Source: Segatella oulorum JCM 14966 (GTDB taxonomy: Bacteria; Bacteroidota; Bacteroidia; Bacteroidales; Bacteroidaceae). Taken from it: a stretch of 64,000 bases of DNA. The stretch lies in NCBI RefSeq assembly GCF_000613785.1, contig NZ_BAJQ01000005.1, forward strand, positions 1 to 64,000. Direction: 5' to 3'. The notes under the pieces were generated by a model, which saw only the letters and a list, made by a program, of their open reading frames with translations, searched no databases and was not told where the DNA came from. Within the stretch, counting starts at the first letter, position 1. Every line of letters begins with the position of its first letter. The position numbers were made by a program, and so were the translations under genes. Shown here piece after piece: positions 1 to 64,000 of the stretch.

Positions 1-522
1 ATTACACCGGAATTTATAATTAGGGAATGCTTGCCTAAGTCCCTTAAAACCATCGCATACAATGGCTTGAATTGTATATCCAAGTGAATCCAAATAGGTT
101 ATGCCCTCTTTGTAATCTTCAAGCCGTTCATGCCTGTTGATAAACTTATACCAAAGCACGTTACCAGACAAAGAATCCTTCATAATAACAACACCAAAAT
201 TACGTCCCCAATATGTGACATCCATTAAAACTACTACAAGACGAATAGGAAGATGGGGAAGTTCTTCTTTATAAGATTTGGTAAGCTTCCGATAAATAGT
301 CCTAGTTGATACTCCATATTCCCCTGAAAGATCTTTGATAGTAAGATTACCTTTAGAATAACGGATGTTAACCATAGCATTAGTGAGTCGCTTATGTCCA
401 ACAAAAGTTCTCTTACAGGACTTACAATACCAGCGTTGACTACCTTTGAGACGGCCACGCTTTATAGTCGATTTTGAACCACAATAAAAGCAGATTTTTT
501 GCCATAAAAATATAAATAGCAC
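1..522 (-). CDS. IS256-like transposase with N-terminal zinc ribbon (partial, runs off window)
   Basis: Reading the minus strand in the frame that keeps CFYCG and CKSC gives about 170 residues of a transposase. There is a four-Cys zinc ribbon, then a helix-turn-helix-like stretch (LTIKDLSGEYGVSTRTIYRK), then the start of a DDE fold with Asp in LMDVTYWGR and Asp in AIVCDGFKGL. This order fits the zinc-binding variant of IS256-family transposases. No ATG precedes the zinc ribbon in frame; a TAA lies at about 557 and the only obvious start is GTG at 522-520, so the true start is uncertain. The C-terminal half with the catalytic Glu lies outside the window. Cargo of an insertion element, not related to guaA next door. 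Confidence 0.72.
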   Translation of the reverse strand, partial: MLFIFLWQKICFYCGSKSTIKRGRLKGSQRWYCKSCKRTFVGHKRLTNAMVNIRYSKGNLTIKDLSGEYGVSTRTIYRKLTKSYKEELPHLPIRLVVVLMDVTYWGRNFGVVIMKDSLSGNVLWYKFINRHERLEDYKEGITYLDSLGYTIQAIVCDGFKGLRQAFPNYKFRCN

Positions 523-589
523 AAAGATAATGACTATTAGTAAGTTACAAGGATTTTAAGCACACTTTTGTCATATAGGCCTGTTTTTC

Positions 590-760
590 ATGCAGTGCGT
601 CGCGTCACAAAACCACTGCACGGAGGCGAAATGCAGTGCAATCGATAGCACGAACCACTGCACAGAGGCAAAATGCAGTGCAATCGATAGCACGAACCAC
701 TACACGGAGGCAAAATGCAATGCAATCGATAGCACGAACCACTGCGCGGAGGCAAAATCA
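590..760. repeat. Tandem array A, 42-bp period
   Basis: Units start at 614, 656, 698 and 740 (last one partial), and the tail of an earlier unit begins at 590. Each unit carries the inverted pair CACTGCA ... TGCAGTG around an 11-nt A-rich loop, then ATCGAT. Copies 1 and 2 differ at two positions; copy 3 has changes in both arms that do not compensate. Because 42 is divisible by 3 the array happens to be open in one frame, but nothing suggests translation. It lies just beyond the guaA terminator. Confidence 0.9.
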
Positions 761-773
761 ACGCTTCGCACTA

Positions 774-809
774 AGAAAAAAGAGCACAATCTCGTGAGGA
801 GATTGTGCT
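774..809 (-). terminator. Rho-independent terminator of the guaA operon
   Basis: On the minus strand an 11-bp stem (AGCACAATCTC pairing with GAGATTGTGCT, loop of 5 nt) is followed by a run of six T. It sits about 30 bp after the guaA stop codon. Confidence 0.88.
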
Positions 810-840
810 TCGGCTATAAGATTGAGGCAAATGTCAGCCC

Positions 841-2385
841 CTATTCCCACTCGATGGTCGAGGGTGGTTTCGACGAGATGTCGTAGCAAACGCGGTTGAC
901 ACCCTTCACCTTGCGGATGATTTCGTTAGAGACATCAGCCATGAAGTCATAGGGCAGGTGAGCCCAGTCAGCCGTCATGGCATCCATGCTGGTTACCGCC
1001 CGCAGCGCTACCGGATGCTCATAGGTACGCTCGTCACCCATGACGCCTACCGACCGAATCGTAGAGAGCAAGACTGTTCCCGCCTGCCAAATGTTGTCGT
1101 AGAGGGTGGTTCCGTCGGGCATGTGGTAGTTAAGCATCTTACTGATGTAAATGTCGTCGGCTTCCTGCAAGATACTTACCTTTTCGCGCGTGATTTCGCC
1201 GAGTATGCGCACGGCAAGTCCCGGACCAGGGAAAGGATGGCGCTTTATCAAGCGTGTAGGCATCTGCAATTCATAGCCCACGCGGCGTACCTCGTCTTTA
1301 AAGAGCCATTGCAGCGGTTCGCAGAGCTTTAACTGCATGTCTTTTGGCAGACCGCCCACGTTGTGATGGCTTTTTATGGTCATGCCAGTGATGCTTAGGC
1401 TCTCGATTCGGTCGGGATAGATGGTGCCTTGTGCCAACCACTTCGCGTCAACGATTTTACGTGCTTCGTCATTGAACACTTCGACGAAATCCCGACCAAT
1501 AATCTTGCGTTTCTCTTCAGGATCAGTCACGCCCGCTAAACCACTGAAGAATTTTTCGCTTGCATCGACACCAACCACGTTTAACCCTAAGCCTTCATAG
1601 TCCTGCATGACCTGTGCGAACTCGTTCTTGCGCAGCATTCCGTGGTCTACGAAGATGCAGGTGAGGTTTTTACCGATGGCTCGGTTGAGCAGCACGGCGC
1701 AGACCGATGAGTCGACGCCACCCGACAGACCGAGGATGACTTTGTCGTTTCCCAACTGTTGTTTGAGCTCGCTCACGGTGGTTTCGACGTATGACGCTGC
1801 GCTCCACGACTGGCGACTACCGCAAATGTCGATTACAAAGTTCTTCAACAGCAGGCTGCCTTGTATTGAGTGGTAAACCTCGGGGTGAAACTGCACGCAC
1901 CACACGCGCTTGTCCTCGTTGGCAAAGGCAGCGTACTCGACGTCGTCGGTTGAGCCAATTACCTTGTAGTCACTCGGTATGCCCGTGATGGTGTCGCCGT
2001 GACTCATCCAGACTTGCGAGCCGCACGCAAAGCCTTTGAAGATTCCCGACGTGGAATCGACAGACGAAAGGTGAGCGCGCCCATATTCGCGCGTACCTGC
2101 TTGTTCCACCTTCCCGCCGCAGGCGTTTGCAATGAATTGTGCGCCGTAACAGATGGCTAATACGGGATACTTACCAATTAATGCGCTCAAATCGGCCTGA
2201 AAAGCTTCTGCATCATGCACTGAATAGGGACTTCCGCTAAGAATTACGCCGATCACCGACGGATCGTCCTTGGGAAACTTGTTATAGGGCAAGATTTCGC
2301 AGAAGGTGTCTAATTCGCGCACGCGCCGACCGATTAACTGGGTGGTCTGCGAGCCGAAATCTAAAATAATAATCTTCTGTTGCAT
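841..2385 (-). CDS. guaA: GMP synthase (glutamine-hydrolysing)
   Basis: Converts XMP to GMP with ATP and glutamine, the last step of guanine nucleotide synthesis. The 514 residues match the usual length. The N-terminal class I glutaminase has nucleophile Cys79 (VLAICYGAQ) and the His167/Glu169 pair (QFHPEV). The ATP-pyrophosphatase domain carries the PP-loop LSGGVDSS at about 220-227, and the C-terminal dimerisation domain ends PPSTIEWE. I start at [11 protein letters not shown]; the open frame continues upstream but into the preceding gene. It follows the nucleotidyltransferase by 13 bp and ends the operon at a clear terminator. Confidence 0.97.
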
Positions 2386-2398
2386 GTATATAGGGATT

Positions 2399-3208
2399 TT
2401 AAAGAGTGATTTGACCTGTATCGCTAAGTGACTCGACAAATTTGTGGGCGGCATCGAGTGTTTCGACCTTGCCCACGTCAAGCAGCTGCAAATTTTGCGC
2501 AACACAACCTTTGATAGCCACCTGCCTGCAATTTTTTAGATAAAAATCGATGATGGAAAAGCGATTTGCAAATGATTCCATCAAAGGAAAGAGCGTGGGC
2601 GAGAACAAATGGATGCCCGAGAACGCAAACAGCTGGTAGTTATGCTGAATGGCATCTATCGAGGCTTGTTGCACCTCGGTAAAGGGGCTTTTCACCTCGT
2701 CCGTTGCAAGATTTACCCAGCCCACAAGACGCATCTGGTCGTTGAAGAGCAGATAGCGTTGTGTGACGCGCTGACTCACCAAGAGCACGGCCGATGCCTG
2801 CTCGTGAGGGACTCCGCACGTGGGGCACAGCATCATGCGATCGGTGGTGTAGAACGTGCGCAGGTCGATGTTGCTCAGAATGTCGACGTTATGGATTAAA
2901 ATTGGCTCGTCGGATCGAAAAAGCTGTTGGGCATGCTTCAACCCGCCGCCAGTCTCCAATAACTCGGCGGTTTCATCGCTCACACGGATGTCGACACCAA
3001 AATTATCGTTGGTTTTGAGGTAATCGATGATGAGTGGGGCAAAGTGATGCACGTTGATGACGATGTGGTCGCATCCCGAGACCTTTAACTTCTCGATGAC
3101 GCGCTTGAGCAGTGGTACGCCGTCAATCTCGATGAGTGCTTTGGGCAATTTGTCGGTGAGCGGCTTTAAGCGGGTGCCCAATCCCGCTGCAAATATCATT
3201 GCTTGCAT
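2399..3208 (-). CDS. Sugar-1-phosphate nucleotidyltransferase, MurU-like
   Basis: About 269 residues of a nucleotidyltransferase-fold protein. The signature [15 protein letters not shown] is at the N-terminus and the metal-binding HNVD motif ([11 protein letters not shown]) is about 40 percent along. Closest functional class by sequence feel is MurU/RmlA-type NDP-sugar pyrophosphorylase. In known AmgK-MurU systems such an enzyme activates MurNAc-1-phosphate to UDP-MurNAc, and here the upstream gene is an AmgK-like kinase, so the pair looks like a sugar-phosphate activation module. The substrate is inferred from context. Start chosen at [15 protein letters not shown] nine bases later is possible. 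Confidence 0.82.
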
Positions 3209-3279
3209 AATGTTGATGAGGAAATGTGCTTGCAAGGTGGATTTTTGTCAATGCCCCATGCTGCGCTGGTGTTGCTACG

Positions 3280-4824
3280 CTAATTTCGCGCCTTTAATAC
3301 TTGTTCAATGTGCTGTTCTCGATGTAAAATTTGCACTTCAATGCCAAACTTTTCGTGGATGTGTTGTGCCAAATGCTGTGCACTATAGACAGAGCGATGC
3401 TGGCCGCCCGTGCAGCCAAATGAGAACATGAGATGGGTGAAACCACGCTGCATATAGCGCGCTACATGGTGGTCAGCGAGCTGATAGACGTGTTCTAAGA
3501 AATGTAATATCTCGCCATCGTCCTCCAAGAATCGAATCACGGGCTCATCCAAGCCGGTAAGCGCTTTATAGGGTTCGTAGCGACCAGGATTGTGTGTGCT
3601 TCGGCAATCAAACACGTAGCCCCCACCATTACCCGATGGATCTTCGGGAATTCCTTTGCGATAAGAGAAACTACACACGCGAACAACCAAAGGACCTTTA
3701 CCGTCGTACTTAGAAAAGGTGGCGGGACCGTCTTCCGGATGCGCTTCATACACAGTACTTTCGGTGGTTTTATATCCATCTGTCCGTGCCTGCACAGGTG
3801 TGGGGTTGTCTTGGAACTGCGGCAAGGCTACGAGCCGTGTCAACATCTCGACTAAGTAAGGATAAGGGAAAAGCGCGGCTTGTGCTGCAAGTAACTGACG
3901 CAAACTCTCTATGGCAGGCTGAATAGAGTCTAAGAAATGCTTCTTCCGCTCAAAATAACCGCGGAAGCCATAGGCACCAAGCACCTGCAACAAGCGAAAC
4001 AGCACAAACAATGATAAGCGATTGGTGAACTCGTGAACAGGCGGAACTTCTATATATTGGCGCAAGGAGTTATAATAGGCTTTGATGAGCTTCACCTTCA
4101 GTTTATCGGGATACTTCGCCGAAGCCTGCCAAAGAAACGAAGCTAAATCGTAATAATAAGGCCCGCGCCGACCTCCTTGGAAGTCGATAAAGTAGGGATT
4201 TCCCTGCGCATCGAGCATTATGTTGCGTGCTTGGAAGTCGCGATAAAGAAAACTCTCACCTACCTCTTCGGTTAAATCCTTGGCAAACATGCGAAAGTTG
4301 GCCTCCAACTTTAATTCGTGAAAATCTAAACCGGTTGCCTTCAGAAAACAGTATTTAAAGTAGTTCAGATCAAAGAGCACGCTTTCTACATCAAAGGCTG
4401 GCTGCGGATAACAGTTGGTCCAGTCTAATCCGCGCGCACCACGAATTTGGATGTTGGGCAGTTCACAAATGACATGCGTCAACAACTCTTGCTCATCTTG
4501 ATTATAACGTCCACCAGCTTCGCGTCCGCCTCGAATGGCATCGAAGAGCGATTGTGTGCCTAAATCTGTCTGCAAATAGTGCAATTCATCATCGCTCACA
4601 GCCAATACCTCGGGAACAGGCAATTTTCTCAGCAAAAAATGACGGTCTAAATAGATAAATGCGTGATTTTCGTCACGACTTGTTCCGATAACACCGACAA
4701 TACTGTCGCCGCTGTCTGATATAAAACGATAATATTGCCGATTGCTACCAGCCCCGTCTATTTTCTCAATCTTTGTAGGTGCATGACCTGCAAACTTCGT
4801 ATAAAGCGATATTAATTGCTCCAT
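3280..4824 (-). CDS. AmgK-like sugar kinase fused to a RapZ C-terminal domain
   Basis: 514 residues in two parts. Residues 1 to about 340 are an aminoglycoside-phosphotransferase-fold kinase: catalytic loop YRDFQARNIML (the usual HxD reads YRD) and metal-binding YFIDFQGGRRG. Residues about 377-514 match the C-terminal domain of RapZ, with YVFDCRSTHNPGR and FSFGCTGGQHRSV. In E. coli that domain binds glucosamine-6-phosphate and controls GlmS synthesis through small RNAs; the RapZ N-terminal P-loop domain is absent here. Kinase and sensor in one chain, followed by a MurU-like gene, suggests amino-sugar or cell-wall sugar salvage with built-in metabolite sensing. ATG at 4824 is 2 nt after the stop of the 58-aa gene, implying coupling. 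Confidence 0.87.
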   Translation of the reverse strand: MEQLISLYTKFAGHAPTKIEKIDGAGSNRQYYRFISDSGDSIVGVIGTSRDENHAFIYLDRHFLLRKLPVPEVLAVSDDELHYLQTDLGTQSLFDAIRGGREAGGRYNQDEQELLTHVICELPNIQIRGARGLDWTNCYPQPAFDVESVLFDLNYFKYCFLKATGLDFHELKLEANFRMFAKDLTEEVGESFLYRDFQARNIMLDAQGNPYFIDFQGGRRGPYYYDLASFLWQASAKYPDKLKVKLIKAYYNSLRQYIEVPPVHEFTNRLSLFVLFRLLQVLGAYGFRGYFERKKHFLDSIQPAIESLRQLLAAQAALFPYPYLVEMLTRLVALPQFQDNPTPVQARTDGYKTTESTVYEAHPEDGPATFSKYDGKGPLVVRVCSFSYRKGIPEDPSGNGGGYVFDCRSTHNPGRYEPYKALTGLDEPVIRFLEDDGEILHFLEHVYQLADHHVARYMQRGFTHLMFSFGCTGGQHRSVYSAQHLAQHIHEKFGIEVQILHREQHIEQVLKARN

Positions 4825-4826
4825 GG

Positions 4827-5003
4827 TTAATTCATTTTATTGCGATTTCGCCGTTTATCTTCCCACTGCGCTAAAAGAGCATCAATCAATAGTAGAATCA
4901 TCATGATACCCAATGACATCAAGAAAGAATGGGTATTGACGAGCAACAACACGGACAAAACAGCAAATAATGCAACGCGTTTCCAGTTGAATTTTATTTT
5001 CAT
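4827..5003 (-). CDS. 58-residue membrane protein, first gene of the guaA operon
   Basis: Short ORF with a positively charged start (MKIKFNWKR), two closely spaced hydrophobic stretches (about residues 10-24 and 27-43), and a charged tail (QWEDKRRNRNKMN). I read it as one hairpin or two short membrane helices. Support for it being real: a perfect promoter (TTTG-19 nt-TATCTTTG) ends 5 bp before the ATG, and its TAA is only 2 nt from the kinase ATG. Function unknown; position suggests it is translated together with the kinase-RapZ fusion. Other-strand ORFs over the region lack such signals. Confidence 0.75.
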   Translation of the reverse strand: MKIKFNWKRVALFAVLSVLLLVNTHSFLMSLGIMMILLLIDALLAQWEDKRRNRNKMN

Positions 5004-5008
5004 GCCTG

Positions 5009-5039
5009 CAAAGATAAAGATAATACAAGGAAATTCAAA
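5009..5039 (-). promoter_or_regulatory. Promoter of the 58-aa / kinase / guaA operon
   Basis: Minus-strand -7 box TATCTTTG (5016-5009) with TTTG at 5039-5036, spacing 19 nt. The ATG begins only 5 nt after the -7 box, so the mRNA is predicted to be leaderless or nearly so. Confidence 0.85.
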
Positions 5040-5049
5040 AGAAATAAAT

Positions 5050-5170
5050 AAATAAAAAATCGGATGTCATCACGACAACCGATTTCCAAAAACAAACTAC
5101 TTAAAAACTAATCTACTAAAACAAATCAAAAAAATATCTTTGGAGCTTTACTCCTTAAGTTTCAACCTTT
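5050..5170 (-). ncRNA. Candidate small RNA (promoter-to-terminator unit without ORF)
   Basis: A full promoter (5207-5177) points to lower coordinates, and about 85-115 nt later an intrinsic terminator (stem AAATCGG/CCGATTT with inner GTC/GAC pairs, then T6) closes the unit. In between there is a GGAG-UAAAG-CUCC hairpin and long U-rich stretches, and no plausible ORF. It is separate from the next gene, which has its own promoter. It could be a regulatory RNA, or the remains of the leader of a gene lost when the IS5 element inserted. Confidence 0.4.
5057..5085 (-). terminator. Intrinsic terminator of the candidate small RNA
   Basis: Stem of 7 bp (AAATCGG/CCGATTT) extended by an internal 3-bp GTC/GAC helix. 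On the minus strand it runs into T6 and then ATTTATTTATTT. Confidence 0.7.
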
Positions 5171-5176
5171 GTGGTG

Positions 5177-5207
5177 CAAAGATAGGAAAATAAATAACAA
5201 GCTCAAA
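5177..5207 (-). promoter_or_regulatory. Promoter upstream of the candidate small RNA
   Basis: TTTG (5207-5204), exactly 19 nt, then TATCTTTG (5184-5177) on the minus strand; the same geometry as the promoter at 5009-5039. Confidence 0.75.
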
Positions 5208-5273
5208 GCATTTACTTCGTTTTTTTTAATTAATTAACCCCATTTTTGCAGAAATAGGAGTAATTATTGTCAT

Positions 5274-6032
5274 GAGACCTCTGCAAAACCTACCATCCTC
5301 TCAATTCTCACCCATACACTCTTAGAAGAATAAATATTTTGATCAAAAGATGCCGTTGGAGGTTATTTTTGAGTAGATAACAATCTTCTATCGGTGTATT
5401 TTCATATTATCTGATAGAATTTGACACAATAATCCCGGGTGTTCGGTATAAGTTGTAGGCAATGGATTCCATAATATGCTGCGCATGTGTTTTTGAAAGC
5501 CCAATGTATCTTGCTATTCCTGCACCAAACCATCTATGCATAGAACCAAAGGTACGTTCTACTTTGTAGCGTGTCTTACTTATCGTAACATTGATGCGCC
5601 GTTGCCTTTCTGTAATTTCATGTCCTCTTGTTCCCTTATGCATGATACGACTTTTGAGTTTCATACGTTTGAGGGTTTCTTTGTTCTCCATCGAGTCATA
5701 TCCTTTATCGGCATAGACAAGTGCTTTCCGTGGCAATTTAGCTTTCTTTAGGGGTGTTTCTAAGTGTTTCATATCACTTTCATTGGCAGCTGTCGTTTCC
5801 TCGGCAAGCACCAATCCGTTTTCATCCGTTACCGTGTGACGCTTGTAACCGAAGTGGAGCTTTCCCGTCTTCTTTACCCAACGGCTTCTGTGTCTACGTT
5901 AGGCTTGACAACTTCTTTGAGCATGGCTTTCTCCGAAGCCTCCATGTTCTCATCCTCTTTTCTGTCCTCAACGACCTCATGGCTCTTACCTCCGCGGGGG
6001 CGACGGGGAGTATTCGTAATAACTGTATAAAA
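5274..6032 (-). mobile_element. Decayed IS5-family insertion element (one end missing)
   Basis: The transposase-3' end carries GAGACCTCTGCAAAACC at 5274-5290, which resembles the terminal inverted repeat of IS5-group (IS1106-type) elements. The matching inverted copy is not found on the far side: the reading frame runs into a TAG at 6035-6033 and unrelated sequence follows. So the 5' part of the transposase and the right end are gone. Confidence 0.7.
5407..6032 (-). pseudogene. IS5-family transposase fragment, frameshifted
   Basis: Minus-strand translation gives the middle and C-terminal part of an IS5-type DDE transposase. A segment with TPRRPRGGKSHEVVEDR comes first, then in the next frame KLHFGYKRHTVTDENGLVLA, ALVYADKGYDS (DDE Asp region) and KTRYKVERTFGSMHRW (Glu region). 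The two pieces join if one base is restored at 5883-5884 (GG for GGG). The N-terminus is missing, with a stop in frame at 6035-6033. Inactive whether or not the indel is real. Confidence 0.85.
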
Positions 6033-6187
6033 CTAATCTTATTGTAACTACCTATTGCAATGATGCAACACCCATTTTGCCACCCGAATGGGTCGCCGCA
6101 ACGATGTAACGAAATGTAGCAAGCTTTGCCCTACTCGTTACCCCATACACGCCTTTCCTTTTCTTTTTGGAGGTTTTGATTCATTAT

Positions 6188-6219
6188 AAACCCGGAAGTT
6201 ACATCAAACTCCCGGGTTT
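6188..6219. terminator. Inverted repeat after pdxT, probable terminator
   Basis: AAACCCGG and CCGGGTTT form an 8-bp stem with a 16-nt loop, about 40 bp after the pdxT stop. It lacks a strong T-run on the minus strand, so termination is tentative. Confidence 0.5.
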
Positions 6220-6255
6220 ATTTCGATTCATAAAATTACCATTATTGAAACGGTT

Positions 6256-6831
6256 CTAATCTATCTTTGTCTCCTTCACTATTGATAGAAAATGTTGATG
6301 CACCGTGGTGTCAGTGAGTAATTCCGGATGAAAGGCCGTCACAAGCTGGCAGCCCTGCTGGGCTGCCACAATGTGCCCATCGACTATAGCAAGTACTTCG
6401 ACATCATTTTCCACCTCACTAATATAAGGTGCACGGATGAATGACATCGGAATAGTCTGCCCTGCAAAATTATCCTCGGTGAAGAAGCTACCTGTTTGCC
6501 GCCCATAGGCATTACGCTTCACTGTGATATGCATCGTGCTCAATCGCTCACGCACATCATTTTCCACATGCTGAGCCAAGAGTATGAGTCCTGCACAAGT
6601 GCCAAACACTGGCAAACCATTGCAAATATCCTGCCGCAGCGCATCAAGTAGATGCAACTCTTTCAATAGTTTTGATTGCACCGTACTCTCACCGCCAGGA
6701 AGAATCAATCCATCTTTGGGTCGCTCCCAATCGACAGCCTGCCTCACCTCAAAGCTCTCTACACCCAATGTCTGCAACATTTTTCGATGTTCGGCAAAAG
6801 CTCCTTGCAAAGCTAATACAGCTATTCTCAT
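6256..6831 (-). CDS. pdxT: Pyridoxal 5'-phosphate synthase glutaminase subunit
   Basis: Hydrolyses glutamine and passes ammonia to PdxS for vitamin B6 (PLP) synthesis. 191 residues, the normal size. Class I glutaminase signatures are all present: LPGGEST at about 45-50, nucleophile Cys79 in FGTCAGLI, and His168/Glu170 in AFHPEL. Its ATG overlaps the pdxS stop by 4 bases, so the two subunits are translationally coupled. Confidence 0.96.
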
Positions 6832-7706
6832 TTGCCTCGTTCTGCCATTAAGAGTTCAATCTCGTGCTCGTTGATACCCACCATGGCCTCGCCGAGATCC
6901 TCACTGAGTGAAGCTATTAATGCAGCGTCCTGATAGTTAGTGACAGCTTTCACAATGGCTGCCGCACGCTTAGCGGGGTCTCCGCTCTTGAAGATACCAC
7001 TCCCCACAAACACTCCTTCAGCACCTAATTGCATCATGAGTGCAGCATCAGCAGGCGTTGCAACTCCACCTGCAGCAAAGTTTACGACAGGAAGTTTTGC
7101 GTTATCATGCACGTAGCACACTAACTCATAGGGCACTTGCAATTGCTTTGCAGCTTCATAAAGTTCGTCGGTGGCCATGCTTGCTATGCGGCGAATTTCA
7201 CTTTGCATTGCACGCATGTGGGTTACCGCCTGAATAATATCACCTGTTCCTGGCTCGCCCTTTGTACGAATCATTGTCGCTCCTTCAGCTATGCGACGCA
7301 ACGCTTCTCCAAGATTCTTTGCACCACAGACAAAAGGAACCTTGAATTTTGTCTTATCGATGTGGTAAATACCATCGGCTGGAGACAACACTTCGCTCTC
7401 ATCAATATAATCGATATCGATAGCCTGCAGTACTTGCGCCTCTACGAAATGACCAATGCGGCACTTTGCCATCACGGGGATGGATACAGCCGCCTGAATT
7501 CCTTTAATCATCTTGGGGTCGCTCATACGAGAAACTCCTCCTGCAGCGCGAATATCTGCTGGAATTCGCTCTAAAGCCATCACTGCACACGCACCCGCTT
7601 GCTCAGCAATCTTTGCCTGCTCTGGAGTGGTGACATCCATAATCACTCCGCCTTTTAGCATCTGTGCTAAATTGCGATTTAACTCTTGTTGGTTAACTTC
7701 TTTCAT
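6828..7706 (-). CDS. pdxS: Pyridoxal 5'-phosphate synthase lyase subunit
   Basis: Builds PLP from ribose 5-phosphate, glyceraldehyde 3-phosphate and ammonia. 292 residues, one TIM barrel. Catalytic lysines are visible as Lys81 ([10 protein letters not shown]) and Lys149 ([11 protein letters not shown]); phosphate-binding glycine loops are [12 protein letters not shown] and VGSGIF. It lies 47 bp downstream of the GH13 gene on the same strand, so it may be part of a longer fabD-amylase-pdxST transcript; no separate promoter is evident in the gap. Confidence 0.97.
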
Positions 7707-7753
7707 CTTCTTGTTATAATATTTAATTTAATCATCAAATAAATGGCACTTTG

Positions 7754-9422
7754 TCACACGCTGAATTTCAGAATACGCATGCCAAAAGCTGGAACGTCGA
7801 CATATAATGCTGCATCACGCCTGAGAGGGAGTTCTACCACTGCACCCGTCAGCAAATCACAAGCCTTGACATTGCACAATGGAAGCTGGCAACAATCAAA
7901 GGCATGTGCAGGCAGGAAAACGCCCGTAAATTTATCTTCTGAAGCGAAATTCACGATCACGAGAAGTTTATCATGCTCTGTGTGACGAATAAAAGCATAC
8001 TCGGTATGCGTATCAAAATCACTACGATTTAAATTAGCATACATCAAATCGAAAAACTCTCCTTCCTGAATAACCTTCTCCTCTGTTGCTATTCGTAATA
8101 GCTTATCATAACACTTTTTTAATTGCAGCTCGGTTGATGTAAGTTGCTGTGGAACGGCCTGTGCGCGCAAAAGCGTGTCTAACGACCAGTAATCAAAAAT
8201 AGTTGTACGCCCATCGACTCCACTAAATCCTTCCTTGTCCATACCTCGTTCACCATATTCCTGCCCGAAATGAAGCATAAAAGGATTGGTTCGCAGCAGC
8301 AAAGCCACAGCAACTGCAGGCAAAGCCCGCTGTCCATCATGGGCAAAAAATCACTGGCAATGCGTTGTTCATCGTGATTTTCTAAGAAATAAAGCATGTG
8401 GGTGTGAATGTCATCGGTTGCTTGCCAAACTTGTGTGATAGCGGTTGCATCGCATTCACCACGTACTACACGCCGCAAACAATCATACATGCCAACCTTG
8501 TCATAGAGATAATCGAATCCGCTACGAATGTAAAGACGATAGAGTGAGGGGTTATATACTTCACCAATAAAGCTAACATGCGGGAAAAGTCGTTTCACTT
8601 CAGACGTCGCGTATTGCCAAAAGGCTGCCGGAACCATTTCTGCCATGTCACATCTAAAAGCATCTATCCCCTTTGAAGCCCAAAACAAAAGAATATCAAG
8701 CATCATCATCCATGTGCGAGGTATTGGCGAAAAATGTTCACTTCGTCCACCTGCATCACAATAATCAATGCCATAGTTGAGTTTAATGGTCTCATACCAA
8801 TCACTTTTCTGCGGCGTTGCATGAAAGCAATCATTTCCAGTTGCTTTCGCAGGTTGCTCAATATAAGATGAATGTTTGGCGATATTTTCAAGATTTAGAG
8901 GCTGTCCCCAGCAGTAATAGAAGTTGTTCTGCACAGAAAAATGCTTACTGACATCATCCTTTTCACCCAAATCAGATATACCTGTAGGTTTAGCAATGGA
9001 TTGATATTCGCGTGCTACATGGTTAGGAACAAAATCCATCATTACTTTCAAACCAGCTGCATGTGTACGAGCTATCAGAGCTTGCCACTCTTGCATACGG
9101 CACGGAACATCATCCGCTAAATCAGGATCAACATCATAATAATCCACCACGCATAAGGTGAGCCTGCTTTACCTTTTACAACGTCTGCATGCTGACGCGG
9201 AATACGAAATGCACTATAGTCTGTTTGTGTAGCATGCCGTAATACTCCAGTATACCAAATGTGAGAAAAGCCTTGTGAACGGAGCGCTTTTAACCGTGCT
9301 AAAGTAAAAGCAGAAAACTTACCACAACCATTTTCGGCAACAGAACCTGACTCTTTACGAGTCGGGTTCATATTGCCGAAAAGACGTGGTAATACTTGAT
9401 AAACAAGGAGTTTATGTTGCAT
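7754..9422 (-). CDS. GH13 alpha-amylase-family glycosidase (two apparent frameshifts)
   Basis: Read across three frames this is a single 556-residue GH13 protein. Conserved regions appear in order: MDFVPNHV, DAFRCDMAEM (nucleophile Asp), FIGEVYNP (acid/base Glu), ENHDEQR (transition-state Asp), then a C-terminal beta domain. No signal peptide is seen at MQHKLLVYQVLPR, so a cytoplasmic role in maltodextrin or glycogen breakdown is likely. One base is missing near 9150 (GCGTGG for GCGGTGG) and one near 8340; each piece continues the protein exactly. Its ATG shares an A with the fabD stop (TAATG). Probably intact in the organism, but a real pseudogene is possible because the gene is not essential. 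Confidence 0.85.
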
Positions 9423-10309
9423 TACGCTAAACCATGAGCACTAACTTCCTTGTTAATGCGAGCAATCATTCCTTGCAAGGCCTTGCCTGGACCACATTCA
9501 ACAAATTCAGTTGCACCCATAGCAACCATTTCTTGAACGCTGGCTGTCCAACGAACTGAACTTGTTAATTGCGCGATTAAGTTCGCTTTAATCTCATTTG
9601 CATCAGTATGAGCCTTTGCATCTACATTTTGGATAATAGGACATTTGGGCGCATGGAAATGAACCTTTTCAATAGCTGCTTGCAATTCATCTTTTGCAGG
9701 CTGCATCAAGGGTGAATGAAATGCCCCGCTAACGTTTAGAGGTAAAGCACGTTTTGCCCCTGCTTCTTTCATTTTTTCACAAGCAGCATTCACTGCTTCA
9801 ACATTTCCAGAGATAACTAATTGCCCCGGGCAATTAAAGTTTGCTGCAACAACAATATTCCCTGCGCTACTCACCTCTTGACAAACAGCTTCGACTTTCT
9901 CATCTGGCAGCCCAATGATTGCAGCCATTGTGCCGGGGTTTTGTTCACATGCTTTCTGCATTGCATTCGCACGTGCTGCAACTAAACGCAGACCATCTTC
10001 AAAACTTAAAGCTCCAGCGGCCACCAAGGCTGAGAACTCTCCTAAAGAATGCCCCGCTACCATTTTGGCATCGAAGTCATCACCCAAACACAATGCTTGA
10101 ATAACGCTGTGCAAGAAAACAGCAGGCTGTGTGACCTTTGTTTCCTTAAGCTGTTCATCGGTCCCAGCAAACATGATATCGGTTATCTTAAAACCTAAAA
10201 GTTCATTAGCTTTATCAAACAACTTTCTCGCTTTAGAATTCGTTTCATAAAGCTCTTTTCCCATACCAACAAATTGGGCACCTTGCCCAGGAAACACAAA
10301 TGCTTTCAT
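9422..10309 (-). CDS. fabD: Malonyl-CoA:ACP transacylase
   Basis: Transfers malonyl groups to acyl carrier protein for fatty acid synthesis. 295 residues from MKAFVFPGQGAQ, the family's standard N-terminus; the frame extends 12 codons upstream past another Met (MQSIK), which is less likely given the promoter at 10345. Active-site Ser88 is in AGHSLGEFS and the partner His in GAFHSPLM. The stop codon overlaps the start of the GH13 gene, an unusual partner for fabD. Confidence 0.96.
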   Translation of the reverse strand: MKAFVFPGQGAQFVGMGKELYETNSKARKLFDKANELLGFKITDIMFAGTDEQLKETKVTQPAVFLHSVIQALCLGDDFDAKMVAGHSLGEFSALVAAGALSFEDGLRLVAARANAMQKACEQNPGTMAAIIGLPDEKVEAVCQEVSSAGNIVVAANFNCPGQLVISGNVEAVNAACEKMKEAGAKRALPLNVSGAFHSPLMQPAKDELQAAIEKVHFHAPKCPIIQNVDAKAHTDANEIKANLIAQLTSSVRWTASVQEMVAMGATEFVECGPGKALQGMIARINKEVSAHGLA

Positions 10310-10344
10310 ATCTTTTTTATTATTATTGATTTTAATTGATTGCA

Positions 10345-10352
10345 CAAAAGTA
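10345..10352 (-). promoter_or_regulatory. -7 box of the fabD operon
   Basis: TACTTTTG on the minus strand, 35 bp before the fabD ATG. The -33 element is weak. Confidence 0.6.
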
Positions 10353-10382
10353 CAAAAAAAAGTAGAATTTTAGGTACAAAAC

Positions 10383-10419
10383 ACCAAAAATCCCGAGAAC
10401 CAACAGTCGGTCTCGGGAT
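10383..10419 (-). terminator. Terminator of the rpsF-rpsR-rplI operon
   Basis: Stem ATCCCGAGA/TCTCGGGAT (9 bp) followed on the minus strand by TTTTGGTGTTTTG, about 40 bp after rplI. Confidence 0.85.
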
Positions 10420-10458
10420 CTATATAGATTTGCTTTACAGTGCAATACTGAATATAGT

Positions 10459-10968
10459 CTATTCTGCAGTAGGCTCTTCTACGACTTCTACCACTTCTGT
10501 TTCAACAGGAGCTGCCTCAACTGGTGCATTTTCTGCAACGACAATCACAGGAACTTTGACTTCAACATCCTTATGGAAGTGAACCGTAGCTTCTCCTTCG
10601 CCCACTTTCTTAATATCACGCATGGTGATAATCTTACGATCTACCTCGATACCCTTCTTAGCCAATTCTTCAGCAACGGTAGCTGCATTTACAGAGCCAT
10701 AGAGTGCACCCGTCGCACTAACTTTTGCAGTAATCGTCAGAACAACACCTTCGAGTTTAGCGCCCTTCTTCTGAGCTTCATCCTTGATGACAGCCAACTT
10801 GTGTGCTTTCTGCTTTAAATCTTCAGCTAAAACTTTCTTTGCCGAAGCTGAAGCGATGACAGCTTTGCCTGTGGGGATAAGGAAATTGCGGCCATAGCCA
10901 CTCTTTACATTTACAATATCATTCTTGTATCCAAGTCCGATAATATCTTCTTTTAAAATAATCTCCAT
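10459..10968 (-). CDS. rplI: 50S ribosomal protein bL9
   Basis: 169 residues. The N-terminal rRNA-binding domain MEIILKEDIIGLGYKNDIVN and KSGYGRNFLIP are diagnostic, followed by the long connecting helix and C-terminal domain. A 20-residue acidic, Pro/Val/Glu-rich tail (ENAPVEAAPVETEVVE) extends beyond the usual bL9 length, as in other Bacteroidota. Last gene of the rpsF-rpsR-rplI operon. Confidence 0.97.
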   Translation of the reverse strand: MEIILKEDIIGLGYKNDIVNVKSGYGRNFLIPTGKAVIASASAKKVLAEDLKQKAHKLAVIKDEAQKKGAKLEGVVLTITAKVSATGALYGSVNAATVAEELAKKGIEVDRKIITMRDIKKVGEGEATVHFHKDVEVKVPVIVVAENAPVEAAPVETEVVEVVEEPTAE

Positions 10969-10987
10969 ACTAACGAGTCCTCCTTCA

Positions 10988-11260
10988 TTATTTCATCAAA
11001 TCGGTTACATAGGGGAGCAATGCGATTTGGCGTGCACGCTTAACAGCTTGTGCAACACGACGCTGATACTTCAATGAAGTACCTGTAATGCGACGAGGTA
11101 AGATTTTGCCTTGCTCATTCAAGAACTTCTTCAAGAACTCGGGGTCTTTGTAGTCGATATACTTGATACCACTCTTCTTAAAACGACAATACTTCTTCTT
11201 GCGTGTATCAATTGAAGGAGCTGTCAAATAACGGATTTCTGATTTCTTTTGTTCTGCCAT
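10988..11260 (-). CDS. rpsR: 30S ribosomal protein bS18
   Basis: 90 residues with [20 protein letters not shown] and the basic motif [18 protein letters not shown] typical of bS18. Two nucleotides after the rpsF stop and 19 before rplI, the common Bacteroidota order, without ssb or priB between. Confidence 0.97.
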
Positions 11261-11262
11261 AA

Positions 11263-11607
11263 TTAAGCCTCCGCCTTTTTAGCATATTTACTTCTGCGCT
11301 TTTCAGCATACTGTACAGCATACTTATCCAAGCGAGTTGTCATGTAACGAATTACTCTCTCATCACGGCGATAGCCTGTTTCGAGTGTATTCACAATTGT
11401 GGGTTCGCCTTTGAATTCTATTAAGCAATAGAATCCTGTAGACTTTTTGTCAATGGCATAAGCCATCTTTTTCAGTCCCCAAGCCTCTTCATTCAGAATT
11501 TCAGCACCATTGTCGGTAAGTAAATTTCTGAATTTAGCGACCGTTTCCTTCATCTGTTCATCAGACAAAACGGGAGTTAAAATGAAAACGGTTTCGTATT
11601 GATTCAT
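11263..11607 (-). CDS. rpsF: 30S ribosomal protein bS6
   Basis: 114 residues: [18 protein letters not shown] at the start, [19 protein letters not shown] in the middle and [16 protein letters not shown] near the end are standard bS6. It pairs with bS18 on the small subunit and leads the operon; promoter at 11693-11724. Confidence 0.97.
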
Positions 11608-11692
11608 ACAAATTTAAATTGATTTAATTAATTGTATATAAAAATGCACCTAAGCCTTTGTGAACATTCTGCCACGTACTCAAAATGCGGTG

Positions 11693-11724
11693 CAAAAGTA
11701 CTGCCTTTTTGCGACATAAACAAA
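11693..11724 (-). promoter_or_regulatory. Promoter of rpsF-rpsR-rplI
   Basis: Minus-strand TACTTTTG (11700-11693) with TTTG 20 nt upstream. It overlaps the divergent promoter of the gene at 11752. The leader to rpsF is about 80 nt and could hold a bS6:bS18 autoregulatory site, but I cannot draw a convincing fold. Confidence 0.7.
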
Positions 11725-11740
11725 TTTTTTTGTAACTTTG
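11708..11740 (+). promoter_or_regulatory. Promoter of the small membrane protein gene
   Basis: TAACTTTG at 11733-11740, TTTG at 11708-11711, spacing 21 nt, 12 bp before the ATG. Overlaps the opposite-strand rpsF promoter. Confidence 0.65.
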
Positions 11741-11751
11741 TCACGAAATAG

Positions 11752-12003
11752 ATGGTTATGAAAAAAAATAAATTACACAAAATACGAATACTACTTGGTA
11801 AAATAAGTTTACCGCTTGTGTATACGGGTGTACTACTTTTGGCCTCAACAAGGATTTCTTTTTTGCAACATCATAATTCGTTGTTAGGAATAGGCCTATT
11901 ACTCATTATTGCAGGGATTGCGGCTACTTTTATAGTTGCACGCCACAAGAATAACCCTTATCGTTACAAGGTTCGTCACAATAGCATAGCTTTTGTGGCC
12001 TAA
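11752..12003 (+). CDS. Small two-helix membrane protein, function unknown
   Basis: 83 residues with a Lys-rich start (MVMKKNKLHKIR), two membrane helices (about 16-34 and 44-64; ISLPLVYTGVLLLAS and LLGIGLLLIIAGIAATFIVA) and a basic tail (ARHKNNPYRYKVRH), giving both termini inside. It has its own promoter and a strong bidirectional terminator, so it is a stand-alone transcript between the ribosomal operon and rprY. No family is recognised. The second ATG at 11758 is an equally good start. Confidence 0.7.
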   Translation: MVMKKNKLHKIRILLGKISLPLVYTGVLLLASTRISFLQHHNSLLGIGLLLIIAGIAATFIVARHKNNPYRYKVRHNSIAFVA

Positions 12004-12023
12004 TATCGCTGATATTAGTGCAT

Positions 12024-12059
12024 AAAAAAGGCCATTTCATCGCAAGAAATGGCCTTTTT
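12024..12059. terminator. Bidirectional intrinsic terminator
   Basis: Stem AAAAAGGCCATTTC/GAAATGGCCTTTTT with a 7-nt loop and A and T runs on both sides; serves the small gene (+) and rprY (-). Confidence 0.9.
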
Positions 12060-12066
12060 AAGTTGC

Positions 12067-12765
12067 TTAATCCTCTTCAGGTGTGATTAACTTATACCCT
12101 TTACCATGAATATTAATAATTTCAATTTGAGGATCATCCTTTAAATGCTTGCGCAGCTTGGTGATATAGACATCCATAGAACGCGCATTAAAATAATTGT
12201 CATCAATCCAAATGGTCTTCAAAGCATAATCACGCTGAAGAATTTCATTGGCATGTGAACAAAGCAATGCTAACAACTCATTTTCCTTGGTCGTTAGTTT
12301 TGTTTGCTTTTCTCCAATAACTAAAAGTTGTTTTTGGGTGTCGAAAGTAAACTCACCAATATGATAGAGTGTGCTCTCTTTGCTCTTTTTACCATGCACA
12401 CGACGCAAGATAGCCTCAATTCTAAACACGAGCTCTTCCATAGAGAAAGGCTTTGTGATGTAGTCATCTGCGCCAATTTTAAAGCCTTCTAATATATCTT
12501 CTTTCAGCGTTTTTGCCGTTAAAAAGATAATAGGCACTTCAGAATTGGCTTGCCTTATTTCTTGTGCCAGCGTAAAACCATCCTTCTTAGGCATCATTAC
12601 ATCAAGCACGCAAATATCAAACTTATTCTTCATAAATTCTCTGTATCCCACTTCACCGTCAGGACAAAGCGTTGCAGAGAAGTCTTTTGCCTGCAGATAC
12701 TCACGCAATAACATACCTAAATTCTCATCGTCTTCACACAATAAAATTTTTAACTTGTCTTCCAT
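12067..12765 (-). CDS. rprY: OmpR-family response regulator, RprY-like
   Basis: 232 residues: receiver domain with phospho-acceptor Asp55 (DICVLDVMMPKKDG), acidic pocket EDD at 11-13 and Lys in DDYITKPFS, then a winged-helix DNA-binding domain ending NIHGKGYKL. Partner kinase lies 40 bp upstream on the same strand. The pair resembles RprX/RprY described in Bacteroides fragilis; naming rests on overall similarity and gene order rather than an alignment. Confidence 0.85.
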   Translation of the reverse strand: MEDKLKILLCEDDENLGMLLREYLQAKDFSATLCPDGEVGYREFMKNKFDICVLDVMMPKKDGFTLAQEIRQANSEVPIIFLTAKTLKEDILEGFKIGADDYITKPFSMEELVFRIEAILRRVHGKKSKESTLYHIGEFTFDTQKQLLVIGEKQTKLTTKENELLALLCSHANEILQRDYALKTIWIDDNYFNARSMDVYITKLRKHLKDDPQIEIINIHGKGYKLITPEED

Positions 12766-12805
12766 AACTCTTGTTTTTTAATATTTAATTATGTATTGAA
12801 TTCAC

Positions 12806-14368
12806 TTATGTAGTCAAAAATGGTAACTTGATGGTGAAACAAGTTCCCACACCATATTCACTATCAACCTGGATTGTTCCACCATGTAAATCGACCATCT
12901 TTTTGACATAGGCTAAACCTAACCCAAATCCTTTCACATCGTGCACATTACCAGTATGAACACGATAGAATTTATCGAATATTTTTTTTAGATTATCTTT
13001 TTTTATGCCTAACCCAGTATCACGCACAGACAGACATACGCGATTGCCTTCATTCCAAGTATGCAGATAGATATCTATAGGTTGATCCGCCTTTTTGTAT
13101 TTTACAGCATTATCCAAAAGATTAAAAATTATATTTTGGAAATGCATTTCATCAACATATATTTCAGAATCAACAGCTTCAATGTTTATATACACTTTTC
13201 CACCCGTATGTTCAACGCGCAAGGTAAACGAATGACCGATGCTTTCTATCATTTCATTTAAGTCAATTCGTTTTTGCTTCAGTACAGCTTTTTTACGGTC
13301 ATACATGCTCATCTGTAGCACTTTCTCTACTAAGAAACGAAGGCGACGACTCTCATCATTGATAACACCACCTAAATGTGAAAGCATTGTTTCGCTCTTT
13401 GCAACACTACGATCATTCAGCATTTGCGCTGCAAGTGATATGCTGGCAATAGGAGTTTTTAGCTCATGCGTCATGTTATTGATAAAATCGTTTTTAATTT
13501 CACTATAACGTTTTGAGCGGAAAATGATGACAATGGTAAAAATAAATGTAACCAAAAGCACCAATGTAAAGACAATGCTGGGAATCATAAAACGCACACT
13601 TGAGAATATATAATGATTCATATCCGGAAAATGGATACGGACGACTCCCATTTTTGATTGTGGATCATTGCGAAACAGCATTTGTGAATAGGAGTATTCC
13701 TCACCATCATCAGAATAATCAGGACATCGATAAACTTCACGCCCATCTTGCGTTAATACCGTAAAATGATAAGGTATGTTGATACCGTTATTCATCAATT
13801 CTGCTTTTAAATCCTGATCCAAAAGTTTAAAATTTACACGTTCTTTCAAAGGTTTATCTGAAGCAGAATACAAAATGGAATAAACGACTTCGTCTAAAAG
13901 TGCCTTTTGATAGACATAACGGTTTTTTATAATTTCTTGTAACGACTTTGATGCTTCCGAAATGGAGTTCTTATCAGATTTGAGTATCATCGCCTTAGGC
14001 ATAGAAGATGGCTTTACGGCGATTGTTTTCAATTCGAAAGAAGAATATATTGTACCATCCTTGCCGATAGTGGCATATTGATGACTTTGTTGAATCGTTC
14101 CATCATTAGGACGTCCTGAGCGTGTTCCCATTGAATCAACCGTAAAAGAACGACGTTCAGACTCTTTTACATCTCTTTCCAAATAGCGCAAAGTCTCGTT
14201 TAATTCTAAATTGCGGGAAGCCTGATAGAGTGCACGATTGACCGATTCATCGAACTGCTCCTTTTTCATCTTTGCCATTTCCTGTATATAGCGCAACTGC
14301 AAAAACAACAATCCCATAAACGAAAGCCCCATAATAGCGGCAATAGTCCATATCGTTCTTTTCTTCAT
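12806..14368 (-). CDS. rprX: Sensor histidine kinase, RprX-like
   Basis: 520 residues from MKKRTIWTIAA; the upstream in-frame codons overlap the promoter (TATCTTTG at 14374-14381) and are not used. Helix 1 at about 7-24, a periplasmic sensor of about 235 residues, helix 2 at about 262-283, HisKA with His301 (NNMTHELKTPIAS), then HATPase boxes: N (IIFNLLDNAVKY), G1 (VRDTGLGI) and G2 (GFGLGLAYVKKM). It phosphorylates the adjacent OmpR-type regulator. The signal is not evident. Confidence 0.87.
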   Translation of the reverse strand: MKKRTIWTIAAIMGLSFMGLLFLQLRYIQEMAKMKKEQFDESVNRALYQASRNLELNETLRYLERDVKESERRSFTVDSMGTRSGRPNDGTIQQSHQYATIGKDGTIYSSFELKTIAVKPSSMPKAMILKSDKNSISEASKSLQEIIKNRYVYQKALLDEVVYSILYSASDKPLKERVNFKLLDQDLKAELMNNGINIPYHFTVLTQDGREVYRCPDYSDDGEEYSYSQMLFRNDPQSKMGVVRIHFPDMNHYIFSSVRFMIPSIVFTLVLLVTFIFTIVIIFRSKRYSEIKNDFINNMTHELKTPIASISLAAQMLNDRSVAKSETMLSHLGGVINDESRRLRFLVEKVLQMSMYDRKKAVLKQKRIDLNEMIESIGHSFTLRVEHTGGKVYINIEAVDSEIYVDEMHFQNIIFNLLDNAVKYKKADQPIDIYLHTWNEGNRVCLSVRDTGLGIKKDNLKKIFDKFYRVHTGNVHDVKGFGLGLAYVKKMVDLHGGTIQVDSEYGVGTCFTIKLPFLTT

Positions 14369-14373
14369 AGTGA

Positions 14374-14404
14374 CAAAGATAATGATTTTATTCCTGATTA
14401 ACAA
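14374..14404 (-). promoter_or_regulatory. Promoter of rprX-rprY
   Basis: Minus-strand TATCTTTG (14381-14374), with TTGT 19 nt upstream. The ATG starts 5 nt after the box, again a near-leaderless transcript; this fixes the rprX start. Confidence 0.72.
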
Positions 14405-14473
14405 TTAATTGTTAACAATATTGCTGGAATTAACTTTTTTATCAAGATAATCACTATTTAATTGTATATACAA

Positions 14474-14501
14474 AATAGGCGAGCCATATAACTCGCCTAT
14501 T
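14474..14501 (-). terminator. Terminator of the EF-G paralogue gene
   Basis: Stem AATAGGCGAG/CTCGCCTATT (10 bp, 8-nt loop) then TTGTATATA on the minus strand, shortly after the stop at 14519. Confidence 0.75.
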
Positions 14502-14518
14502 CTATTATAAACAACTAT

Positions 14519-16680
14519 TTATTCTGCTTTTTCTGCCAATTCTTTTTCGTGGGCTGCAATCAAAGTTGCCTGAAGTTCTGTGGGAACAAGCTCATAACTT
14601 GCAAACTTTGTTGTGAAAGAGGCTCGTCCTCCTGTCAAAGAACTTAACGAAATGCTATAGTTACTGAGTTCTTTTAGAGGTATTTTTGCTTGTAGTTTCT
14701 GGTAACCGGCTTCAGTATCCATACCCACAATCAATGCTCTTCTACCTTGTAAATCACTCATAACATCACCCATAAAATCGGCAGGCACATACACCTCTAA
14801 ATCATAAATGGGTTCAAGAATCTTGGTCCAGCCTCTTTGAAAGCATCAGAGAAGGCATGGCGTGCTGCCAGCATAAATGAAAGCTCATTACTATCAACAG
14901 GATGCATCTTACCATCAACCACTACAACGCGTACATCCCGCGCATAACTTCCTGTTAGTGGGCCATGTTCCATACAATCCATTACACCTTTTAATATAGC
15001 AGGCATAAAGCGCGTATCAATAGCTCCTCCCACAACTGAGTTTATAAACACGAGACGACCACCCCACTCCAAGTCAATAACTTCTTTACTTTTAAGGGTA
15101 ACTTTAAATTCTTGCCCATTAAAATTATAAGTAGTAGGATCGGCCATTCCTTCAGCATAAGGTTCAATGATAAGCTGTACCTCACCAAATTGTCCGGCAC
15201 CACCACTTTGCTTCTTATGGCGGTATAGCGCCTTTGCCTTTTTGGAAATAGTTTCTCGATATGGAATTCTGGGCTCAGTAAAGATTACTTGCAGCTTCTC
15301 GTTGTTTTCTAAGCGCCATTTCAATGTGCGCAGATGGAACTCACCTTGTCCATGTACAATAATTTGCCGTAGCTCTTTACTTTGTTCTAAAACCCAAGTT
15401 GGATCCTCTTGACTCATGCGTTGAATAGCAGCAACCAGCTTTTCGGTATCTTGGCTGTTAACAGCTTTCACCGCACGACTATACTTCGAGTTGGGATATT
15501 TTATAAAATTATAATGCCAGTCACAGTCTTTTTCATTCAAAGCATTTCCCGTCTTTACATCCTTCAATTTCACAGTGCAACCAATATCACCCGCTTGCAA
15601 GCTGTCAACAGGTAACCGAGTTGCACCTGCACAAACATAAATCTGCCCAATGCGCTCCTTACTTCCACGGTCAACATTCGTTAGATCCATTCCGGCAGAT
15701 ACGGTTCCACTCATCACTTTAAAATAACAAACTTCACCTATATGTGGTTCCATTCCCGTTTTAAAGAAGTACAAACTTGTTGGACCAGAAGCGACGGGAA
15801 CGACTTCCTCACCACGTGAATTATGCGGAACAGGCATTTCGTTTACAAAAGGAACAACATTACCCAGGAATTCCATCAGGCGTTGAACTCCCATATCTTT
15901 TCCTGCACAAACACAGAATACAGGGAAAATGCCTCGTGTAACTAACCCTTTGCGGATGCCTTCGCGCATTTCATCTTCAGAAAGAGCTTCTGACTCAAAG
16001 AATTTCTCCATCAACACTTCATCATGCTCTGCAGAAGCTTCAACTAAAGCCTTATGCCAGGCTAAAGCTTTAGGCATTTCCTCAGAAGGAATATCTTCTA
16101 TGATGGGTGTACCACCTTCTGCTTTCCACGAATACTTCTTCATGACAAGCACATCGATTAATGCATGGAATTCCGGTCCTGTCTGCAACGGATATTGGAC
16201 GGGGACACATTTTTTTCCATAAATTTCTTGCATGGATGTGATAATAGTATCGAAATCACATTTATCACTATCCAGCTGATTAACTAAGAATATAACAGGT
16301 TTTTTTAGCTTCTCCGTATAACGGAAGTTATTTTGTGTTCCTACTTCCGGACCATATTGTCCATTAATTAAAATAACAGCTTGGTCTGTTACATTTAGGG
16401 ATGTTACCACACCACCCACAAAATCATCGCTACCCGGGCAATCGATAATGTTGAGTTTCTTGTGATTCCATTCCACATGCGTAACCGTTGGAAAAACAGA
16501 ATAACCATACTCTAACTCTACTGGGAAATAGTCGCTTACCGTATTCTTTGCGGCTACACTCCCTCTACGCTTGATAACACCTGCTTCAAACAACATGCAC
16601 TCGGCCAAAGTTGTTTTGCCACTACCCGAACTTCCGAGTAAGGCCACATTCTTGATTTCATTCGTCTGATAGACCTTCAT
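14519..16680 (-). CDS. EF-G paralogue with altered GTPase motifs (one apparent frameshift)
   Basis: Restoring one base at 14823-14824 (CCAAGATT for CCAAAGATT) gives a 720-residue EF-G-like protein with all five domains; domain IV carries YARDVRVVVVDGKMHP. The G domain departs from true EF-G. G1 is GSSGSGKTT. The RGIT segment reads YGYS. The G3 motif DTPGHVDF is DCPGSDDF, so the catalytic His is Ser84. NKxD is NQLD (134-137). Such paralogues occur throughout Bacteroidota next to the main EF-G; Bacteroides thetaiotaomicron EF-G2 is reported to support translation without GTP hydrolysis, and this looks like its relative. Start MKVYQTNEIKN is the last Met before the P-loop. Confidence 0.88.
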
Positions 16681-16802
16681 ATACCAATTAGATTTAAAAA
16701 AATTATAAATTGTTTTGCTGTTAGAATGCAAGATAGACCTACATTTTCGTGGTCTAAGGTAGAAAAAATATTATAATCCACAAAAGATTTGAACAAAAAA
16801 TG

Positions 16803-16810
16803 TACTTTTG
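16803..16810 (+). promoter_or_regulatory. -7 box of hemW
   Basis: TACTTTTG, 15 bp before the chosen ATG at 16826. It rules out the Met encoded at 16808, which lies inside the box. Confidence 0.6.
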
Positions 16811-16825
16811 CAGCAAAATAGATAC

Positions 16826-17950
16826 ATGCAAGGTCTCTATATCCATATCCCATTCTGTATAAATCGTTGTGTTTATTGTAACTTTTATAGCACGACACAA
16901 CGACAGCTACAACAACAATATGTTGATTCTCTGTGTCAAGAGATGCTGCTTAGAGCAGATGAAGCACAACACCTCTCTACTATATATATAGGTGGGGGGA
17001 CTCCAAGCGTGCTGACCTTTAAACAATTAAAACAGCTCTTCGCACAAATTGAGTCCCTTTGGGGAGGAAACTGGAAAGAAGTGACTCTCGAATGCAATCC
17101 TGATGACCTTACCCCATCTTTCATAGAACAGCTTACAATGCTTCCTGTGAACAGAATAAGCATGGGGATACAAACATTTGATGATAAGCTGTTAAAATTT
17201 CTTCACCGCAGACACACAAGTCAACAGGCACTATACGCTATTGAACTATTACATCAAGCTAAACTACACAATATCAGTATCGATTTAATGTTTGGACTAC
17301 CTAACCAAACTTTAGTACAATGGATGAACGATATCAATATCGCTTTACAATGCGACGTTCCACACATTTCAGCCTATAGCCTAATGTACGAGGCTGGAAC
17401 AACCTTATATAAATGGCGTGATAGCGGCAAAATACATGAAATTAACGACCTGTTAAGCCAAGACATGTATACAGAACTATGCCAACGCTTAAAAGCAGCT
17501 GGCTATGAACACTACGAAATCAGTAATTTTTGCAAGCCCTATCATCGTAGCTTGCATAATAGTAGTTATTGGCACGAGATACCTTATATAGGAATAGGTG
17601 CAGCAGCTCATAGTTATAATGGGGAACAACGTAAATGGAATGTATCAAATGTCATGCAATATATGGAAGCTATAGCACGTCAACAACTGCCACAAACGAT
17701 TGAGATTTTAGATCTTTACACACGTTACAACGATCTTGTCACTACGGCACTACGCACACAAGAAGGTATCGATCTCGCTTATTTGACACACGAATACGGC
17801 TCCAGGTTGGCAAATTATATGAAACAAGAAGCCCAAAAACATTTAAAAGATGGTAATCTTATCCTAAAGGATAATCATCTGCGTATTAGTGAACAAGGAT
17901 TATTTGTCTCGGATGATATTATGAGTGACCTCATCTATCTTACCACTTAA
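16826..17950 (+). CDS. hemW: HemW-type radical SAM protein
   Basis: 374 residues from MQGLYIHIPFC. Radical SAM cysteines Cys11, Cys15 and Cys18 (CINRCVYCNF); the residue where HemN has a fourth Cys is Phe20, which separates HemW (heme chaperone) from coproporphyrinogen dehydrogenase HemN. IYIGGGTPS is the SAM-binding GGxxP-like motif, and the HemN C-terminal domain follows. Divergent from the EF-G paralogue. Confidence 0.9.
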   Translation: MQGLYIHIPFCINRCVYCNFYSTTQRQLQQQYVDSLCQEMLLRADEAQHLSTIYIGGGTPSVLTFKQLKQLFAQIESLWGGNWKEVTLECNPDDLTPSFIEQLTMLPVNRISMGIQTFDDKLLKFLHRRHTSQQALYAIELLHQAKLHNISIDLMFGLPNQTLVQWMNDINIALQCDVPHISAYSLMYEAGTTLYKWRDSGKIHEINDLLSQDMYTELCQRLKAAGYEHYEISNFCKPYHRSLHNSSYWHEIPYIGIGAAAHSYNGEQRKWNVSNVMQYMEAIARQQLPQTIEILDLYTRYNDLVTTALRTQEGIDLAYLTHEYGSRLANYMKQEAQKHLKDGNLILKDNHLRISEQGLFVSDDIMSDLIYLTT

Positions 17951-18097
17951 TCCATAAATGTTTTATGATTACTCCTTCCTATTGTATTTGTCATTAGAAC
18001 TTGGCTATACTGCAATAGTTCCCAAACAATCTGGGTTAAGGAATATTAAAATACGGCATTTCTGCAAGCAGCTTAAATAAATTCCATGAAAATAGTG

Positions 18098-18105
18098 TAC
18101 CTTTG
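18098..18105 (+). promoter_or_regulatory. -7 box of rplU-rpmA
   Basis: TACCTTTG, giving a leader of about 75-80 nt before the rplU ATG. Confidence 0.65.
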
Positions 18106-18188
18106 CAGGCGATTTATCCCGTTTAGGCTCAAAGAAGTGTTGGTAAATGCCAATCGCCTATCGGAGGAAACCCGTTTAACAATAAAAT
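18106..18188 (+). promoter_or_regulatory. Structured rplU leader, candidate L21 autoregulatory element
   Basis: Between the -7 box and the ATG, GGCGATT (18109-18115) can pair with AATCGCC (18152-18158). The loop includes CCCGTTTA, a motif repeated after the helix just before the start codon, next to GGAGG. Such a helix plus repeated loop motif is how ribosomal protein leaders bind their own product; the specific family is not identified. Confidence 0.5.
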
Positions 18189-18505
18189 ATGTACGCAATT
18201 GTAGAAATTAACGGTCAACAGTTTAAAGCAGAAGAAGGCAAAAAGCTTTTCGTACATCACATTAAAGATGCAGAAGCAGGAAAGACTGTTGAATTTGACA
18301 AAGTATTGCTCATTGACAACAATGGCGCAGTAAAAGTCGGTGCACCTACAGTAAGTGGTGCGAAGTAGTAGTAGAGGTTGTTAACCCTCTTGTAAAAGGT
18401 GACAAAGTCATCGTTTTCAAGATGAAGCGTCGCAAGGACTATCGCGTAAAGAATGGTCATCGTGCACAATTCACAGAGGTTACAATTAAATCAATTAACG
18501 CTTAA
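18189..18505 (+). CDS. rplU: 50S ribosomal protein bL21 (one apparent frameshift)
   Basis: [20 protein letters not shown] and the tail [20 protein letters not shown] identify bL21. In the given sequence codon 60 is TAG: GCGAAGTAGTAG should read GCGAAAGTAGTA, so one A is missing at 18364-18365. With it the protein is 105 residues, the normal length. bL21 is practically always kept by free-living bacteria, so the break is almost certainly a sequence error. rpmA follows 18 bp downstream. Confidence 0.93.
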
Positions 18506-18523
18506 AACGAGGAGGAACAAGAA

Positions 18524-18811
18524 ATGGCACATAAAAAAGGTGTAGGTAGTTCTAAGAACGGACGCGAGTCAGCTTCACAAAGATTAGGCGTAAAGATTTG
18601 GGGTGGCCAAAAGATTATTGCTGGCAATATCATCGTTCGCCAACGTGGTAATAAGCACTTCGCAGGTGAAAATGTAGCTCAAGGAAAAGATGATACATTA
18701 TACGCTTTGACGGATGGTGTAGTTTATTTCCACAAAGGTAAATTCAATAAGAGTACGGTATCAGTTCTCTCACCCGAAGTTTACGCAGCTAAAACAAAAA
18801 GCGAAGCATAA
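18524..18811 (+). CDS. rpmA: 50S ribosomal protein bL27
   Basis: 95 residues: [20 protein letters not shown], then [11 protein letters not shown] and [13 protein letters not shown] are the bL27 signature. The N-terminus begins directly with the mature AHKKG sequence, without the cleaved Firmicutes-type extension. Co-transcribed with rplU; a strong terminator follows. Confidence 0.97.
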
Positions 18812-18843
18812 ATAAAGAAAAAGATTTATTCCAAACAAACCAT

Positions 18844-18876
18844 AAAATCCAATTGCATAGTGCAATTGGATTTTTT
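18844..18876 (+). terminator. Terminator of rplU-rpmA
   Basis: Perfect stem AAAATCCAATTGCA/TGCAATTGGATTTT with a 3-nt loop, followed by further T. Confidence 0.92.
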
Positions 18877-18950
18877 ATCATTTAGGATAGCTCCCCTTTA
18901 TGTGGTTAAGGAAAGCGCAAAATAATATTTTCCACTTCAAAAAAAAATAG

Positions 18951-18958
18951 TAACTTTG
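18951..18958 (+). promoter_or_regulatory. -7 box of serS
   Basis: TAACTTTG 35 bp before the serS ATG. No T-box-like element is present. Confidence 0.6.
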
Positions 18959-18993
18959 TGCATCAATAAAATCATCAAACAAGAAAGAAATCA

Positions 18994-20286
18994 ATGCTTA
19001 CACTCAAATTGATTAGCGAAGAAACAGAACGCGTCGTTAAAGGACTTGAGAAAAAACATTTTCAAGGGGCACGTGAGGCTGTTGAAAAAGTACTCGAATA
19101 TAACGAGATACGCCGTAAAGCACAACAGAAGCTTGATGCTAACAAACAACAACAAAATCAGCTTTCCAAGCAGATTGGTGGCTTGATGAAAGATGGGAAC
19201 AAAGCAGAAGCCGAAAAAATAAAAGACCAAGTGGCTGAACTAAAGGCTGCAGACAAGGCTTTAAATGAGGTTATGGAGAAAGCACAAAAGGACATGAATG
19301 AGGTGCTGCTTTCTATTCCGAATATTCCTAATGACGAAGTGCCCGAAGGTAAAGATGCTAACGACAATGTTGTTGTGAAAGAAGGCGGCACGAAGCCCGA
19401 CCTTGGCGATGAAGCTTTGTGCCATTGGGATTTGCTGAAAAAGTACAACTTAGTTGACTTTGATTTGGGAGTAAAAATCACAGGTGCAGGCTTCCCTATT
19501 TATTTAGGTAAGATGGCGCGGTTCCAACGGGCACTCGAAGCTTTCTTTTTAGACGAAGCGCGCAAGGCCGGCTATTTAGAAGTGCAGCCACCTTACGTTG
19601 TCAACGAAGATTCAGGCTACGGCACGGGACAGTTGCCCGATAAGGAAGGCCAGATGTATCATGCCAACTTAGACAATCTCTTCCTCATCCCCACAGCAGA
19701 AGTACCTGTGACCAACATCTTCAGAGATGTTATTCTTGACGAGAAAGAACTCCCTATCAAGCGATGCGCTTATTCGGCATGCTTCCGTAGAGAAGCCGGG
19801 TCTTACGGAAAAGATGTGCGAGGTTTAAATCGCTTGCATCAATTCGATAAGGTCGAAATCGTAAGAATCGACAAGCCCGAGCACTCTTATGAGTCGCTCA
19901 ACGAAATGCTTCAACATGTAGAGGGTTTAGTAAAAAAGTTAGAGCTTCCCTATCACATTCTTAAATTGTGCGGTGGCGATATGAGCTTCACATCTTCTAT
20001 TTGCTATGACTTTGAGGTATGGAGTGCCGCTCAAAAGCGCTGGTTGGAGGTTTCCTCGGTATCCAATTTCGAAAGCTATCAGGCCAACCGCCTGAAATGC
20101 CGCTATCGCAAACAGGAAGATAAGAAGATAGAGTTGTGTCATACACTTAACGGTTCTGCCCTCGCCCTACCCCGCATCGTTGCAGCCATCATAGAGAACA
20201 ATCAGACGCCCCATGGCATCCGTGTTCCAAAAGTTTTAGTGCCCTATTGCGGTTTCGAATACTTAGATGATAAGAACTTCGATTAA
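18994..20286 (+). CDS. serS: Seryl-tRNA synthetase
   Basis: 430 residues. The N-terminal tRNA-binding coiled coil (about 25-105, rich in Lys, Gln and Glu) precedes a class II catalytic core. The ATP site includes SACFRREAGSYGKD (motif 2) and LNGSALALPRIVAAIIENNQ (motif 3). It charges tRNA-Ser; fittingly a tRNA-Ser gene lies 330 bp further on the opposite strand. Confidence 0.97.
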   Translation: MLTLKLISEETERVVKGLEKKHFQGAREAVEKVLEYNEIRRKAQQKLDANKQQQNQLSKQIGGLMKDGNKAEAEKIKDQVAELKAADKALNEVMEKAQKDMNEVLLSIPNIPNDEVPEGKDANDNVVVKEGGTKPDLGDEALCHWDLLKKYNLVDFDLGVKITGAGFPIYLGKMARFQRALEAFFLDEARKAGYLEVQPPYVVNEDSGYGTGQLPDKEGQMYHANLDNLFLIPTAEVPVTNIFRDVILDEKELPIKRCAYSACFRREAGSYGKDVRGLNRLHQFDKVEIVRIDKPEHSYESLNEMLQHVEGLVKKLELPYHILKLCGGDMSFTSSICYDFEVWSAAQKRWLEVSSVSNFESYQANRLKCRYRKQEDKKIELCHTLNGSALALPRIVAAIIENNQTPHGIRVPKVLVPYCGFEYLDDKNFD

Positions 20287-20374
20287 AAATACAGATAAGA
20301 AGCAGATAGAAAGCCAGCACAGAGTCCCTATGCTGGCTTTTTGGTGTGAAAACACAAAAGAATCTGGTTTTGGA

Positions 20375-20535
20375 ACTTTCACGGCTGAATACCCCAAAAA
20401 AGTCAACGGATGCGAACTTTCACGGCTGAATACCCCAAAAAAGTCAACGGATGCGGACTTTCACGGCAGAACACCCCAAAACGGTGAGCGGATGCGGACT
20501 TTCACGGCAGAATACCCCAAAACGGTCACCATTTT
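20375..20535. repeat. Tandem array B, 41-bp period
   Basis: Four units begin with ACTTTCACGGC at 20375, 20416, 20457 and 20498, exactly 41 bp apart. Each has CCCC followed by an A-run. The first two copies pair AAAGTC with GACTTT across the unit boundary; the last two have lost that pairing. The array fills the gap between serS and the tRNA-Ser terminator; the rest of the 325-bp gap shows nothing else. Confidence 0.9.
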
Positions 20536-20565
20536 GAAGTGTGTTGGAAAAATAGCCCTAAAAAT

Positions 20566-20606
20566 AAAAGGACATTCGGCGCAATCAGCCAACCCAATGT
20601 CCTTTT
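20566..20606 (-). terminator. Terminator after tRNA-Ser
   Basis: AAAAGGACATT pairs with AATGTCCTTTT (11 bp) directly after the tRNA 3' end on the minus strand. It could also stop plus-strand transcripts from serS. Confidence 0.75.
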
Positions 20607-20610
20607 TATG

Positions 20611-20698
20611 CGGAAAGGATAGGATTCGAACCTACGAAACGCTTTAGGCGTTTACACGCTTTCCAGGCGTGCCTCTTCAACCACTCGAGCACCTTTCC
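20611..20698 (-). tRNA. tRNA-Ser (anticodon GGA)
   Basis: Acceptor stem GGAAAGG/CCTTTCC, anticodon stem CACGC/GCGTG around the loop CTGGAAA (anticodon GGA, reads UCC/UCU), a long variable arm typical of tRNA-Ser, and T-arm GTAGGTTCGAATCCTAT. CCA is not encoded. A TAGCTTTG box at 20715-20722 lies just upstream. Confidence 0.96.
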
Positions 20699-20714
20699 TC
20701 GTTTTAAAGCGTTG

Positions 20715-20722
20715 CAAAGCTA
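20715..20722 (-). promoter_or_regulatory. -7 box of tRNA-Ser
   Basis: TAGCTTTG on the minus strand, 16 bp before the tRNA 5' end; no clear -33 element. Confidence 0.55.
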
Positions 20723-20793
20723 CTATTTTTATTTGGAAATCCGGCACATTCCATCAAAAAAGTGCAATCAAGATGTCCGATTTCCTTGCAAAC

Positions 20794-22835
20794 TTATTTT
20801 TCGCTGAGCAAGGCTTCGAGCCTGACGATTTCGTCACGATATTGTGCGGCTTGCAAGAAATCGAGTTCCTTGGCAGCCTGCTTCATTAGCGCTGTGGTGT
20901 TGGCAATGCTCTTTTTGAGCGCTTCTTTGCTCATGCTGCGGCTGATGGGGTCGGCCACAAAGCTTCGCCCACGGGGGTGAACAGTGCATATTTTGTGTCA
21001 GGGGCTTCCTTTTTCTGCCGTGTATCGTCATTGCCGGTAGTTTGCTCCATCAGCGACGAGCCAATTTTCTTTTCAATGGGTTGGGGCACGATGTGGTGGG
21101 CTTCGTTGTATTGCATCTGGATGCTACGGCGGCGTGCCGTTTCATCGATGGTGCGTTGCATGCTCTCTGTGATACTGTCGGCATACATAATGACCTTGCC
21201 ATGTACGTTGCGTGCCGCCCGCCCGGCCGTTTGTGTCAAGCTGCGATGGTTGCGCAGAAATCCTTCTTTGTCGGCATCCAAAATGGCCACCAACGACACC
21301 TCGGGCAGATCGAGCCCCTCGCGCAACAGATTGACACCCACTAAGACATCGTAGACACCGGTACGCAAATCGTTCATGATTTTCACACGGTCTAACGTGG
21401 CCACGTCGCTGTGGATGTAGTTGGTTTTGATGTCGTGGTTTAAGAGGAACTCGGTCAACTCTTCTGCCATTCGTTTTGTGAGTGTAGTCACCAACACGCG
21501 CTCTTGCAGGTCGATGCGATGGAGTATTTCGGCCATGAGATCGTCGATTTGGTTTTCAGATGGGCGCACTTCGATTTCGGGATCTAACAGCCCCGTCGGA
21601 CGGATGATTTGCTCTACGACTACGCCTTCGGCCTCTTCGATTTCGTAGTTGGCGGGTGTGGCACTGACGTAGATGATTTGGTGAATGAGACTGTGGAACT
21701 CGTCGAACTTCAGTGGGCGGTTGTCAAATGCAGCAGGCAGTCGGAACCCATATTCCACTAAGTTTTGCTTGCGCGAGCGGTCTCCACCATACATGGCGCC
21801 TATTTGTGGAACGCTCACGTGGCTTTCGTCAACGATAATGAGATAGTCTTTTGGGAAAAAATCGAGCAGACAGTAGGGGCGATCACCAGCCTGGCGTCCG
21901 TCGAAATAGCGTGAATAGTTTTCGATACCGCTGCAGTGGCCGAGCTCTTTAATCATCTCCATGTCATATTCCACGCGCTCTTTGATGCGCTGTGCCTTGA
22001 CTTTGTCGCCAATAGATTCGAAATAGGCAATGCGCTCGGCCAAATCATCTTGTATGGCGCGAATGGCATACGTGGTTTGTTCGGGTGTGGTAACAAACAA
22101 GGTAGCAGGATAGATTTCATATTGATTGAAACTGTCGATGCGATGAAACGTGTCGGCTTCTACTTCCTCAATGCTGTCGAGCTCATCGTCCCACCATGTG
22201 AGTCGCAACACATTGTCGCTGTAGGTGGTGAAAATATCGACCGTATCGCCTTTCACGCGAAACATGCCTCGTCCGGGAGTAATGTCGTTTCTCACGTATT
22301 GCGCACTCACCAATCGACGTAGAAACTCGCTCATCTCTATTTGCTTTCCCTTTTGAATGCGAATGATGTTTTCTTCCATTGCAATGGGCGCCCCCATGCC
22401 ATAGATGCACGAAACGGACGAAACAATAACAACATCTTTCCGCCCTGAAAGTAGCGCAGAGACGGCACGCAATCGCAACTTGTCGATTTCGTCGTTGATA
22501 GCTAAATCTTTTTCAATATAGACGTCGGTCGTGGGAAGATAGGCTTCGGGTTGATAATAATCATAATAGGATACATAATATTCCACAGCGTTGTGTGGAA
22601 AAAAGCCTCTCATCTCTTCATAGAGCTGCGCAGCCAATGTCTTGTTGTGGCTCAAGATAAGTGTGGGCTTATTGGCTTGTGCAATGACGTTGGCCATAGT
22701 ATAGGTTTTGCCCGAACCCGTAACACCAAGCAGCACTTGCGCAGTTGTCCCATCGTTAATTCCATCGACTAACTGTTGTATAGCCTGCGGTTGATCTCCC
22801 GTAGGCTTATAGGGTGAAGTAAGTTCAAATTTCAT
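20794..22835 (-). CDS. uvrB: Excinuclease ABC subunit B (one apparent frameshift)
   Basis: Damage-verifying helicase of nucleotide excision repair. Walker A is GVTGSGKT; the beta-hairpin region includes YYDYYQPEAYLP, DEIDKLRLRA is conserved, and helicase motif VI is QTAGRAARN. The frame breaks near 20959-20961 (AAA for AAAA on the plus strand). Past it, the other frame continues with the C-terminal UVR motif, ALMKQAAKELDFLQAAQYRD, that binds UvrA and UvrC, and stops at 20794. Full length 680 residues, as expected. Without the fix the UVR motif would be lost. Confidence 0.94.
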
Positions 22836-22858
22836 TTGTGTATCCTTATTACAAGCCG

Positions 22859-22866
22859 CAAAGTTA
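22859..22866 (-). promoter_or_regulatory. -7 box of uvrB
   Basis: TAACTTTG on the minus strand 23 bp before the ATG. Confidence 0.6.
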
Positions 22867-22948
22867 CCTTTTTTTTAAGAAATAGCTTGCGGAGACGGCA
22901 TAAAAAGCATGGTCGCATAGCGAAAGTACTAAAAAGTGTTTTCGTTAC

Positions 22949-22979
22949 TTTGTAGATTATGAAAAAGTAGCTACCTTTG
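22949..22979 (+). promoter_or_regulatory. Promoter of bamD-rpoZ-DUF4293
   Basis: TTTG, 19 nt, TACCTTTG (22972-22979), 16 bp before the bamD ATG; divergent from uvrB. Confidence 0.78.
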
Positions 22980-22995
22980 CGCTAAATTATCCAAT

Positions 22996-23841
22996 ATGAG
23001 AAAGAACGGAATACTTTTGTGCTGCATGGCAATCTTGTTTGCGGGTTGTGCACAAGAGTTTACAAAGGTCTATAAAACAGAGAATACTCAATATAAATAT
23101 GAGTATGCCAAAGAGTGCTATGCGGAAGGGAAGTTCGCACAGGCAATTACTTTGTTGACAGGACTCATCAATATAGAAAAAGGTACCGATAATGCGCAGG
23201 AAAGCCTCTACATGTTGGCCATGGCCGAATATAACAGCATGGATTATGAGGGTGCAGCGCAAGCTTTTAAGCGTTATTACCAGTCATATCCCAAAGGTTA
23301 TTTGGCAGAAATGGCGCATTATTATGAGGGGCAAAGTCTGTATATGGGAACGCCTGAGCCACGTTTAGACCAGTCGATGACGGTTACTGCAATAGCTGCA
23401 TTCCAAACCTATTTGGATCTCTATCCTGATGGGAAATTAAAGGATGAAGCACAGAAGCGACTTTTCGAATTACAGGATAAGTTAGTTTTGAAAGAGCTTT
23501 ATTCTGCAAAGTTATATTTTAATCTTGGAACGTATTTTGGTAATTGCACAGAAGGAGGAAATAACTATGAGGCTTGTATTGTTACCAGCCAAAATGCATT
23601 GAAAGATTATCCATACTCTAATCTGCGTGAAGACTTCTCTGTACTGATTATGAAGAGCAAGTTCGAGTTGGCCGAACAGAGTGTTGAAGCAAAGAAGTTA
23701 GAGCGTTATCAAGATGCAGAAGATGAATGTTATGGCTTTATCAATCAATATCCTGATTCAAAAGAAAAGGCTACCGCAGAGAAATATATTGCAAGATGCA
23801 AGCGGTTTACAATGCGTCATTCTAACGAAAATCAATTATAA
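22996..23841 (+). CDS. bamD: Outer-membrane assembly lipoprotein BamD
   Basis: 281 residues. Signal peptide with lipobox ILFAGC (Cys18 lipidated), followed by about five TPR-like helical repeats (FAQAITLLTGLI; SMDYEGAAQAFKRYYQSYPKG; AIAAFQTYLDLYPDGK). BamD is the essential lipoprotein partner of BamA in inserting beta-barrel proteins. The bamD-omega-DUF4293 order is a Bacteroidota hallmark. Confidence 0.92.
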   Translation: MRKNGILLCCMAILFAGCAQEFTKVYKTENTQYKYEYAKECYAEGKFAQAITLLTGLINIEKGTDNAQESLYMLAMAEYNSMDYEGAAQAFKRYYQSYPKGYLAEMAHYYEGQSLYMGTPEPRLDQSMTVTAIAAFQTYLDLYPDGKLKDEAQKRLFELQDKLVLKELYSAKLYFNLGTYFGNCTEGGNNYEACIVTSQNALKDYPYSNLREDFSVLIMKSKFELAEQSVEAKKLERYQDAEDECYGFINQYPDSKEKATAEKYIARCKRFTMRHSNENQL

Positions 23842-23856
23842 AATCATATAAATAAT

Positions 23857-24195
23857 ATGGACTATAAGAAATCAAAAGCGCCTGTGAATACAGTGACACG
23901 CAACATTATGGACTTAAGTCGGGAAACAGGAAACATCTATGAAAGTGTTGCTATAATTGCTAAGCGGGCAAATCAAATTTCAGTAGAGATTAAACAAGAC
24001 TTAAATAAAAAGCTGTCAGAGTTTGCTTCATATAATGACACCTTAGAAGAGGTTTTCGAAAATCGTGAGCAAATAGAGATTTCGCGCTACTACGAAAAGC
24101 TCCCCAAACCAACACTTTTGGCCACAGAAGAGTTTATAGAGGGAAGTGTTTATTGGCGTGACCCCACACGTGACAATTACAATCAAGAGGGTTAA
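23857..24195 (+). CDS. rpoZ: RNA polymerase omega subunit (Bacteroidota type)
   Basis: 112 residues: VTRNIMDLSRETGNIYESVA and IIAKRANQIS align with the conserved omega core (the ARRANQL-like helix), followed by a Bacteroidota-specific C-terminal extension. It stabilises the beta' subunit. It sits 15 bp after bamD, and its TAA overlaps the next ATG (TAATG). Confidence 0.87.
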   Translation: MDYKKSKAPVNTVTRNIMDLSRETGNIYESVAIIAKRANQISVEIKQDLNKKLSEFASYNDTLEEVFENREQIEISRYYEKLPKPTLLATEEFIEGSVYWRDPTRDNYNQEG

Positions 24196-24653
24196 TGATA
24201 CAGCGCAAGCAAACTTTATATCTGCTTATTGCATTAGTTCTAACATTTGTCTGCCTTTCCTTTCCTTTGGCGACATTTGCTGGCGATGATTTGCATACGG
24301 ATACGTTGGTAACCAATCTGTGTGAACGTTTGGGGCGTGGAATTCCCAACTTTAAGACTGTTCCACTATTTGCGTTGCTTTTGCTCACACTGCCACTCAA
24401 TGTGTGGGCAATATTCGCATTCAAAACGCGTAAATTTCAAGCAAAGTTGTGCTTGATAAACGTTATTTTATTGGTGTTGTGGCATGTCGTTGCAATCTAT
24501 TTCTTATTCTTTAGCATTGAACGTCAAGATACAACATTGGAAATTCGTTTCACAGCTTTCTTTCCATTGATATCTTTATTGCTCTATGTTTTAGCGCGCC
24601 ACGCCATTTTAGCAGATGAAAAGTTAGTTCGTGCGGCAGACAGAATTCGATAA
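24195..24653 (+). CDS. DUF4293 membrane protein
   Basis: 152 residues with four predicted membrane helices (LYLLIALVLTFVCLSF near the start; TVPLFALLLLTLPLNVWAIF; LINVILLVLWHVVAIYFLFF; FFPLISLLLYVLA). MIQRKQTLYLL is the typical DUF4293 beginning. Function unknown. Coupled to rpoZ by the overlapping stop and start. Confidence 0.85.
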   Translation: MIQRKQTLYLLIALVLTFVCLSFPLATFAGDDLHTDTLVTNLCERLGRGIPNFKTVPLFALLLLTLPLNVWAIFAFKTRKFQAKLCLINVILLVLWHVVAIYFLFFSIERQDTTLEIRFTAFFPLISLLLYVLARHAILADEKLVRAADRIR

Positions 24654-24675
24654 TGTATCCCCATACATAAAAGAT

Positions 24676-24712
24676 AATCCTCTATGGCAAAATCAGTCAT
24701 GGAGGATTTTTT
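24676..24712 (+). terminator. Terminator of bamD-rpoZ-DUF4293
   Basis: AATCCTCTATG pairs with CATGGAGGATT (one G-U), then T6. Confidence 0.85.
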
Positions 24713-24814
24713 GTATTTCAAAGATATCATTCAAAGAACTTAAAATAAACAGGAAATCAGAGCAAGAAAAGCAAAAAACATGCAATAGCGGTTGGCTATC
24801 TAAATGAAAAATGG

Positions 24815-24822
24815 TATATTTG
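24815..24822 (+). promoter_or_regulatory. -7 box of the transketolase gene
   Basis: TATATTTG with TTGG 19 nt upstream, 18 bp before the ATG at 24841; excludes the in-frame codons before that ATG. Confidence 0.65.
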
Positions 24823-24840
24823 TGCACCAATAATAGAGCA

Positions 24841-26865
24841 ATGAACAACATTAACGTAATGAATCACGCAGCAGACAATATTCGTATTCTTGCTGTAGCA
24901 ATGGTAGAAAAGGCGCATTCCGGACATCCTGGTGGTGCGATGGGTGGCGCAGATTTTATCAATGTCCTTTTTTCTGAATATTTAGTTTATGACCCTCAAG
25001 ACCCAGCATGGACTGGGCGTGACAGATTTTTCTTAGATCCGGGTCACATGAGTCCAATGCTTTATGCAGCATTGGCCTTGCGCGGTTATTTTTCTTTGGA
25101 CGAACTCCAAGCCTTTCGGCAATGGGGTTCTGTTACACCTGGACATCCCGAAGTTGATGTTTTACGTGGCATTGAAAACACCTCTGGCCCATTAGGGCAG
25201 GGACATGCGTTAGCTGCCGGAGCCGCCGTAGCCGAGAAGTTCCTTGAGGCGCGGTTAGGTTCGGTAATGATGCAGCATAAAATTTATGCTTATATCAGCG
25301 ACGGTGCCGTTCAAGAAGAAATCTCTCAGGGCGTCGGGCGTATTGCAGGTAACTTGGGTTTGAACAACTTGATTATGTTTTATGATGCCAACAATGTACA
25401 GCTTTCCACACAATGCGATTTGGTCAGTACCGAAGATACAGCCATGAAGTATAGAGCATGGGGTTGGAAAGTGGTTACGATTGACGGGCACAACGTAGAC
25501 GAAATTCGCCATGCACTTGATGAAGCCATTGCCGAACCACAACGCCCGACGCTGATAATCGGTAAAACAATCATGGCAAAAGGTGCATTGAAAGAAGATG
25601 GAAGCAGCTATGAGCACAGCGTGAAAACGCATGGTGCGCCGCTTGGTGGAGATGCCTATGTCAACACCATAAAACATTTAGGAGGGAATATTGACCAGCC
25701 TTTTGAGATTTTCGATGATGTGGCACAGCTTTATGCACAGCGAAAAGAGCAATTAAATCAATTGGTTGCAGAGCGTCGGGCTGCTGAACGTGCATGGCGC
25801 GAGGCCAATCCTGATTTGGCACAGCAGATGGACGAATGGTTTAGTGGCCGTGCTCCAAAGGTTGATTGGAGCGGGCTTACGTTGCAAGAAGGTGCTGCCA
25901 CACGTGTGGCCAGTGCCGCATGCTTAGGAATTTTAGCAGAGCAAGTGCCCAATATGATCTGTGCATCGGCCGATTTGAGCAATTCTGATAAGACCGACGG
26001 CTTTTTAAAGAAAACAAAAGAGTTGGTGCGTGGCGATTTCAGCGGCGCATTCTTTCAGGCCGGTGTGGCCGAGTTGACCATGGCCGATATGTGCATTGGC
26101 ATGATGCTTCATGGCGGTGTGGTGGCAGCCATGGGAACATTCTTCGTTTTCTCTGATTACATGAAGCCCGCCATTCGGTTAGCAGCCTTGATGCAGACGC
26201 CGGTGAAGTTTGTTTGGAGTCACGATGCTTTCCGAGTTGGAGAAGATGGCCCAACCCACCAACCCATTGAACAAGAAGCTCAGATAAGGTTGATGGAGAA
26301 GCTAAAAAACCATGCAGGCTACGATAGTGTGCGGGTGTTCCGTCCCGCGGATGTCTATGAGACGGCCGAATGCTGGAAATTGGCTATGGCGAATGTAGAC
26401 ACACCGACAGCGCTTATTCTCTCGCGACAAAATGTGGACATGCTGCCTGCAGATAATCCTTATGCGGATGTTGCGAAAGGCGCTTATATTGTGAGTGGAT
26501 CAGACGCGCAACCCGATATTATCTTGGTGGCCAACGGTTCTGAAGTATCAACATTGGTAGCTACGAGCGAAATGTTGCGCCACGATGGCATACATGTGCG
26601 CGTGGTGAGTGCTCCTTCCGAGGGATTGTTCCGCAGACAGCCCCAAGCCTATCAGGAAGCCGTGCTCCCTGCCGACGTAAAGAAATTCGGGTTAACGGCC
26701 GGCCTACCGGTTACATTAGAAGGTTTGGTTGGCATAGGCCCCAAGAGCGCTATTTATGGCATGTCGTCCTTTGGCTTCTCGGCACCCTACAAGGTGTTAG
26801 ACGAGAAATTAGGCTATACGGCCGAGCATATTTACAAAGAAGTAAAAGCATTTTTAAATCGATAA
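24841..26865 (+). CDS. tkt: Transketolase
   Basis: 674 residues. It moves two-carbon units between pentose and triose phosphates using thiamine diphosphate. Visible signatures: EKAHSGHPGGAMGGAD (substrate and ThDP site), DPGHMSPMLYA, GPLGQGHALAAGAAVAEK, the metal/ThDP motif ISDGAVQEE (GDG reads SDG), MADMCIGMMLHGG in the pyrimidine domain, and THDAFRVGEDGPTHQP-like SHDAFRVGEDGPTHQPIEQE. rpiB follows after 58 bp, making a non-oxidative pentose phosphate pair. Confidence 0.95.
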   Translation: MNNINVMNHAADNIRILAVAMVEKAHSGHPGGAMGGADFINVLFSEYLVYDPQDPAWTGRDRFFLDPGHMSPMLYAALALRGYFSLDELQAFRQWGSVTPGHPEVDVLRGIENTSGPLGQGHALAAGAAVAEKFLEARLGSVMMQHKIYAYISDGAVQEEISQGVGRIAGNLGLNNLIMFYDANNVQLSTQCDLVSTEDTAMKYRAWGWKVVTIDGHNVDEIRHALDEAIAEPQRPTLIIGKTIMAKGALKEDGSSYEHSVKTHGAPLGGDAYVNTIKHLGGNIDQPFEIFDDVAQLYAQRKEQLNQLVAERRAAERAWREANPDLAQQMDEWFSGRAPKVDWSGLTLQEGAATRVASAACLGILAEQVPNMICASADLSNSDKTDGFLKKTKELVRGDFSGAFFQAGVAELTMADMCIGMMLHGGVVAAMGTFFVFSDYMKPAIRLAALMQTPVKFVWSHDAFRVGEDGPTHQPIEQEAQIRLMEKLKNHAGYDSVRVFRPADVYETAECWKLAMANVDTPTALILSRQNVDMLPADNPYADVAKGAYIVSGSDAQPDIILVANGSEVSTLVATSEMLRHDGIHVRVVSAPSEGLFRRQPQAYQEAVLPADVKKFGLTAGLPVTLEGLVGIGPKSAIYGMSSFGFSAPYKVLDEKLGYTAEHIYKEVKAFLNR

Positions 26866-26923
26866 AAATTAACAAGGGATGGCCGTCTCTGGCTATCCCT
26901 TTCACCTTTAAATATACAAGCCT

Positions 26924-27361
26924 ATGGAAGTTAAAACGGTTGGAATAGCTTGCGATCACGCCGGCTTTCCTTTGAAGCAATTCGTAGTTGAATATCTTAA
27001 AACGAAAGGCTATGCTTTCAAAGATTTCGGTACGTTTAGCGATGAGAGTGTTGATTATCCCGACTTTGCCCACCCCTTGGCCCAGGCCATTGAGGACGGC
27101 GAAGTTTATCCCGGCATTGCCATTTGTGGCAGTGGCGAGGGAATGGTTATGACGCTTAACAAGCATCAAGGTGTGAGGGCCGGATTGGCGTGGAACAAAG
27201 ACATCGCGCAGCTCACGCGTCAGCACAATGATGCCAATGCAATCGTGTTGCCGGGACGATTTATCGACAACCGGACAGCTGCCGAAATTTTAGACAGCTT
27301 CTTTAGTGCCACCTTTGAAGGCGGGCGTCATGAGCGTCGTGTAAAGAAGATTGCGAAATAA
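26924..27361 (+). CDS. rpiB: Ribose 5-phosphate isomerase B
   Basis: 145 residues: GIACDHAGFPLKQ at the N-terminus, DYPDFAHPLAQAIEDGE, and the catalytic ICGSGEGMVM loop are RpiB/LacAB family signatures. Interconverts ribulose 5-phosphate and ribose 5-phosphate. Likely co-transcribed with transketolase. A 15-bp perfect hairpin follows about 110 bp later. Confidence 0.95.
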   Translation: MEVKTVGIACDHAGFPLKQFVVEYLKTKGYAFKDFGTFSDESVDYPDFAHPLAQAIEDGEVYPGIAICGSGEGMVMTLNKHQGVRAGLAWNKDIAQLTRQHNDANAIVLPGRFIDNRTAAEILDSFFSATFEGGRHERRVKKIAK

Positions 27362-27470
27362 AATCCATTCTTGGCGCTTTATTGAAGCACGCTCTCCCAT
27401 GCAGACTTCCGCTTTCGCCCCATTTTTAAATCGGGTGGACGGCAAAGAAAAGTCTTGGTAATTTCATTTA

Positions 27471-27507
27471 AATATGCATCACTTCGTCCCAAGAAGTGAT
27501 GCATATT
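27471..27507 (+). terminator. Perfect inverted repeat after rpiB, probable terminator
   Basis: AATATGCATCACTTC and GAAGTGATGCATATT form a 15-bp perfect stem with a 7-nt loop, then ATTGTTTTCTTT. Confidence 0.7.
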
Positions 27508-27555
27508 ATTGTTTTCTTTGCGCTATATCATCAGACTATCAAGGCGGTTGCACCT

Positions 27556-28133
27556 AAAAACGAACCGGGAAGATTAGATCCCCGGGAACTAACGTGTTTT
27601 TTCTTTGAAATGGATTAGTTCCCCGGGAACTAATGCGTTTACATTAATGAAATTGAAAAACACCCCGGGAACTAACGTGCTTTTGTTAAAAAAATGATTA
27701 GTTCCCCGGGAACTAATGCCTTTACGTTAATGAAATTGAAAAATCCCCCGGGAACTAACGCGTTTTTTCTTGAAAACAGATTAGTCCCCCAGGGACTAAC
27801 GCGTTTTTTTGCTGAAACGGATTAGTGAAGTAGTAACTAACGTGTTTTTCCACTGAAACAGATTAGTGAAGCGGTAACTAACGTGTTTTTTCTCTGAAAC
27901 AGATTAGTGAAGCAGTAACTAACGCGTTTTTTCGCTGAAACAGATTAGTGAAGCAGTAACTAACGTGTTTTTTCGCTGAAACAGATTAGTGAAGCGGTAA
28001 CTAACGTGTTTTTTCGCTGAAACGGATTAGTGAAGCGGTAACTAACGTGTTTTTTCGCTGAAACGGATTAGAAACACTGTATCTAACGTGATTCTGCTCT
28101 GAAACGGATTAGAAACATTGGCAGCGGTGCTGT
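27556..28133. repeat. Tandem array C, 41-bp period, about 14 units
   Basis: Units keyed on GATTAG start at 27572, 27613, 27696, 27779, 27820, 27861, 27902, 27943, 27984, 28025, 28066 and 28107, with two degenerate units in the 83-bp gaps. From 27779 on the spacing is exactly 41 bp nine times. The early units hold the near-perfect palindrome TTAGTTCCCCGGGAACTAA; later ones keep only TTAGT/ACTAA around a changed centre (TGAAGCGGTA). A T-run of 5-7 follows each palindrome. The array fills the space between convergent rpiB and the metallo-beta-lactamase gene. Confidence 0.93.
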
Positions 28134-28144
28134 CCGCCAAAAAT

Positions 28145-28948
28145 CTAAACGAGTTCTTTGTATCCGCTGGGCACTTTCCGCTTCAACACCTCTAAAGCAA
28201 AGTCTACCCCGGCGATGATACCATGGCTCTTGAGTATGTCTTCAATGGTTTTTTGTGCCAACACCGGGTGATTGTTCTCTTCGCTCAAATGGCAGAGCCA
28301 AACCGCCTTCAACGCTGGTGTGGCAAACTGAGCGAGCGCCTCGCCACAAGCGCGGTTGCTGAGATGACCATTGGGGCTCGAAATTCGTGCTTTCAAATGT
28401 TGCGGATAGGGGCCTTGCTGGAGCATGGCCTCGTCATAATTGGCCTCTATCACAAGGTAGTTGGCTTCGCTGATGTGCCGCTGCATATCGGGCGTAACCT
28501 GACCGGCATCGGTTATGAGCACGAACGTGATGCCGTGGTAAACAATTTTATAACCCACGTTGTCGGCGCTATCGTGGGGCACATGGAAGGGCGTGATGCT
28601 GAAGTCGCCAATGTTGAAAGGGGCATTCGTCTCGATGATTTTCATGTGCTCGGGGACAACTTTCTTCCGCACACAATAGTTGCGCTCTATGCCTTGATGC
28701 ACTTTATGGGTTGCATATACGTTTATTCCCGGTTCGAGACTAAGATAGCCGGCCGATTTGATGTGATCGGCATGGTCGTGGGTGACGAGCAAATGATGCA
28801 TTTTGTCTAAAGAAAGTCCGTAGTTTTTAACGTGTTTTTTCAGCGTTCTAATGCCAACTCCAGCGTCGATAAGCAAACCATCCTGTTCTGTATAAAGGTA
28901 GTAGCAATTACCACTGCTTCCACTACCAAATGAAATAAACTTCAGCAT
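28145..28948 (-). CDS. Metallo-beta-lactamase-fold hydrolase (YycJ/WalJ-like)
   Basis: 267 residues from MLKFISFGSGSSGNCYY. The SFGSGSSGN start, metal motif LLVTHDHADHIKS, GYKIVYHGITFVLITDAG and the C-terminal VWLCHLSEENNHP fit the YycJ/VicX subgroup of small MBL proteins, which act on DNA in the cases studied. Start chosen at the Met after the -7 box TAATTTTG (28969-28976). Substrate not determinable. Confidence 0.87.
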   Translation of the reverse strand: MLKFISFGSGSSGNCYYLYTEQDGLLIDAGVGIRTLKKHVKNYGLSLDKMHHLLVTHDHADHIKSAGYLSLEPGINVYATHKVHQGIERNYCVRKKVVPEHMKIIETNAPFNIGDFSITPFHVPHDSADNVGYKIVYHGITFVLITDAGQVTPDMQRHISEANYLVIEANYDEAMLQQGPYPQHLKARISSPNGHLSNRACGEALAQFATPALKAVWLCHLSEENNHPVLAQKTIEDILKSHGIIAGVDFALEVLKRKVPSGYKELV

Positions 28949-28968
28949 TTTTTCCTGTTTCTTTGCGG

Positions 28969-28976
28969 CAAAATTA
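28969..28976 (-). promoter_or_regulatory. -7 box of the MBL-fold gene
   Basis: TAATTTTG on the minus strand, TTGG 19 nt upstream, 20 bp before the ATG. Confidence 0.6.
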
Positions 28977-29009
28977 TTAAGAAAAGCCGAGTAAACCAAG
29001 GAATTTCAC

Positions 29010-29017
29010 TAACTTTG
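29010..29017 (+). promoter_or_regulatory. -7 box of the lipoprotein gene at 29061
   Basis: TAACTTTG, divergent from the MBL-fold gene. Confidence 0.55.
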
Positions 29018-29060
29018 CGCCGATAACGAGCTTTATTTCATTCAATTTAATTTGTTGTTT

Positions 29061-29507
29061 GTGCATAAATTTATTTTTTATTTCGCCTCTGCATGCTTAT
29101 GGTTTTCAACCTCCTCATGCCAGCATTTCACAGATGAAGGCGCGGCTGATGCGTGTGTCGATTCTTTTGCACTACATTATTTCAACTGGCAGTATGAGGC
29201 GTGTGTGCCTTATGTGACGGCCGACTCGAAACGCTGGTTGGAATATGCCGCATCGCAAGTGCACGAAGAAGATGTTGAAGCGCTGCGTGCCATGACATCG
29301 GCCGCAAAATGCGAAGTGGTGTCGCTGCAATATGGTGAGAACGAACAACAGATGAACGCCAAGGTGGAAGTCTCCAATTTCTTGGCGATGGACACTCTTG
29401 GCACGGTGGCACACCAGGTTGAGAAAGCTGTTTATGCCATTGCCCTTAAACAGCATGACAACCGTTGGTTGGTTGATTTGAATCGGTTGCCGCAAAGAGT
29501 GAAATGA
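29061..29507 (+). CDS. Putative small lipoprotein, function unknown
   Basis: About 148 residues with no in-frame ATG at the N-terminus. GTG at 29061 (or TTG at 29052/29055) gives a good type II signal peptide, HKFIFYFASACLWFSTSSC, lipidated at that Cys. The mature part is an alpha+beta domain ending DNRWLVDLNRLPQRVK, similar in feel to DUF4878/NTF2-like lipoproteins, but I cannot assign it. The 3' end overlaps the convergent glycosyltransferase by 62 bp. Confidence 0.68.
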   Translation: MHKFIFYFASACLWFSTSSCQHFTDEGAADACVDSFALHYFNWQYEACVPYVTADSKRWLEYAASQVHEEDVEALRAMTSAAKCEVVSLQYGENEQQMNAKVEVSNFLAMDTLGTVAHQVEKAVYAIALKQHDNRWLVDLNRLPQRVK

Positions 29508-30372
29508 GATAGCCTAATTTATAGCTCTTGAAAACATTCAGATTGGGAGCCTTGCTGCACAGCTGAGCTTTCCATGCCTGTTGCTTTCGGCGCCAATAAT
29601 TAAGATAAATCCAATCAACGTGCCACGCCCGCATCGTTTTCGCAGTGTTGAGCAACTGCGAGAAATCACCTATGCGTTGACGTAACAAAAAAAGATTTCG
29701 CAAACTTTCCTCGGTCTTCCGCACAAATTGCGCATTGCTTTCATAGCGATAGAAAAGGACGGGATTTTCGATGTGCACAATAGGAATATTGGCCTTTTGT
29801 AGTTGCACTCCCAAGAGCATGTCCTCGTAGCCATATTGATGCAGGTTTTCATCGAAAGGACATTGCCGAACCACCTCACGTAGAATAAAAAGATTAGAAG
29901 TGCGCAGTTTGCGGTAGGGCTGCTTGATGCGTTCCTTCAGCTGATTTTTTGCACTCGCCGCGCGCTCATAGCAATATCTTAAATTGCTTTCGTCCCCCTG
30001 CGCTAAAAGGTAACCGCCATAGGCCACACGCGTGGAGTCGCTAAGCTGCATGTAGTTCAAAATATAATCAGCGCGTGGGACGACCATGTTGGCATCAATA
30101 AACAACAGTGTAGGATATTGCGCCTGCTGGGCAAGAAAGTTTCGGATGCGTGCCCTACCGACATTCTCCTTGCGCATGAGATAAACCACATAGTCAAGCT
30201 CTAAGATTTCTTTATTGCGCATGCGGATATGTTCGTCGCGACTGCCATCATCAGCAACGATAATCTCATAGTGCAAGCCTTCAATGTTTTCGCATTGTTC
30301 GGCAAGTTGGCGCACCAATTCCACACAATAGGTGTTGTAACAGGGAATGAGTATGCTAAGCGCTTTCTGCAT
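29446..30372 (-). CDS. Family 2 glycosyltransferase
   Basis: 308 residues: ALSILIPCYNTYCVELV at the start, IIVADDGSRDEH (nucleotide-sugar binding), LLFIDANMVVPR (DxD-like DAN) and GYEDMLLGVQL (acceptor/catalytic ED) mark a GT-A fold GT2. No membrane helix. It begins 14 bp after the true uvrA stop, so probably shares that transcript. The last 20 residues run under the convergent lipoprotein gene; a missed indel there could have lengthened it. Confidence 0.85.
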   Translation of the reverse strand: MQKALSILIPCYNTYCVELVRQLAEQCENIEGLHYEIIVADDGSRDEHIRMRNKEILELDYVVYLMRKENVGRARIRNFLAQQAQYPTLLFIDANMVVPRADYILNYMQLSDSTRVAYGGYLLAQGDESNLRYCYERAASAKNQLKERIKQPYRKLRTSNLFILREVVRQCPFDENLHQYGYEDMLLGVQLQKANIPIVHIENPVLFYRYESNAQFVRKTEESLRNLFLLRQRIGDFSQLLNTAKTMRAWHVDWIYLNYWRRKQQAWKAQLCSKAPNLNVFKSYKLGYLISLFAATDSNQPTNGCHAV

Positions 30373-30386
30373 CCGATTATGCGTGT

Positions 30387-33208
30387 TTATAGTTTATCTT
30401 TCAAATATTTTGCAGTGATGCTGCGTTTGCATCCCATCATGGCCTCTGGTGTTCCTTGGAAAACCAGTTCACCACCTTTATCTCCGCCATCAGGTCCGAG
30501 GTCAATTACATAGTCGGCACACTTGATGACATCCAAATTATGCTCAATGACAAGAATCGTGTGCCCACGCTCAATAAGTGCATTGAATGCCGTTAGCAGA
30601 CGTTGAATGTCATGGAAATGGAGTCCCGTCGTGGTTCATCAAAGATGAAGAGCGTGGGGTCTTGCTTTTCTTGTCCAATGAAAAAAGCTAACTTCACGCG
30701 TTGGTTTTCACCGCCCGACAGCGTACTCGAGTTCTGTCCTAACTTGATATAGCCCAATCCGACATCTTCCAAGGGGCGCAAACGGTTAACAATCGTCTTT
30801 TGTTTGTATGCGTCGAAGAAGCTAATGGCTTCTGAGACGGTCATGTTCAGCACATCGTTGATATTCTTATCGTGGAATTTAACCTCTAAGATATCACGCT
30901 TGAAACGTTGTCCATGGCACGATTCACACTCCAACACAAGGTCGGCCATGAATTGCATCTCTACATTGATGACACCAGCGCCCTTGCATTCCTCGCATCG
31001 TCCGCCATCGGTATTGAATGAGAAATATTGTGGACTGAAGCCCATTTGCTTTGCTAATGGTTGTTCGGCAAATAACTGACGAATAGCTTCGTAGGCTTTT
31101 ACGTAAGTAGCAGGATTGGAGCGTGTGCTCTTTCCGATGGGATTTTGGTCAACAAATTCAATATGCCTGATTGCCTTTACATCTCCCTCTAAAGCTATGA
31201 ATTCTCCAGGCGCATCAGCAACTTCGTCAAGTTGTCGTTTGAGAGCTGGGTAGAGAATTCCTTTGATAAGGGATGATTTTCCTGAGCCCGAAACCCCTGT
31301 AACACATGTAAACACATTCAGCGGAATGGTTGCATCAACACCTTTCAGATTATTCATGCGTGCACCTTTCAGCATAATGGATTGATTCCAAGTGCGCCGA
31401 GAGTTGGGGACAGCGATGGTCTCGGTATGGGTGAGATACTTAATAGTATAGGATTGGGGATATTCTGCTGTAAGTTCCTCTGCTGTTTTTTGCGAAAGCA
31501 GTTTCGTGCTACCTTGAAAAACAATATCTCCTCCTAAGTTGCCTGCACCAGGACCGACATCAATGAGATAATCGGCTGCACGCATAATCTCTTCATCATG
31601 CTCAACCACAATCACAGTGTTGCCAACTTCTTGCAGCTCTCTGAGCACATGAATGAGCCTATCGGTGTCTCGGCTGTGCAAACCAATACTGGGTTCGTCT
31701 AAGATATAAAGTGAACCGACAAGCGATGAACCGAGCGAGGTTGTGAGGTTGATACGCTGACTCTCGCCGCCACTGAGCGTGTTGGAAGGACGATTGAGTG
31801 TGAGGTAGCTCAGCCCCACTTCAACCAAATAGTTTAAGCGATTTTGAATTTCGGTGACTAAGCGTTTGGATATATCGGCCTCTTGCGGCGAAAGATTTAA
31901 ATTGCAGAACCAATCTTTCAACAATCCTACAGGCATCTCGACCAATTCAGTGATACTTTTTCCATTCACCTTCACCCAAGTAGCTTCTTTCTTTAGTCGC
32001 ATACCTTGGCAATCTGGACAAATTGTTTTTCCGCGATAGCGACTCAGCATCACCCGATATTGAATTTTGTACTGGTTTTCTTTTACCATTTGAAAGAACG
32101 CATCAATACAAATCTTCTCATGAATATCCATGTCTTTTTCGCTATCAAGACCATGCCAAAGCATTTGTTTATACTTCTTATCCAACTTGTAATAGGGTTC
32201 GAAGATAGGGAAATCGTCTTGGGCAGCTCGGCGAATAAATTCACTTTGCCACATTCCCATGCGCTCACCATGCCAGCATTGTACGCAACCTTCATAAACA
32301 CTCAAGGAAGTATTCGGAATGACTAACTTTTCATCAATACCAATTACGGTTCCAAAACCTTCACAAGTGGGGCAGGCACCTAAAGGAGAATTAAATGAAA
32401 ACATGTTGTCGTTGGGCTCTTCAAACGTTATTCCATCAGCTTCAAACCGCGTAGAGAAGTCAAAGGCAATATTACTTGGCTGAATGCTGAGACGAAGATT
32501 TCCATCACCCTCATAAAAAGCCGTTTCTGCAGCGTCTGTCATGCGCGTGCGGGTATCTTTAGTATGATCAACACGTATGCGTGAAATAACCAAGAAAAAA
32601 TCTCCAACAGGCTGCTGAAGCAGTTGTGCATTATCTAAAACATCCTCGATACGCACAACTTCTTGGTTGATGAAAACCCGCGCATAACCTTCTTGCATAT
32701 ACATTTCAAGCTGTTTTTCAAGCGTACGATTGTCGCCAAGATGCAAGGGTGCTAAAATGAGAATGGTCGTGCCGTCGGTGTATTCTAACATTTTGTTAAC
32801 TATATCTTCGGGCGTATGACGTTTTACCTCCTCGCCACTGATGGGAGAAATGGTGTGGCCGATACGCGCATAGAGCAAACGGAGATATTCGTAGATTTCA
32901 GTACTTGTACCCACTGTTGAACGTGGATTACGCGAAATAACTTTCTGCTCAATGGCAATAGCTGGTGGGAGCCCTTGAATAAAATCACACTCCGGTTTAC
33001 TCATGCGCCCCAAGAATTGGCGTGCATAAGCCGACAGGCTTTCCACATAGCGACGCTGTCCCTCGGCATAAAGCGTGTCGAAAGCCAAAGACGATTTGCC
33101 CGAACCCGACACGCCGGTAATCGTAATGAGTTGATTGCGAGGAATACTGAGTGAAATATTTTTGAGGTTATTTACACGAGCCCCTTTTATATCGATTGTT
33201 TCATCCAT
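30387..33208 (-). CDS. uvrA: Excinuclease ABC subunit A (one apparent frameshift)
   Basis: DNA damage recognition ATPase of nucleotide excision repair. Two ABC modules: Walker A GVSGSGKSSL near residues 33 and 630, signatures LSGGESQRI and LSGGENQRV, and Cys-rich zinc modules (CPDCQGMRL; CEECKGAGV; CESCHGQRF). The frame is lost at 30633-30634 in DEPTTGLHFHD (GAACCACG for GAACCCACG). The other frame continues to KYLKDKL and stops at 30387, total 940 residues. Promoter box TAACTTTG at 33233-33240. Confidence 0.95.
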
Positions 33209-33232
33209 AAAAAATTATCCTTTTCGTGCACA

Positions 33233-33240
33233 CAAAGTTA
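33233..33240 (-). promoter_or_regulatory. -7 box of uvrA
   Basis: TAACTTTG on the minus strand, 24 bp before the ATG; the same sequence precedes uvrB. Confidence 0.6.
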
Positions 33241-33391
33241 CGCTTTTTCTTTTAAAGGTAGTCACCCTATTGCAGCGAAATGTTTTTTATAAACTTCTTG
33301 CATGCCCTTTTTCGTATCTATAATCGAGTCATTTGTGCTCAAAATTATGTCTATTTTACGACGCAAAGTACGGAATATCGGACTCTGCGAG

Positions 33392-34006
33392 CTATTGCGT
33401 GCCTACTGTGAGGACAAAACGGATCGAACAAAAGAGTTGAGCCGCTGCAATGTAGAGCACAAATAGGGGTGACAAAGTGTCGAACTTCGAACAGAGCATA
33501 GAAAAGGTTTGCACAAGTGAAGTGATGTGCCCCGACAAAAACGCATAGCTTACACCCATGATGCAAGCCGAAAAGGACAGATAGGGAATGATACTATCCG
33601 AGAAACTGCTAGGAAACAAATGGCCATCGATGTTGAGCAACACGGCATGGGGCAGCAACGTGAGCAACACAAGCACGGCGATGAGCACAACCAATTCGGA
33701 AACGACAAAGCGCAAGGCCAACCGCTGTCTGAAGTCTAAAGGACGTTTTAAGTGTAGCAATCCGCTCGTGGTGATGCAGCCATACCCCATTGTGGCCACC
33801 AGCATCCACACCATGATAGGCGAAGCGAGATTATAGGAGAATTGGCCAAAGAACCAACGGATGCCTTCACTGCTCAGTAGGGAGCGCAACTGCAAGCTGG
33901 GCAGGATGGCCGTGATGAGCCATGAGCCCAAAATGACCAGCCCTTGTGCTATGAGCAACAGCAACATCATCACAGCAAAGACGCGCTGCCCTCTCCTACT
34001 CTTCAT
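33392..34006 (-). CDS. Polytopic membrane protein of the kinase operon, function unknown
   Basis: About 204 residues from MKSRRGQRVF (an alternative Met is two codons upstream). Five to six hydrophobic helices: VMMLLLLIAQGLVILGSWL; NLASPIMVWMLVATMGYG; LVVLIAVLVLLTLLP; IPYLSFSACIMGVSYAFL; LFVLYIAAAQLFC. The middle part loosely recalls AbgT-type transporters, but it is far shorter and I do not rely on it. The start overlaps the end of the response regulator gene, so it is the third gene of the kinase-regulator operon and may be its output or sensor accessory. Confidence 0.72.
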   Translation of the reverse strand: MKSRRGQRVFAVMMLLLLIAQGLVILGSWLITAILPSLQLRSLLSSEGIRWFFGQFSYNLASPIMVWMLVATMGYGCITTSGLLHLKRPLDFRQRLALRFVVSELVVLIAVLVLLTLLPHAVLLNIDGHLFPSSFSDSIIPYLSFSACIMGVSYAFLSGHITSLVQTFSMLCSKFDTLSPLFVLYIAAAQLFCSIRFVLTVGTQ

Positions 34007-34721
34007 CGGCATGCAGATTATCAATGTCTAAAATGCGCAGTTCAATGGCACGCACCACCAAGCGCGTGGCATTGATTCCTGTACCACTGCTACTCTCATG
34101 AAATAACTTCTGTACCAATTCGTTTTGTCTTTTCTCTAAACTCTTCACCCCAAAGGGCATACCACGCAGATTGGTGATTTGCTCTTTGGTATAGCCCAAG
34201 GCCAAATGGCGCAAGAAGCGCTCATCGTATTCGTCGATTTCATAATTCACTAAAGCCTCTTGCTGCATGAGTTGATTGGTAACTCCTGTTTTAAAACGCG
34301 CTACGATCTTCTCTAAAATGGGCTGATTGAACACTAAGCGCTTGCCATCCATGACACTGGCAACATCGCTACGGGTGAGCATTTCGCCACTCTTGAGAAT
34401 AATGCCATCGCAGCCTGCATCAAGTGCATCGACCCATAGCTTCTCGTTGAGAATTTCACCCGTGAAGATAAGCACTTTCACATGAGGATGCATCTCTTTG
34501 GTATGCCGGCATAACTCAACACCAATGGTGGTGCTGCCGCCCAAGCCTAAATCAAGCAGCACTAAGTCGGGCACCTCTTGTTTTAGGCATTTCCAATAAG
34601 CTGCTTCGTTATCGGCAGTCCCAATGATCTGCGCCTCGGGAATGTCATTTCTAAGTATTCCTTCTGTGCCTTTCAGCTCAAGTGGCACATCTTCAACAAT
34701 AATTACTTTGAATGGATTCAT
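33996..34721 (-). CDS. Response regulator with LuxR-like C-terminal domain
   Basis: 241 residues. Receiver domain: acidic VIIVEDVP, phospho-acceptor Asp57 in DLVLLDLGLGG, Thr in VLIFTGE, Lys in GIILKSGE. The C-terminal part (FLRHLALGYTKEQITNLRGM, then SLEKRQNELVQKLF) has the layout of a LuxR-type helix-turn-helix. It is translationally coupled to the kinase gene by a 4-base overlap, so it is the cognate regulator. Confidence 0.86.
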   Translation of the reverse strand: MNPFKVIIVEDVPLELKGTEGILRNDIPEAQIIGTADNEAAYWKCLKQEVPDLVLLDLGLGGSTTIGVELCRHTKEMHPHVKVLIFTGEILNEKLWVDALDAGCDGIILKSGEMLTRSDVASVMDGKRLVFNQPILEKIVARFKTGVTNQLMQQEALVNYEIDEYDERFLRHLALGYTKEQITNLRGMPFGVKSLEKRQNELVQKLFHESSSGTGINATRLVVRAIELRILDIDNLHADEE

Positions 34722-37700
34722 ATTTCAATTAATTTTTTAATTCTGCGAGGTAAAGTGATTTCGACGAGTGTTCCGCCGCCGACTCGTTGGCGCGCCTGGA
34801 TGCCACAAGCACGCAAATTTGTGGCATCGCCTATCTCACGCACTATTTGCCGACACACCATGTATTCAATATTGACCGACGATGGCGTGAAGAGCAATGC
34901 ACGCTCTTCGGCCGACAATTGCAGCGTGGATAGTTCTGCCTCAACAACAATGTAGCTGGTATCTTTGTCCACCATGCGGCAATGCATATCGGTTTCGTGG
35001 CTGATTTTCTTCAGCAACAGCAATAAGTATTTTATCAGCTCGGGTGTCACCTTGAGATTTTTCTCAATCTGCAACATGGCTTGCCGGCTCAAAACAGCAT
35101 AGAGCTGCTTGTAGTAGCGAGCCACTTCGCTGATAGAGGCTAAATTTTTCTCTTCGCCATCCACCAATTGTTTAATACGCGACGGATAATACATGGTTTC
35201 ATGCTTCAGTGTCGAAAGGCAATTATCGAGCACATTGTTGCTCACGTGCAGCTGCTGACTTTCATATTCAATGCGGCGAAGCTCATCGTGTGCCAGTTCC
35301 AAAGCAATACGCTTTTGCTGCCCCGAAGCCATGCTGCTCTTCAAGGCAACGCGAATGCGATCAACCACCTCATTGAGTCGTGGGTCGGGCGTTTTCAATA
35401 AGAAATTTCCCTTGTTCCAAAGTCTGTCAATGGCACGCAACTTCTCTTCAATCGGCAAATCGGCCGACAGCACCACATTGATTTTCCCCACACGTTCCAC
35501 AGCCAAACGATAATAAAGCTGGTAGCGATAATACAAGAAATAATAGGCTGGGAAGATTGAAATCAACAGCATAATGAGTAGCACAACCGCCACATTTTTG
35601 CTATTTTCCGATTGTTGCATCACGTGCACGTATTCGTCTAAAGAGTTGTCGGCCGAAGTCTCCTTGAACAACTGCGTATAGGCTCTATTGTTATAATGAT
35701 AGGCTGCCCATTGGTGCAAAGCCAAATCGGCAACGGCCGTCTCGTTGCGCATGTCCAAAATGATGTTATAATCCATTTTCACTTGCTGGCGAAACCAATT
35801 GATCTCGGCTGGCACCACTTCCGTGCCAACATAACGCAACGTGTCGACAGCTTTGGGATGAGCAAGGCGGTAATAGCGGTTCAGGCATTGACGACAACTG
35901 TCGGCGTAAGCCAATGTCATGGTGTAGTCTCTGCGGAGATTAGAGAAGTAAGCGCTATCGGCAAAGCTGGCTGCTTGCTTGAGCAAATAGTGGGGTGCAG
36001 CCCGCGAAGAAACGGAACTCAGCAGAACACCCAACAGCAATAACACACGCTGCATGCCCTGAGGCAGCCTAAACTTGAAGCAACTTCCTTTGCCAAGTTG
36101 GCTCTCTACTGTGAGCGAGCACACCGAGAAAATCTTGCTCACTTTGCGATATTTCTCGATAATGCCTTTGCAATTCATCAAACCGAAGCCATGGGATTTT
36201 TCAGTCTCCACCTGCTCCTGCCCTTGCAAACATTCGTCCACAATCACTTTATGCTCGAACAAATGAGCCACTTGTGCGGGCGACATGCCTTCGCCATCGT
36301 CCCGAATTGCAATTTCAACAGCACCTTCTGCCTCGAGCACTTGGCTCGCAATCCACACATGCCCGCCCGAAGGAGTATATTTACGTGCATTGTCAGCCAG
36401 CGTGTTGAGCATAAAGAGTGTGAGCGCCCGATCGGCTTTTACAACGGCTTTCGAAGGCTCTACTATCAGCTGAATGCCTTTGTTTTTGAAACTAAAGCTG
36501 CTTTTTTCAACAATGGCAAACAAATCTTGCAATGCAAAACGCTCGATGTTGAGATTGAGTTGCCCTTGCTTCAACTGAATCCACTGTGTCAGCGCATTAT
36601 TATATTCATTAATCTTGCCGGCCAACTCGCCAATATAAGTATAGCGTGCGGCACGCTCTTCCGGGGATTCATGTCGATGGTTCAGCACATCAATCTCGTG
36701 CAAAATGCGATCAATAAGCGGAGTGATGACGTTCACCAAAGCCACTTTAGCGCGCTGCTCAATGTTGCGACGCAAATTGTCCGACAAATGAAGCTCGGCC
36801 ACGTGGCATTGGTCTTCCACAGCTTGCAAAGCCTCATCGATTTGCGCCAGCCGCTCTTCTTCCTCCACTTGCCATTGCTCTAAAGGTGCAAGTAATTGCT
36901 CTACCGAAAATTGTTTGTCACGACGGCGACGCATTTGGTCGAATATGACCAACAAAACCACCACCACAACAATCATGGTGGCCACGGCAATGAGCATGCC
37001 GTTGAGCTGAGCCGCCGATTTGTTGAGCTGATCGGCACGTGCCTCGAGCTGCTTGTCTTGTCGGGTTTGCTCTTGCAAGTCTAAATAAACATTTCGGTTA
37101 TAATCGCTTTGTGCCTTGTCGTCAATGGCCGCAAAGACCAATGACATTTGCTCGCGGATAGAGGAAACCAAGTCGGGCGCACGATTAATAATGGTGTCGC
37201 TCAAAGCATTGTCTAAGCACATTCGCGCCGATTTATAATCGCCGAGTTGCCAATAGCATTGTGCCAAGGTGCGATAGGAACCGGCTATTTGATAGACATC
37301 GCCAAACTGCCGAAACATGTTGAGTGAACGTTGCGCCAAGTTGCCTGCCAAAAGCGAGTCGGGCAGGTTGTCGACGTTGAGGTGCTGAATGAAAGGAATG
37401 TTGTTGCGAATAAGGAATTTGCGATCGGAAGGGTCGATCAAAAGCTCGCTGATGGCTTGCATGGCATTGGCTTCCCAAAACACATAACGGTTGTGGCGTG
37501 CCAATTCATAGCAGCGCATCAAATAATCGAACTCTTTTTGTGCAATCTCTTGGCTGCTCCCCTTATCGATGATGCTTCCCGTACCCAAGTTATAATAATA
37601 GGAAAGCAGCTGTGCCGTGTCTTGTTGAATGGCTCCATAGGGATCAATCTGCTTCAACGCTTCGATGGATTGCCGCTTCAAACCCACATAATAATAATAG

Positions 37701-38170
37701 GTGGAGGTGATGATGTCAAATTCCGTTTCGGCATAAGTAAACCGCCGTCGTTGCGACGAGGTCAGGTATTTCCACTCTTCACGAATGCGACGCAAGCGGC
37801 GCAATGCCAATTCCCGATACGTGTAGAACGATTTGTTGCGCGATTGGCGCTGGCAAAGGCGCATGGCTTGCACGTCACTCACAAACAATTCTATTTGGTT
37901 GTCTGTTATCTTCTTCACCTTGTGCAACAGCGCGTAGGCCGCCTGATAATTCATGCGCATCGTGGCTACGAAAGCTAAATTATTGAGTGCTTCAGCTTGT
38001 CCCTCGTCATCGTGCCGGCTCAAAGCCAACGCTTGCTCCGCATAATGTTTGGCCGAGTCTAAATTGCGGTAGTGAAAAGCATAAGACTTGCCATTGAGCG
38101 CATCAATCCTTTGCTTCGGAGCCGACGCACAACCTCCCAACAGCAAGAGCAGGCTCAAGCCGGTAAGCAT
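34718..38170 (-). CDS. Two-module lipoprotein sensor kinase (DUF5112/DUF5113-type)
   Basis: 1150 residues from MLTGLSLLLLLGGC; TTG at 38191 (MNNRLLL...) is an alternative start. Order: lipobox LLGGC; periplasmic TPR-rich sensor; helix at about 395-415 (LIAVATMIVVVVVLLVIF); coiled coil; HATPase with NTLADNARKYT, IRDDGEGMS and HGFGLMNCKGI; then near residue 706 a new hydrophobic segment (MQRVLLLLGVLLSSV), a second extracytoplasmic loop, a helix at about 857-880, and a second cytoplasmic module with an H-box-like STLKHETMYYP. It resembles Prevotella/Bacteroides proteins carrying DUF5112 and DUF5113. Regulator gene overlaps by 4 bases. Confidence 0.82.
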   Translation of the reverse strand: MLTGLSLLLLLGGCASAPKQRIDALNGKSYAFHYRNLDSAKHYAEQALALSRHDDEGQAEALNNLAFVATMRMNYQAAYALLHKVKKITDNQIELFVSDVQAMRLCQRQSRNKSFYTYRELALRRLRRIREEWKYLTSSQRRRFTYAETEFDIITSTYYYYVGLKRQSIEALKQIDPYGAIQQDTAQLLSYYYNLGTGSIIDKGSSQEIAQKEFDYLMRCYELARHNRYVFWEANAMQAISELLIDPSDRKFLIRNNIPFIQHLNVDNLPDSLLAGNLAQRSLNMFRQFGDVYQIAGSYRTLAQCYWQLGDYKSARMCLDNALSDTIINRAPDLVSSIREQMSLVFAAIDDKAQSDYNRNVYLDLQEQTRQDKQLEARADQLNKSAAQLNGMLIAVATMIVVVVVLLVIFDQMRRRRDKQFSVEQLLAPLEQWQVEEEERLAQIDEALQAVEDQCHVAELHLSDNLRRNIEQRAKVALVNVITPLIDRILHEIDVLNHRHESPEERAARYTYIGELAGKINEYNNALTQWIQLKQGQLNLNIERFALQDLFAIVEKSSFSFKNKGIQLIVEPSKAVVKADRALTLFMLNTLADNARKYTPSGGHVWIASQVLEAEGAVEIAIRDDGEGMSPAQVAHLFEHKVIVDECLQGQEQVETEKSHGFGLMNCKGIIEKYRKVSKIFSVCSLTVESQLGKGSCFKFRLPQGMQRVLLLLGVLLSSVSSRAAPHYLLKQAASFADSAYFSNLRRDYTMTLAYADSCRQCLNRYYRLAHPKAVDTLRYVGTEVVPAEINWFRQQVKMDYNIILDMRNETAVADLALHQWAAYHYNNRAYTQLFKETSADNSLDEYVHVMQQSENSKNVAVVLLIMLLISIFPAYYFLYYRYQLYYRLAVERVGKINVVLSADLPIEEKLRAIDRLWNKGNFLLKTPDPRLNEVVDRIRVALKSSMASGQQKRIALELAHDELRRIEYESQQLHVSNNVLDNCLSTLKHETMYYPSRIKQLVDGEEKNLASISEVARYYKQLYAVLSRQAMLQIEKNLKVTPELIKYLLLLLKKISHETDMHCRMVDKDTSYIVVEAELSTLQLSAEERALLFTPSSVNIEYMVCRQIVREIGDATNLRACGIQARQRVGGGTLVEITLPRRIKKLIEI

Positions 38171-38261
38171 AAGCAACAGCCTATTGTTCAAGCTGCAACA
38201 AATGTCAGGATGTAAAGGAATAGCACGTGCCAATGCAATAATGATTTTGTAATTAGCGAGA

Positions 38262-38269
38262 CAAAAATA
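38262..38269 (-). promoter_or_regulatory. -7 box of the two-module kinase operon
   Basis: TATTTTTG on the minus strand, about 90 bp before the ATG at 38170. Codons upstream of this box in the open frame are not used. Confidence 0.55.
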
Positions 38270-38344
38270 GCAAATTTCACTGAAATGCGAAAACAAAACG
38301 CCCAATTTAAAGGCGAATGGAGCATTACGATGCTGCACAAGGCC

Positions 38345-38590
38345 GCAAAATTATTTTTTTTACGTCTGCTAAGTTGTTAGCAAGCCTCAAAATTGTTTTT
38401 TTGCCCTTGCTAAGTTGTTAGCAAGGCTCAAAATCGTTTTTTTGCGGCTGCTAAGTTTTTAGCAAGCCTCAAAATCATTTTTTTTGCCCTGCTAAGTTTT
38501 TAGCAAGCCTCAAAATCATTTTTTTTGCCCTGCTAAGTTTTTAGCAAGCCTCAAAATCATTTTTTTGCGTTTGCTAAGTTGTTAGCAAGC
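38345..38590. repeat. Tandem array D, 41-bp period, six units
   Basis: Units keyed on GCTAAG at 38368, 38409, 38450, 38491, 38532 and 38573, all exactly 41 bp apart, with the tail of an earlier unit at 38345. Each has the hairpin GCTAA-GTTG (or GTTT)-TTAGC, AAGCCTCAAAAT and a T-run. Units 3 and 4 have T8 plus GCCCT while 1, 2 and 5 have T7 plus six bases, so the total stays 41. It occupies the gap between dnaB and the kinase promoter; nothing else is seen there. Confidence 0.93.
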
Positions 38591-38665
38591 CGCTTCCAAA
38601 AAAAATGGTGCTTGCTCAACCATCGGCAAACACCAAAATCTTTTTATACTATTCCATGCGCGGCG

Positions 38666-40196
38666 TTAGAAGGGCACATCGACACGTGTTTCTTCGAATG
38701 GAGCGTCACTTAATGGATAGCTCTCCGGCGGATTACTTTCACCGCCATTCATTCGTGAGCCAACGATTTCGCCACCATCGTGCATCGAATGATAAGACTC
38801 TTCGGGATTGCGAAAACTGGTGAACTCACCTTTAAACGTGAGCAACACATCGCCCGTTGCGCCCTTTCTGTGCTTGGCAATGATGATTTGTGCCATGCCG
38901 CGTAAGTCATTTTTATGTTCGTCTTCGTAAATATGATAATATTCGGGACGATGCACAAAGAGCACCATATCGGCATCTTGCTCAATGGCACCCGACTCAC
39001 GCAAATCACTCAACACGGGACGCTTGCCCTCCAAGCCTTCACGACCTTCCACATTACGGCTTAATTGCGACAAGGCCAAAATGGGAATGTCCAATTCTTT
39101 AGCCAATCCTTTGAGCGAACGCGAAATGGTTGACACCTCTTCCTGACGACTGCCAAACTTCATTCCGTTGGCATTCATGAGCTGCAAATAGTCAATCATA
39201 ATCAGCTTCACGCCTTTCTCACGCACCAGTCGGCGCGCTTTCGTGCGCAGTTCAAAAACCGAGAGACTGGCGGTGTCGTCCACATAAATAGGCGCTCCGG
39301 TGAGCTTTCTCAAATTCTTGTCTAAACGTTCCCATTCATCGGGCGTGAGTTGTCCACTCAAAATCTTGCTACCTGCCACTTCACACGTGTTGGAAATCAA
39401 ACGGTTTACCAACTGCACATTGTTCATTTCGAGCGAGAAAAAGCAATGGGCACTTGGTAATCAACCGCAATATTTTTGGCCAAACTCAAAGCGAATGAGG
39501 TTTTACCCATGGCCGGCGACCGGCAATAATCACCAAATCGCTCTTCTGCCAGCCACTCGTTATTTCGTCTAATTTTGTGTAGCCTGTCGCAATACCCGTT
39601 AAACCATCTTTGTTGGCCGAAGCTCTTTGCAAGATATCGATGGCCTCTTTCACCACAGGGTCTATCTGGGTGTAATCTTGCTTCATGTTGCGCTGCGAAA
39701 TCTCGAAGAGCGAACCCTCGGCCTCCTGCATCAACAAATCTACATCAACCGTGTCGTCAAACGCCTTCTCCTCTACCCTACTGGCAAATTGAATTAACTG
39801 CCGCGCCAAAAACTTCTGTGCCAAGACATGCGCATGATAATCGACATTGGCCGACGATGCCACACGGTCGCTAATCTCCATCAAATAGGGCAAGCCGCCC
39901 ACCTCTTCGAAAGTGCCATTGCGTTTCAGCTCCTCTGTCACCGTCATGATGTCAACGGGACGCTCAGTCATGTTCAAATTCTGAATCGCTTGATAAATCT
40001 TTTGATTTCGAGGCTCATAAAAAGTCTCGGGACAAATCACTTCCGAAGCCACCGAAAAAGCATCTTTATCAATCATCAGCGCGCCAATCACAGCCCGCTC
40101 GATGTCGGTGGCTTGTGGCTGCAAATGCCCATAGGTGGTGTCTATCTGTTGTGTTCCCTTTCGGCGCCGGGCACCGTTAGTACTACTTTCTACCAT
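38666..40196 (-). CDS. dnaB: Replicative DNA helicase (two apparent frameshifts)
   Basis: 510 residues once two bases are restored: CCC for CC at 39515-39516 (Walker A then reads AGRPAMGKTSFA) and T6 for T5 at 39438-39442. The N-terminal primase-binding domain runs from MVESSTNG to about 170 (DIERAVIGALMIDKDAF). The RecA-like domain has FFSLEMN, LIMIDYLQLM (Walker B) and IEQDADMVLFVHRPEYY. It unwinds DNA at the replication fork and is essential, so the breaks are very probably sequence errors. Promoter box TACCTTTG at 40216-40223. Confidence 0.94.
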
Positions 40197-40215
40197 AAAA
40201 TTTTTTGATTTTCGG

Positions 40216-40223
40216 CAAAGGTA
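40216..40223 (-). promoter_or_regulatory. -7 box of dnaB
   Basis: TACCTTTG on the minus strand 19 bp before the ATG; divergent from ispE. Confidence 0.6.
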
Positions 40224-40267
40224 ATCATTTTTTTAAGTATAAGCCGCCTCGCTAAATCTATTTTTTG

Positions 40268-40275
40268 TATTTTTG
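40268..40275 (+). promoter_or_regulatory. -7 box of ispE
   Basis: TATTTTTG 26 bp before the ATG. Confidence 0.6.
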
Positions 40276-40301
40276 CAACCTATAAAAATAAGCATAAACA
40301 C

Positions 40302-41141
40302 ATGATTTTATTTCCTACCGCAAAAATCAATCTCGGGCTCAACATCGTCGAAAAAAGAAGCGATGGCTATCACAATATTGAGACCATTTTCTACCCCATT
40401 CCATTGTGTGATGCACTCGAAATTAAAAACATGGACGAAAACTTCCCGTCGGCAACCGATTGCGATCTTAAAATAACGGGAAACAAGCTGGAAGGCAACG
40501 AACAAGACAACCTTGTGGTGAAAGCCTATCAACTGCTGAAACGCGATTTCAAATTGCCACGCATCCACATTCATCTCTACAAACAAATACCCTCACAGGC
40601 AGGATTAGGCGGCGGGTCAAGCGATGCCGCATTCATGATAAAATTGTTGGATGAGCGTTTCCGCCTCAACTTAGGCTATGCAGAGATGGAACGATATGCT
40701 GCAAATTTGGGCGCAGATTGTGCTTTTTTTATCCGCAATGAAGCTGCTTTTGCTGAAGGAATTGGTAGTAATTTGTCGCCCATGGATGAGCTCCAAAATC
40801 TCTTGCAATCCTATTACATTGGCATTGTAAAACCGCCTGTTGCTGTTTCTACGCAAGAAGCCTACGCCCATGTTGTACCACAACGACCCGCAACATGCTG
40901 CAAAGACATCGTGAAGCAACCTGTTGAAACATGGAAGAATGAACTGACAAACGATTTCGAGACATCTGTATTCAGAAACTATCCGCAGCTGAAAGAAATT
41001 AAAGAAGAACTCTATCGGCAAGGCGCATGCTACGCTTCGATGAGTGGCAGTGGCAGCAGTCTTTACGGACTCTTTAAGGAGAGTCCCAAAGATTTCTCAT
41101 CCTCATTTCCCAACTGCTACACTTTTGCTGGCAAATTATGA
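40302..41141 (+). CDS. ispE: 4-diphosphocytidyl-2-C-methyl-D-erythritol kinase
   Basis: 279 residues of a GHMP kinase: AKINLGLNIVEKRSDGYHNI at the N-terminus (Lys and Asn of the substrate site), ATP loop IPSQAGLGGGSSDAAF, and C-terminal SMSGSGSSLYGLF. It carries out the fourth step of the MEP isoprenoid pathway. Single-gene transcript between dnaB and ftsE. Confidence 0.95.
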   Translation: MILFPTAKINLGLNIVEKRSDGYHNIETIFYPIPLCDALEIKNMDENFPSATDCDLKITGNKLEGNEQDNLVVKAYQLLKRDFKLPRIHIHLYKQIPSQAGLGGGSSDAAFMIKLLDERFRLNLGYAEMERYAANLGADCAFFIRNEAAFAEGIGSNLSPMDELQNLLQSYYIGIVKPPVAVSTQEAYAHVVPQRPATCCKDIVKQPVETWKNELTNDFETSVFRNYPQLKEIKEELYRQGACYASMSGSGSSLYGLFKESPKDFSSSFPNCYTFAGKL

Positions 41142-41211
41142 CGCAGAGTCGTATAAAGTTGAAAAAGAAATCATACATTCTTTTTTCTAAATTATATTAT
41201 CTACCTTTGTA

Positions 41212-41219
41212 GCTATCAT
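41212..41219 (+). promoter_or_regulatory. -7 box of ftsE
   Basis: TACCTTTG with an approximately 45-nt leader; may drive ftsE and the lysine genes after it. Confidence 0.58.
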
Positions 41220-41271
41220 TTTTCATTAGATATTTTTCATGAAACCATAACAACATTAAGTTTTTCAAAGC

Positions 41272-42015
41272 ATGAGTTTAATTGACTACAACAACATAGA
41301 CATTTACCAAGAGGATAATCTCGTCTTGAAAGATGTGAATTTTCAGGTTGAAGAAGGAGAATTTATTTATATCATCGGCAAAGTCGGATCTGGAAAGACA
41401 AGCTTACTCAAAACATTATATTGCGAGCTTGATTTATACAAGGATGCTGAAAAGGACGAACAGAAAGCCGAAGTCCTGGGGCGCGACATGCTGACTTTAA
41501 AACGAAAAGAAGTACCGGCCTTGCGCAGAGAGCTTGGCATTATCTTTCAAGATTTTAAACTGCTACACGAAAAAAGTGTACGAAAAAACCTTGAGTTCGT
41601 CCTAAAGTCTACGGGATGGAAAAATGAACAAGACATAAATGAGCGCATTGAGACAACACTTTCTGATGTGGGCTTGTTGGATAAGATCGATAAATATCCA
41701 CATGAATTATCGGGAGGAGAGCAGCAACGTGTTGCTATTGCACGAGCAATTTTAAATGAGCCCAAGATAATTTTGGCAGATGAGCCGACAGGTAACCTCG
41801 ATCCGGAAACAGCAAGTGATATTATTCATTTACTAAAAAACATCACAAGAGCTAATACGGCCGTCGTGATTACCACACACAACATAACGTTGTTAGACAA
41901 AATCCCGGGTATCGTATATCGCTGTGAGAATGGCATTCTTACAGAGGTCACAAAAGAATATAATCACATGGCTCTCGCAGAAGATGCCGAGCGTGTCAAC
42001 AACCCAAAGCCATAA
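41272..42015 (+). CDS. ftsE: Cell-division ABC transporter ATP-binding protein FtsE
   Basis: 247 residues: Walker [16 protein letters not shown]-loop [11 protein letters not shown], signature [16 protein letters not shown], Walker [14 protein letters not shown], and H-loop VVITTHN. The Q-loop and D-loop wording is typical of FtsE, which works with FtsX to activate septal cell-wall hydrolases. ftsX is not next to it: aspartokinase follows after 19 bp. About 30 residues beyond the usual end are polar and unassigned. Confidence 0.88.
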
Positions 42016-42034
42016 CAAAATAATAAATACAAGG

Positions 42035-43362
42035 ATGAGTATGGAAGTTATGAAATTTGGTGGTACTTCTGTTGGTACGATTAGCCGCATGCAAGAAGTC
42101 GCATCATTAGTTACTGCATCTTCAAAACCCACATTTGTTGTTCTCTCGGCAATGAGCGGCACAACAAATGCGTTGATAGAGATTGCCGATTACCTCTATA
42201 AAAAAATCCGGAAAGCGCAAATGAAGTGATTAATAAACTTGAAGCAAAATATTTGCAACATGCGCAAGATTTATATTCTACAGAAGAATACAAATTAAAA
42301 ACGAAAGCGTTCCTATTAAAGGAGTTTGAATATCTGCGTTCATTTACAAAAGATTTATTCACCAGTTTTGAAGAAAAAAATATTGTTGCGCAAGGAGAAA
42401 TCATGAGTACCAATATGGTTGTGAACTATCTTAAAGAAAAAGGGGTTAAGGCCATATTGCTCAATGCCCTCGACTTTATGCGTACAGACAAAAATGGTGA
42501 ACCCGATTTAGAATTTATAAAAACAGAATTGGGGAAAATCATGGAGCATCATCAAGGCTTTCAAATATACATGACGCAGGGTTTCATTTGCAGAAATGCC
42601 TATGGAGAGGTAGACAATCTTTTGCGAGGAGGCAGCGATTATACGGCTTCACTCATTGGTGTAGCGCTTTCTGCAAGCGAAATCCAAATTTGGACCGACA
42701 TTGATGGGATGCATAACAATGACCCCAGAGTGGTAAAGAAAACAGAAGCTTTGCACCAACTTAATTTTGAAGAGGCAGCCGAACTGGCTTATTTCGGTGC
42801 GAAAATCTTACATCCGACATGTATACAGCCTGCTAAATATGCAGGAATACCTGTGAGATTGAAAAACACAATGGAGCCAGAAGCTGAAGGTACCATCATT
42901 GATAATACAATTATTAAAGGAAAAATAAAAGCTGTTGCCGCTAAAGATAATATTACAGCTGTTAAAATTAAAAGTAGTAGAATGCTTTTAGCAACAGGCT
43001 TTTTGCGCAAAGTATTTGAGATTTTTGAAAGCTACCAAACCCCCATAGACATGATTACGACAAGTGAAGTCGGCGTGTCAATGAGCATAGACTCAGAAGT
43101 TCACTTAAATGAGATTGTAAATGAATTAAAGAAATATGGCACAGTATCCGTAGATCATGATATGTGCATCGTCTGTGTTGTAGGAGACTTAGATTGGAAA
43201 AATTTAGGGTTTGAGACATTAGTACTCGAGGCCATGAAATCAATTTCCGTTCGCATGATTTCTTATGGCGGAAGTAACTACAACATTTCATTTCTCATCA
43301 ATGCGCAAGACAAGCAGCGCGCACTGCAACAACTTAGTGACGTGCTTTTTCAGCATCGATAG
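42035..43362 (+). CDS. lysC: Aspartate kinase, monofunctional (one apparent frameshift)
   Basis: 442 residues after restoring one A in the run at 42200-42206 (A7 for A8; KKNPESANEVINKL then continues). Conserved: VMKFGGTSVG (ATP/phosphate), FVVLSAMSGTTNAL, RGGSDYTASLIGVAL and EIQIWTDIDGMHNNDPR, and two C-terminal ACT regulatory domains (PIDMITTSEVGVSMSID). It commits aspartate to lysine/threonine synthesis. lysA follows after 22 bp, so lysine or diaminopimelate is the likely end product. Confidence 0.94.
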
Positions 43363-43384
43363 CTTTTTATTAAAAGAAAAATAA

Positions 43385-44560
43385 ATGCTTATAGATCAAG
43401 AAAACATCCTGAGGTTTAAAGAGGTACATACGCCATTTTATTTCTACAATACAGCGCTATTGAAGGAAACGCTTCAAAAAATAAAAAAAGAGATTTCTGC
43501 ACATAAAAACTATATTATTCATTACGCAATTAAGGCAAACGCAAACCCAAAGCTGCTCCGCTTAATAGCGCAAGCAGGTTTCGGTGCTGATTGTGTAAGC
43601 GGTGGAGAAATACAAAGAGCTTTGGACACGGGATTTCCGGCATCAAAGATTGTATTTGCCGGTGTAGGGAAAAGCGATTGGGAAATAAATTTAGGCTTAG
43701 ATAATGACATATTTTGTTTTAACGTAGAAAGTGAGCCCGAATTAGAAGTTATCAATGAATTAGCTAAAGCAAAGGGAAAAATCGCATCCGTAGCTTTTAG
43801 AATTAATCCCAATATTGGTGCACATACACATGCCAACATTACAACAGGCTTAGCTGAAAATAAATTTGGAATAGCTATGAAGGATATGGAGCATATCATT
43901 CAAAAAGCTGAGCAACTTTGTCATATCCGCGTTTTAGGACTGCACTTTCACATTGGAAGTCAAATTTTAGAAATGGATGATTTCATAGCACTCTGCCAAC
44001 GCATTAATCAGCTTACAGAACAATTGAGGCAAGCTCATCACCGGATTGAGCATATCAATGTTGGTGGCGGCTTAGGAATTGATTATGAACACCCTGACAA
44101 GCATCCCATACCCAACTTCTCATTCTATTTCAACACCTACGCAAAATATTTAAATTTGTCTGATGGACAACAGTTACATTTTGAATTAGGGCGAGCTGTT
44201 GTTGGACAATGTGGTAGCCTTGTTACGCGGGTGCTCTATGTGAAACAGGGAGCTACAAAACAGTTTATCATTGTTGATGCAGGAATGACCGATTTAATTC
44301 GTCCGGCACTCTATCAGGCTCATCACCAAATAGAGAATCTCAACAGTAGAGAAGTATTAGAAAAATATGATGTAGTTGGACCTATTTGCGAATCAAGTGA
44401 TGTCTTTGCAAAGGATATTCTATTACCCAAGACGCATCGTGGAGATCTGATAGCGCTTCATAGTGCAGGAGCGTATGGAGAAATTATGGCCAGTCAATAT
44501 AATTGTCGAGCATTACCTCAAAGCTATACTTCAGAGGAACTCTCAGACATAAAATCATAG
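43385..44560 (+). CDS. lysA: Diaminopimelate decarboxylase
   Basis: 391 residues, fold-type III PLP enzyme. PLP lysine Lys50 in IHYAIKANANP; FGADCVSGGEI; LHFHIGSQI; INVGGGLGIDY; catalytic cysteine region GPICESSDVFAKD and HSAGAYGEIMASQYN. Converts meso-diaminopimelate to lysine. Two nucleotides before the next gene. Confidence 0.95.
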   Translation: MLIDQENILRFKEVHTPFYFYNTALLKETLQKIKKEISAHKNYIIHYAIKANANPKLLRLIAQAGFGADCVSGGEIQRALDTGFPASKIVFAGVGKSDWEINLGLDNDIFCFNVESEPELEVINELAKAKGKIASVAFRINPNIGAHTHANITTGLAENKFGIAMKDMEHIIQKAEQLCHIRVLGLHFHIGSQILEMDDFIALCQRINQLTEQLRQAHHRIEHINVGGGLGIDYEHPDKHPIPNFSFYFNTYAKYLNLSDGQQLHFELGRAVVGQCGSLVTRVLYVKQGATKQFIIVDAGMTDLIRPALYQAHHQIENLNSREVLEKYDVVGPICESSDVFAKDILLPKTHRGDLIALHSAGAYGEIMASQYNCRALPQSYTSEELSDIKS

Positions 44561-44562
44561 GT

Positions 44563-45729
44563 ATGGATAATTTAAATCTATTTTTTAATCCTATCATCAT
44601 CGGCATAAGTGTTACTATCATATTGATAGCAATACTTGCTGTGCTGACAAGTCCTTTTTTGAATAAGCTAAAAATGGGGAGAACAGAAGATATTCAAAAG
44701 CAGGAAGAAAATCTTCCCCCAATTAGTATTGTTCTATATGCGCATGAGCAGACAACGACTTTAGCACAAAATTTGCCTGTTTTACTCGAACAAACATATC
44801 CATCTTCCTATCAGGTTATCGTTGTTACAGATAAAGATAATCTTGGGACAGAGGATTTAATGAAACAATTATGTTCGAAATATCCTCATTTGTATGTCAT
44901 CTATTTGCCAACTTCTTCGCGCTACATGAGCCGTAGGAAATTAGCAATAACACTTGGAGTAAAAGCAGCACAAACGGAATGGATAGTAATCACAGAACCC
45001 ACATGTAAACCTCATCATACGAGCTGGTTGACTGCAGTGGCATATCATTTGAATGACTCTGTAGGCTTTGTTATGGGATATGCAGCCTTGTCTAATGATA
45101 CTCCTAAGTCCTGGCAGTTTGAACATGCCATGCAAGCCTACCATCGTTTATGTGCTGCAAAGCACCAGCACGCTTGGAGTACAAATTCACCCAATATAGC
45201 GTTGAGGAAAAGTATGTTTATGGAGAATGACGGATTTAGGAATAATCTCCGATTTGCTCGTGGTGAATATGATTTCCTTGTAAACGAATACGCATGTAAA
45301 ACCACTACAGACATTGCAATTTCCGAAGAGGAATGGCTATACGAAGACGAGCAAAGCAAAGAGGAATGGAGAAATCTCCATACAAATTTCTTGGCTATCC
45401 ATTCCAAACTTCATGGACATGTAGGGTATCGCACAAAGATGTTTTTTTATAGTTTGTTGCCATATATCAGCATCATAATCTCATTCTTGGGAATTGCAGG
45501 TGGAATTATACAGCAGCAATGGATTCTTTTATGTGCTTCTGTCTTGGCGTTGCTTCTGCTGATTATTCTACGAACTCTATTAGCTAAACGCGTGAATAAA
45601 CTGCTTGAAAATCCCATCGGAACAGCAAGTTTATTCTTTCACGAGATAGCCTATTGTTGGCATAGCATTAGCTACCGCTTCCAATATTGGCGTGCAGACA
45701 AGGTTAGTTTCAGCAGCCACAAGCTTTAA
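44563..45729 (+). CDS. Membrane-anchored family 2 glycosyltransferase
   Basis: 388 residues. N-terminal helix (about 10-28, IIGISVTIILIAILAVLTS), a GT2 catalytic domain (ISIVLYAHEQTTTLAQNLPV; WIVITEPTCKPHHTSW in place of a DxD motif), and two C-terminal helices (LLPYISIIISFLGIAGG; LLCASVLALLLLIILR). The DxD position reads EPT, so catalysis or metal use may be unusual. Follows lysA by 2 nt and precedes an unrecognised gene by 7 nt. Confidence 0.75.
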   Translation: MDNLNLFFNPIIIGISVTIILIAILAVLTSPFLNKLKMGRTEDIQKQEENLPPISIVLYAHEQTTTLAQNLPVLLEQTYPSSYQVIVVTDKDNLGTEDLMKQLCSKYPHLYVIYLPTSSRYMSRRKLAITLGVKAAQTEWIVITEPTCKPHHTSWLTAVAYHLNDSVGFVMGYAALSNDTPKSWQFEHAMQAYHRLCAAKHQHAWSTNSPNIALRKSMFMENDGFRNNLRFARGEYDFLVNEYACKTTTDIAISEEEWLYEDEQSKEEWRNLHTNFLAIHSKLHGHVGYRTKMFFYSLLPYISIIISFLGIAGGIIQQQWILLCASVLALLLLIILRTLLAKRVNKLLENPIGTASLFFHEIAYCWHSISYRFQYWRADKVSFSSHKL

Positions 45730-45736
45730 TGCAAAT

Positions 45737-46498
45737 ATGAGAATAAAAATCTTAACATCATTGCAACAAGATGTTTTGCAAGAGACATCTTTCTTTAATC
45801 TCCTTGAAGAAAGGTGGAAAGATGGTAATGTTACGATTGTTACGGATGGATATTATGATCTTCTTCATGTTATAGGGGCATCAACTCCTACGGTCATACG
45901 CAACTTACAACAAGAGAAATCGAAACTTATTCCTATAGCTTATTCTCCATTAGGCACAATCGCCCCATGGAGTAAAGCCTCATTCCCCAAAACGCTGGGT
46001 AAATATGTCGCTTGGCATGCTTGTGGTAAACATGAATATGAATATTTACAACAACAGTTTACCCAAACAACCATCACATGGTTAAAAAACCCTGTGACAA
46101 CAACAGGCCTTACTATGACTGAGTTTGCTTCTGCCATGCAGGGATTTTATCAGGAAGTATTGGATCACCACGAGGAATATGTATGGCACATGATTCATCA
46201 ACGCATGAGCCAATTACATTTGCAAGAAGAGCAGCATACGCTCTGTCAGGTGCTACAACAAATTCTCTATGTGGAATATAAGTTCAAGCGTAAACAAATT
46301 CTTTCGTCGAATATAGAAGAGTTGGGGCGTTTGATGCACGAAACAAATTATGATGAAGACGAATTGGCTAAAAACCTTCAACTATTAAAAGTTCATGGTT
46401 TTATGGCCAGCTTAGAACAGGTTATGGAGGAACGACAACTGCTTTCCGAAGCTTCATGCCCATTCCGCCTCTACAAAACCGCCTTACAAAGAATATAA
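45737..46498 (+). CDS. Protein of unknown function after the GT2 gene
   Basis: 253 residues, soluble, no signal peptide. I do not recognise a family. The first half is alternating alpha/beta (IKILTSLQQD; GNVTIVTDGYYDLLHVIGA; SKLIPIAYSPLGTIAPWSK), the second half all helical with many Glu/Gln (MTEFASAMQGFYQEVLDHHEEY onward). The TIAPWSK and HACGKHEYEYL words could be a regulatory-metal phosphate site of ArnT/DUF4271-like or helicase-accessory proteins, but this is guesswork. Chosen start ATG 45737 follows the GT2 stop by 7 nt. Confidence 0.6.
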   Translation: MRIKILTSLQQDVLQETSFFNLLEERWKDGNVTIVTDGYYDLLHVIGASTPTVIRNLQQEKSKLIPIAYSPLGTIAPWSKASFPKTLGKYVAWHACGKHEYEYLQQQFTQTTITWLKNPVTTTGLTMTEFASAMQGFYQEVLDHHEEYVWHMIHQRMSQLHLQEEQHTLCQVLQQILYVEYKFKRKQILSSNIEELGRLMHETNYDEDELAKNLQLLKVHGFMASLEQVMEERQLLSEASCPFRLYKTALQRI

Positions 46499-46511
46499 AT
46501 AAAACTATCAT

Positions 46512-48503
46512 ATGAAGAAATATAATATAGAGAAAGATATTCGCTATCTGCAATTACTATCGAACTCCTTCCCTACAATTGCCGATGCAAGTACAGAGAT
46601 TATCAATCTACAGGCGATTATGAATTTACCTAAAGGGACAGAGCACTTTTTAGCTGACATACATGGCGAGTATGAAGCCTTTCAACATGTGCTCAAGAAT
46701 GCTTCAGGAAACATCAAGCGCAAAGTGAATGAACTTTTTGGGAATACTTTGCGCGAACAAGAGAAACGCGAACTTTGCTCGCTGATTTATTATCCTGAGC
46801 AGAAACTTGAATTGGTGAAAGAGACCGAGGCTGACATCAAAGACTGGTATCACATCACACTCCACCAATTAGTAGCTGTCTGCCGCACCGTTTCGAGCAA
46901 ATATACACGCTCGAAAGTACGTAAATCATTACCCACAGAGTTCTCGTATATCATTCAGGAATTGCTCCACGAACATACGGAGAACAACTCTAACAAAACG
47001 GCCTATGTGAATGTTATTATTGACACCATTATCTCCACAGGCCGCGCAGACGATTTCATTATTGCCATCTGTAACGTCATTCAGCGATTAGCGATTGACC
47101 AGCTCCACATTTTAGGTGATATCTACGATAGAGGTCCCGGCGCACACATTATCATGGACACGATGGCCCACTATCATAGCTGGGACATTCAATGGGGCAA
47201 TCACGACATCTTATGGATGGGAGCTTGTGCAGGCAATAACGCTTGCATCTGTAACGTCATCCGATTGAGCTTGCGCTATGCCAATCTCACCACCTTAGAA
47301 GAAGGCTATGGTATCAATCTTGTCCCATTGGCCACTTTCGCCATGGAGGTTTATAAAGACGACCCATGCGAAGAGTTTATGCCGCGGTTGAGTGGAGGCG
47401 CAAAGAAGGTTGATGAGAAAACGATGCGCCTGACAGCACAAATGCATAAAGCCATAGCCGTGATACAATTTAAGGAAGAAGCACAACTCTATGAGGCACA
47501 TCCTGAATGGAACATGCATGACCGTGAGCTATTTAAGCACATAGACTACGACAAGCACACAATTCATATCAATGGAAAGGACTATCCGTTGACCAGCTGC
47601 CATTTCCCAACCATCGACCCCAAGCATCCCTGCCAGCTTACTTTCGAAGAAAAAACGCTAATGGGTAAGCTTCACCACTCATTCCACGTGAGCGAGAAAC
47701 TCAACAAGCACATCCGCTTGCTCCTGCAACATGGTTGCATGTATGCTGTGAGAAACAAAAATCTACTCTTCCACGCCTCCATTCCGCTTGACGAAAAAGG
47801 AGAATTGAAAGAAGTGATGGTCACACCAGGGAAATTTTACAAAGGCAAAGAATTATTCCAAAATATAGGCATAATCATACGCTCGGCATTTCAAGACGAC
47901 AGCACGCCAGAAGAACGGAAATATGCCATTGACTATTTTCTTTATCTGTGGTGCGGTCCAGACAGTCCACTCTTCGACAAAAGCAAGATGGCCACTTTCG
48001 AACGCTATTTTATTGCCGATAAAGCAACACACAAAGAAGAGAAAGGAAACTACTTTCTGCTACGCGACGACGAAGCCATTGTCGACCACATCCTCGATGC
48101 CTTTGAGGTGACTGGCGACAATCGGCACATCATCAATGGGCATGTACCGGTGCATGTGGCCAACGGGGAAAACCCCATCAAGGCCAATGGAAAACTGATG
48201 GTCATTGACGGCGGATTCTCACAAGCCTACCATAAAGAGACGGGCATAGCCGGCTACACACTCGTATTCCACAGTCGTGGATTTCAATTGGTCCAGCACG
48301 AACCCTTCACCAGTGCGGCCGATGCTGTGTTACGCGGGACCGATATCAAATCAACCATTCAGATTGTTGAAATGAGCAGTCATCGTATGCTGGTGGCCGA
48401 CACCGATAAAGGTGTAGAGTTGAAAAAGCAGATTGCCGATTTGGAAGAATTGCTCTATGCCTACCGCCACGGCATCATCAGCGAACAGGAACAGAAAAAA
48501 TAG
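46512..48503 (+). CDS. fbp: Fructose-1,6-bisphosphatase class 3
   Basis: 663 residues, the size of the Firmicutes/Bacteroidota class III enzyme. Metallophosphatase signatures: FLADIHGEYEAF, LHILGDIYDRGPGAHIIMD, DIQWGNHDILWMG, INGHVPVHVANGENP and GKLMVIDGGFSQAYH. Removes phosphate from fructose 1,6-bisphosphate in gluconeogenesis. Short 13-bp gap from the previous gene suggests one transcript. Confidence 0.95.
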   Translation: MKKYNIEKDIRYLQLLSNSFPTIADASTEIINLQAIMNLPKGTEHFLADIHGEYEAFQHVLKNASGNIKRKVNELFGNTLREQEKRELCSLIYYPEQKLELVKETEADIKDWYHITLHQLVAVCRTVSSKYTRSKVRKSLPTEFSYIIQELLHEHTENNSNKTAYVNVIIDTIISTGRADDFIIAICNVIQRLAIDQLHILGDIYDRGPGAHIIMDTMAHYHSWDIQWGNHDILWMGACAGNNACICNVIRLSLRYANLTTLEEGYGINLVPLATFAMEVYKDDPCEEFMPRLSGGAKKVDEKTMRLTAQMHKAIAVIQFKEEAQLYEAHPEWNMHDRELFKHIDYDKHTIHINGKDYPLTSCHFPTIDPKHPCQLTFEEKTLMGKLHHSFHVSEKLNKHIRLLLQHGCMYAVRNKNLLFHASIPLDEKGELKEVMVTPGKFYKGKELFQNIGIIIRSAFQDDSTPEERKYAIDYFLYLWCGPDSPLFDKSKMATFERYFIADKATHKEEKGNYFLLRDDEAIVDHILDAFEVTGDNRHIINGHVPVHVANGENPIKANGKLMVIDGGFSQAYHKETGIAGYTLVFHSRGFQLVQHEPFTSAADAVLRGTDIKSTIQIVEMSSHRMLVADTDKGVELKKQIADLEELLYAYRHGIISEQEQKK

Positions 48504-48620
48504 CTTCCTTTTCACTGCGCGCCACATTCCTGATCCCTTGTGAGAGATTACAACTTTCTTCGTTTTGTCTGATAAAGCTAAATTCAGTGTATCGCATCGC
48601 AAAATCACTTCACGAAGCCA

Positions 48621-49319
48621 TCAGCGTACATAAAAGTCATGCGTGAGTGCCGCATACCAAGGCGAACGTTGGCCGCCAGTCATCATGACCACCGTCTCTT
48701 CAATCAAGGGGCGAGCGGCCTTGCGGCCAAACTGTAACAGATAACGTTTCACAGGCTTGTGTTCCGACGTTTTTACACCGCATTGCCGCGTGGGTACCAA
48801 ACCATGATGATAGCCCTCGGCCACGAAAGTAGCGGCACAATCGGCTGGGATGATGGCCGAAAAGCATCCCGCTGCAGACAGTAACCGAACCACGCCCGCA
48901 AACAAATCGGCATAAGACAGTTTGTCGGCATGGCGTGCCACACAGCGGCTCGTTCCCGAAGCCCGTAATGCATCGACAAAGAATGGTGGATTGCTCACAA
49001 TACTGTCGAACGTTTCCTCGGACGAAAACTGCTGCAAAGCTTCGTGCACCACCGTCACACGCGAAGCAAACGGACTATCCATGACGTTGCGCTGTGCCTG
49101 TTGAAACGAGGCCTCATCAATCTCAATGCCTACAACGCGCGACTGCTTGTAGCGTTGTGCCAACATCAACGCCACCAGACCCGTGCCCGTGCCGATATCT
49201 AACATGCGCTGTCCGCCTTGTGCCCATGCGCCCAACAACACACCATCTGTGCCCACCTTCATACCACAAGCCTCCTGATGGACCGCAAACTGCTTGAATT
49301 GAAAATAAGAATTACTCAT
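48621..49319 (-). CDS. trmN: tRNA1(Val) adenine-37 N6-methyltransferase (YfiC/TrmN6)
   Basis: 232 residues from MSNSYFQFKQFAV. SAM-binding motif LDIGTGTGLVALML, acidic GIEIDEASF, and catalytic SNPPFF (N6-adenine-type NPPF motif). FQFKQFAVHQEACGMKVGTDGVLLGAW at the start is typical of YfiC-type enzymes and not of DNA methylases. Convergent with fbp. Confidence 0.9.
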   Translation of the reverse strand: MSNSYFQFKQFAVHQEACGMKVGTDGVLLGAWAQGGQRMLDIGTGTGLVALMLAQRYKQSRVVGIEIDEASFQQAQRNVMDSPFASRVTVVHEALQQFSSEETFDSIVSNPPFFVDALRASGTSRCVARHADKLSYADLFAGVVRLLSAAGCFSAIIPADCAATFVAEGYHHGLVPTRQCGVKTSEHKPVKRYLLQFGRKAARPLIEETVVMMTGGQRSPWYAALTHDFYVR

Positions 49320-49431
49320 ATCTAATTTCCCTAACGCCAAAAACGACCGATTATTTTATACTTTTGTCGTATTTTGCCAACCGCCACAAGGAAAATCATC
49401 GTGCGCAAGCTGAAAATCTAATTAAAATACG

Positions 49432-49439
49432 TACCTTTG
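49432..49439 (+). promoter_or_regulatory. -7 box of lon
   Basis: TACCTTTG 25 bp before the lon ATG. No CIRCE-like or heat-shock operator is seen. Confidence 0.6.
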
Positions 49440-49464
49440 CACGCAATAGTTATTTTAATCACGA

Positions 49465-51924
49465 ATGAGCAATAAAAATACATTGATACAAATGATTGCC
49501 GATTATGATGGCGACATTTCAAACCTTCTCAACACCGAGATAACAGGAGAGATTCCTGTGCTGACCACGCGCAATCTTATCGTCTTCCCCGGTGTTGTAA
49601 CGCCAATTTTAGTGGGACGCGAGTCAAGCGTGCAATTAGTGAAATATTTAGATAAACACCCCGATGCTGTTTGTGCCATTGTGTGCCAACGCGACTCCAA
49701 TGTCGACACTCCCGCCTACAAGGATGTTTACCACACGGGTGTCTATGGAAAGCTTGTGAAGCTCATCGATATGCCTGGTCCCGGCGGCAACTTCACTGCC
49801 ATCGTTCAGGCTTTAGGACGTTGCCATTTGGCTTCGCTCAACAAAGGAAAAAAGTTCTATTTGGGCGAAGTGGTGCCCTATGCCGACCAAATGCCCACCC
49901 TCAACAAAGAGTTCAATGCGCTCTATGAAACTGTGAAGAAGAGTGCCAGCAATTATATCAGTCTCAACGACGAGATGCCCGACGAAGCACAATATGCTCT
50001 TTCGAGTATCCGGCACAGCGTGATTGGCATCAACTATATTTGCTGCAATCTGCCGCTCCCCATCAAAAACAAAATTAAACTGCTTGAGAAAGATGACATC
50101 GCTGAGCGTGCATTCAGCTTGCTGAAAGCCCTCGAACGAGAAATCCAACTGCTGAAACTCAAGCAAGATATTCAGCAGAAGACGCGCATGGATCTTGACG
50201 AGCAGCAGCGCGAATACTTCTTGCAGCAGCAAATTAAAAATATCAAAGAAGAACTTGGCCACGGTGAAGGATCACCCGAAGTGAAAGAGCTACGCGAGAA
50301 AGCTGCCGAGAAAAAATGGAACGACAATGTGGCGACCATCTTTGAACGCGAGCTCGACAAGTTGGAACTCTACAATCCACAAAGTCCGGAGTACAGTGTG
50401 CAGCTCAACTATCTCCAAAACATGGTCAATCTGCCATGGGGCATCTACACTAAAGACGACCTCAACATTAAAAAAGCAACCAAAGTACTTGACCACGACC
50501 ACTATGGCATGGAGAAAGTGAAGGAGCGCATCCTCGAATACATCTCAGTGCTGAAGCGGCGCGGCGATTTGAAATCGCCCATCCTCTGCCTTTACGGTCC
50601 TCCAGGTGTCGGCAAAACATCATTGGGCAAGAGCATCGCAGCTGCCATGAACCGCAAATATGTGCGGGTGTCATTGGGCGGCGTACACGATGAGGCAGAA
50701 ATCCGCGGACATCGCCGTACATATATCGGTGCCATGCCAGGCCGCATCATCAAGAGCATACAAAAGGCAGGAGCAAGTAATCCTGTTTTCATCTTGGATG
50801 AGATTGACAAAGTGAGCCAGAACACCATCAACGGCGATCCCTCGTCAGCCTTGTTAGAGGTGTTGGATCCTGAGCAGAATAACGCATTCCACGACAATTA
50901 CTTAGACGTAGACTACGACCTCTCAAAGGTGCTGTTCATTGCCACCGCAAATGACCTTAACACCATCCCGCGTCCCTTATTAGATCGTATGGAACTGATT
51001 GAAGTGAGTGGTTACATCACCGAAGAGAAGATTGAGATTGCTAAGCGCCACCTCGTACCCAAAGAACTCAAAAACACAGGCTTAGATACTTTCGTATCAC
51101 GCATCAAATTCAACAAAGCTGCATTGGAATTTATGATTGAACGCTATACTCGTGAGAGCGGTGTACGCCAATTGGAAAAGCAAATCAATAAGGCATTGCG
51201 TAAACTGGTTTATGAAGGAGAAGTGACGGGCTCCATCGGTAACACGAACATCGACCCTACTCGTGTCGAGGCGCTTTTAGGTAAAGCTCCCTTCTATCGC
51301 GACATCTATCAAGGCAACAGCGACGCGGGAGTTGTGACAGGCTTAGCTTGGACCAGTGTCGGCGGTGAAATTCTGTTCATCGAAACATCGCTCAACCAAG
51401 GGAGAGGCGGCAAACTCACACTCACAGGAAATCTCGGCGATGTCATGAAAGAGTCGGCCATGATTGCCTTGCAGTATGTGAAAGCCCACGTGGCACAACT
51501 CAACATTGATTACCGCCTGTTTGACTATTGGAATATCCACATCCACGTACCCGAAGGTGCTACGCCTAAAGATGGTCCTTCGGCCGGCATCACCATCGCA
51601 ACGTCTATCGCTTCGGCCATCACGCAACGTAAAGTACGCAAGAATTTGGCCATGACGGGTGAGATTACATTGCGTGGAAAGGTGCTTCCTGTGGGTGGAA
51701 TAAAGGAGAAGATTTTAGCCGCAAAGCGTGCGGGCATCACCGACATCATCATGTGCAAAGACAATCGAAAGGATGTTGAAGAAATTCCCGCTAAATATTT
51801 GGAAGGACTAACGTTCCACTATGTCGACACCATTCTTGAGGTATGGGACATTGCATTGACTGACGAACGCGTGGAGAATGCCGTGGCCTTCACCGTTCCC
51901 GACGAAAAAGAAGAGAAGAAATGA
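49465..51924 (+). CDS. lon: ATP-dependent protease Lon
   Basis: 819 residues: N-terminal LAN domain (IPVLTTRNLIVFPGVVTPI), coiled coil, AAA+ module (GPPGVGKTSLGKSIA; VFILDEIDKVS; RRTYIGAMPGRII) and C-terminal protease with the Ser/Lys dyad in PKDGPSAGITIATSIA and LPVGGIKEKILAAKRAG. Degrades misfolded and regulatory proteins. Its TGA overlaps the tgt ATG by 4 bases. Confidence 0.97.
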   Translation: MSNKNTLIQMIADYDGDISNLLNTEITGEIPVLTTRNLIVFPGVVTPILVGRESSVQLVKYLDKHPDAVCAIVCQRDSNVDTPAYKDVYHTGVYGKLVKLIDMPGPGGNFTAIVQALGRCHLASLNKGKKFYLGEVVPYADQMPTLNKEFNALYETVKKSASNYISLNDEMPDEAQYALSSIRHSVIGINYICCNLPLPIKNKIKLLEKDDIAERAFSLLKALEREIQLLKLKQDIQQKTRMDLDEQQREYFLQQQIKNIKEELGHGEGSPEVKELREKAAEKKWNDNVATIFERELDKLELYNPQSPEYSVQLNYLQNMVNLPWGIYTKDDLNIKKATKVLDHDHYGMEKVKERILEYISVLKRRGDLKSPILCLYGPPGVGKTSLGKSIAAAMNRKYVRVSLGGVHDEAEIRGHRRTYIGAMPGRIIKSIQKAGASNPVFILDEIDKVSQNTINGDPSSALLEVLDPEQNNAFHDNYLDVDYDLSKVLFIATANDLNTIPRPLLDRMELIEVSGYITEEKIEIAKRHLVPKELKNTGLDTFVSRIKFNKAALEFMIERYTRESGVRQLEKQINKALRKLVYEGEVTGSIGNTNIDPTRVEALLGKAPFYRDIYQGNSDAGVVTGLAWTSVGGEILFIETSLNQGRGGKLTLTGNLGDVMKESAMIALQYVKAHVAQLNIDYRLFDYWNIHIHVPEGATPKDGPSAGITIATSIASAITQRKVRKNLAMTGEITLRGKVLPVGGIKEKILAAKRAGITDIIMCKDNRKDVEEIPAKYLEGLTFHYVDTILEVWDIALTDERVENAVAFTVPDEKEEKK

Positions 51925-53048
51925 CATTTGATGTCCAATACAGCGACTCATCAAGCAATGCCAGAGCTGGTGTTATCACTACGGACCACGGGCAGATTCT
52001 GACCCCAATTTTCATGCCCGTTGGTACAGCGGGCACCGTGAAAGGAGTACACTTCAGCGAGCTCATTGAACAAGTAAAGGCACAAATCATTTTGGGTAAC
52101 ACCTATCACCTTTACCTACGCCCGGGACTTAACATCTTGCAGAAAGCCGGTGGTCTACATGGTTTCAATGGTTGGCAGCATCCTATCCTAACCGATAGTG
52201 GTGGTTTCCAGGTGTTCTCGCTCACTGGCATCCGCAAGTTGACCGAAGAGGGGTGTGTGTTTCAATCACACATCGATGGAAGCAAGCACTTCTTCACGCC
52301 CGAGAATGTGATGGACACCGAACGCATCATTGGTGCCGACATCATGATGGCTTTTGATGAATGCCCTCCTGGAAAGAGCGATTATCACTATGCTAAAAAG
52401 AGCTTACAACTCACACAACGCTGGCTCGACAGGTGCTTGAAAAGATTTCAAGAGACCCAACCTCTCTATGGTCACCGGCAGAGCCTCTTCCCCATTGTAC
52501 AGGGATGCACTTACAAGGATCTGCGCCAAGAGGCTGCAAAATTCATTGCTGACAAGGGTGCCGACGGTAACGCCATTGGTGGATTAGCTGTTGGTGAACC
52601 TACGGAAGTGATGTATGAGATGATAGAAGTGGTGAACGACATCTTGCCAAAAGATAAGCCACGTTATCTCATGGGCGTGGGCACGCCGCAAAATATCTTA
52701 GAGGCTATCGAACGTGGTGTTGATATGTTTGATTGCGTTATGCCCACACGAAACGGACGGAATGCACTACTCTTCACCTATGAAGGAACAATGAACATGC
52801 GCAACAAGAAATGGGAAGACGACTTTTCGCCACTTGACGCCAATGGTTGCGACATCGACAAATGCACCTCCAAAGCCTATCTCCACCATCTTTTTAAAGC
52901 AAAGGAATTGTTGGCCATGCAGATTGGCAGCATCCACAACTTGGCATTCTATCTGCGCTTAGTAACCGACGCACGCCAGCACATCCAACAAGGCAACTTT
53001 ATCAGTTGGAAGAAATCGGTTATTGAGCGTCTTGGGCAACGTTTATAG
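51921..53048 (+). CDS. tgt: Queuine/preQ1 tRNA-ribosyltransferase
   Basis: 375 residues. Swaps guanine 34 for preQ1 in GUN-anticodon tRNAs. TDSGGFQVFSL and IVQGCTYKDLR flank the active site, nucleophile Asp is in RGVDMFDCVMPTRNGRN, and the zinc site has CDIDKCTSKAYLHHLFK. Coupled to lon and followed 6 bp later by an LptF/G gene; this lon-tgt-lptG order is seen in other Bacteroidota as far as I recall. Confidence 0.96.
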   Translation: MTFDVQYSDSSSNARAGVITTDHGQILTPIFMPVGTAGTVKGVHFSELIEQVKAQIILGNTYHLYLRPGLNILQKAGGLHGFNGWQHPILTDSGGFQVFSLTGIRKLTEEGCVFQSHIDGSKHFFTPENVMDTERIIGADIMMAFDECPPGKSDYHYAKKSLQLTQRWLDRCLKRFQETQPLYGHRQSLFPIVQGCTYKDLRQEAAKFIADKGADGNAIGGLAVGEPTEVMYEMIEVVNDILPKDKPRYLMGVGTPQNILEAIERGVDMFDCVMPTRNGRNALLFTYEGTMNMRNKKWEDDFSPLDANGCDIDKCTSKAYLHHLFKAKELLAMQIGSIHNLAFYLRLVTDARQHIQQGNFISWKKSVIERLGQRL

Positions 53049-53054
53049 ACAAAC

Positions 53055-54329
53055 ATGGTTGATTTTAGCGAATTAAGGAAACATCACAAGCGTTATCGTA
53101 TGTTGCGTTGGATTGGACAACGCACTGCATGGACGCAACACCTCATAGCCTGGTTTAAGCAGCATTTGCCATGGCTTTTCAGGATGATGGCTTTCGTTGC
53201 GCGCCACCTCTCACGGTTGTACTTTATCAACCCGTTACGCTACATCAAGCGGTTAGATTGGTACATCATCAAGAAGTTTATCGGCACCTACATCTATTCG
53301 ATTGCGCTCATCATTAGCATCTCCATTGTTGTCGACGTCAACGAGAACTTAGCAAAATTCACCGAGTATCATGCACCGCTCAAAGCGATTATCTTCGACT
53401 ACTATCTTAATTTCATTCCCTACTTTGCCAACCTCTTCAGCCCACTATTTGTCTTCATTGCCGTCATCTTCTTCACATCAAAATTGGCTGGCAACAGCGA
53501 AATCATTTCAATGTTGGCTGCAGGCGTTTCATTTAAACGGCTCATGCGCCCCTACATGCTCTCGTGCATCCTAATCTCTGCTGTTTCGTTTTATCTCAGT
53601 GGCTACGTTATTCCCCACAGCAACATTATCAAACAGAACTTCGAGTCGCTCTATAAGAACAAAAAGCTCAACACGGCTGCCGACAACGTGATGCTGCAAG
53701 TGGGACGTGGCACGGTTGCCTACATCCAACACTACGATAACAACGCCAAACGTGGTTACGGTTTCTCGCTGGACAAGTTTTATGGCAAGAAACTCATCAG
53801 CCACCTGACGGCAATGGAAATTCAATACGACACCATCAGCGATGCCAAATATCACTGGACATTGCAAAACTATAAAATCAGGAAGTTCAACGGCTATCGT
53901 GAAGTGATTGAAAGCGGTGCTAAGAAAGACTCGCTCATTCTCATGGAGCCAACCGACCTGATTTATTCAAAAGGACAGCAAGAGACGTTCACCAGTCCGC
54001 AATTAAGTGATTACATTTCAAAACAAATAAACAGGGGTTCCAGCAACGTGGTGCAATACCAAGTGGAATATCACAAGCGAATAGCAGCCAGTTTTGCCTC
54101 ATTCATCCTCACCATCATAGGGCTTTCGCTCTCGGCCAAGAAACGCAAGGGAGGCATGGGCTTGTATTTAGGAATCGGTTTAGCCCTAAGCTTCATTTAC
54201 ATCATGCTGCAAACCGTTTCCTCGACATTCGCCATCAACGCCAACCTTCCACCCATCATTGCGGCCTGGATACCCAATATTATTTTTGCTGTCGTAGCCT
54301 ATTTTTGCTACCGACATGCACCCAAATAA
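53055..54329 (+). CDS. LptF/LptG-family permease (YjgP/YjgQ)
   Basis: 424 residues. Preceded by about 65 polar/aromatic residues, then the family hallmark LDWYIIKKFIGTYIYSIALI as helix 1, helices at LINFI-like YLNFIPYFANLFSPLFVFIAVIFF, a beta-jellyroll periplasmic domain, and three C-terminal helices (FASFILTIIGLSLSAKK; GLYLGIGLALSFIYIML; IIAAWIPNIIFAVVAYF). Part of the lipopolysaccharide export ABC transporter. Whether F or G cannot be told. Confidence 0.88.
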   Translation: MVDFSELRKHHKRYRMLRWIGQRTAWTQHLIAWFKQHLPWLFRMMAFVARHLSRLYFINPLRYIKRLDWYIIKKFIGTYIYSIALIISISIVVDVNENLAKFTEYHAPLKAIIFDYYLNFIPYFANLFSPLFVFIAVIFFTSKLAGNSEIISMLAAGVSFKRLMRPYMLSCILISAVSFYLSGYVIPHSNIIKQNFESLYKNKKLNTAADNVMLQVGRGTVAYIQHYDNNAKRGYGFSLDKFYGKKLISHLTAMEIQYDTISDAKYHWTLQNYKIRKFNGYREVIESGAKKDSLILMEPTDLIYSKGQQETFTSPQLSDYISKQINRGSSNVVQYQVEYHKRIAASFASFILTIIGLSLSAKKRKGGMGLYLGIGLALSFIYIMLQTVSSTFAINANLPPIIAAWIPNIIFAVVAYFCYRHAPK

Positions 54330-54337
54330 ACAAAATT

Positions 54338-55972
54338 ATGTATTTCGACGAATTAAATTTAAACAACAATGTACTCGATGCGCTCTATGATATGCGGTTC
54401 GAGAAATGCACGCCTGTACAGGAAAAGTGTATACCAGAAATTTTAAATGGCAACGACATTTTGGGCGTTGCACAAACGGGAACAGGAAAAACAGCAGCCT
54501 ATTTGCTGCCCATTCTAAGCAAGCTCGACGATGGCGGCTACCCCGAGAGAGCCATCAACTGCCTCATCATGAGTCCCACCCGCGAGCTGGCACAACAGAT
54601 TGACCAAGCCATGCAAGGCTTTGGCTACTATCTCAACGGCGTGAGCAGCGTGGCCGTTTATGGCGGAAACGATGGCAACCGCTACGACCAAGAGCTTAAG
54701 AGCCTGCAGTTGGGAGCTGACGTTGTCATCGCCACACCGGGCCGTTTAATCTCCCACATCAGTTTGGGCAACGTCGATTTGAGCAAGGTGTCGTTCTTCA
54801 TTTTAGACGAGGCCGACCGCATGTTGGACATGGGCTTCTCGGACGACATTCTGAAAATCGCCAAGAAACTACCCAAGAATTGCCAAACCATTATGTTCTC
54901 GGCCACGATGCCCAAGAAGATTGAAGAGCTGGCCAAAACGTTGCTCAAGCAGCCTAAGGTGATTAAATTGGCCGTAAGCAAACCGGCTGAAAAAATTCAT
55001 CAGAGCGCCTACGTGTGCCATGAAGGACAGAAGATTGGTATCATCAACCAGCTGTTTAAAAATAACGATTTGCAACGCGTCATCATCTTCTGCGGCAGCA
55101 AAATGAAGGTGAAACAAGTGGCCGGAGCACTGCAACGCAAGCACATCAATTGTGGCGAGATGCACTCAGACCTCGACCAGGCCACCCGCGATGACGTGAT
55201 GTTCAAGTTCAAGAGCGGCCAATTTGATGTGCTCGTGGCCACCGACGTGATTTCGCGCGGCATCGACATCGACGACATCACCATGGTTATCAACTACGAC
55301 GTGCCCCATGATGCCGAAGACTATGTGCACCGCATTGGCCGCACGGCTCGCGCTGCCCGCACGGGGACGGCCATCACCTTCGTTTCAGAAGACGATGCCC
55401 ACTATTTCCAGCAAATCGAAAAATTCTTGGGCAACGAGGTGGAGAAGCTGCCCCTGCCCGAAGCACTCGGACAAGCGCCCGAATACAACACAGAGGAACG
55501 TCCGCGCAAAAACAACTCGGCCAAGAATCGTCGCCGCAACGACCGCAACCAAACGGCACACAAGGACAAGAAACAGCAAAACAGGCGACAGCGCAACCAG
55601 CAGCAAGAAGCACAAAACAGGCCGGAACAGTGCGAACAGCATGAGACAAAGGACGAGAATAAGGCTCCGTCAACACACAATCGCCGCAGAAATCAGCCAC
55701 GTCGAGACAACAACGCGCAAGCGGCAACAGCCGAAAACCAGCCTCACAAGCACAACGAGCGTAAGGCAAATGCTGCCGAGCGCCAGCCTAAGAACGGTGA
55801 ACAACGCGCGCGCAACAAGCGTCGAGGCAACGTTGAAGGCAACTACAAAAAGCGCAATGCAAGGCCCAATGCCGCGGCTGAACCCAAGAAGGTGGCAGCC
55901 AACATTGCCCCCAAGCCTGTGAGGAAAGAGAACATCGTGCGCAAATTCATCAAGCGCCTGCTCAAGCTCTAA
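54338..55972 (+). CDS. DEAD-box RNA helicase, RhlE/DeaD-like, with basic tail
   Basis: 544 residues from MYFDELNLNNN. Q motif FEKCTPVQEKCIP, Walker A AQTGTGKTAAY, PTRELAQQ, DEAD box LDEADRMLDMGF, SAT as FSATMP, and HRIGRTARA. Residues about 385-544 are a disordered Arg/Asn/Gln/Lys-rich tail (RRRNDRNQTAHKDKKQQNRR and similar) with a final hydrophobic KFIKRLLKL. Such tails add RNA binding in cold-shock and ribosome-assembly helicases. The start lies 8 bp after the permease stop. Confidence 0.92.
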   Translation: MYFDELNLNNNVLDALYDMRFEKCTPVQEKCIPEILNGNDILGVAQTGTGKTAAYLLPILSKLDDGGYPERAINCLIMSPTRELAQQIDQAMQGFGYYLNGVSSVAVYGGNDGNRYDQELKSLQLGADVVIATPGRLISHISLGNVDLSKVSFFILDEADRMLDMGFSDDILKIAKKLPKNCQTIMFSATMPKKIEELAKTLLKQPKVIKLAVSKPAEKIHQSAYVCHEGQKIGIINQLFKNNDLQRVIIFCGSKMKVKQVAGALQRKHINCGEMHSDLDQATRDDVMFKFKSGQFDVLVATDVISRGIDIDDITMVINYDVPHDAEDYVHRIGRTARAARTGTAITFVSEDDAHYFQQIEKFLGNEVEKLPLPEALGQAPEYNTEERPRKNNSAKNRRRNDRNQTAHKDKKQQNRRQRNQQQEAQNRPEQCEQHETKDENKAPSTHNRRRNQPRRDNNAQAATAENQPHKHNERKANAAERQPKNGEQRARNKRRGNVEGNYKKRNARPNAAAEPKKVAANIAPKPVRKENIVRKFIKRLLKL

Positions 55973-56151
55973 TCACAGTCAGAACAGGCATAAAATCATT
56001 TTTAGATACGACAAATAGTTTGCCGGGCAGAACGCTCCCTTGTTCTGCTCGGCAAATCGTTTTCTCCCTAAAACCACCCCGAAGAGTGCATGGAAAGCCA
56101 CTCGCCCCGAAGAATCGCATTCGGGGAACGGCTGTCCGAACCTCCTGACTG

Positions 56152-56350
56152 TATTCCCGGGTGCGGAACAACTGTTTTTGAGAAAGACAAGTGTTCCGGG
56201 ATGCGGGAACAGTCATTTTTGAGAAAAACAAGCGTTCCGGGATGCGGGAACAAGCATTTTTGAAAAAAACAAGCGTTCCGGGATGCGGGAACAACCATTT
56301 TTAATAAAAACAAGTGTTCCGGGATGCGGGAACAAGCATTTTTGAAAAAA
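56152..56350. repeat. Tandem array E, 41-bp period, five units
   Basis: Units keyed on GTTCCGGGATGCGGGAAC at 56193, 56234, 56275 and 56316, and a diverged first unit at 56152, all 41 bp apart. Each holds the inverted pair GTTCC/GGAAC, then T5 and an A5-A8 run. Preceded by a copy-less stretch (55973-56150) and followed by the promoter of the next gene. Open reading frames through the array rotate frame each unit and are not genes. Confidence 0.93.
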
Positions 56351-56452
56351 ATATTCGTTTCAATGTATGGCACAGATCAGTGGAAAGTCACTCCCACACA
56401 CAAATTATGCGCACAAACGCGGCGTTTCTGCACATTTTTCACTAACTTTGTG

Positions 56453-56460
56453 CTTCACAG
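56453..56460 (+). promoter_or_regulatory. -7 box of the exported PD40-like gene
   Basis: TAACTTTG 8 bp before the ATG at 56469; fixes that start over upstream Met codons. Confidence 0.62.
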
Positions 56461-56468
56461 AAAAAGAA

Positions 56469-57341
56469 ATGAAACAGCAACGTTTATTCATTGTAATCCT
56501 CGCCATGGCCATGGTTTGCCTACAACCAGCATGGGCACAGAAACGCGGTAAAGCGCAATTACCGAAAGGTGGTAAAAGCACCAGCACGAAGCAACAGCCT
56601 TCGCCAGAGAGCTTGCTCTATCAAGAACTGCTGCCTGCCACGGCCAAACTCATGTTCATTGATAGCTTAGTGGTCGATAAGGCCACTTTCTTGCAGCACA
56701 TTCCGTTCAACGAAGAAATGGGCACGATGGGCGCCACTGCAACATTCGTGAAGAAGAAAATCGATGAGTCGTTTACCACCTTCGTCAATGGCTTTGGCAA
56801 TTATGCCATTCTGGCGCAGGGCGATTCCACTCATTCTGCCCTGTACAGCAGCGATAAACTTCAAAGAAAATGGACTAATCCTGAGCGGTTGGCGGGTATC
56901 ACCGACGAGTTTTTGGTGCCCAACAATCCTTTCATGCAGAGCGATGGGGTGACACTTTATTTTGGCGCCAAAGGCAGTAAGAGCGTGGGTGGATATGACC
57001 TGTTCATGACGCGTTACAACCTCGATGAACAAAAATTTATGCCGCCCGAGAACATGGGGCTTCCCTACAATTCTAAAGCCAACGACTACCTGCTGGCCAT
57101 CGACGAATTTCACGAGTTGGGCTGGCTCGTCACCGATAGAAATCAGCCGGCCGACAAGGTGTGCATCTATGTCTTCGAACCGAAAAGTCAGCGGCTCACC
57201 TACGCCGACATGCAACTGCCCAAAACAAAATTGGAGTCGTTTGCGCAAATCGCATCGATTAAAGACACTTGGATGAACGGCAATCGCAACGCTGCACTTT
57301 TGCGGCTGAAGAATTTAATGAAATCTAAAAACAAAAAATAA
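56469..57341 (+). CDS. Exported WD40/PD40-like beta-propeller protein
   Basis: 290 residues. Signal peptide MKQQRLFIVILAMAMVCLQPAWAQ with cleavage after AWA. The mature protein has PD40-type motifs (FLVPNNPFMQSDGVTLYFGA; GYDLFMTRYNLDEQKFMPPE; NMGLPYNSKANDYLLAIDE) as found in the N-terminal part of Bacteroidota OmpA-like envelope proteins and PorE-type components, but no OmpA domain follows. Role in the periplasm or outer membrane unknown. Confidence 0.78.
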   Translation: MKQQRLFIVILAMAMVCLQPAWAQKRGKAQLPKGGKSTSTKQQPSPESLLYQELLPATAKLMFIDSLVVDKATFLQHIPFNEEMGTMGATATFVKKKIDESFTTFVNGFGNYAILAQGDSTHSALYSSDKLQRKWTNPERLAGITDEFLVPNNPFMQSDGVTLYFGAKGSKSVGGYDLFMTRYNLDEQKFMPPENMGLPYNSKANDYLLAIDEFHELGWLVTDRNQPADKVCIYVFEPKSQRLTYADMQLPKTKLESFAQIASIKDTWMNGNRNAALLRLKNLMKSKNKK

Positions 57342-57353
57342 AAATCATCACTT

Positions 57354-58228
57354 ATGAACAAAAAGACTTTTGCACCCTCAGAGCTCATCATCAACGAAGA
57401 TGGGAGCATTTTCCATTTGCATCTGACACCGCAACAGATTGCCGACAAGATTATGCTTGTGGGCGACCCTGGACGCGTGAGTTTAGTAGCTTCCTACTTC
57501 GATGAGAAAGAATTTGAAGTGGAAAGTCGCGAGTTTAAAACCATCACGGGCACTTATAAAGGGAAAAGGCTCACGGTGTTGAGCACGGGGATCGGCTGCG
57601 ACAACATCGACATCGTGATGAATGAGCTTGATGCCTTAGCCAATATTGATTTCGAAACGCGCACCGAGAAAGACGAGCATCGCACACTCACACTGGTGAG
57701 AATTGGAACCTGCGGCGGATTGCAGCCCAACACGCCGACGGGCACTTACATCGCCAGTGTGAAAAGCATTGGTTTCGACGGTCTACTCAACTTCTATGCC
57801 GGCCGAAACGAGGTATGCGACCTGCCCTTAGAAGAGGCATTCAAAGCACACATGAACTGGAGCCCCTTGCTGGCTGCACCTTATGTCATCGATGCCAATG
57901 CCGAACTGATTGACCGCATCGCTGCCAACGATATGGTGCGCGGAATCACCATTGCGTGTGGAGGATTCTTCGGACCTCAAGGACGCGAATTGCGCATTCC
58001 ACTCGCTGATCCCAAGCAGAACGAGAAAGTAGAATCGTTTGTTTATCAGGGGCTGCACATCACGAACTTCGAAATGGAAAGTTCGGCCTTGGCAGGTCTT
58101 TCTGCCTCCTGGGACACAAAGCCATGACATGCTGCATGGTGATTGCCAATCGATTGGCAAAAGAAGTGAATGCGAATTACAAAAATAGCATCAACGGACT
58201 CATTGAACTCGTTTTAGACCGAATTTAA
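57354..58228 (+). CDS. udp: Uridine phosphorylase-like nucleoside phosphorylase (one apparent frameshift)
   Basis: 291 residues after adding one C at 58105-58106 (GCCTCCTGG for GCCCTCCTGG); the restored tail reads LLGHKAMTCCMVIANRLAKE. Family motifs: MLVGDPGRVSLVA (phosphate loop), VRIGTCGGLQPNTPTG, NFEMESSALAGL (ribose-binding MES). Cleaves uridine or a related nucleoside with phosphate. It stops 1 nt before the mnmE ATG. Confidence 0.88.
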
Positions 58229-58229
58229 A

Positions 58230-59585
58230 ATGAACGACACCATCTGTGCCCTCGCCACACCTGCAGGAGGAGCCATCGGCATTATCAGAGTGAGCGGCGA
58301 CAAGGCCATTCGCATCACCGATGAGCTTTTTAAAGCAAAAAACAAAAAACATCTTTCCGACGCTAAAGGAAACACATTGCACTATGGAGAATTCTGTGAT
58401 GCAAAACAACAGCCCATTGATGAGGTTGTCGTTAGCGTCTACAAAGCTCCGCACAGCTATACGGGCGAAGATAGCACAGAAATTTCGTGTCACGGTTCGG
58501 CCTACATCCTCAAGCGAGTGATGCAAGCCCTCATCGATAAAGGATGCAGGTCGGCACAACCTGGCGAATACACACAACGAGCCTATCTCAATGGGAAGAT
58601 GGATTTAAGTCAGGCAGAAGCTGTTGCCGACTTAGTTTCCGCAAGCAACAAAGCCTCTCACCAACTGGCACTCAGCCAAATCAGAGGGCATTTCAGCGAT
58701 GAGCTCTCCCAACTGCGCGACATGTTGCTCCACATCACATCGCTACTCGAACTTGAATTGGACTTCTCTGACCACGAAGAATTGGAATTTGCCGACCGAA
58801 AAGAGCTCAAAAATCTCGCCGAAACAATTCACCAGCGAATAGCAGCCCTCACAAAATCCTTCGAGACGGGAAAGGCCGTAAAGGAAGGTGTTCCGGTAAC
58901 TATCGTCGGGAAGACAAACGTTGGAAAAAGCACGCTGCTCAACTGTTTGCTCCACGAAGAAAAGGCTATTGTGAGCGATATTCATGGGACAACGCGGGAT
59001 GTGATAGAAGACACTACCGAGATAAATGGAATAACGTTTAGATTCATTGACACTGCGGGAATTCGTCGCACCGACAACACCATCGAACAAATGGGCATTG
59101 AGCGCACCTACATGAAGCTCAACGAGGCGGCAATCATTCTGTGGATTGTCGACCAGACTCCTACAAAGGAAGAGTTTAAGCAGATGCAGAGCCGCACGGA
59201 AGGAAAGCAGCTCATCATGGTACACAATAAAGCCGACCTCAATCCACCCCACAGTCGGCCAAATCCACCAACAGACATCGCAATATCGGCAAAATACCAA
59301 CAAAACATTCAAGCATTGGAACAGCTCATTTTTCAGGCTGCCCATCTGCCAGAAATCAACGAAAATAGCGTCATCCTAACCAATGCGCGCCACTACGAAG
59401 CACTCACTCGAGCCGACGAAATGATTATTCGGGTCATAGAATCCCTCAACAAAGAAATCAGTGGCGATCTTATCAGCGAGGATTTGAGTGTGTGCCTGAG
59501 CCAATTAGCCGAAATAACTGGTGGCCAAATCACACCCAACGAAGTGCTTGGCAATATATTCAAACACTTCTGCATCGGAAAGTAA
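58230..59585 (+). CDS. mnmE: tRNA modification GTPase MnmE
   Basis: 451 residues: folate-binding N-terminal domain (MNDTICALATPAGGAIGIIRVS; GSAYILKRVMQALIDKGCR-type GEYTQRAYLNGKMDLSQAEA), G domain (G1 GKTNVGKSTLLN; G2/G3 HGTTRDVIED and DTAGIR; NKAD) and the C-terminal CIGK with conserved Cys. With MnmG it modifies U34 of tRNAs. Wait-free junction with udp (1 nt) suggests co-transcription. Confidence 0.96.
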   Translation: MNDTICALATPAGGAIGIIRVSGDKAIRITDELFKAKNKKHLSDAKGNTLHYGEFCDAKQQPIDEVVVSVYKAPHSYTGEDSTEISCHGSAYILKRVMQALIDKGCRSAQPGEYTQRAYLNGKMDLSQAEAVADLVSASNKASHQLALSQIRGHFSDELSQLRDMLLHITSLLELELDFSDHEELEFADRKELKNLAETIHQRIAALTKSFETGKAVKEGVPVTIVGKTNVGKSTLLNCLLHEEKAIVSDIHGTTRDVIEDTTEINGITFRFIDTAGIRRTDNTIEQMGIERTYMKLNEAAIILWIVDQTPTKEEFKQMQSRTEGKQLIMVHNKADLNPPHSRPNPPTDIAISAKYQQNIQALEQLIFQAAHLPEINENSVILTNARHYEALTRADEMIIRVIESLNKEISGDLISEDLSVCLSQLAEITGGQITPNEVLGNIFKHFCIGK

Positions 59586-59616
59586 GGCTAATTTGAGGCA
59601 TGTTAAATCAGATAAT

Positions 59617-60147
59617 TTATTTAGAATTGTCTCCTGCTCGAAGAATAATACTGGTTGCACCAATTGTAAAAAGGGTTCCATCTTCAATTCTCCGGCGCTC
59701 CTTGTCTCCTAAAATCTCGTTATTTACAAAGGTTCCTGTATAGCTTGGACCATCTTTTAGTGTATAAACGAGCTTTCCTTTTTTATCTTTAGCAACATTG
59801 ATGGTGCAATGGGTCATGTCGATGCTGGGGTCGTTGGTTTCAATGGGACAATCGATTTTACTGCCCTTCATATAGCGGCCAATCGTATTGTCGCCCATTT
59901 GCAATGGAATAACTTGTTTATAATGAAAGACATTTTCAATGACAACGATTGCACCACACCCGGCTTCATTCGCAAATTCATCATGCACTTCTTGCTTTTG
60001 TAGATTGCGCAATTTTGAAACACCTATGCGAACGCCAAACTCTTTGCCACAGTTGCTACATTGAAAGACAAGCGATTGCCCATCACGATATTTTGTTTCA
60101 TCGAATGTGATATAATTGTCACATTTAGGACATCTAACACGTTTCAT
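59617..60147 (-). CDS. Zinc-ribbon plus FHA-domain protein
   Basis: 176 residues. Cys6, Cys9, Cys30 and Cys33 (RCPKCD; FQCSNCG) form a zinc ribbon; residues about 80-170 are an FHA phospho-Thr-binding domain (NTIGRYMKGS; TNDPSIDMTHCTINV; SYTGTFVNNEIL; LFTIGATSIIL). The domain pair is common in Bacteroidota without known function. Lies 15 bp after the HU-CCDC81/SPOR gene, same operon. Confidence 0.85.
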   Translation of the reverse strand: MKRVRCPKCDNYITFDETKYRDGQSLVFQCSNCGKEFGVRIGVSKLRNLQKQEVHDEFANEAGCGAIVVIENVFHYKQVIPLQMGDNTIGRYMKGSKIDCPIETNDPSIDMTHCTINVAKDKKGKLVYTLKDGPSYTGTFVNNEILGDKERRRIEDGTLFTIGATSIILRAGDNSK

Positions 60148-60162
60148 TTCAATGGAAAAAGT

Positions 60163-61200
60163 TTATTGGAAATGTGCTATCCAGCTTTCTTTGAATTCTG
60201 GATATTTTCGTAGACGATTCATTGCCTGGCGTGCAGCGATTTCTGAAGGGTATTGCCCAAAAACTACCTTTACATTCCTTTTGGTTTTCATAACCTGTGC
60301 GTCTGTAAAGCCTTTTTGGTGTAAGAAATGCGTATAGGCGATAGCATTTTTATGTGTCACCCTACTTGCGAGCACGATGCTATAATAATCTTCTTGCTTT
60401 GTTAAAGCTGCTTCATTCTTATTTTGTGAGATAGCTTTTTCTGGCAAATCTGTACGATGAGAGGGCTGCTTTTGTATGTTTGAAGCGGCATATTTCTTCA
60501 CCATATCGTGCGGTGCAATGTGCATCAACAAGTTCGTATCAATATTGTTGCCAGCAATGTTTCTTATTCCGCTATTCCCTAATGGTGTTGGAATCAGCAT
60601 ACATATCAAGAGAGCGATGCATGCTACAGCGATATTTCGCACGACACTACGCTTTATGATATAGGATTTCTCATCTTGTTCTTCTTCTTCAAATAAGGGG
60701 ATTAATTTACTATTGCGTTGTGCGAATGGCTGTTCAAGGTCTCTTTCTGCATTTTGTTCGGCCTCAATGTCTGTAACCTCATTTAGTTTCGGAAGTTCAA
60801 ATCGGCCTAAACCATAGAGCTCTGGAGTGAGTAGACCAGCCTCGCAAGGCTCGAAAACATAATTATTTTCACCGTTTAAACGAAGTGTTCCTAAATCATT
60901 GAGCACGTAATTTCCTTGCTGATTTAGGATTTGTTTCAGCTCTTCTGTTTCCAATTCAATTCGTCTTATGGCCTCCGGATAGCTAATATCATAACCCTCG
61001 ACGTAGGATTGTGCCAATAACGAATCGTTGATTTTTAGTTGGGGATTAAAGCCAATAGAGCGTGTTGGCGGGAGAAAAGAGTGGTCTCTCTCGTCATAGT
61101 GCGCCGACATGTGGTGCGCCATAAATCCCCCAAAGTCCGGAATAATGACGCAATCATTTGTAAGCAATAATATCTCTATATGTCTTTCCAGTTCTATCAC
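60163..61200 (-). CDS. HU-CCDC81 and SPOR domain membrane protein
   Basis: 345 residues with GTG start at 61200 (GTG ATA GAA). The N-terminal 130 residues match the bacterial HU-CCDC81 pair (IEILLLTNDCVIIPDFGGFM; LNDLGTLRL), then a linker, a membrane helix at about 190-208 (NIAVACIALLICMLIPTPL), and a C-terminal SPOR domain (YYSIVLASRVTHKNAIAYTH; VKVVFGQYPSEIAARQAMN). SPOR domains bind glycan strands at division septa, so the protein may link a cytoplasmic HU-like module to septal peptidoglycan. Confidence 0.86.
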   Translation of the reverse strand: MIELERHIEILLLTNDCVIIPDFGGFMAHHMSAHYDERDHSFLPPTRSIGFNPQLKINDSLLAQSYVEGYDISYPEAIRRIELETEELKQILNQQGNYVLNDLGTLRLNGENNYVFEPCEAGLLTPELYGLGRFELPKLNEVTDIEAEQNAERDLEQPFAQRNSKLIPLFEEEEQDEKSYIIKRSVVRNIAVACIALLICMLIPTPLGNSGIRNIAGNNIDTNLLMHIAPHDMVKKYAASNIQKQPSHRTDLPEKAISQNKNEAALTKQEDYYSIVLASRVTHKNAIAYTHFLHQKGFTDAQVMKTKRNVKVVFGQYPSEIAARQAMNRLRKYPEFKESWIAHFQ

Positions 61201-61205
61201 GTTTG

Positions 61206-61213
61206 CAAAATTA
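61206..61213 (-). promoter_or_regulatory. -7 box of the HU-CCDC81/SPOR operon
   Basis: TAATTTTG on the minus strand, 5 nt before the GTG start; another near-leaderless arrangement. Confidence 0.55.
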
Positions 61214-61282
61214 ATATTTTTCTTTGAAGAAAGTCCTGTTTCAGAGAAAAATTATACGGATAAATTTATTTGTGTTTTTTTG

Positions 61283-61314
61283 TTTTGCAAACACTTATAA
61301 TTATAGTACCTTTG
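61283..61314 (+). promoter_or_regulatory. Promoter of rfbC
   Basis: TTTG, 19 nt, TACCTTTG (61307-61314), 29 bp before the ATG. Confidence 0.78.
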
Positions 61315-61343
61315 TGAAAAATTACAGACTAAATACATATAAA

Positions 61344-61889
61344 ATGGAATATAAAGAGACCAAATTAGCTGGTGTTTACATCCTTGAACCGCGCATTTTT
61401 AATGATGCCCGTGGTTATTTCTACGAGGTTTGGAAGGAAGACGATTTTAAACAGCATGTGGGTGATGTACATTTTGTGCAGGATAACGAATCGAAGTCAT
61501 CTTATGGTGTTTTGCGTGGATTGCATTATCAGAAGGGTGATTATGCGCAAGCTAAATTAGTGCGCGTGCTGAAAGGTCGGGTTGTCGATGTGGCTGTGGA
61601 CTTGCGTCGTGACAGTGCAACCTTTGGACAGTATGTTATGGTTGAACTTTCGGATGAGAACAAACGGCAGTTTTTCATTCCACGCGGTTTTGCACATGGT
61701 TTCTTGGTGTTGAGCGATGAGGCGGTTTTTACTTATAAAGTAGACAACGGTTATGCGCCTCAGCAAGAAGCCAGTATTTTGTGGAATGATAAAGATTTGA
61801 ATATTGAGTGGCCCATTGCGGCAGAGGATATTCAGACGTCAGAGAAGGATTTAAAAGCCAGTACTTTTAAAGCGGCCGAATTGTTTTAA
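61344..61889 (+). CDS. rfbC: dTDP-4-dehydrorhamnose 3,5-epimerase
   Basis: 181 residues from MEYKETKLAGVYILEP; the frame is open upstream but the promoter sets this start. Conserved FNDARGYFYEVWKED, VQDNESKSSYGVLRGLHYQ (catalytic His), VVDVAVDLRRDS, FIPRGFAHGF (second His). Third step of dTDP-rhamnose synthesis. rfbA, B and D are not in the window. A lipoprotein gene starts 3 nt later. Confidence 0.95.
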   Translation: MEYKETKLAGVYILEPRIFNDARGYFYEVWKEDDFKQHVGDVHFVQDNESKSSYGVLRGLHYQKGDYAQAKLVRVLKGRVVDVAVDLRRDSATFGQYVMVELSDENKRQFFIPRGFAHGFLVLSDEAVFTYKVDNGYAPQQEASILWNDKDLNIEWPIAAEDIQTSEKDLKASTFKAAELF

Positions 61890-61892
61890 TCA

Positions 61893-62690
61893 ATGCAACA
61901 TATTCTTTTTAAGTTCGCATGGAGTGGGGTGCTTTTGGGTATTCTGTTTGCTTGTAAGCCCAGTAGTCGTTCTCCTGAGAATAATTGCGTAACAGAAGAC
62001 GTTGCAGCCAAGAAAATGTTGCAAGGTGTTTGGCTTAACGACGATGAGGAGGAGCCTGCTTTTAGGGTTGTCGGCGACACGATTTTCTATCCCGATAGCA
62101 CATCGCAGCCTGTTTATTTCCAAATTGTTCATGATACGTTGATGCTGCATAGTGCCAACCTCGCTAAATACATCATTGTGAAGCAGGCGCCCCATCTTTT
62201 TGTATTTAAGAACCAAAATGGTGATGCGGTGCGTTGTGTTAAGACAACCGACAAGTCTTATTTGAACTATTTCGAGACATCTCGGCCGCAGGCGCTCAAT
62301 CAGGGCAAACTTATTAAGAGAGATTCAGTCGTAATTTATGGGAACGACCGTTATCATTGGTATATTCAGGTGAACCCAACCTCGTACAAGGTGGCGAAAC
62401 CCACGTATAATGATGATGGGGTTGAGGTAGACAACATTTATTATGACAATATTGTGCATGTGAGTTTGTTTAGGGGGGCGACGAAACTTTATAGCCGCGA
62501 TTTCCGCAAGCGTGATTTCAGTCAGCATATTCCGGTGGGTGTGCTACGTCAAAGCATTTTGAGTGATATTGTCTATACAGGTGCTACGCCAAAAGGTTTT
62601 CATTTTGCGGCGAATGTAAGCGTGCCCGATAGCCCCACGAGTTACATTTTGAATATTGTGATAGACTTTCAAGGAAAAGCCAGTTATTAA
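61893..62690 (+). CDS. DUF4738 lipoprotein
   Basis: 265 residues. Lipobox LLGILFACKPS with Cys22 lipidated, then a mature domain with MLQGVWLNDDEEEPAFRVVG, HWYIQVNPTSYKVAKPTYND and LRQSILSDIVYTGATPKGFHF, which I recognise as DUF4738-like, common in Prevotella and of unknown function. Three nt after rfbC, so co-transcribed. Confidence 0.8.
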   Translation: MQHILFKFAWSGVLLGILFACKPSSRSPENNCVTEDVAAKKMLQGVWLNDDEEEPAFRVVGDTIFYPDSTSQPVYFQIVHDTLMLHSANLAKYIIVKQAPHLFVFKNQNGDAVRCVKTTDKSYLNYFETSRPQALNQGKLIKRDSVVIYGNDRYHWYIQVNPTSYKVAKPTYNDDGVEVDNIYYDNIVHVSLFRGATKLYSRDFRKRDFSQHIPVGVLRQSILSDIVYTGATPKGFHFAANVSVPDSPTSYILNIVIDFQGKASY

Positions 62691-62717
62691 AACAATCGCA
62701 TAAAGATAAATAAAATA

Positions 62718-62759
62718 AAAGCGGCAAGTTTAGGCTTCAACACCCAAACTTGCCGCTTT
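62718..62759. terminator. Bidirectional intrinsic terminator
   Basis: AAAGCGGCAAGTTT/AAACTTGCCGCTTT, a perfect 14-bp stem, between convergent genes. Confidence 0.9.
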
Positions 62760-62782
62760 CGTTTGTTCGTTCGCTTGCGGGG

Positions 62783-63835
62783 TTATTCCACCACTTTCGC
62801 CATGTTGAACGTGCTGATGAGATTATCAGGACTCACCTTTGCCGTAATCTTATAAACGGTTTTGTCGTTCTTCGACGCATCGTTGAACTCCCTTATCTGC
62901 AAGGCCGAGAACTTCACGGTGTATTCATATTCGCCATCGCCCACTTCTTTCTTCGTAATGGCATAGTCACGATTGCTCTGCCAGGTGATGTTCTTCACAT
63001 CGTCTTTCCATATTTTGTGCAGGAAAGTCACCACATCGCTCTTTGTTGCATCTGATTTGCCCAAGAACGAAGTAAGAATGCTTTCGCATCCATCTTTCAG
63101 CGCACCTTCATCATGCGTGTTGATCGCTTGGAAGAAGTTGTTGAAGACCCTGCTCACCATGGATCGCTCGTCGGGCTGCACAGTGTTGGCATTGACGCTT
63201 CGGATGCCATTTTGGGCTTCGTCTACGTGCTCGCCGTTGGGATGGTCTTCCAAATAGCTGTTGAACGCATCCACAGAATTGGCGCGTTGTGCCGCCGACC
63301 AGTCGATAGAATCGATGAGATGTTCGGCTTCGGCTTTGTGGGGCGAGTTGGGATGCGCTTGCAGATAGGCCTCGAATGCCGTCTTCGAGTTGCTCACCAT
63401 GGCGTTGGTCCAGTCTTTATCGCCTTGCATGAGCAGTTGCAAATGAGCCTGAATGCTGTCGACGTGAGCCTCGGGCGCATCGGTATATTTGTCGAGATAA
63501 GCCTGCAAGATGGCCGGATCGTTGGCTGTCATGGCATATTCGTAGGCCTCTTGTTCTTTCGCACTTTGTGCATCGCGATAAAAATAGGTGATGACACCAA
63601 CGGCCACAGCGATGAGTACCAGACAAACGATGATGATGTTGCGCGTGCCGTTCTTCTTCTCTTTGGGCGTTTCGGGAGGTGTTGTCACCGTCTCAGGTGC
63701 GGGTTGCGGCTGAGACGTTGTGGGTTGTTGCTGTGCGGTTGCTACTTTTCCTGCTATTTCCACGCCGCAGTTGGGGCAAAATGGGGCCTTGTCGCTGACC
63801 GGCCTTCCACATTCGGGGCATTTGATGATTGCCAT
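62783..63835 (-). CDS. Double zinc-ribbon membrane protein with TPR-like repeats
   Basis: 350 residues. Cys6, Cys9, Cys20 and Cys23 (CPECG; CPNCG) form a zinc ribbon, then a Pro/Thr/Gln-rich linker, one helix at about 66-86 (NIIIVCLVLIAVAVGVITYFY), and an extracytoplasmic part with repeats of the pattern AFEAYLQAHPNSPH (AILQAYLDKYTDAPE; AFNSYLEDHPNGEH) and an NTF2-like end. Function unknown. It starts 21 bp after the GH25 gene on the same strand. Confidence 0.83.
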   Translation of the reverse strand: MAIIKCPECGRPVSDKAPFCPNCGVEIAGKVATAQQQPTTSQPQPAPETVTTPPETPKEKKNGTRNIIIVCLVLIAVAVGVITYFYRDAQSAKEQEAYEYAMTANDPAILQAYLDKYTDAPEAHVDSIQAHLQLLMQGDKDWTNAMVSNSKTAFEAYLQAHPNSPHKAEAEHLIDSIDWSAAQRANSVDAFNSYLEDHPNGEHVDEAQNGIRSVNANTVQPDERSMVSRVFNNFFQAINTHDEGALKDGCESILTSFLGKSDATKSDVVTFLHKIWKDDVKNITWQSNRDYAITKKEVGDGEYEYTVKFSALQIREFNDASKNDKTVYKITAKVSPDNLISTFNMAKVVE

Positions 63836-63856
63836 ATTCTTTTTATGTTTTAAGCG

Positions 63857-64000
63857 TTAATGTCGGAATTTAATTTCGCGCAGTCCATGATTGCGCATAA
63901 ATCGGCTCTTGTCCACATAGCCGTTGATGCCGTTGATGCGTCCTTTACCCGTGTATTGCCACATGGTGAAGTCGCGTCCATCGGCCAGCACAGGTTCGCG
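63857..64000 (-). CDS. GH25 lysozyme-like protein (C-terminal fragment, runs off window)
   Basis: Last 47 codons of a protein entering from the right edge: FTMWQYTGKGRINGINGYVD then KSRFM and LREIKFRH, stop TAA at 63859-63857. WQYT plus GI-G-VD is the end of the GH25 catalytic barrel. Probably a muramidase; the start lies outside. Confidence 0.8.
   Translation of the reverse strand, partial: REPVLADGRDFTMWQYTGKGRINGINGYVDKSRFMRNHGLREIKFRH

Follow-up and report, generated by a model that had tools for sequence, protein, structure and literature searches.

We asked what the C-terminal domain of RapZ (hereafter C-domain) contributes to a protein that is otherwise an AmgK-like sugar kinase. The gene that raises this question lies at 3280..4824 on the minus strand of the window, the whole 64,000-nucleotide stretch of DNA analysed here, which belongs to a Prevotellaceae-type genome. 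It is an open reading frame of 514 aa, described from Pfam and NCBIfam matches and an AlphaFold model. A small hydrophobic ORF of 58 aa (4827..5003, minus strand) precedes it by 2 nt, and after 71 nt it is followed by the gene for a MurU-like sugar-1-phosphate nucleotidyltransferase of 269 aa (2399..3208, minus strand; NCBIfam and PDB matches), which has an ATG start at 3208 and a possible TTG start at 3235. Downstream of this, 13 nt further and on the same strand, lies the guaA gene for GMP synthase (841..2385, minus strand; ORF and Pfam). The coordinates that the first-pass annotation gave for the fusion gene and its neighbours were correct. The closest named locus is that of Prevotella sp. 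HJM029, with 97% identity across fusion residues 1-514. The small ORF gave nothing over cut-off in Pfam and NCBIfam; among 78 upstream stretches of related Prevotellaceae loci, 42 contain a match to it (E<1e-3).

The fused domain has the RapZ fold and a CX5R pocket loop

The RapZ C-domain profile PF22740 matches fusion residues 380-504 with 109.6 bits against a Pfam cut-off of 27, and the domain was placed at 3313..3687 on the minus strand with a profile match of 113.2 bits. The C-domain part as a whole spans residues about 376-514 and carries the loop GCTGGQHRS at 470. An AlphaFold model of this part alone, built from an alignment of 33 Prevotellaceae-type sequences including the window's, reached a mean pLDDT of 78.7 and matched five RapZ entries with Z scores of 12.8-13.8 over 112-118 aligned residues at 2.9-4.2 A; the next structural match, a weak one, was a phosphofructokinase sugar-binding domain. 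The first-pass annotation had proposed a kinase-RapZ fusion and named structure prediction of the C-domain as a check. The Pfam domains and the modelled folds bear out the fusion and, because the model matches five RapZ entries, the structural test does not refute the identity of the C-domain. The same annotation held that RapZ's own N-domain is missing, which is also what we found. Pfam detected neither the ATPase N-domain (PF03668) nor a HAD match within the fusion, PF03668 was found in 0/69 genomes, among them the window's own (a 95% complete assembly), and the full-length RapZ equivalog NF003828 gave 91.5 bits, below its cut-off of 244.

The loop, GCTGG[QRK]HRS, is kept in 156 of the 157 C-domains collected. 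Its core CTGGxHR has the form C-x5-R with Ser after the Arg, and C-x5-R-(S/T) is the signature of Cys-dependent phosphatases. To our knowledge, no enzymatic activity has been described for any RapZ C-domain. In a pocket alignment of 142 distinct rows (77 Prevotellaceae-type and 65 others), the C, T, G, H and R of the E. coli loop (C247, T248, G249, H252 and R253, all present in the window protein) are kept in every row save that of genome G504 (L167), which is also the exception among the 157; its degenerate loop, CASGRLSS, retains the Cys and has lost the other four. All 65 diverse rows also conserve the residues at Asp406, Arg408 and His501. At the position of E. coli H190 the window protein has Gly414, and Gly is found there in 63/65 diverse rows and 77/77 Prevotellaceae rows.

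E. coli RapZ is reported to lose function upon the substitutions G249W and R253A. It is also inactive as H190A, C247A or C247S, and density in a crystal with GlcN6P was taken to show a ligand that had probably been altered chemically (PMC9841335). Sulphate or malonate is reported in the pocket of the E. coli protein. Khan and Goerke had already likened the RapZ pocket to the loop of tyrosine phosphatases and speculated about hydrolysis (PMC7199280). The C-domain thus shares with CX5R phosphatases a C-x5-R-S loop whose likeness is published, whereas its fold matches RapZ; no tyrosine-phosphatase chain is among the matches listed for the model, which does not exclude a likeness.

Since the E. 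coli C-domain binds the small RNAs GlmY and GlmZ (PMC9841335, PMC7073468), the fused domain might instead tether RNA control to the kinase. Of the RNA-facing basic residues named for E. coli (K170, R184, K194, R196, R211, R238 and K251; PMC9841335), three are still basic in the window protein, K170 and R184 as Arg and R196 as Lys, but K194, R211, R238 and K251 are replaced by Pro, Asp, Phe and Gln, respectively. The RNA-binding domain of E. coli is moreover said to be restricted to Enterobacteriaceae (PMC7073468). Because four of the seven RNA-facing basic residues are lost, H190 is Gly and the N-domain is absent, we judged an RNA-adaptor role to be very improbable. Compared with the RapZ/YvcJ family (E. 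coli RapZ, 5o5o, 8b0i), the window protein therefore has the same C-domain fold and the same residues in the anion-pocket loop, but differs in these three features and in the linkage of its C-domain to salvage-type enzymes.

The kinase and its partner resemble AmgK and MurU

The kinase half (residues 1-340) matches the APH family PF01636 at residues 19-251 (44.5 bits, cut-off 23.2) and contains YRDFQARN at 194 and IDFQGG at 213, the catalytic motifs of APH-type kinases. A model of the whole fusion, based on an alignment of 45 Prevotellaceae-type sequences including the window's, had a mean pLDDT of 81.6, with low confidence in the linker (352-373) and in residues 409-437, which include Gly414. 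Its kinase part matched 3csv (Z 27.6, 305 residues, 2.8 A) and N-acetylhexosamine 1-kinase (Z about 19). Among NCBIfam families AmgK (NF045759) was the best match of this half at 57.1 bits, far under the cut-off of 550, and NF045698 was not reached either (11.5 bits, cut-off 500). For the transferase, MurU (NF045761) came out best of 43 NCBIfam families with 119.3 bits, under the cut-off of 250. Its best PDB match was 4y7t (1.3e-16), the P. putida MurU, then 8hhd (1.2e-15, labelled MurU), so that MurU outranks heptose and mannose enzymes. The MurU-like partner proposed from the sequence is thus supported by both searches, at a score below the curated cut-off.

We conclude that the kinase and the transferase probably make up a salvage route of the AmgK-MurU type, in which, by analogy with AmgK, the kinase half would act on MurNAc and phosphorylate it at C1. 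In Pseudomonas, MurNAc salvage uses AmgK and MurU together with AnmK and MupP; there too an APH-fold kinase is followed by a MurU-type transferase, and the route is commoner where MurQ is missing (PMC5371407). The locus studied here differs in that a RapZ C-domain is fused to the kinase or lies beside it, in that inspection of the loci read showed no recognisable HAD gene next to the kinase, and in that both proteins score far under the curated AmgK and MurU cut-offs.

The pairing recurs across Bacteroidota

PF22740 was found once per genome in 49/395 Bacteroidota genomes, the window's genome likewise having a single RapZ C-domain. In 37 of these carriers the domain is part of a fusion (open frames of 476-524 aa), and in the other 12 it is free-standing, in open frames of 134-169 aa. 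The kinase half was searched for in 69 genomes, namely the 49 carriers and 20 of the 346 non-carriers; it was present in 49/49 carriers and in 0/20 of these non-carriers, which were the first listed, all of the window's class, and not a random draw. Among the 12 genomes with a free C-domain, the kinase, the C-domain and the MurU-like gene are neighbours in seven and two of the three adjoin in two (kinase and C-domain in L117, C-domain and MurU-like gene in L116), while in the remaining three (L113-L115) the C-domain has neither partner alongside and the kinase is elsewhere in the genome. Pairing of the kinase with the C-domain therefore recurs in relatives and is not a local oddity.

A MurU-like gene follows in 8/8 of the fused loci that were read closely. 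Its adjacency was scored by tblastn, since overlapping ORFs hid genes from simple ORF picking (which gave 44/76), on the 78 of 80 Prevotellaceae-type loci with more than 900 bases downstream. The gene was adjacent in 53, more distant in 11 and not seen in 14 of these 78 loci, three of the 14 having less than 3 kb of sequence. In two loci (L066 and L080) kinase, C-domain and MurU form a triple fusion, a single ORF of 759-760 aa. In a tree of the kinase with 82 rows, at least three of the eight changes required by the label 'fused' are forced by well-supported branches, so that fusion or fission has occurred more than once.

MurNAc pathway genes accompany the kinase and the C-domain

MurQ was found in 21/49 carriers compared to 20/20 tested non-carriers (counting full-length matches, of which two fall slightly short of the cut-off), and AnmK in 31/49 carriers, one with a 104-aa fragment, compared to 20/20 tested non-carriers; 13/49 carriers in this phylum sample have neither. 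Among 149 Bacteroidales genomes, the kinase is present in 130 and the C-domain in 124, never without the kinase. The same genomes contain AnmK in 98 cases, MurQ in 28 (E <= 1e-50), NamZ in 138 and a MurK-like gene in 115, a count that may include relatives of other function, as the query was the BadF-type kinase that the window's genome encodes. MurQ occurs in 20/130 genomes with the kinase and in 8/19 others, AnmK in 93/130 and 5/19, respectively. Kinase, C-domain and AnmK occur together without MurQ in 83/149 genomes, 62 of which have a MurK-like gene; in these 83, MurNAc-6P made by AnmK would therefore have no MurQ exit. The amino-sugar salvage theme recognised in the first-pass annotation thus gains from the wider context of MurU, AnmK, MurK-like and NamZ genes and from the frequent lack of MurQ.

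These data also bear on the possibility that the substrate of the trio is a different sugar, such as GlcNAc, GalNAc or a heptose, with a C1 kinase, a C-domain that is either phosphatase or sensor, and a different NDP-sugar as product. The unreached AmgK and MurU cut-offs, the close fold of N-acetylhexosamine 1-kinases and the 13 carriers with neither AnmK nor MurQ would agree with it. Against this, AmgK and MurU are the best NCBIfam matches and MurU the best PDB match, MurQ is rarer where the kinase occurs in both samples, and NamZ is widespread in Bacteroidales, which makes a different sugar unlikely.

The C-domain itself appears to follow a possible source of MurNAc-6P. In the 129 kinase genomes compared (G403, which has no C-domain match but in which the kinase meets a contig end, was excluded), it is present in 122/122 with AnmK or a MurK-like gene and in 2/7 with neither. 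The latter two are G410 and G489, and the only match in G489 is a RapZ C-domain-CofD fusion that lies on a different contig, next to a glmS-like gene; this match is spurious and not the same thing as the kinase-linked C-domain. In the five genomes with the kinase and no C-domain (G396, G416, G498, G500 and G528), AnmK, MurK-like and MurQ genes were not found, NamZ is present, and no HAD phosphatase was recognised beside the kinase when the N-terminal 70-110 residues of the ORFs were inspected by eye. The degenerate C-domain of G504, counted among the 122, belongs to a genome without AnmK, in which MurK-like and MurQ genes lie about 3-4 kb away. Fisher's exact test gives p 7.6e-8 for this association, a value that overstates the link because the C-domain-less kinases are kin (five of the six, G489 included, group with that of G504, with weak support of 80/63) and a paired test has just 1-2 independent pairs, about two independent losses underlying the pattern. 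We regard the association as suggestive.

The window's own genome departs from this picture. AnmK was not found in its 95% complete assembly, and contig C129 holds a cluster of an MFS permease, NamZ, an acyltransferase-like membrane protein, a BadF-type (MurK-like) kinase and MurQ. The names MurT-like and MurK-like are given by analogy with the cluster of Tannerella forsythia, whose MurNAc salvage (AmpG, MurT, MurK and MurQ; AmgK and MurU) it resembles (PMC7670621); through that species the AmgK-MurU route was already known in Bacteroidia (PMC13046382, PMC7670621). The first-pass annotation had associated the route with bacteria that lack MurQ and had suggested looking for murQ and anmK. The association fails in this genome, where the search returned MurQ with a MurK-like gene and no AnmK, and MurQ is nonetheless less common in C-domain carriers than in the non-carriers tested. 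From the C129 cluster, MurNAc plausibly enters the cytoplasm and is split there between breakdown by MurK and MurQ and salvage by the AmgK-like and MurU-like proteins.

A candidate phosphatase, with a sensor as the main rival

Building on the domains, folds, pocket conservation, linkage, triple fusions and genome patterns observed directly, we tentatively propose that the C-domain is a phosphatase acting on MurNAc-6P, in the role of MupP. An amino-sugar 6-phosphate, most likely MurNAc-6P from AnmK or MurK, would enter the CX5R pocket and be stripped of its phosphate by the C-domain, which would thereby stand in for MupP, a HAD phosphatase. Phosphorylation at C1 by the kinase half, as by AmgK, would follow, and the neighbouring MurU-like protein would yield UDP-MurNAc, making the fusion a bifunctional MurNAc-salvage enzyme. 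Catalysis by the C-domain, above all, is what we infer here, as are the substrate and the C1 specificity; the fusion has no HAD match and the likeness to MupP is by analogy.

Several observations argue for a phosphatase: the kinase is found in all carriers and in none of the tested non-carriers, and the C-domain never without it in Bacteroidales; triple fusions and linked free-standing C-domains exist; C247A and C247S inactivate the E. coli protein, whose ligand was likely transformed (PMC9841335); 83 genomes have AnmK and no MurQ, and the C-domain follows a MurNAc-6P source; and the C-domain has degenerated in G504, a genome without AnmK that has MurK-like and MurQ genes nearby. The proposal is weakened by the window's own genome, in which AnmK was not found, MurK-like and MurQ genes were, and a phosphatase would oppose MurK, by the C-domain match in 32/37 kinase genomes without AnmK (31 when G489 is left out), by the small number of independent losses behind the source pattern, and by the Gly at H190 together with the lack of a tyrosine-phosphatase fold among the matches listed.

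The C-domain could instead be an allosteric sensor through which an amino-sugar 6-phosphate (GlcN6P, GlcNAc-6P or MurNAc-6P) tunes the AmgK-like kinase up or down, salvage then following the 6-phosphate pool. This main rival widens the ligand of the idea put forward in the first-pass annotation. Sensing of GlcN6P, as worded there, is not borne out: the five loop residues are kept, but Gly occupies the position at which H190A inactivates E. coli RapZ (PMC9841335). The E. coli C-domain does bind GlcN6P (PMC7073468), its pocket loop is conserved, and fusion to a kinase would be natural for a regulator. Since the window's genome probably makes 6-phosphates through its MurK-like protein and degrades MurNAc-6P through MurQ, a switch between the two branches would be useful there, and the source pattern suits a MurNAc-6P sensor equally. 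Conversely, C-domains also occur as free proteins, at times with neither partner adjoining (L113-L115), kinases without a C-domain exist, H190 is replaced, and the strict conservation of the Cys and the CX5R motif seems more than binding requires. In the window's genome a 6-phosphate sensor fits at least as well as a phosphatase, whereas in AnmK-bearing relatives without MurQ a phosphatase makes more sense. What put the phosphatase ahead was the occurrence of C-domains as free proteins, the strictness of the CX5R loop and the loss of function of the E. coli Cys mutants; an enzymatic role explains the free C-domains, the loop and the genome patterns somewhat better, and a sensor is a live rival of only slightly lower probability.

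If the C-domain is enzymatic, the Cys requirement of E. coli RapZ would be explained, many Bacteroidota would gain a complete route from MurNAc to UDP-MurNAc, and small free-standing proteins would allow turnover of the RapZ ligand to be tested. If instead it senses its ligand, a cell-wall salvage enzyme carries a ready-made amino-sugar-phosphate switch. A bolder possibility, which we hold still more loosely than the phosphatase itself, is that the RapZ C-domain originated as a Cys-dependent phosphatase of amino-sugar 6-phosphates and has remained one in Bacteroidota, where it would feed AmgK-MurU instead of MupP; E. coli RapZ would then descend from an enzyme put to a new use, its GlcN6P 'sensing' being a relic of catalysis.

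Earlier reports and neighbouring genes

A search of the open-licence literature found no paper joining RapZ and AmgK, none on RapZ in a kinase fusion of Bacteroidetes, and none on NamZ. Both parts of the pathway are of known kinds; the CX5R likeness of the RapZ loop is already published (PMC7199280), and the present analysis adds that this loop is associated with a salvage kinase and MurU. In the same literature, RapZ appears together with Bacteroides in a paper listed as concerning phage resistance, and together with peptidoglycan recycling in one listed as concerning GlmY/GlmZ.

Finally, the first-pass annotation had grouped guaA with the trio. It is indeed a same-strand neighbour, adjoining the trio in 50/71 Prevotellaceae-type loci, but it is absent from the other loci read and its position looks incidental; guaA is probably not part of the system. 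Neighbours named by eye vary from locus to locus: guaA in the window, purE/purK in locus L126, apt in locus L116 and a gene of the LOG type in the f5 loci. Because no gene is common to the loci, a functional tie to purine genes was rejected.

Other architectures of the RapZ C-domain

The RapZ C-domain was also found joined to a CofD/YvcK-type protein, a further architecture of this domain, in a genome that encodes the AmgK-like kinase on a different contig (G489; locus L161, 5990-7354). This fusion has a glmS-like gene nearby, as well as one for a hexapeptide nucleotidyltransferase, and the contig that carries it is possibly a contaminant. In genome G397, a 736-aa protein (locus L166, 5983-8193) carries a B3/4 domain ahead of its kinase and C-domain. 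In the MurU-like protein of the window (2399-3208), residues about 126-143 form a short insertion that contains a CPTC motif and, as judged by eye, is absent from both relatives in which kinase, C-domain and MurU form a single ORF.

Sequences flanking the operon

Immediately downstream of guaA, at 611-758, a 42-base unit is repeated in a tandem array (3.5 copies, 93% matches). Between the kinase/MurU-like operon and pdxT sits a transposase DDE-domain fragment (PF01609; 5407-5814, minus strand), apparently a decayed insertion element. At 6256-7706 on the minus strand lie two vitamin B6 genes, for a glutaminase (SNO) and a synthase (SOR/SNZ), which overlap by a few bases. Three overlapping minus-strand ORFs in differing frames span 7754-9422; a Pfam search assigned the middle one to alpha-amylase (PF00128) and returned no match for the outer two. 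The trio possibly represents a single amylase-like gene split by frameshifts, or else sequencing errors.
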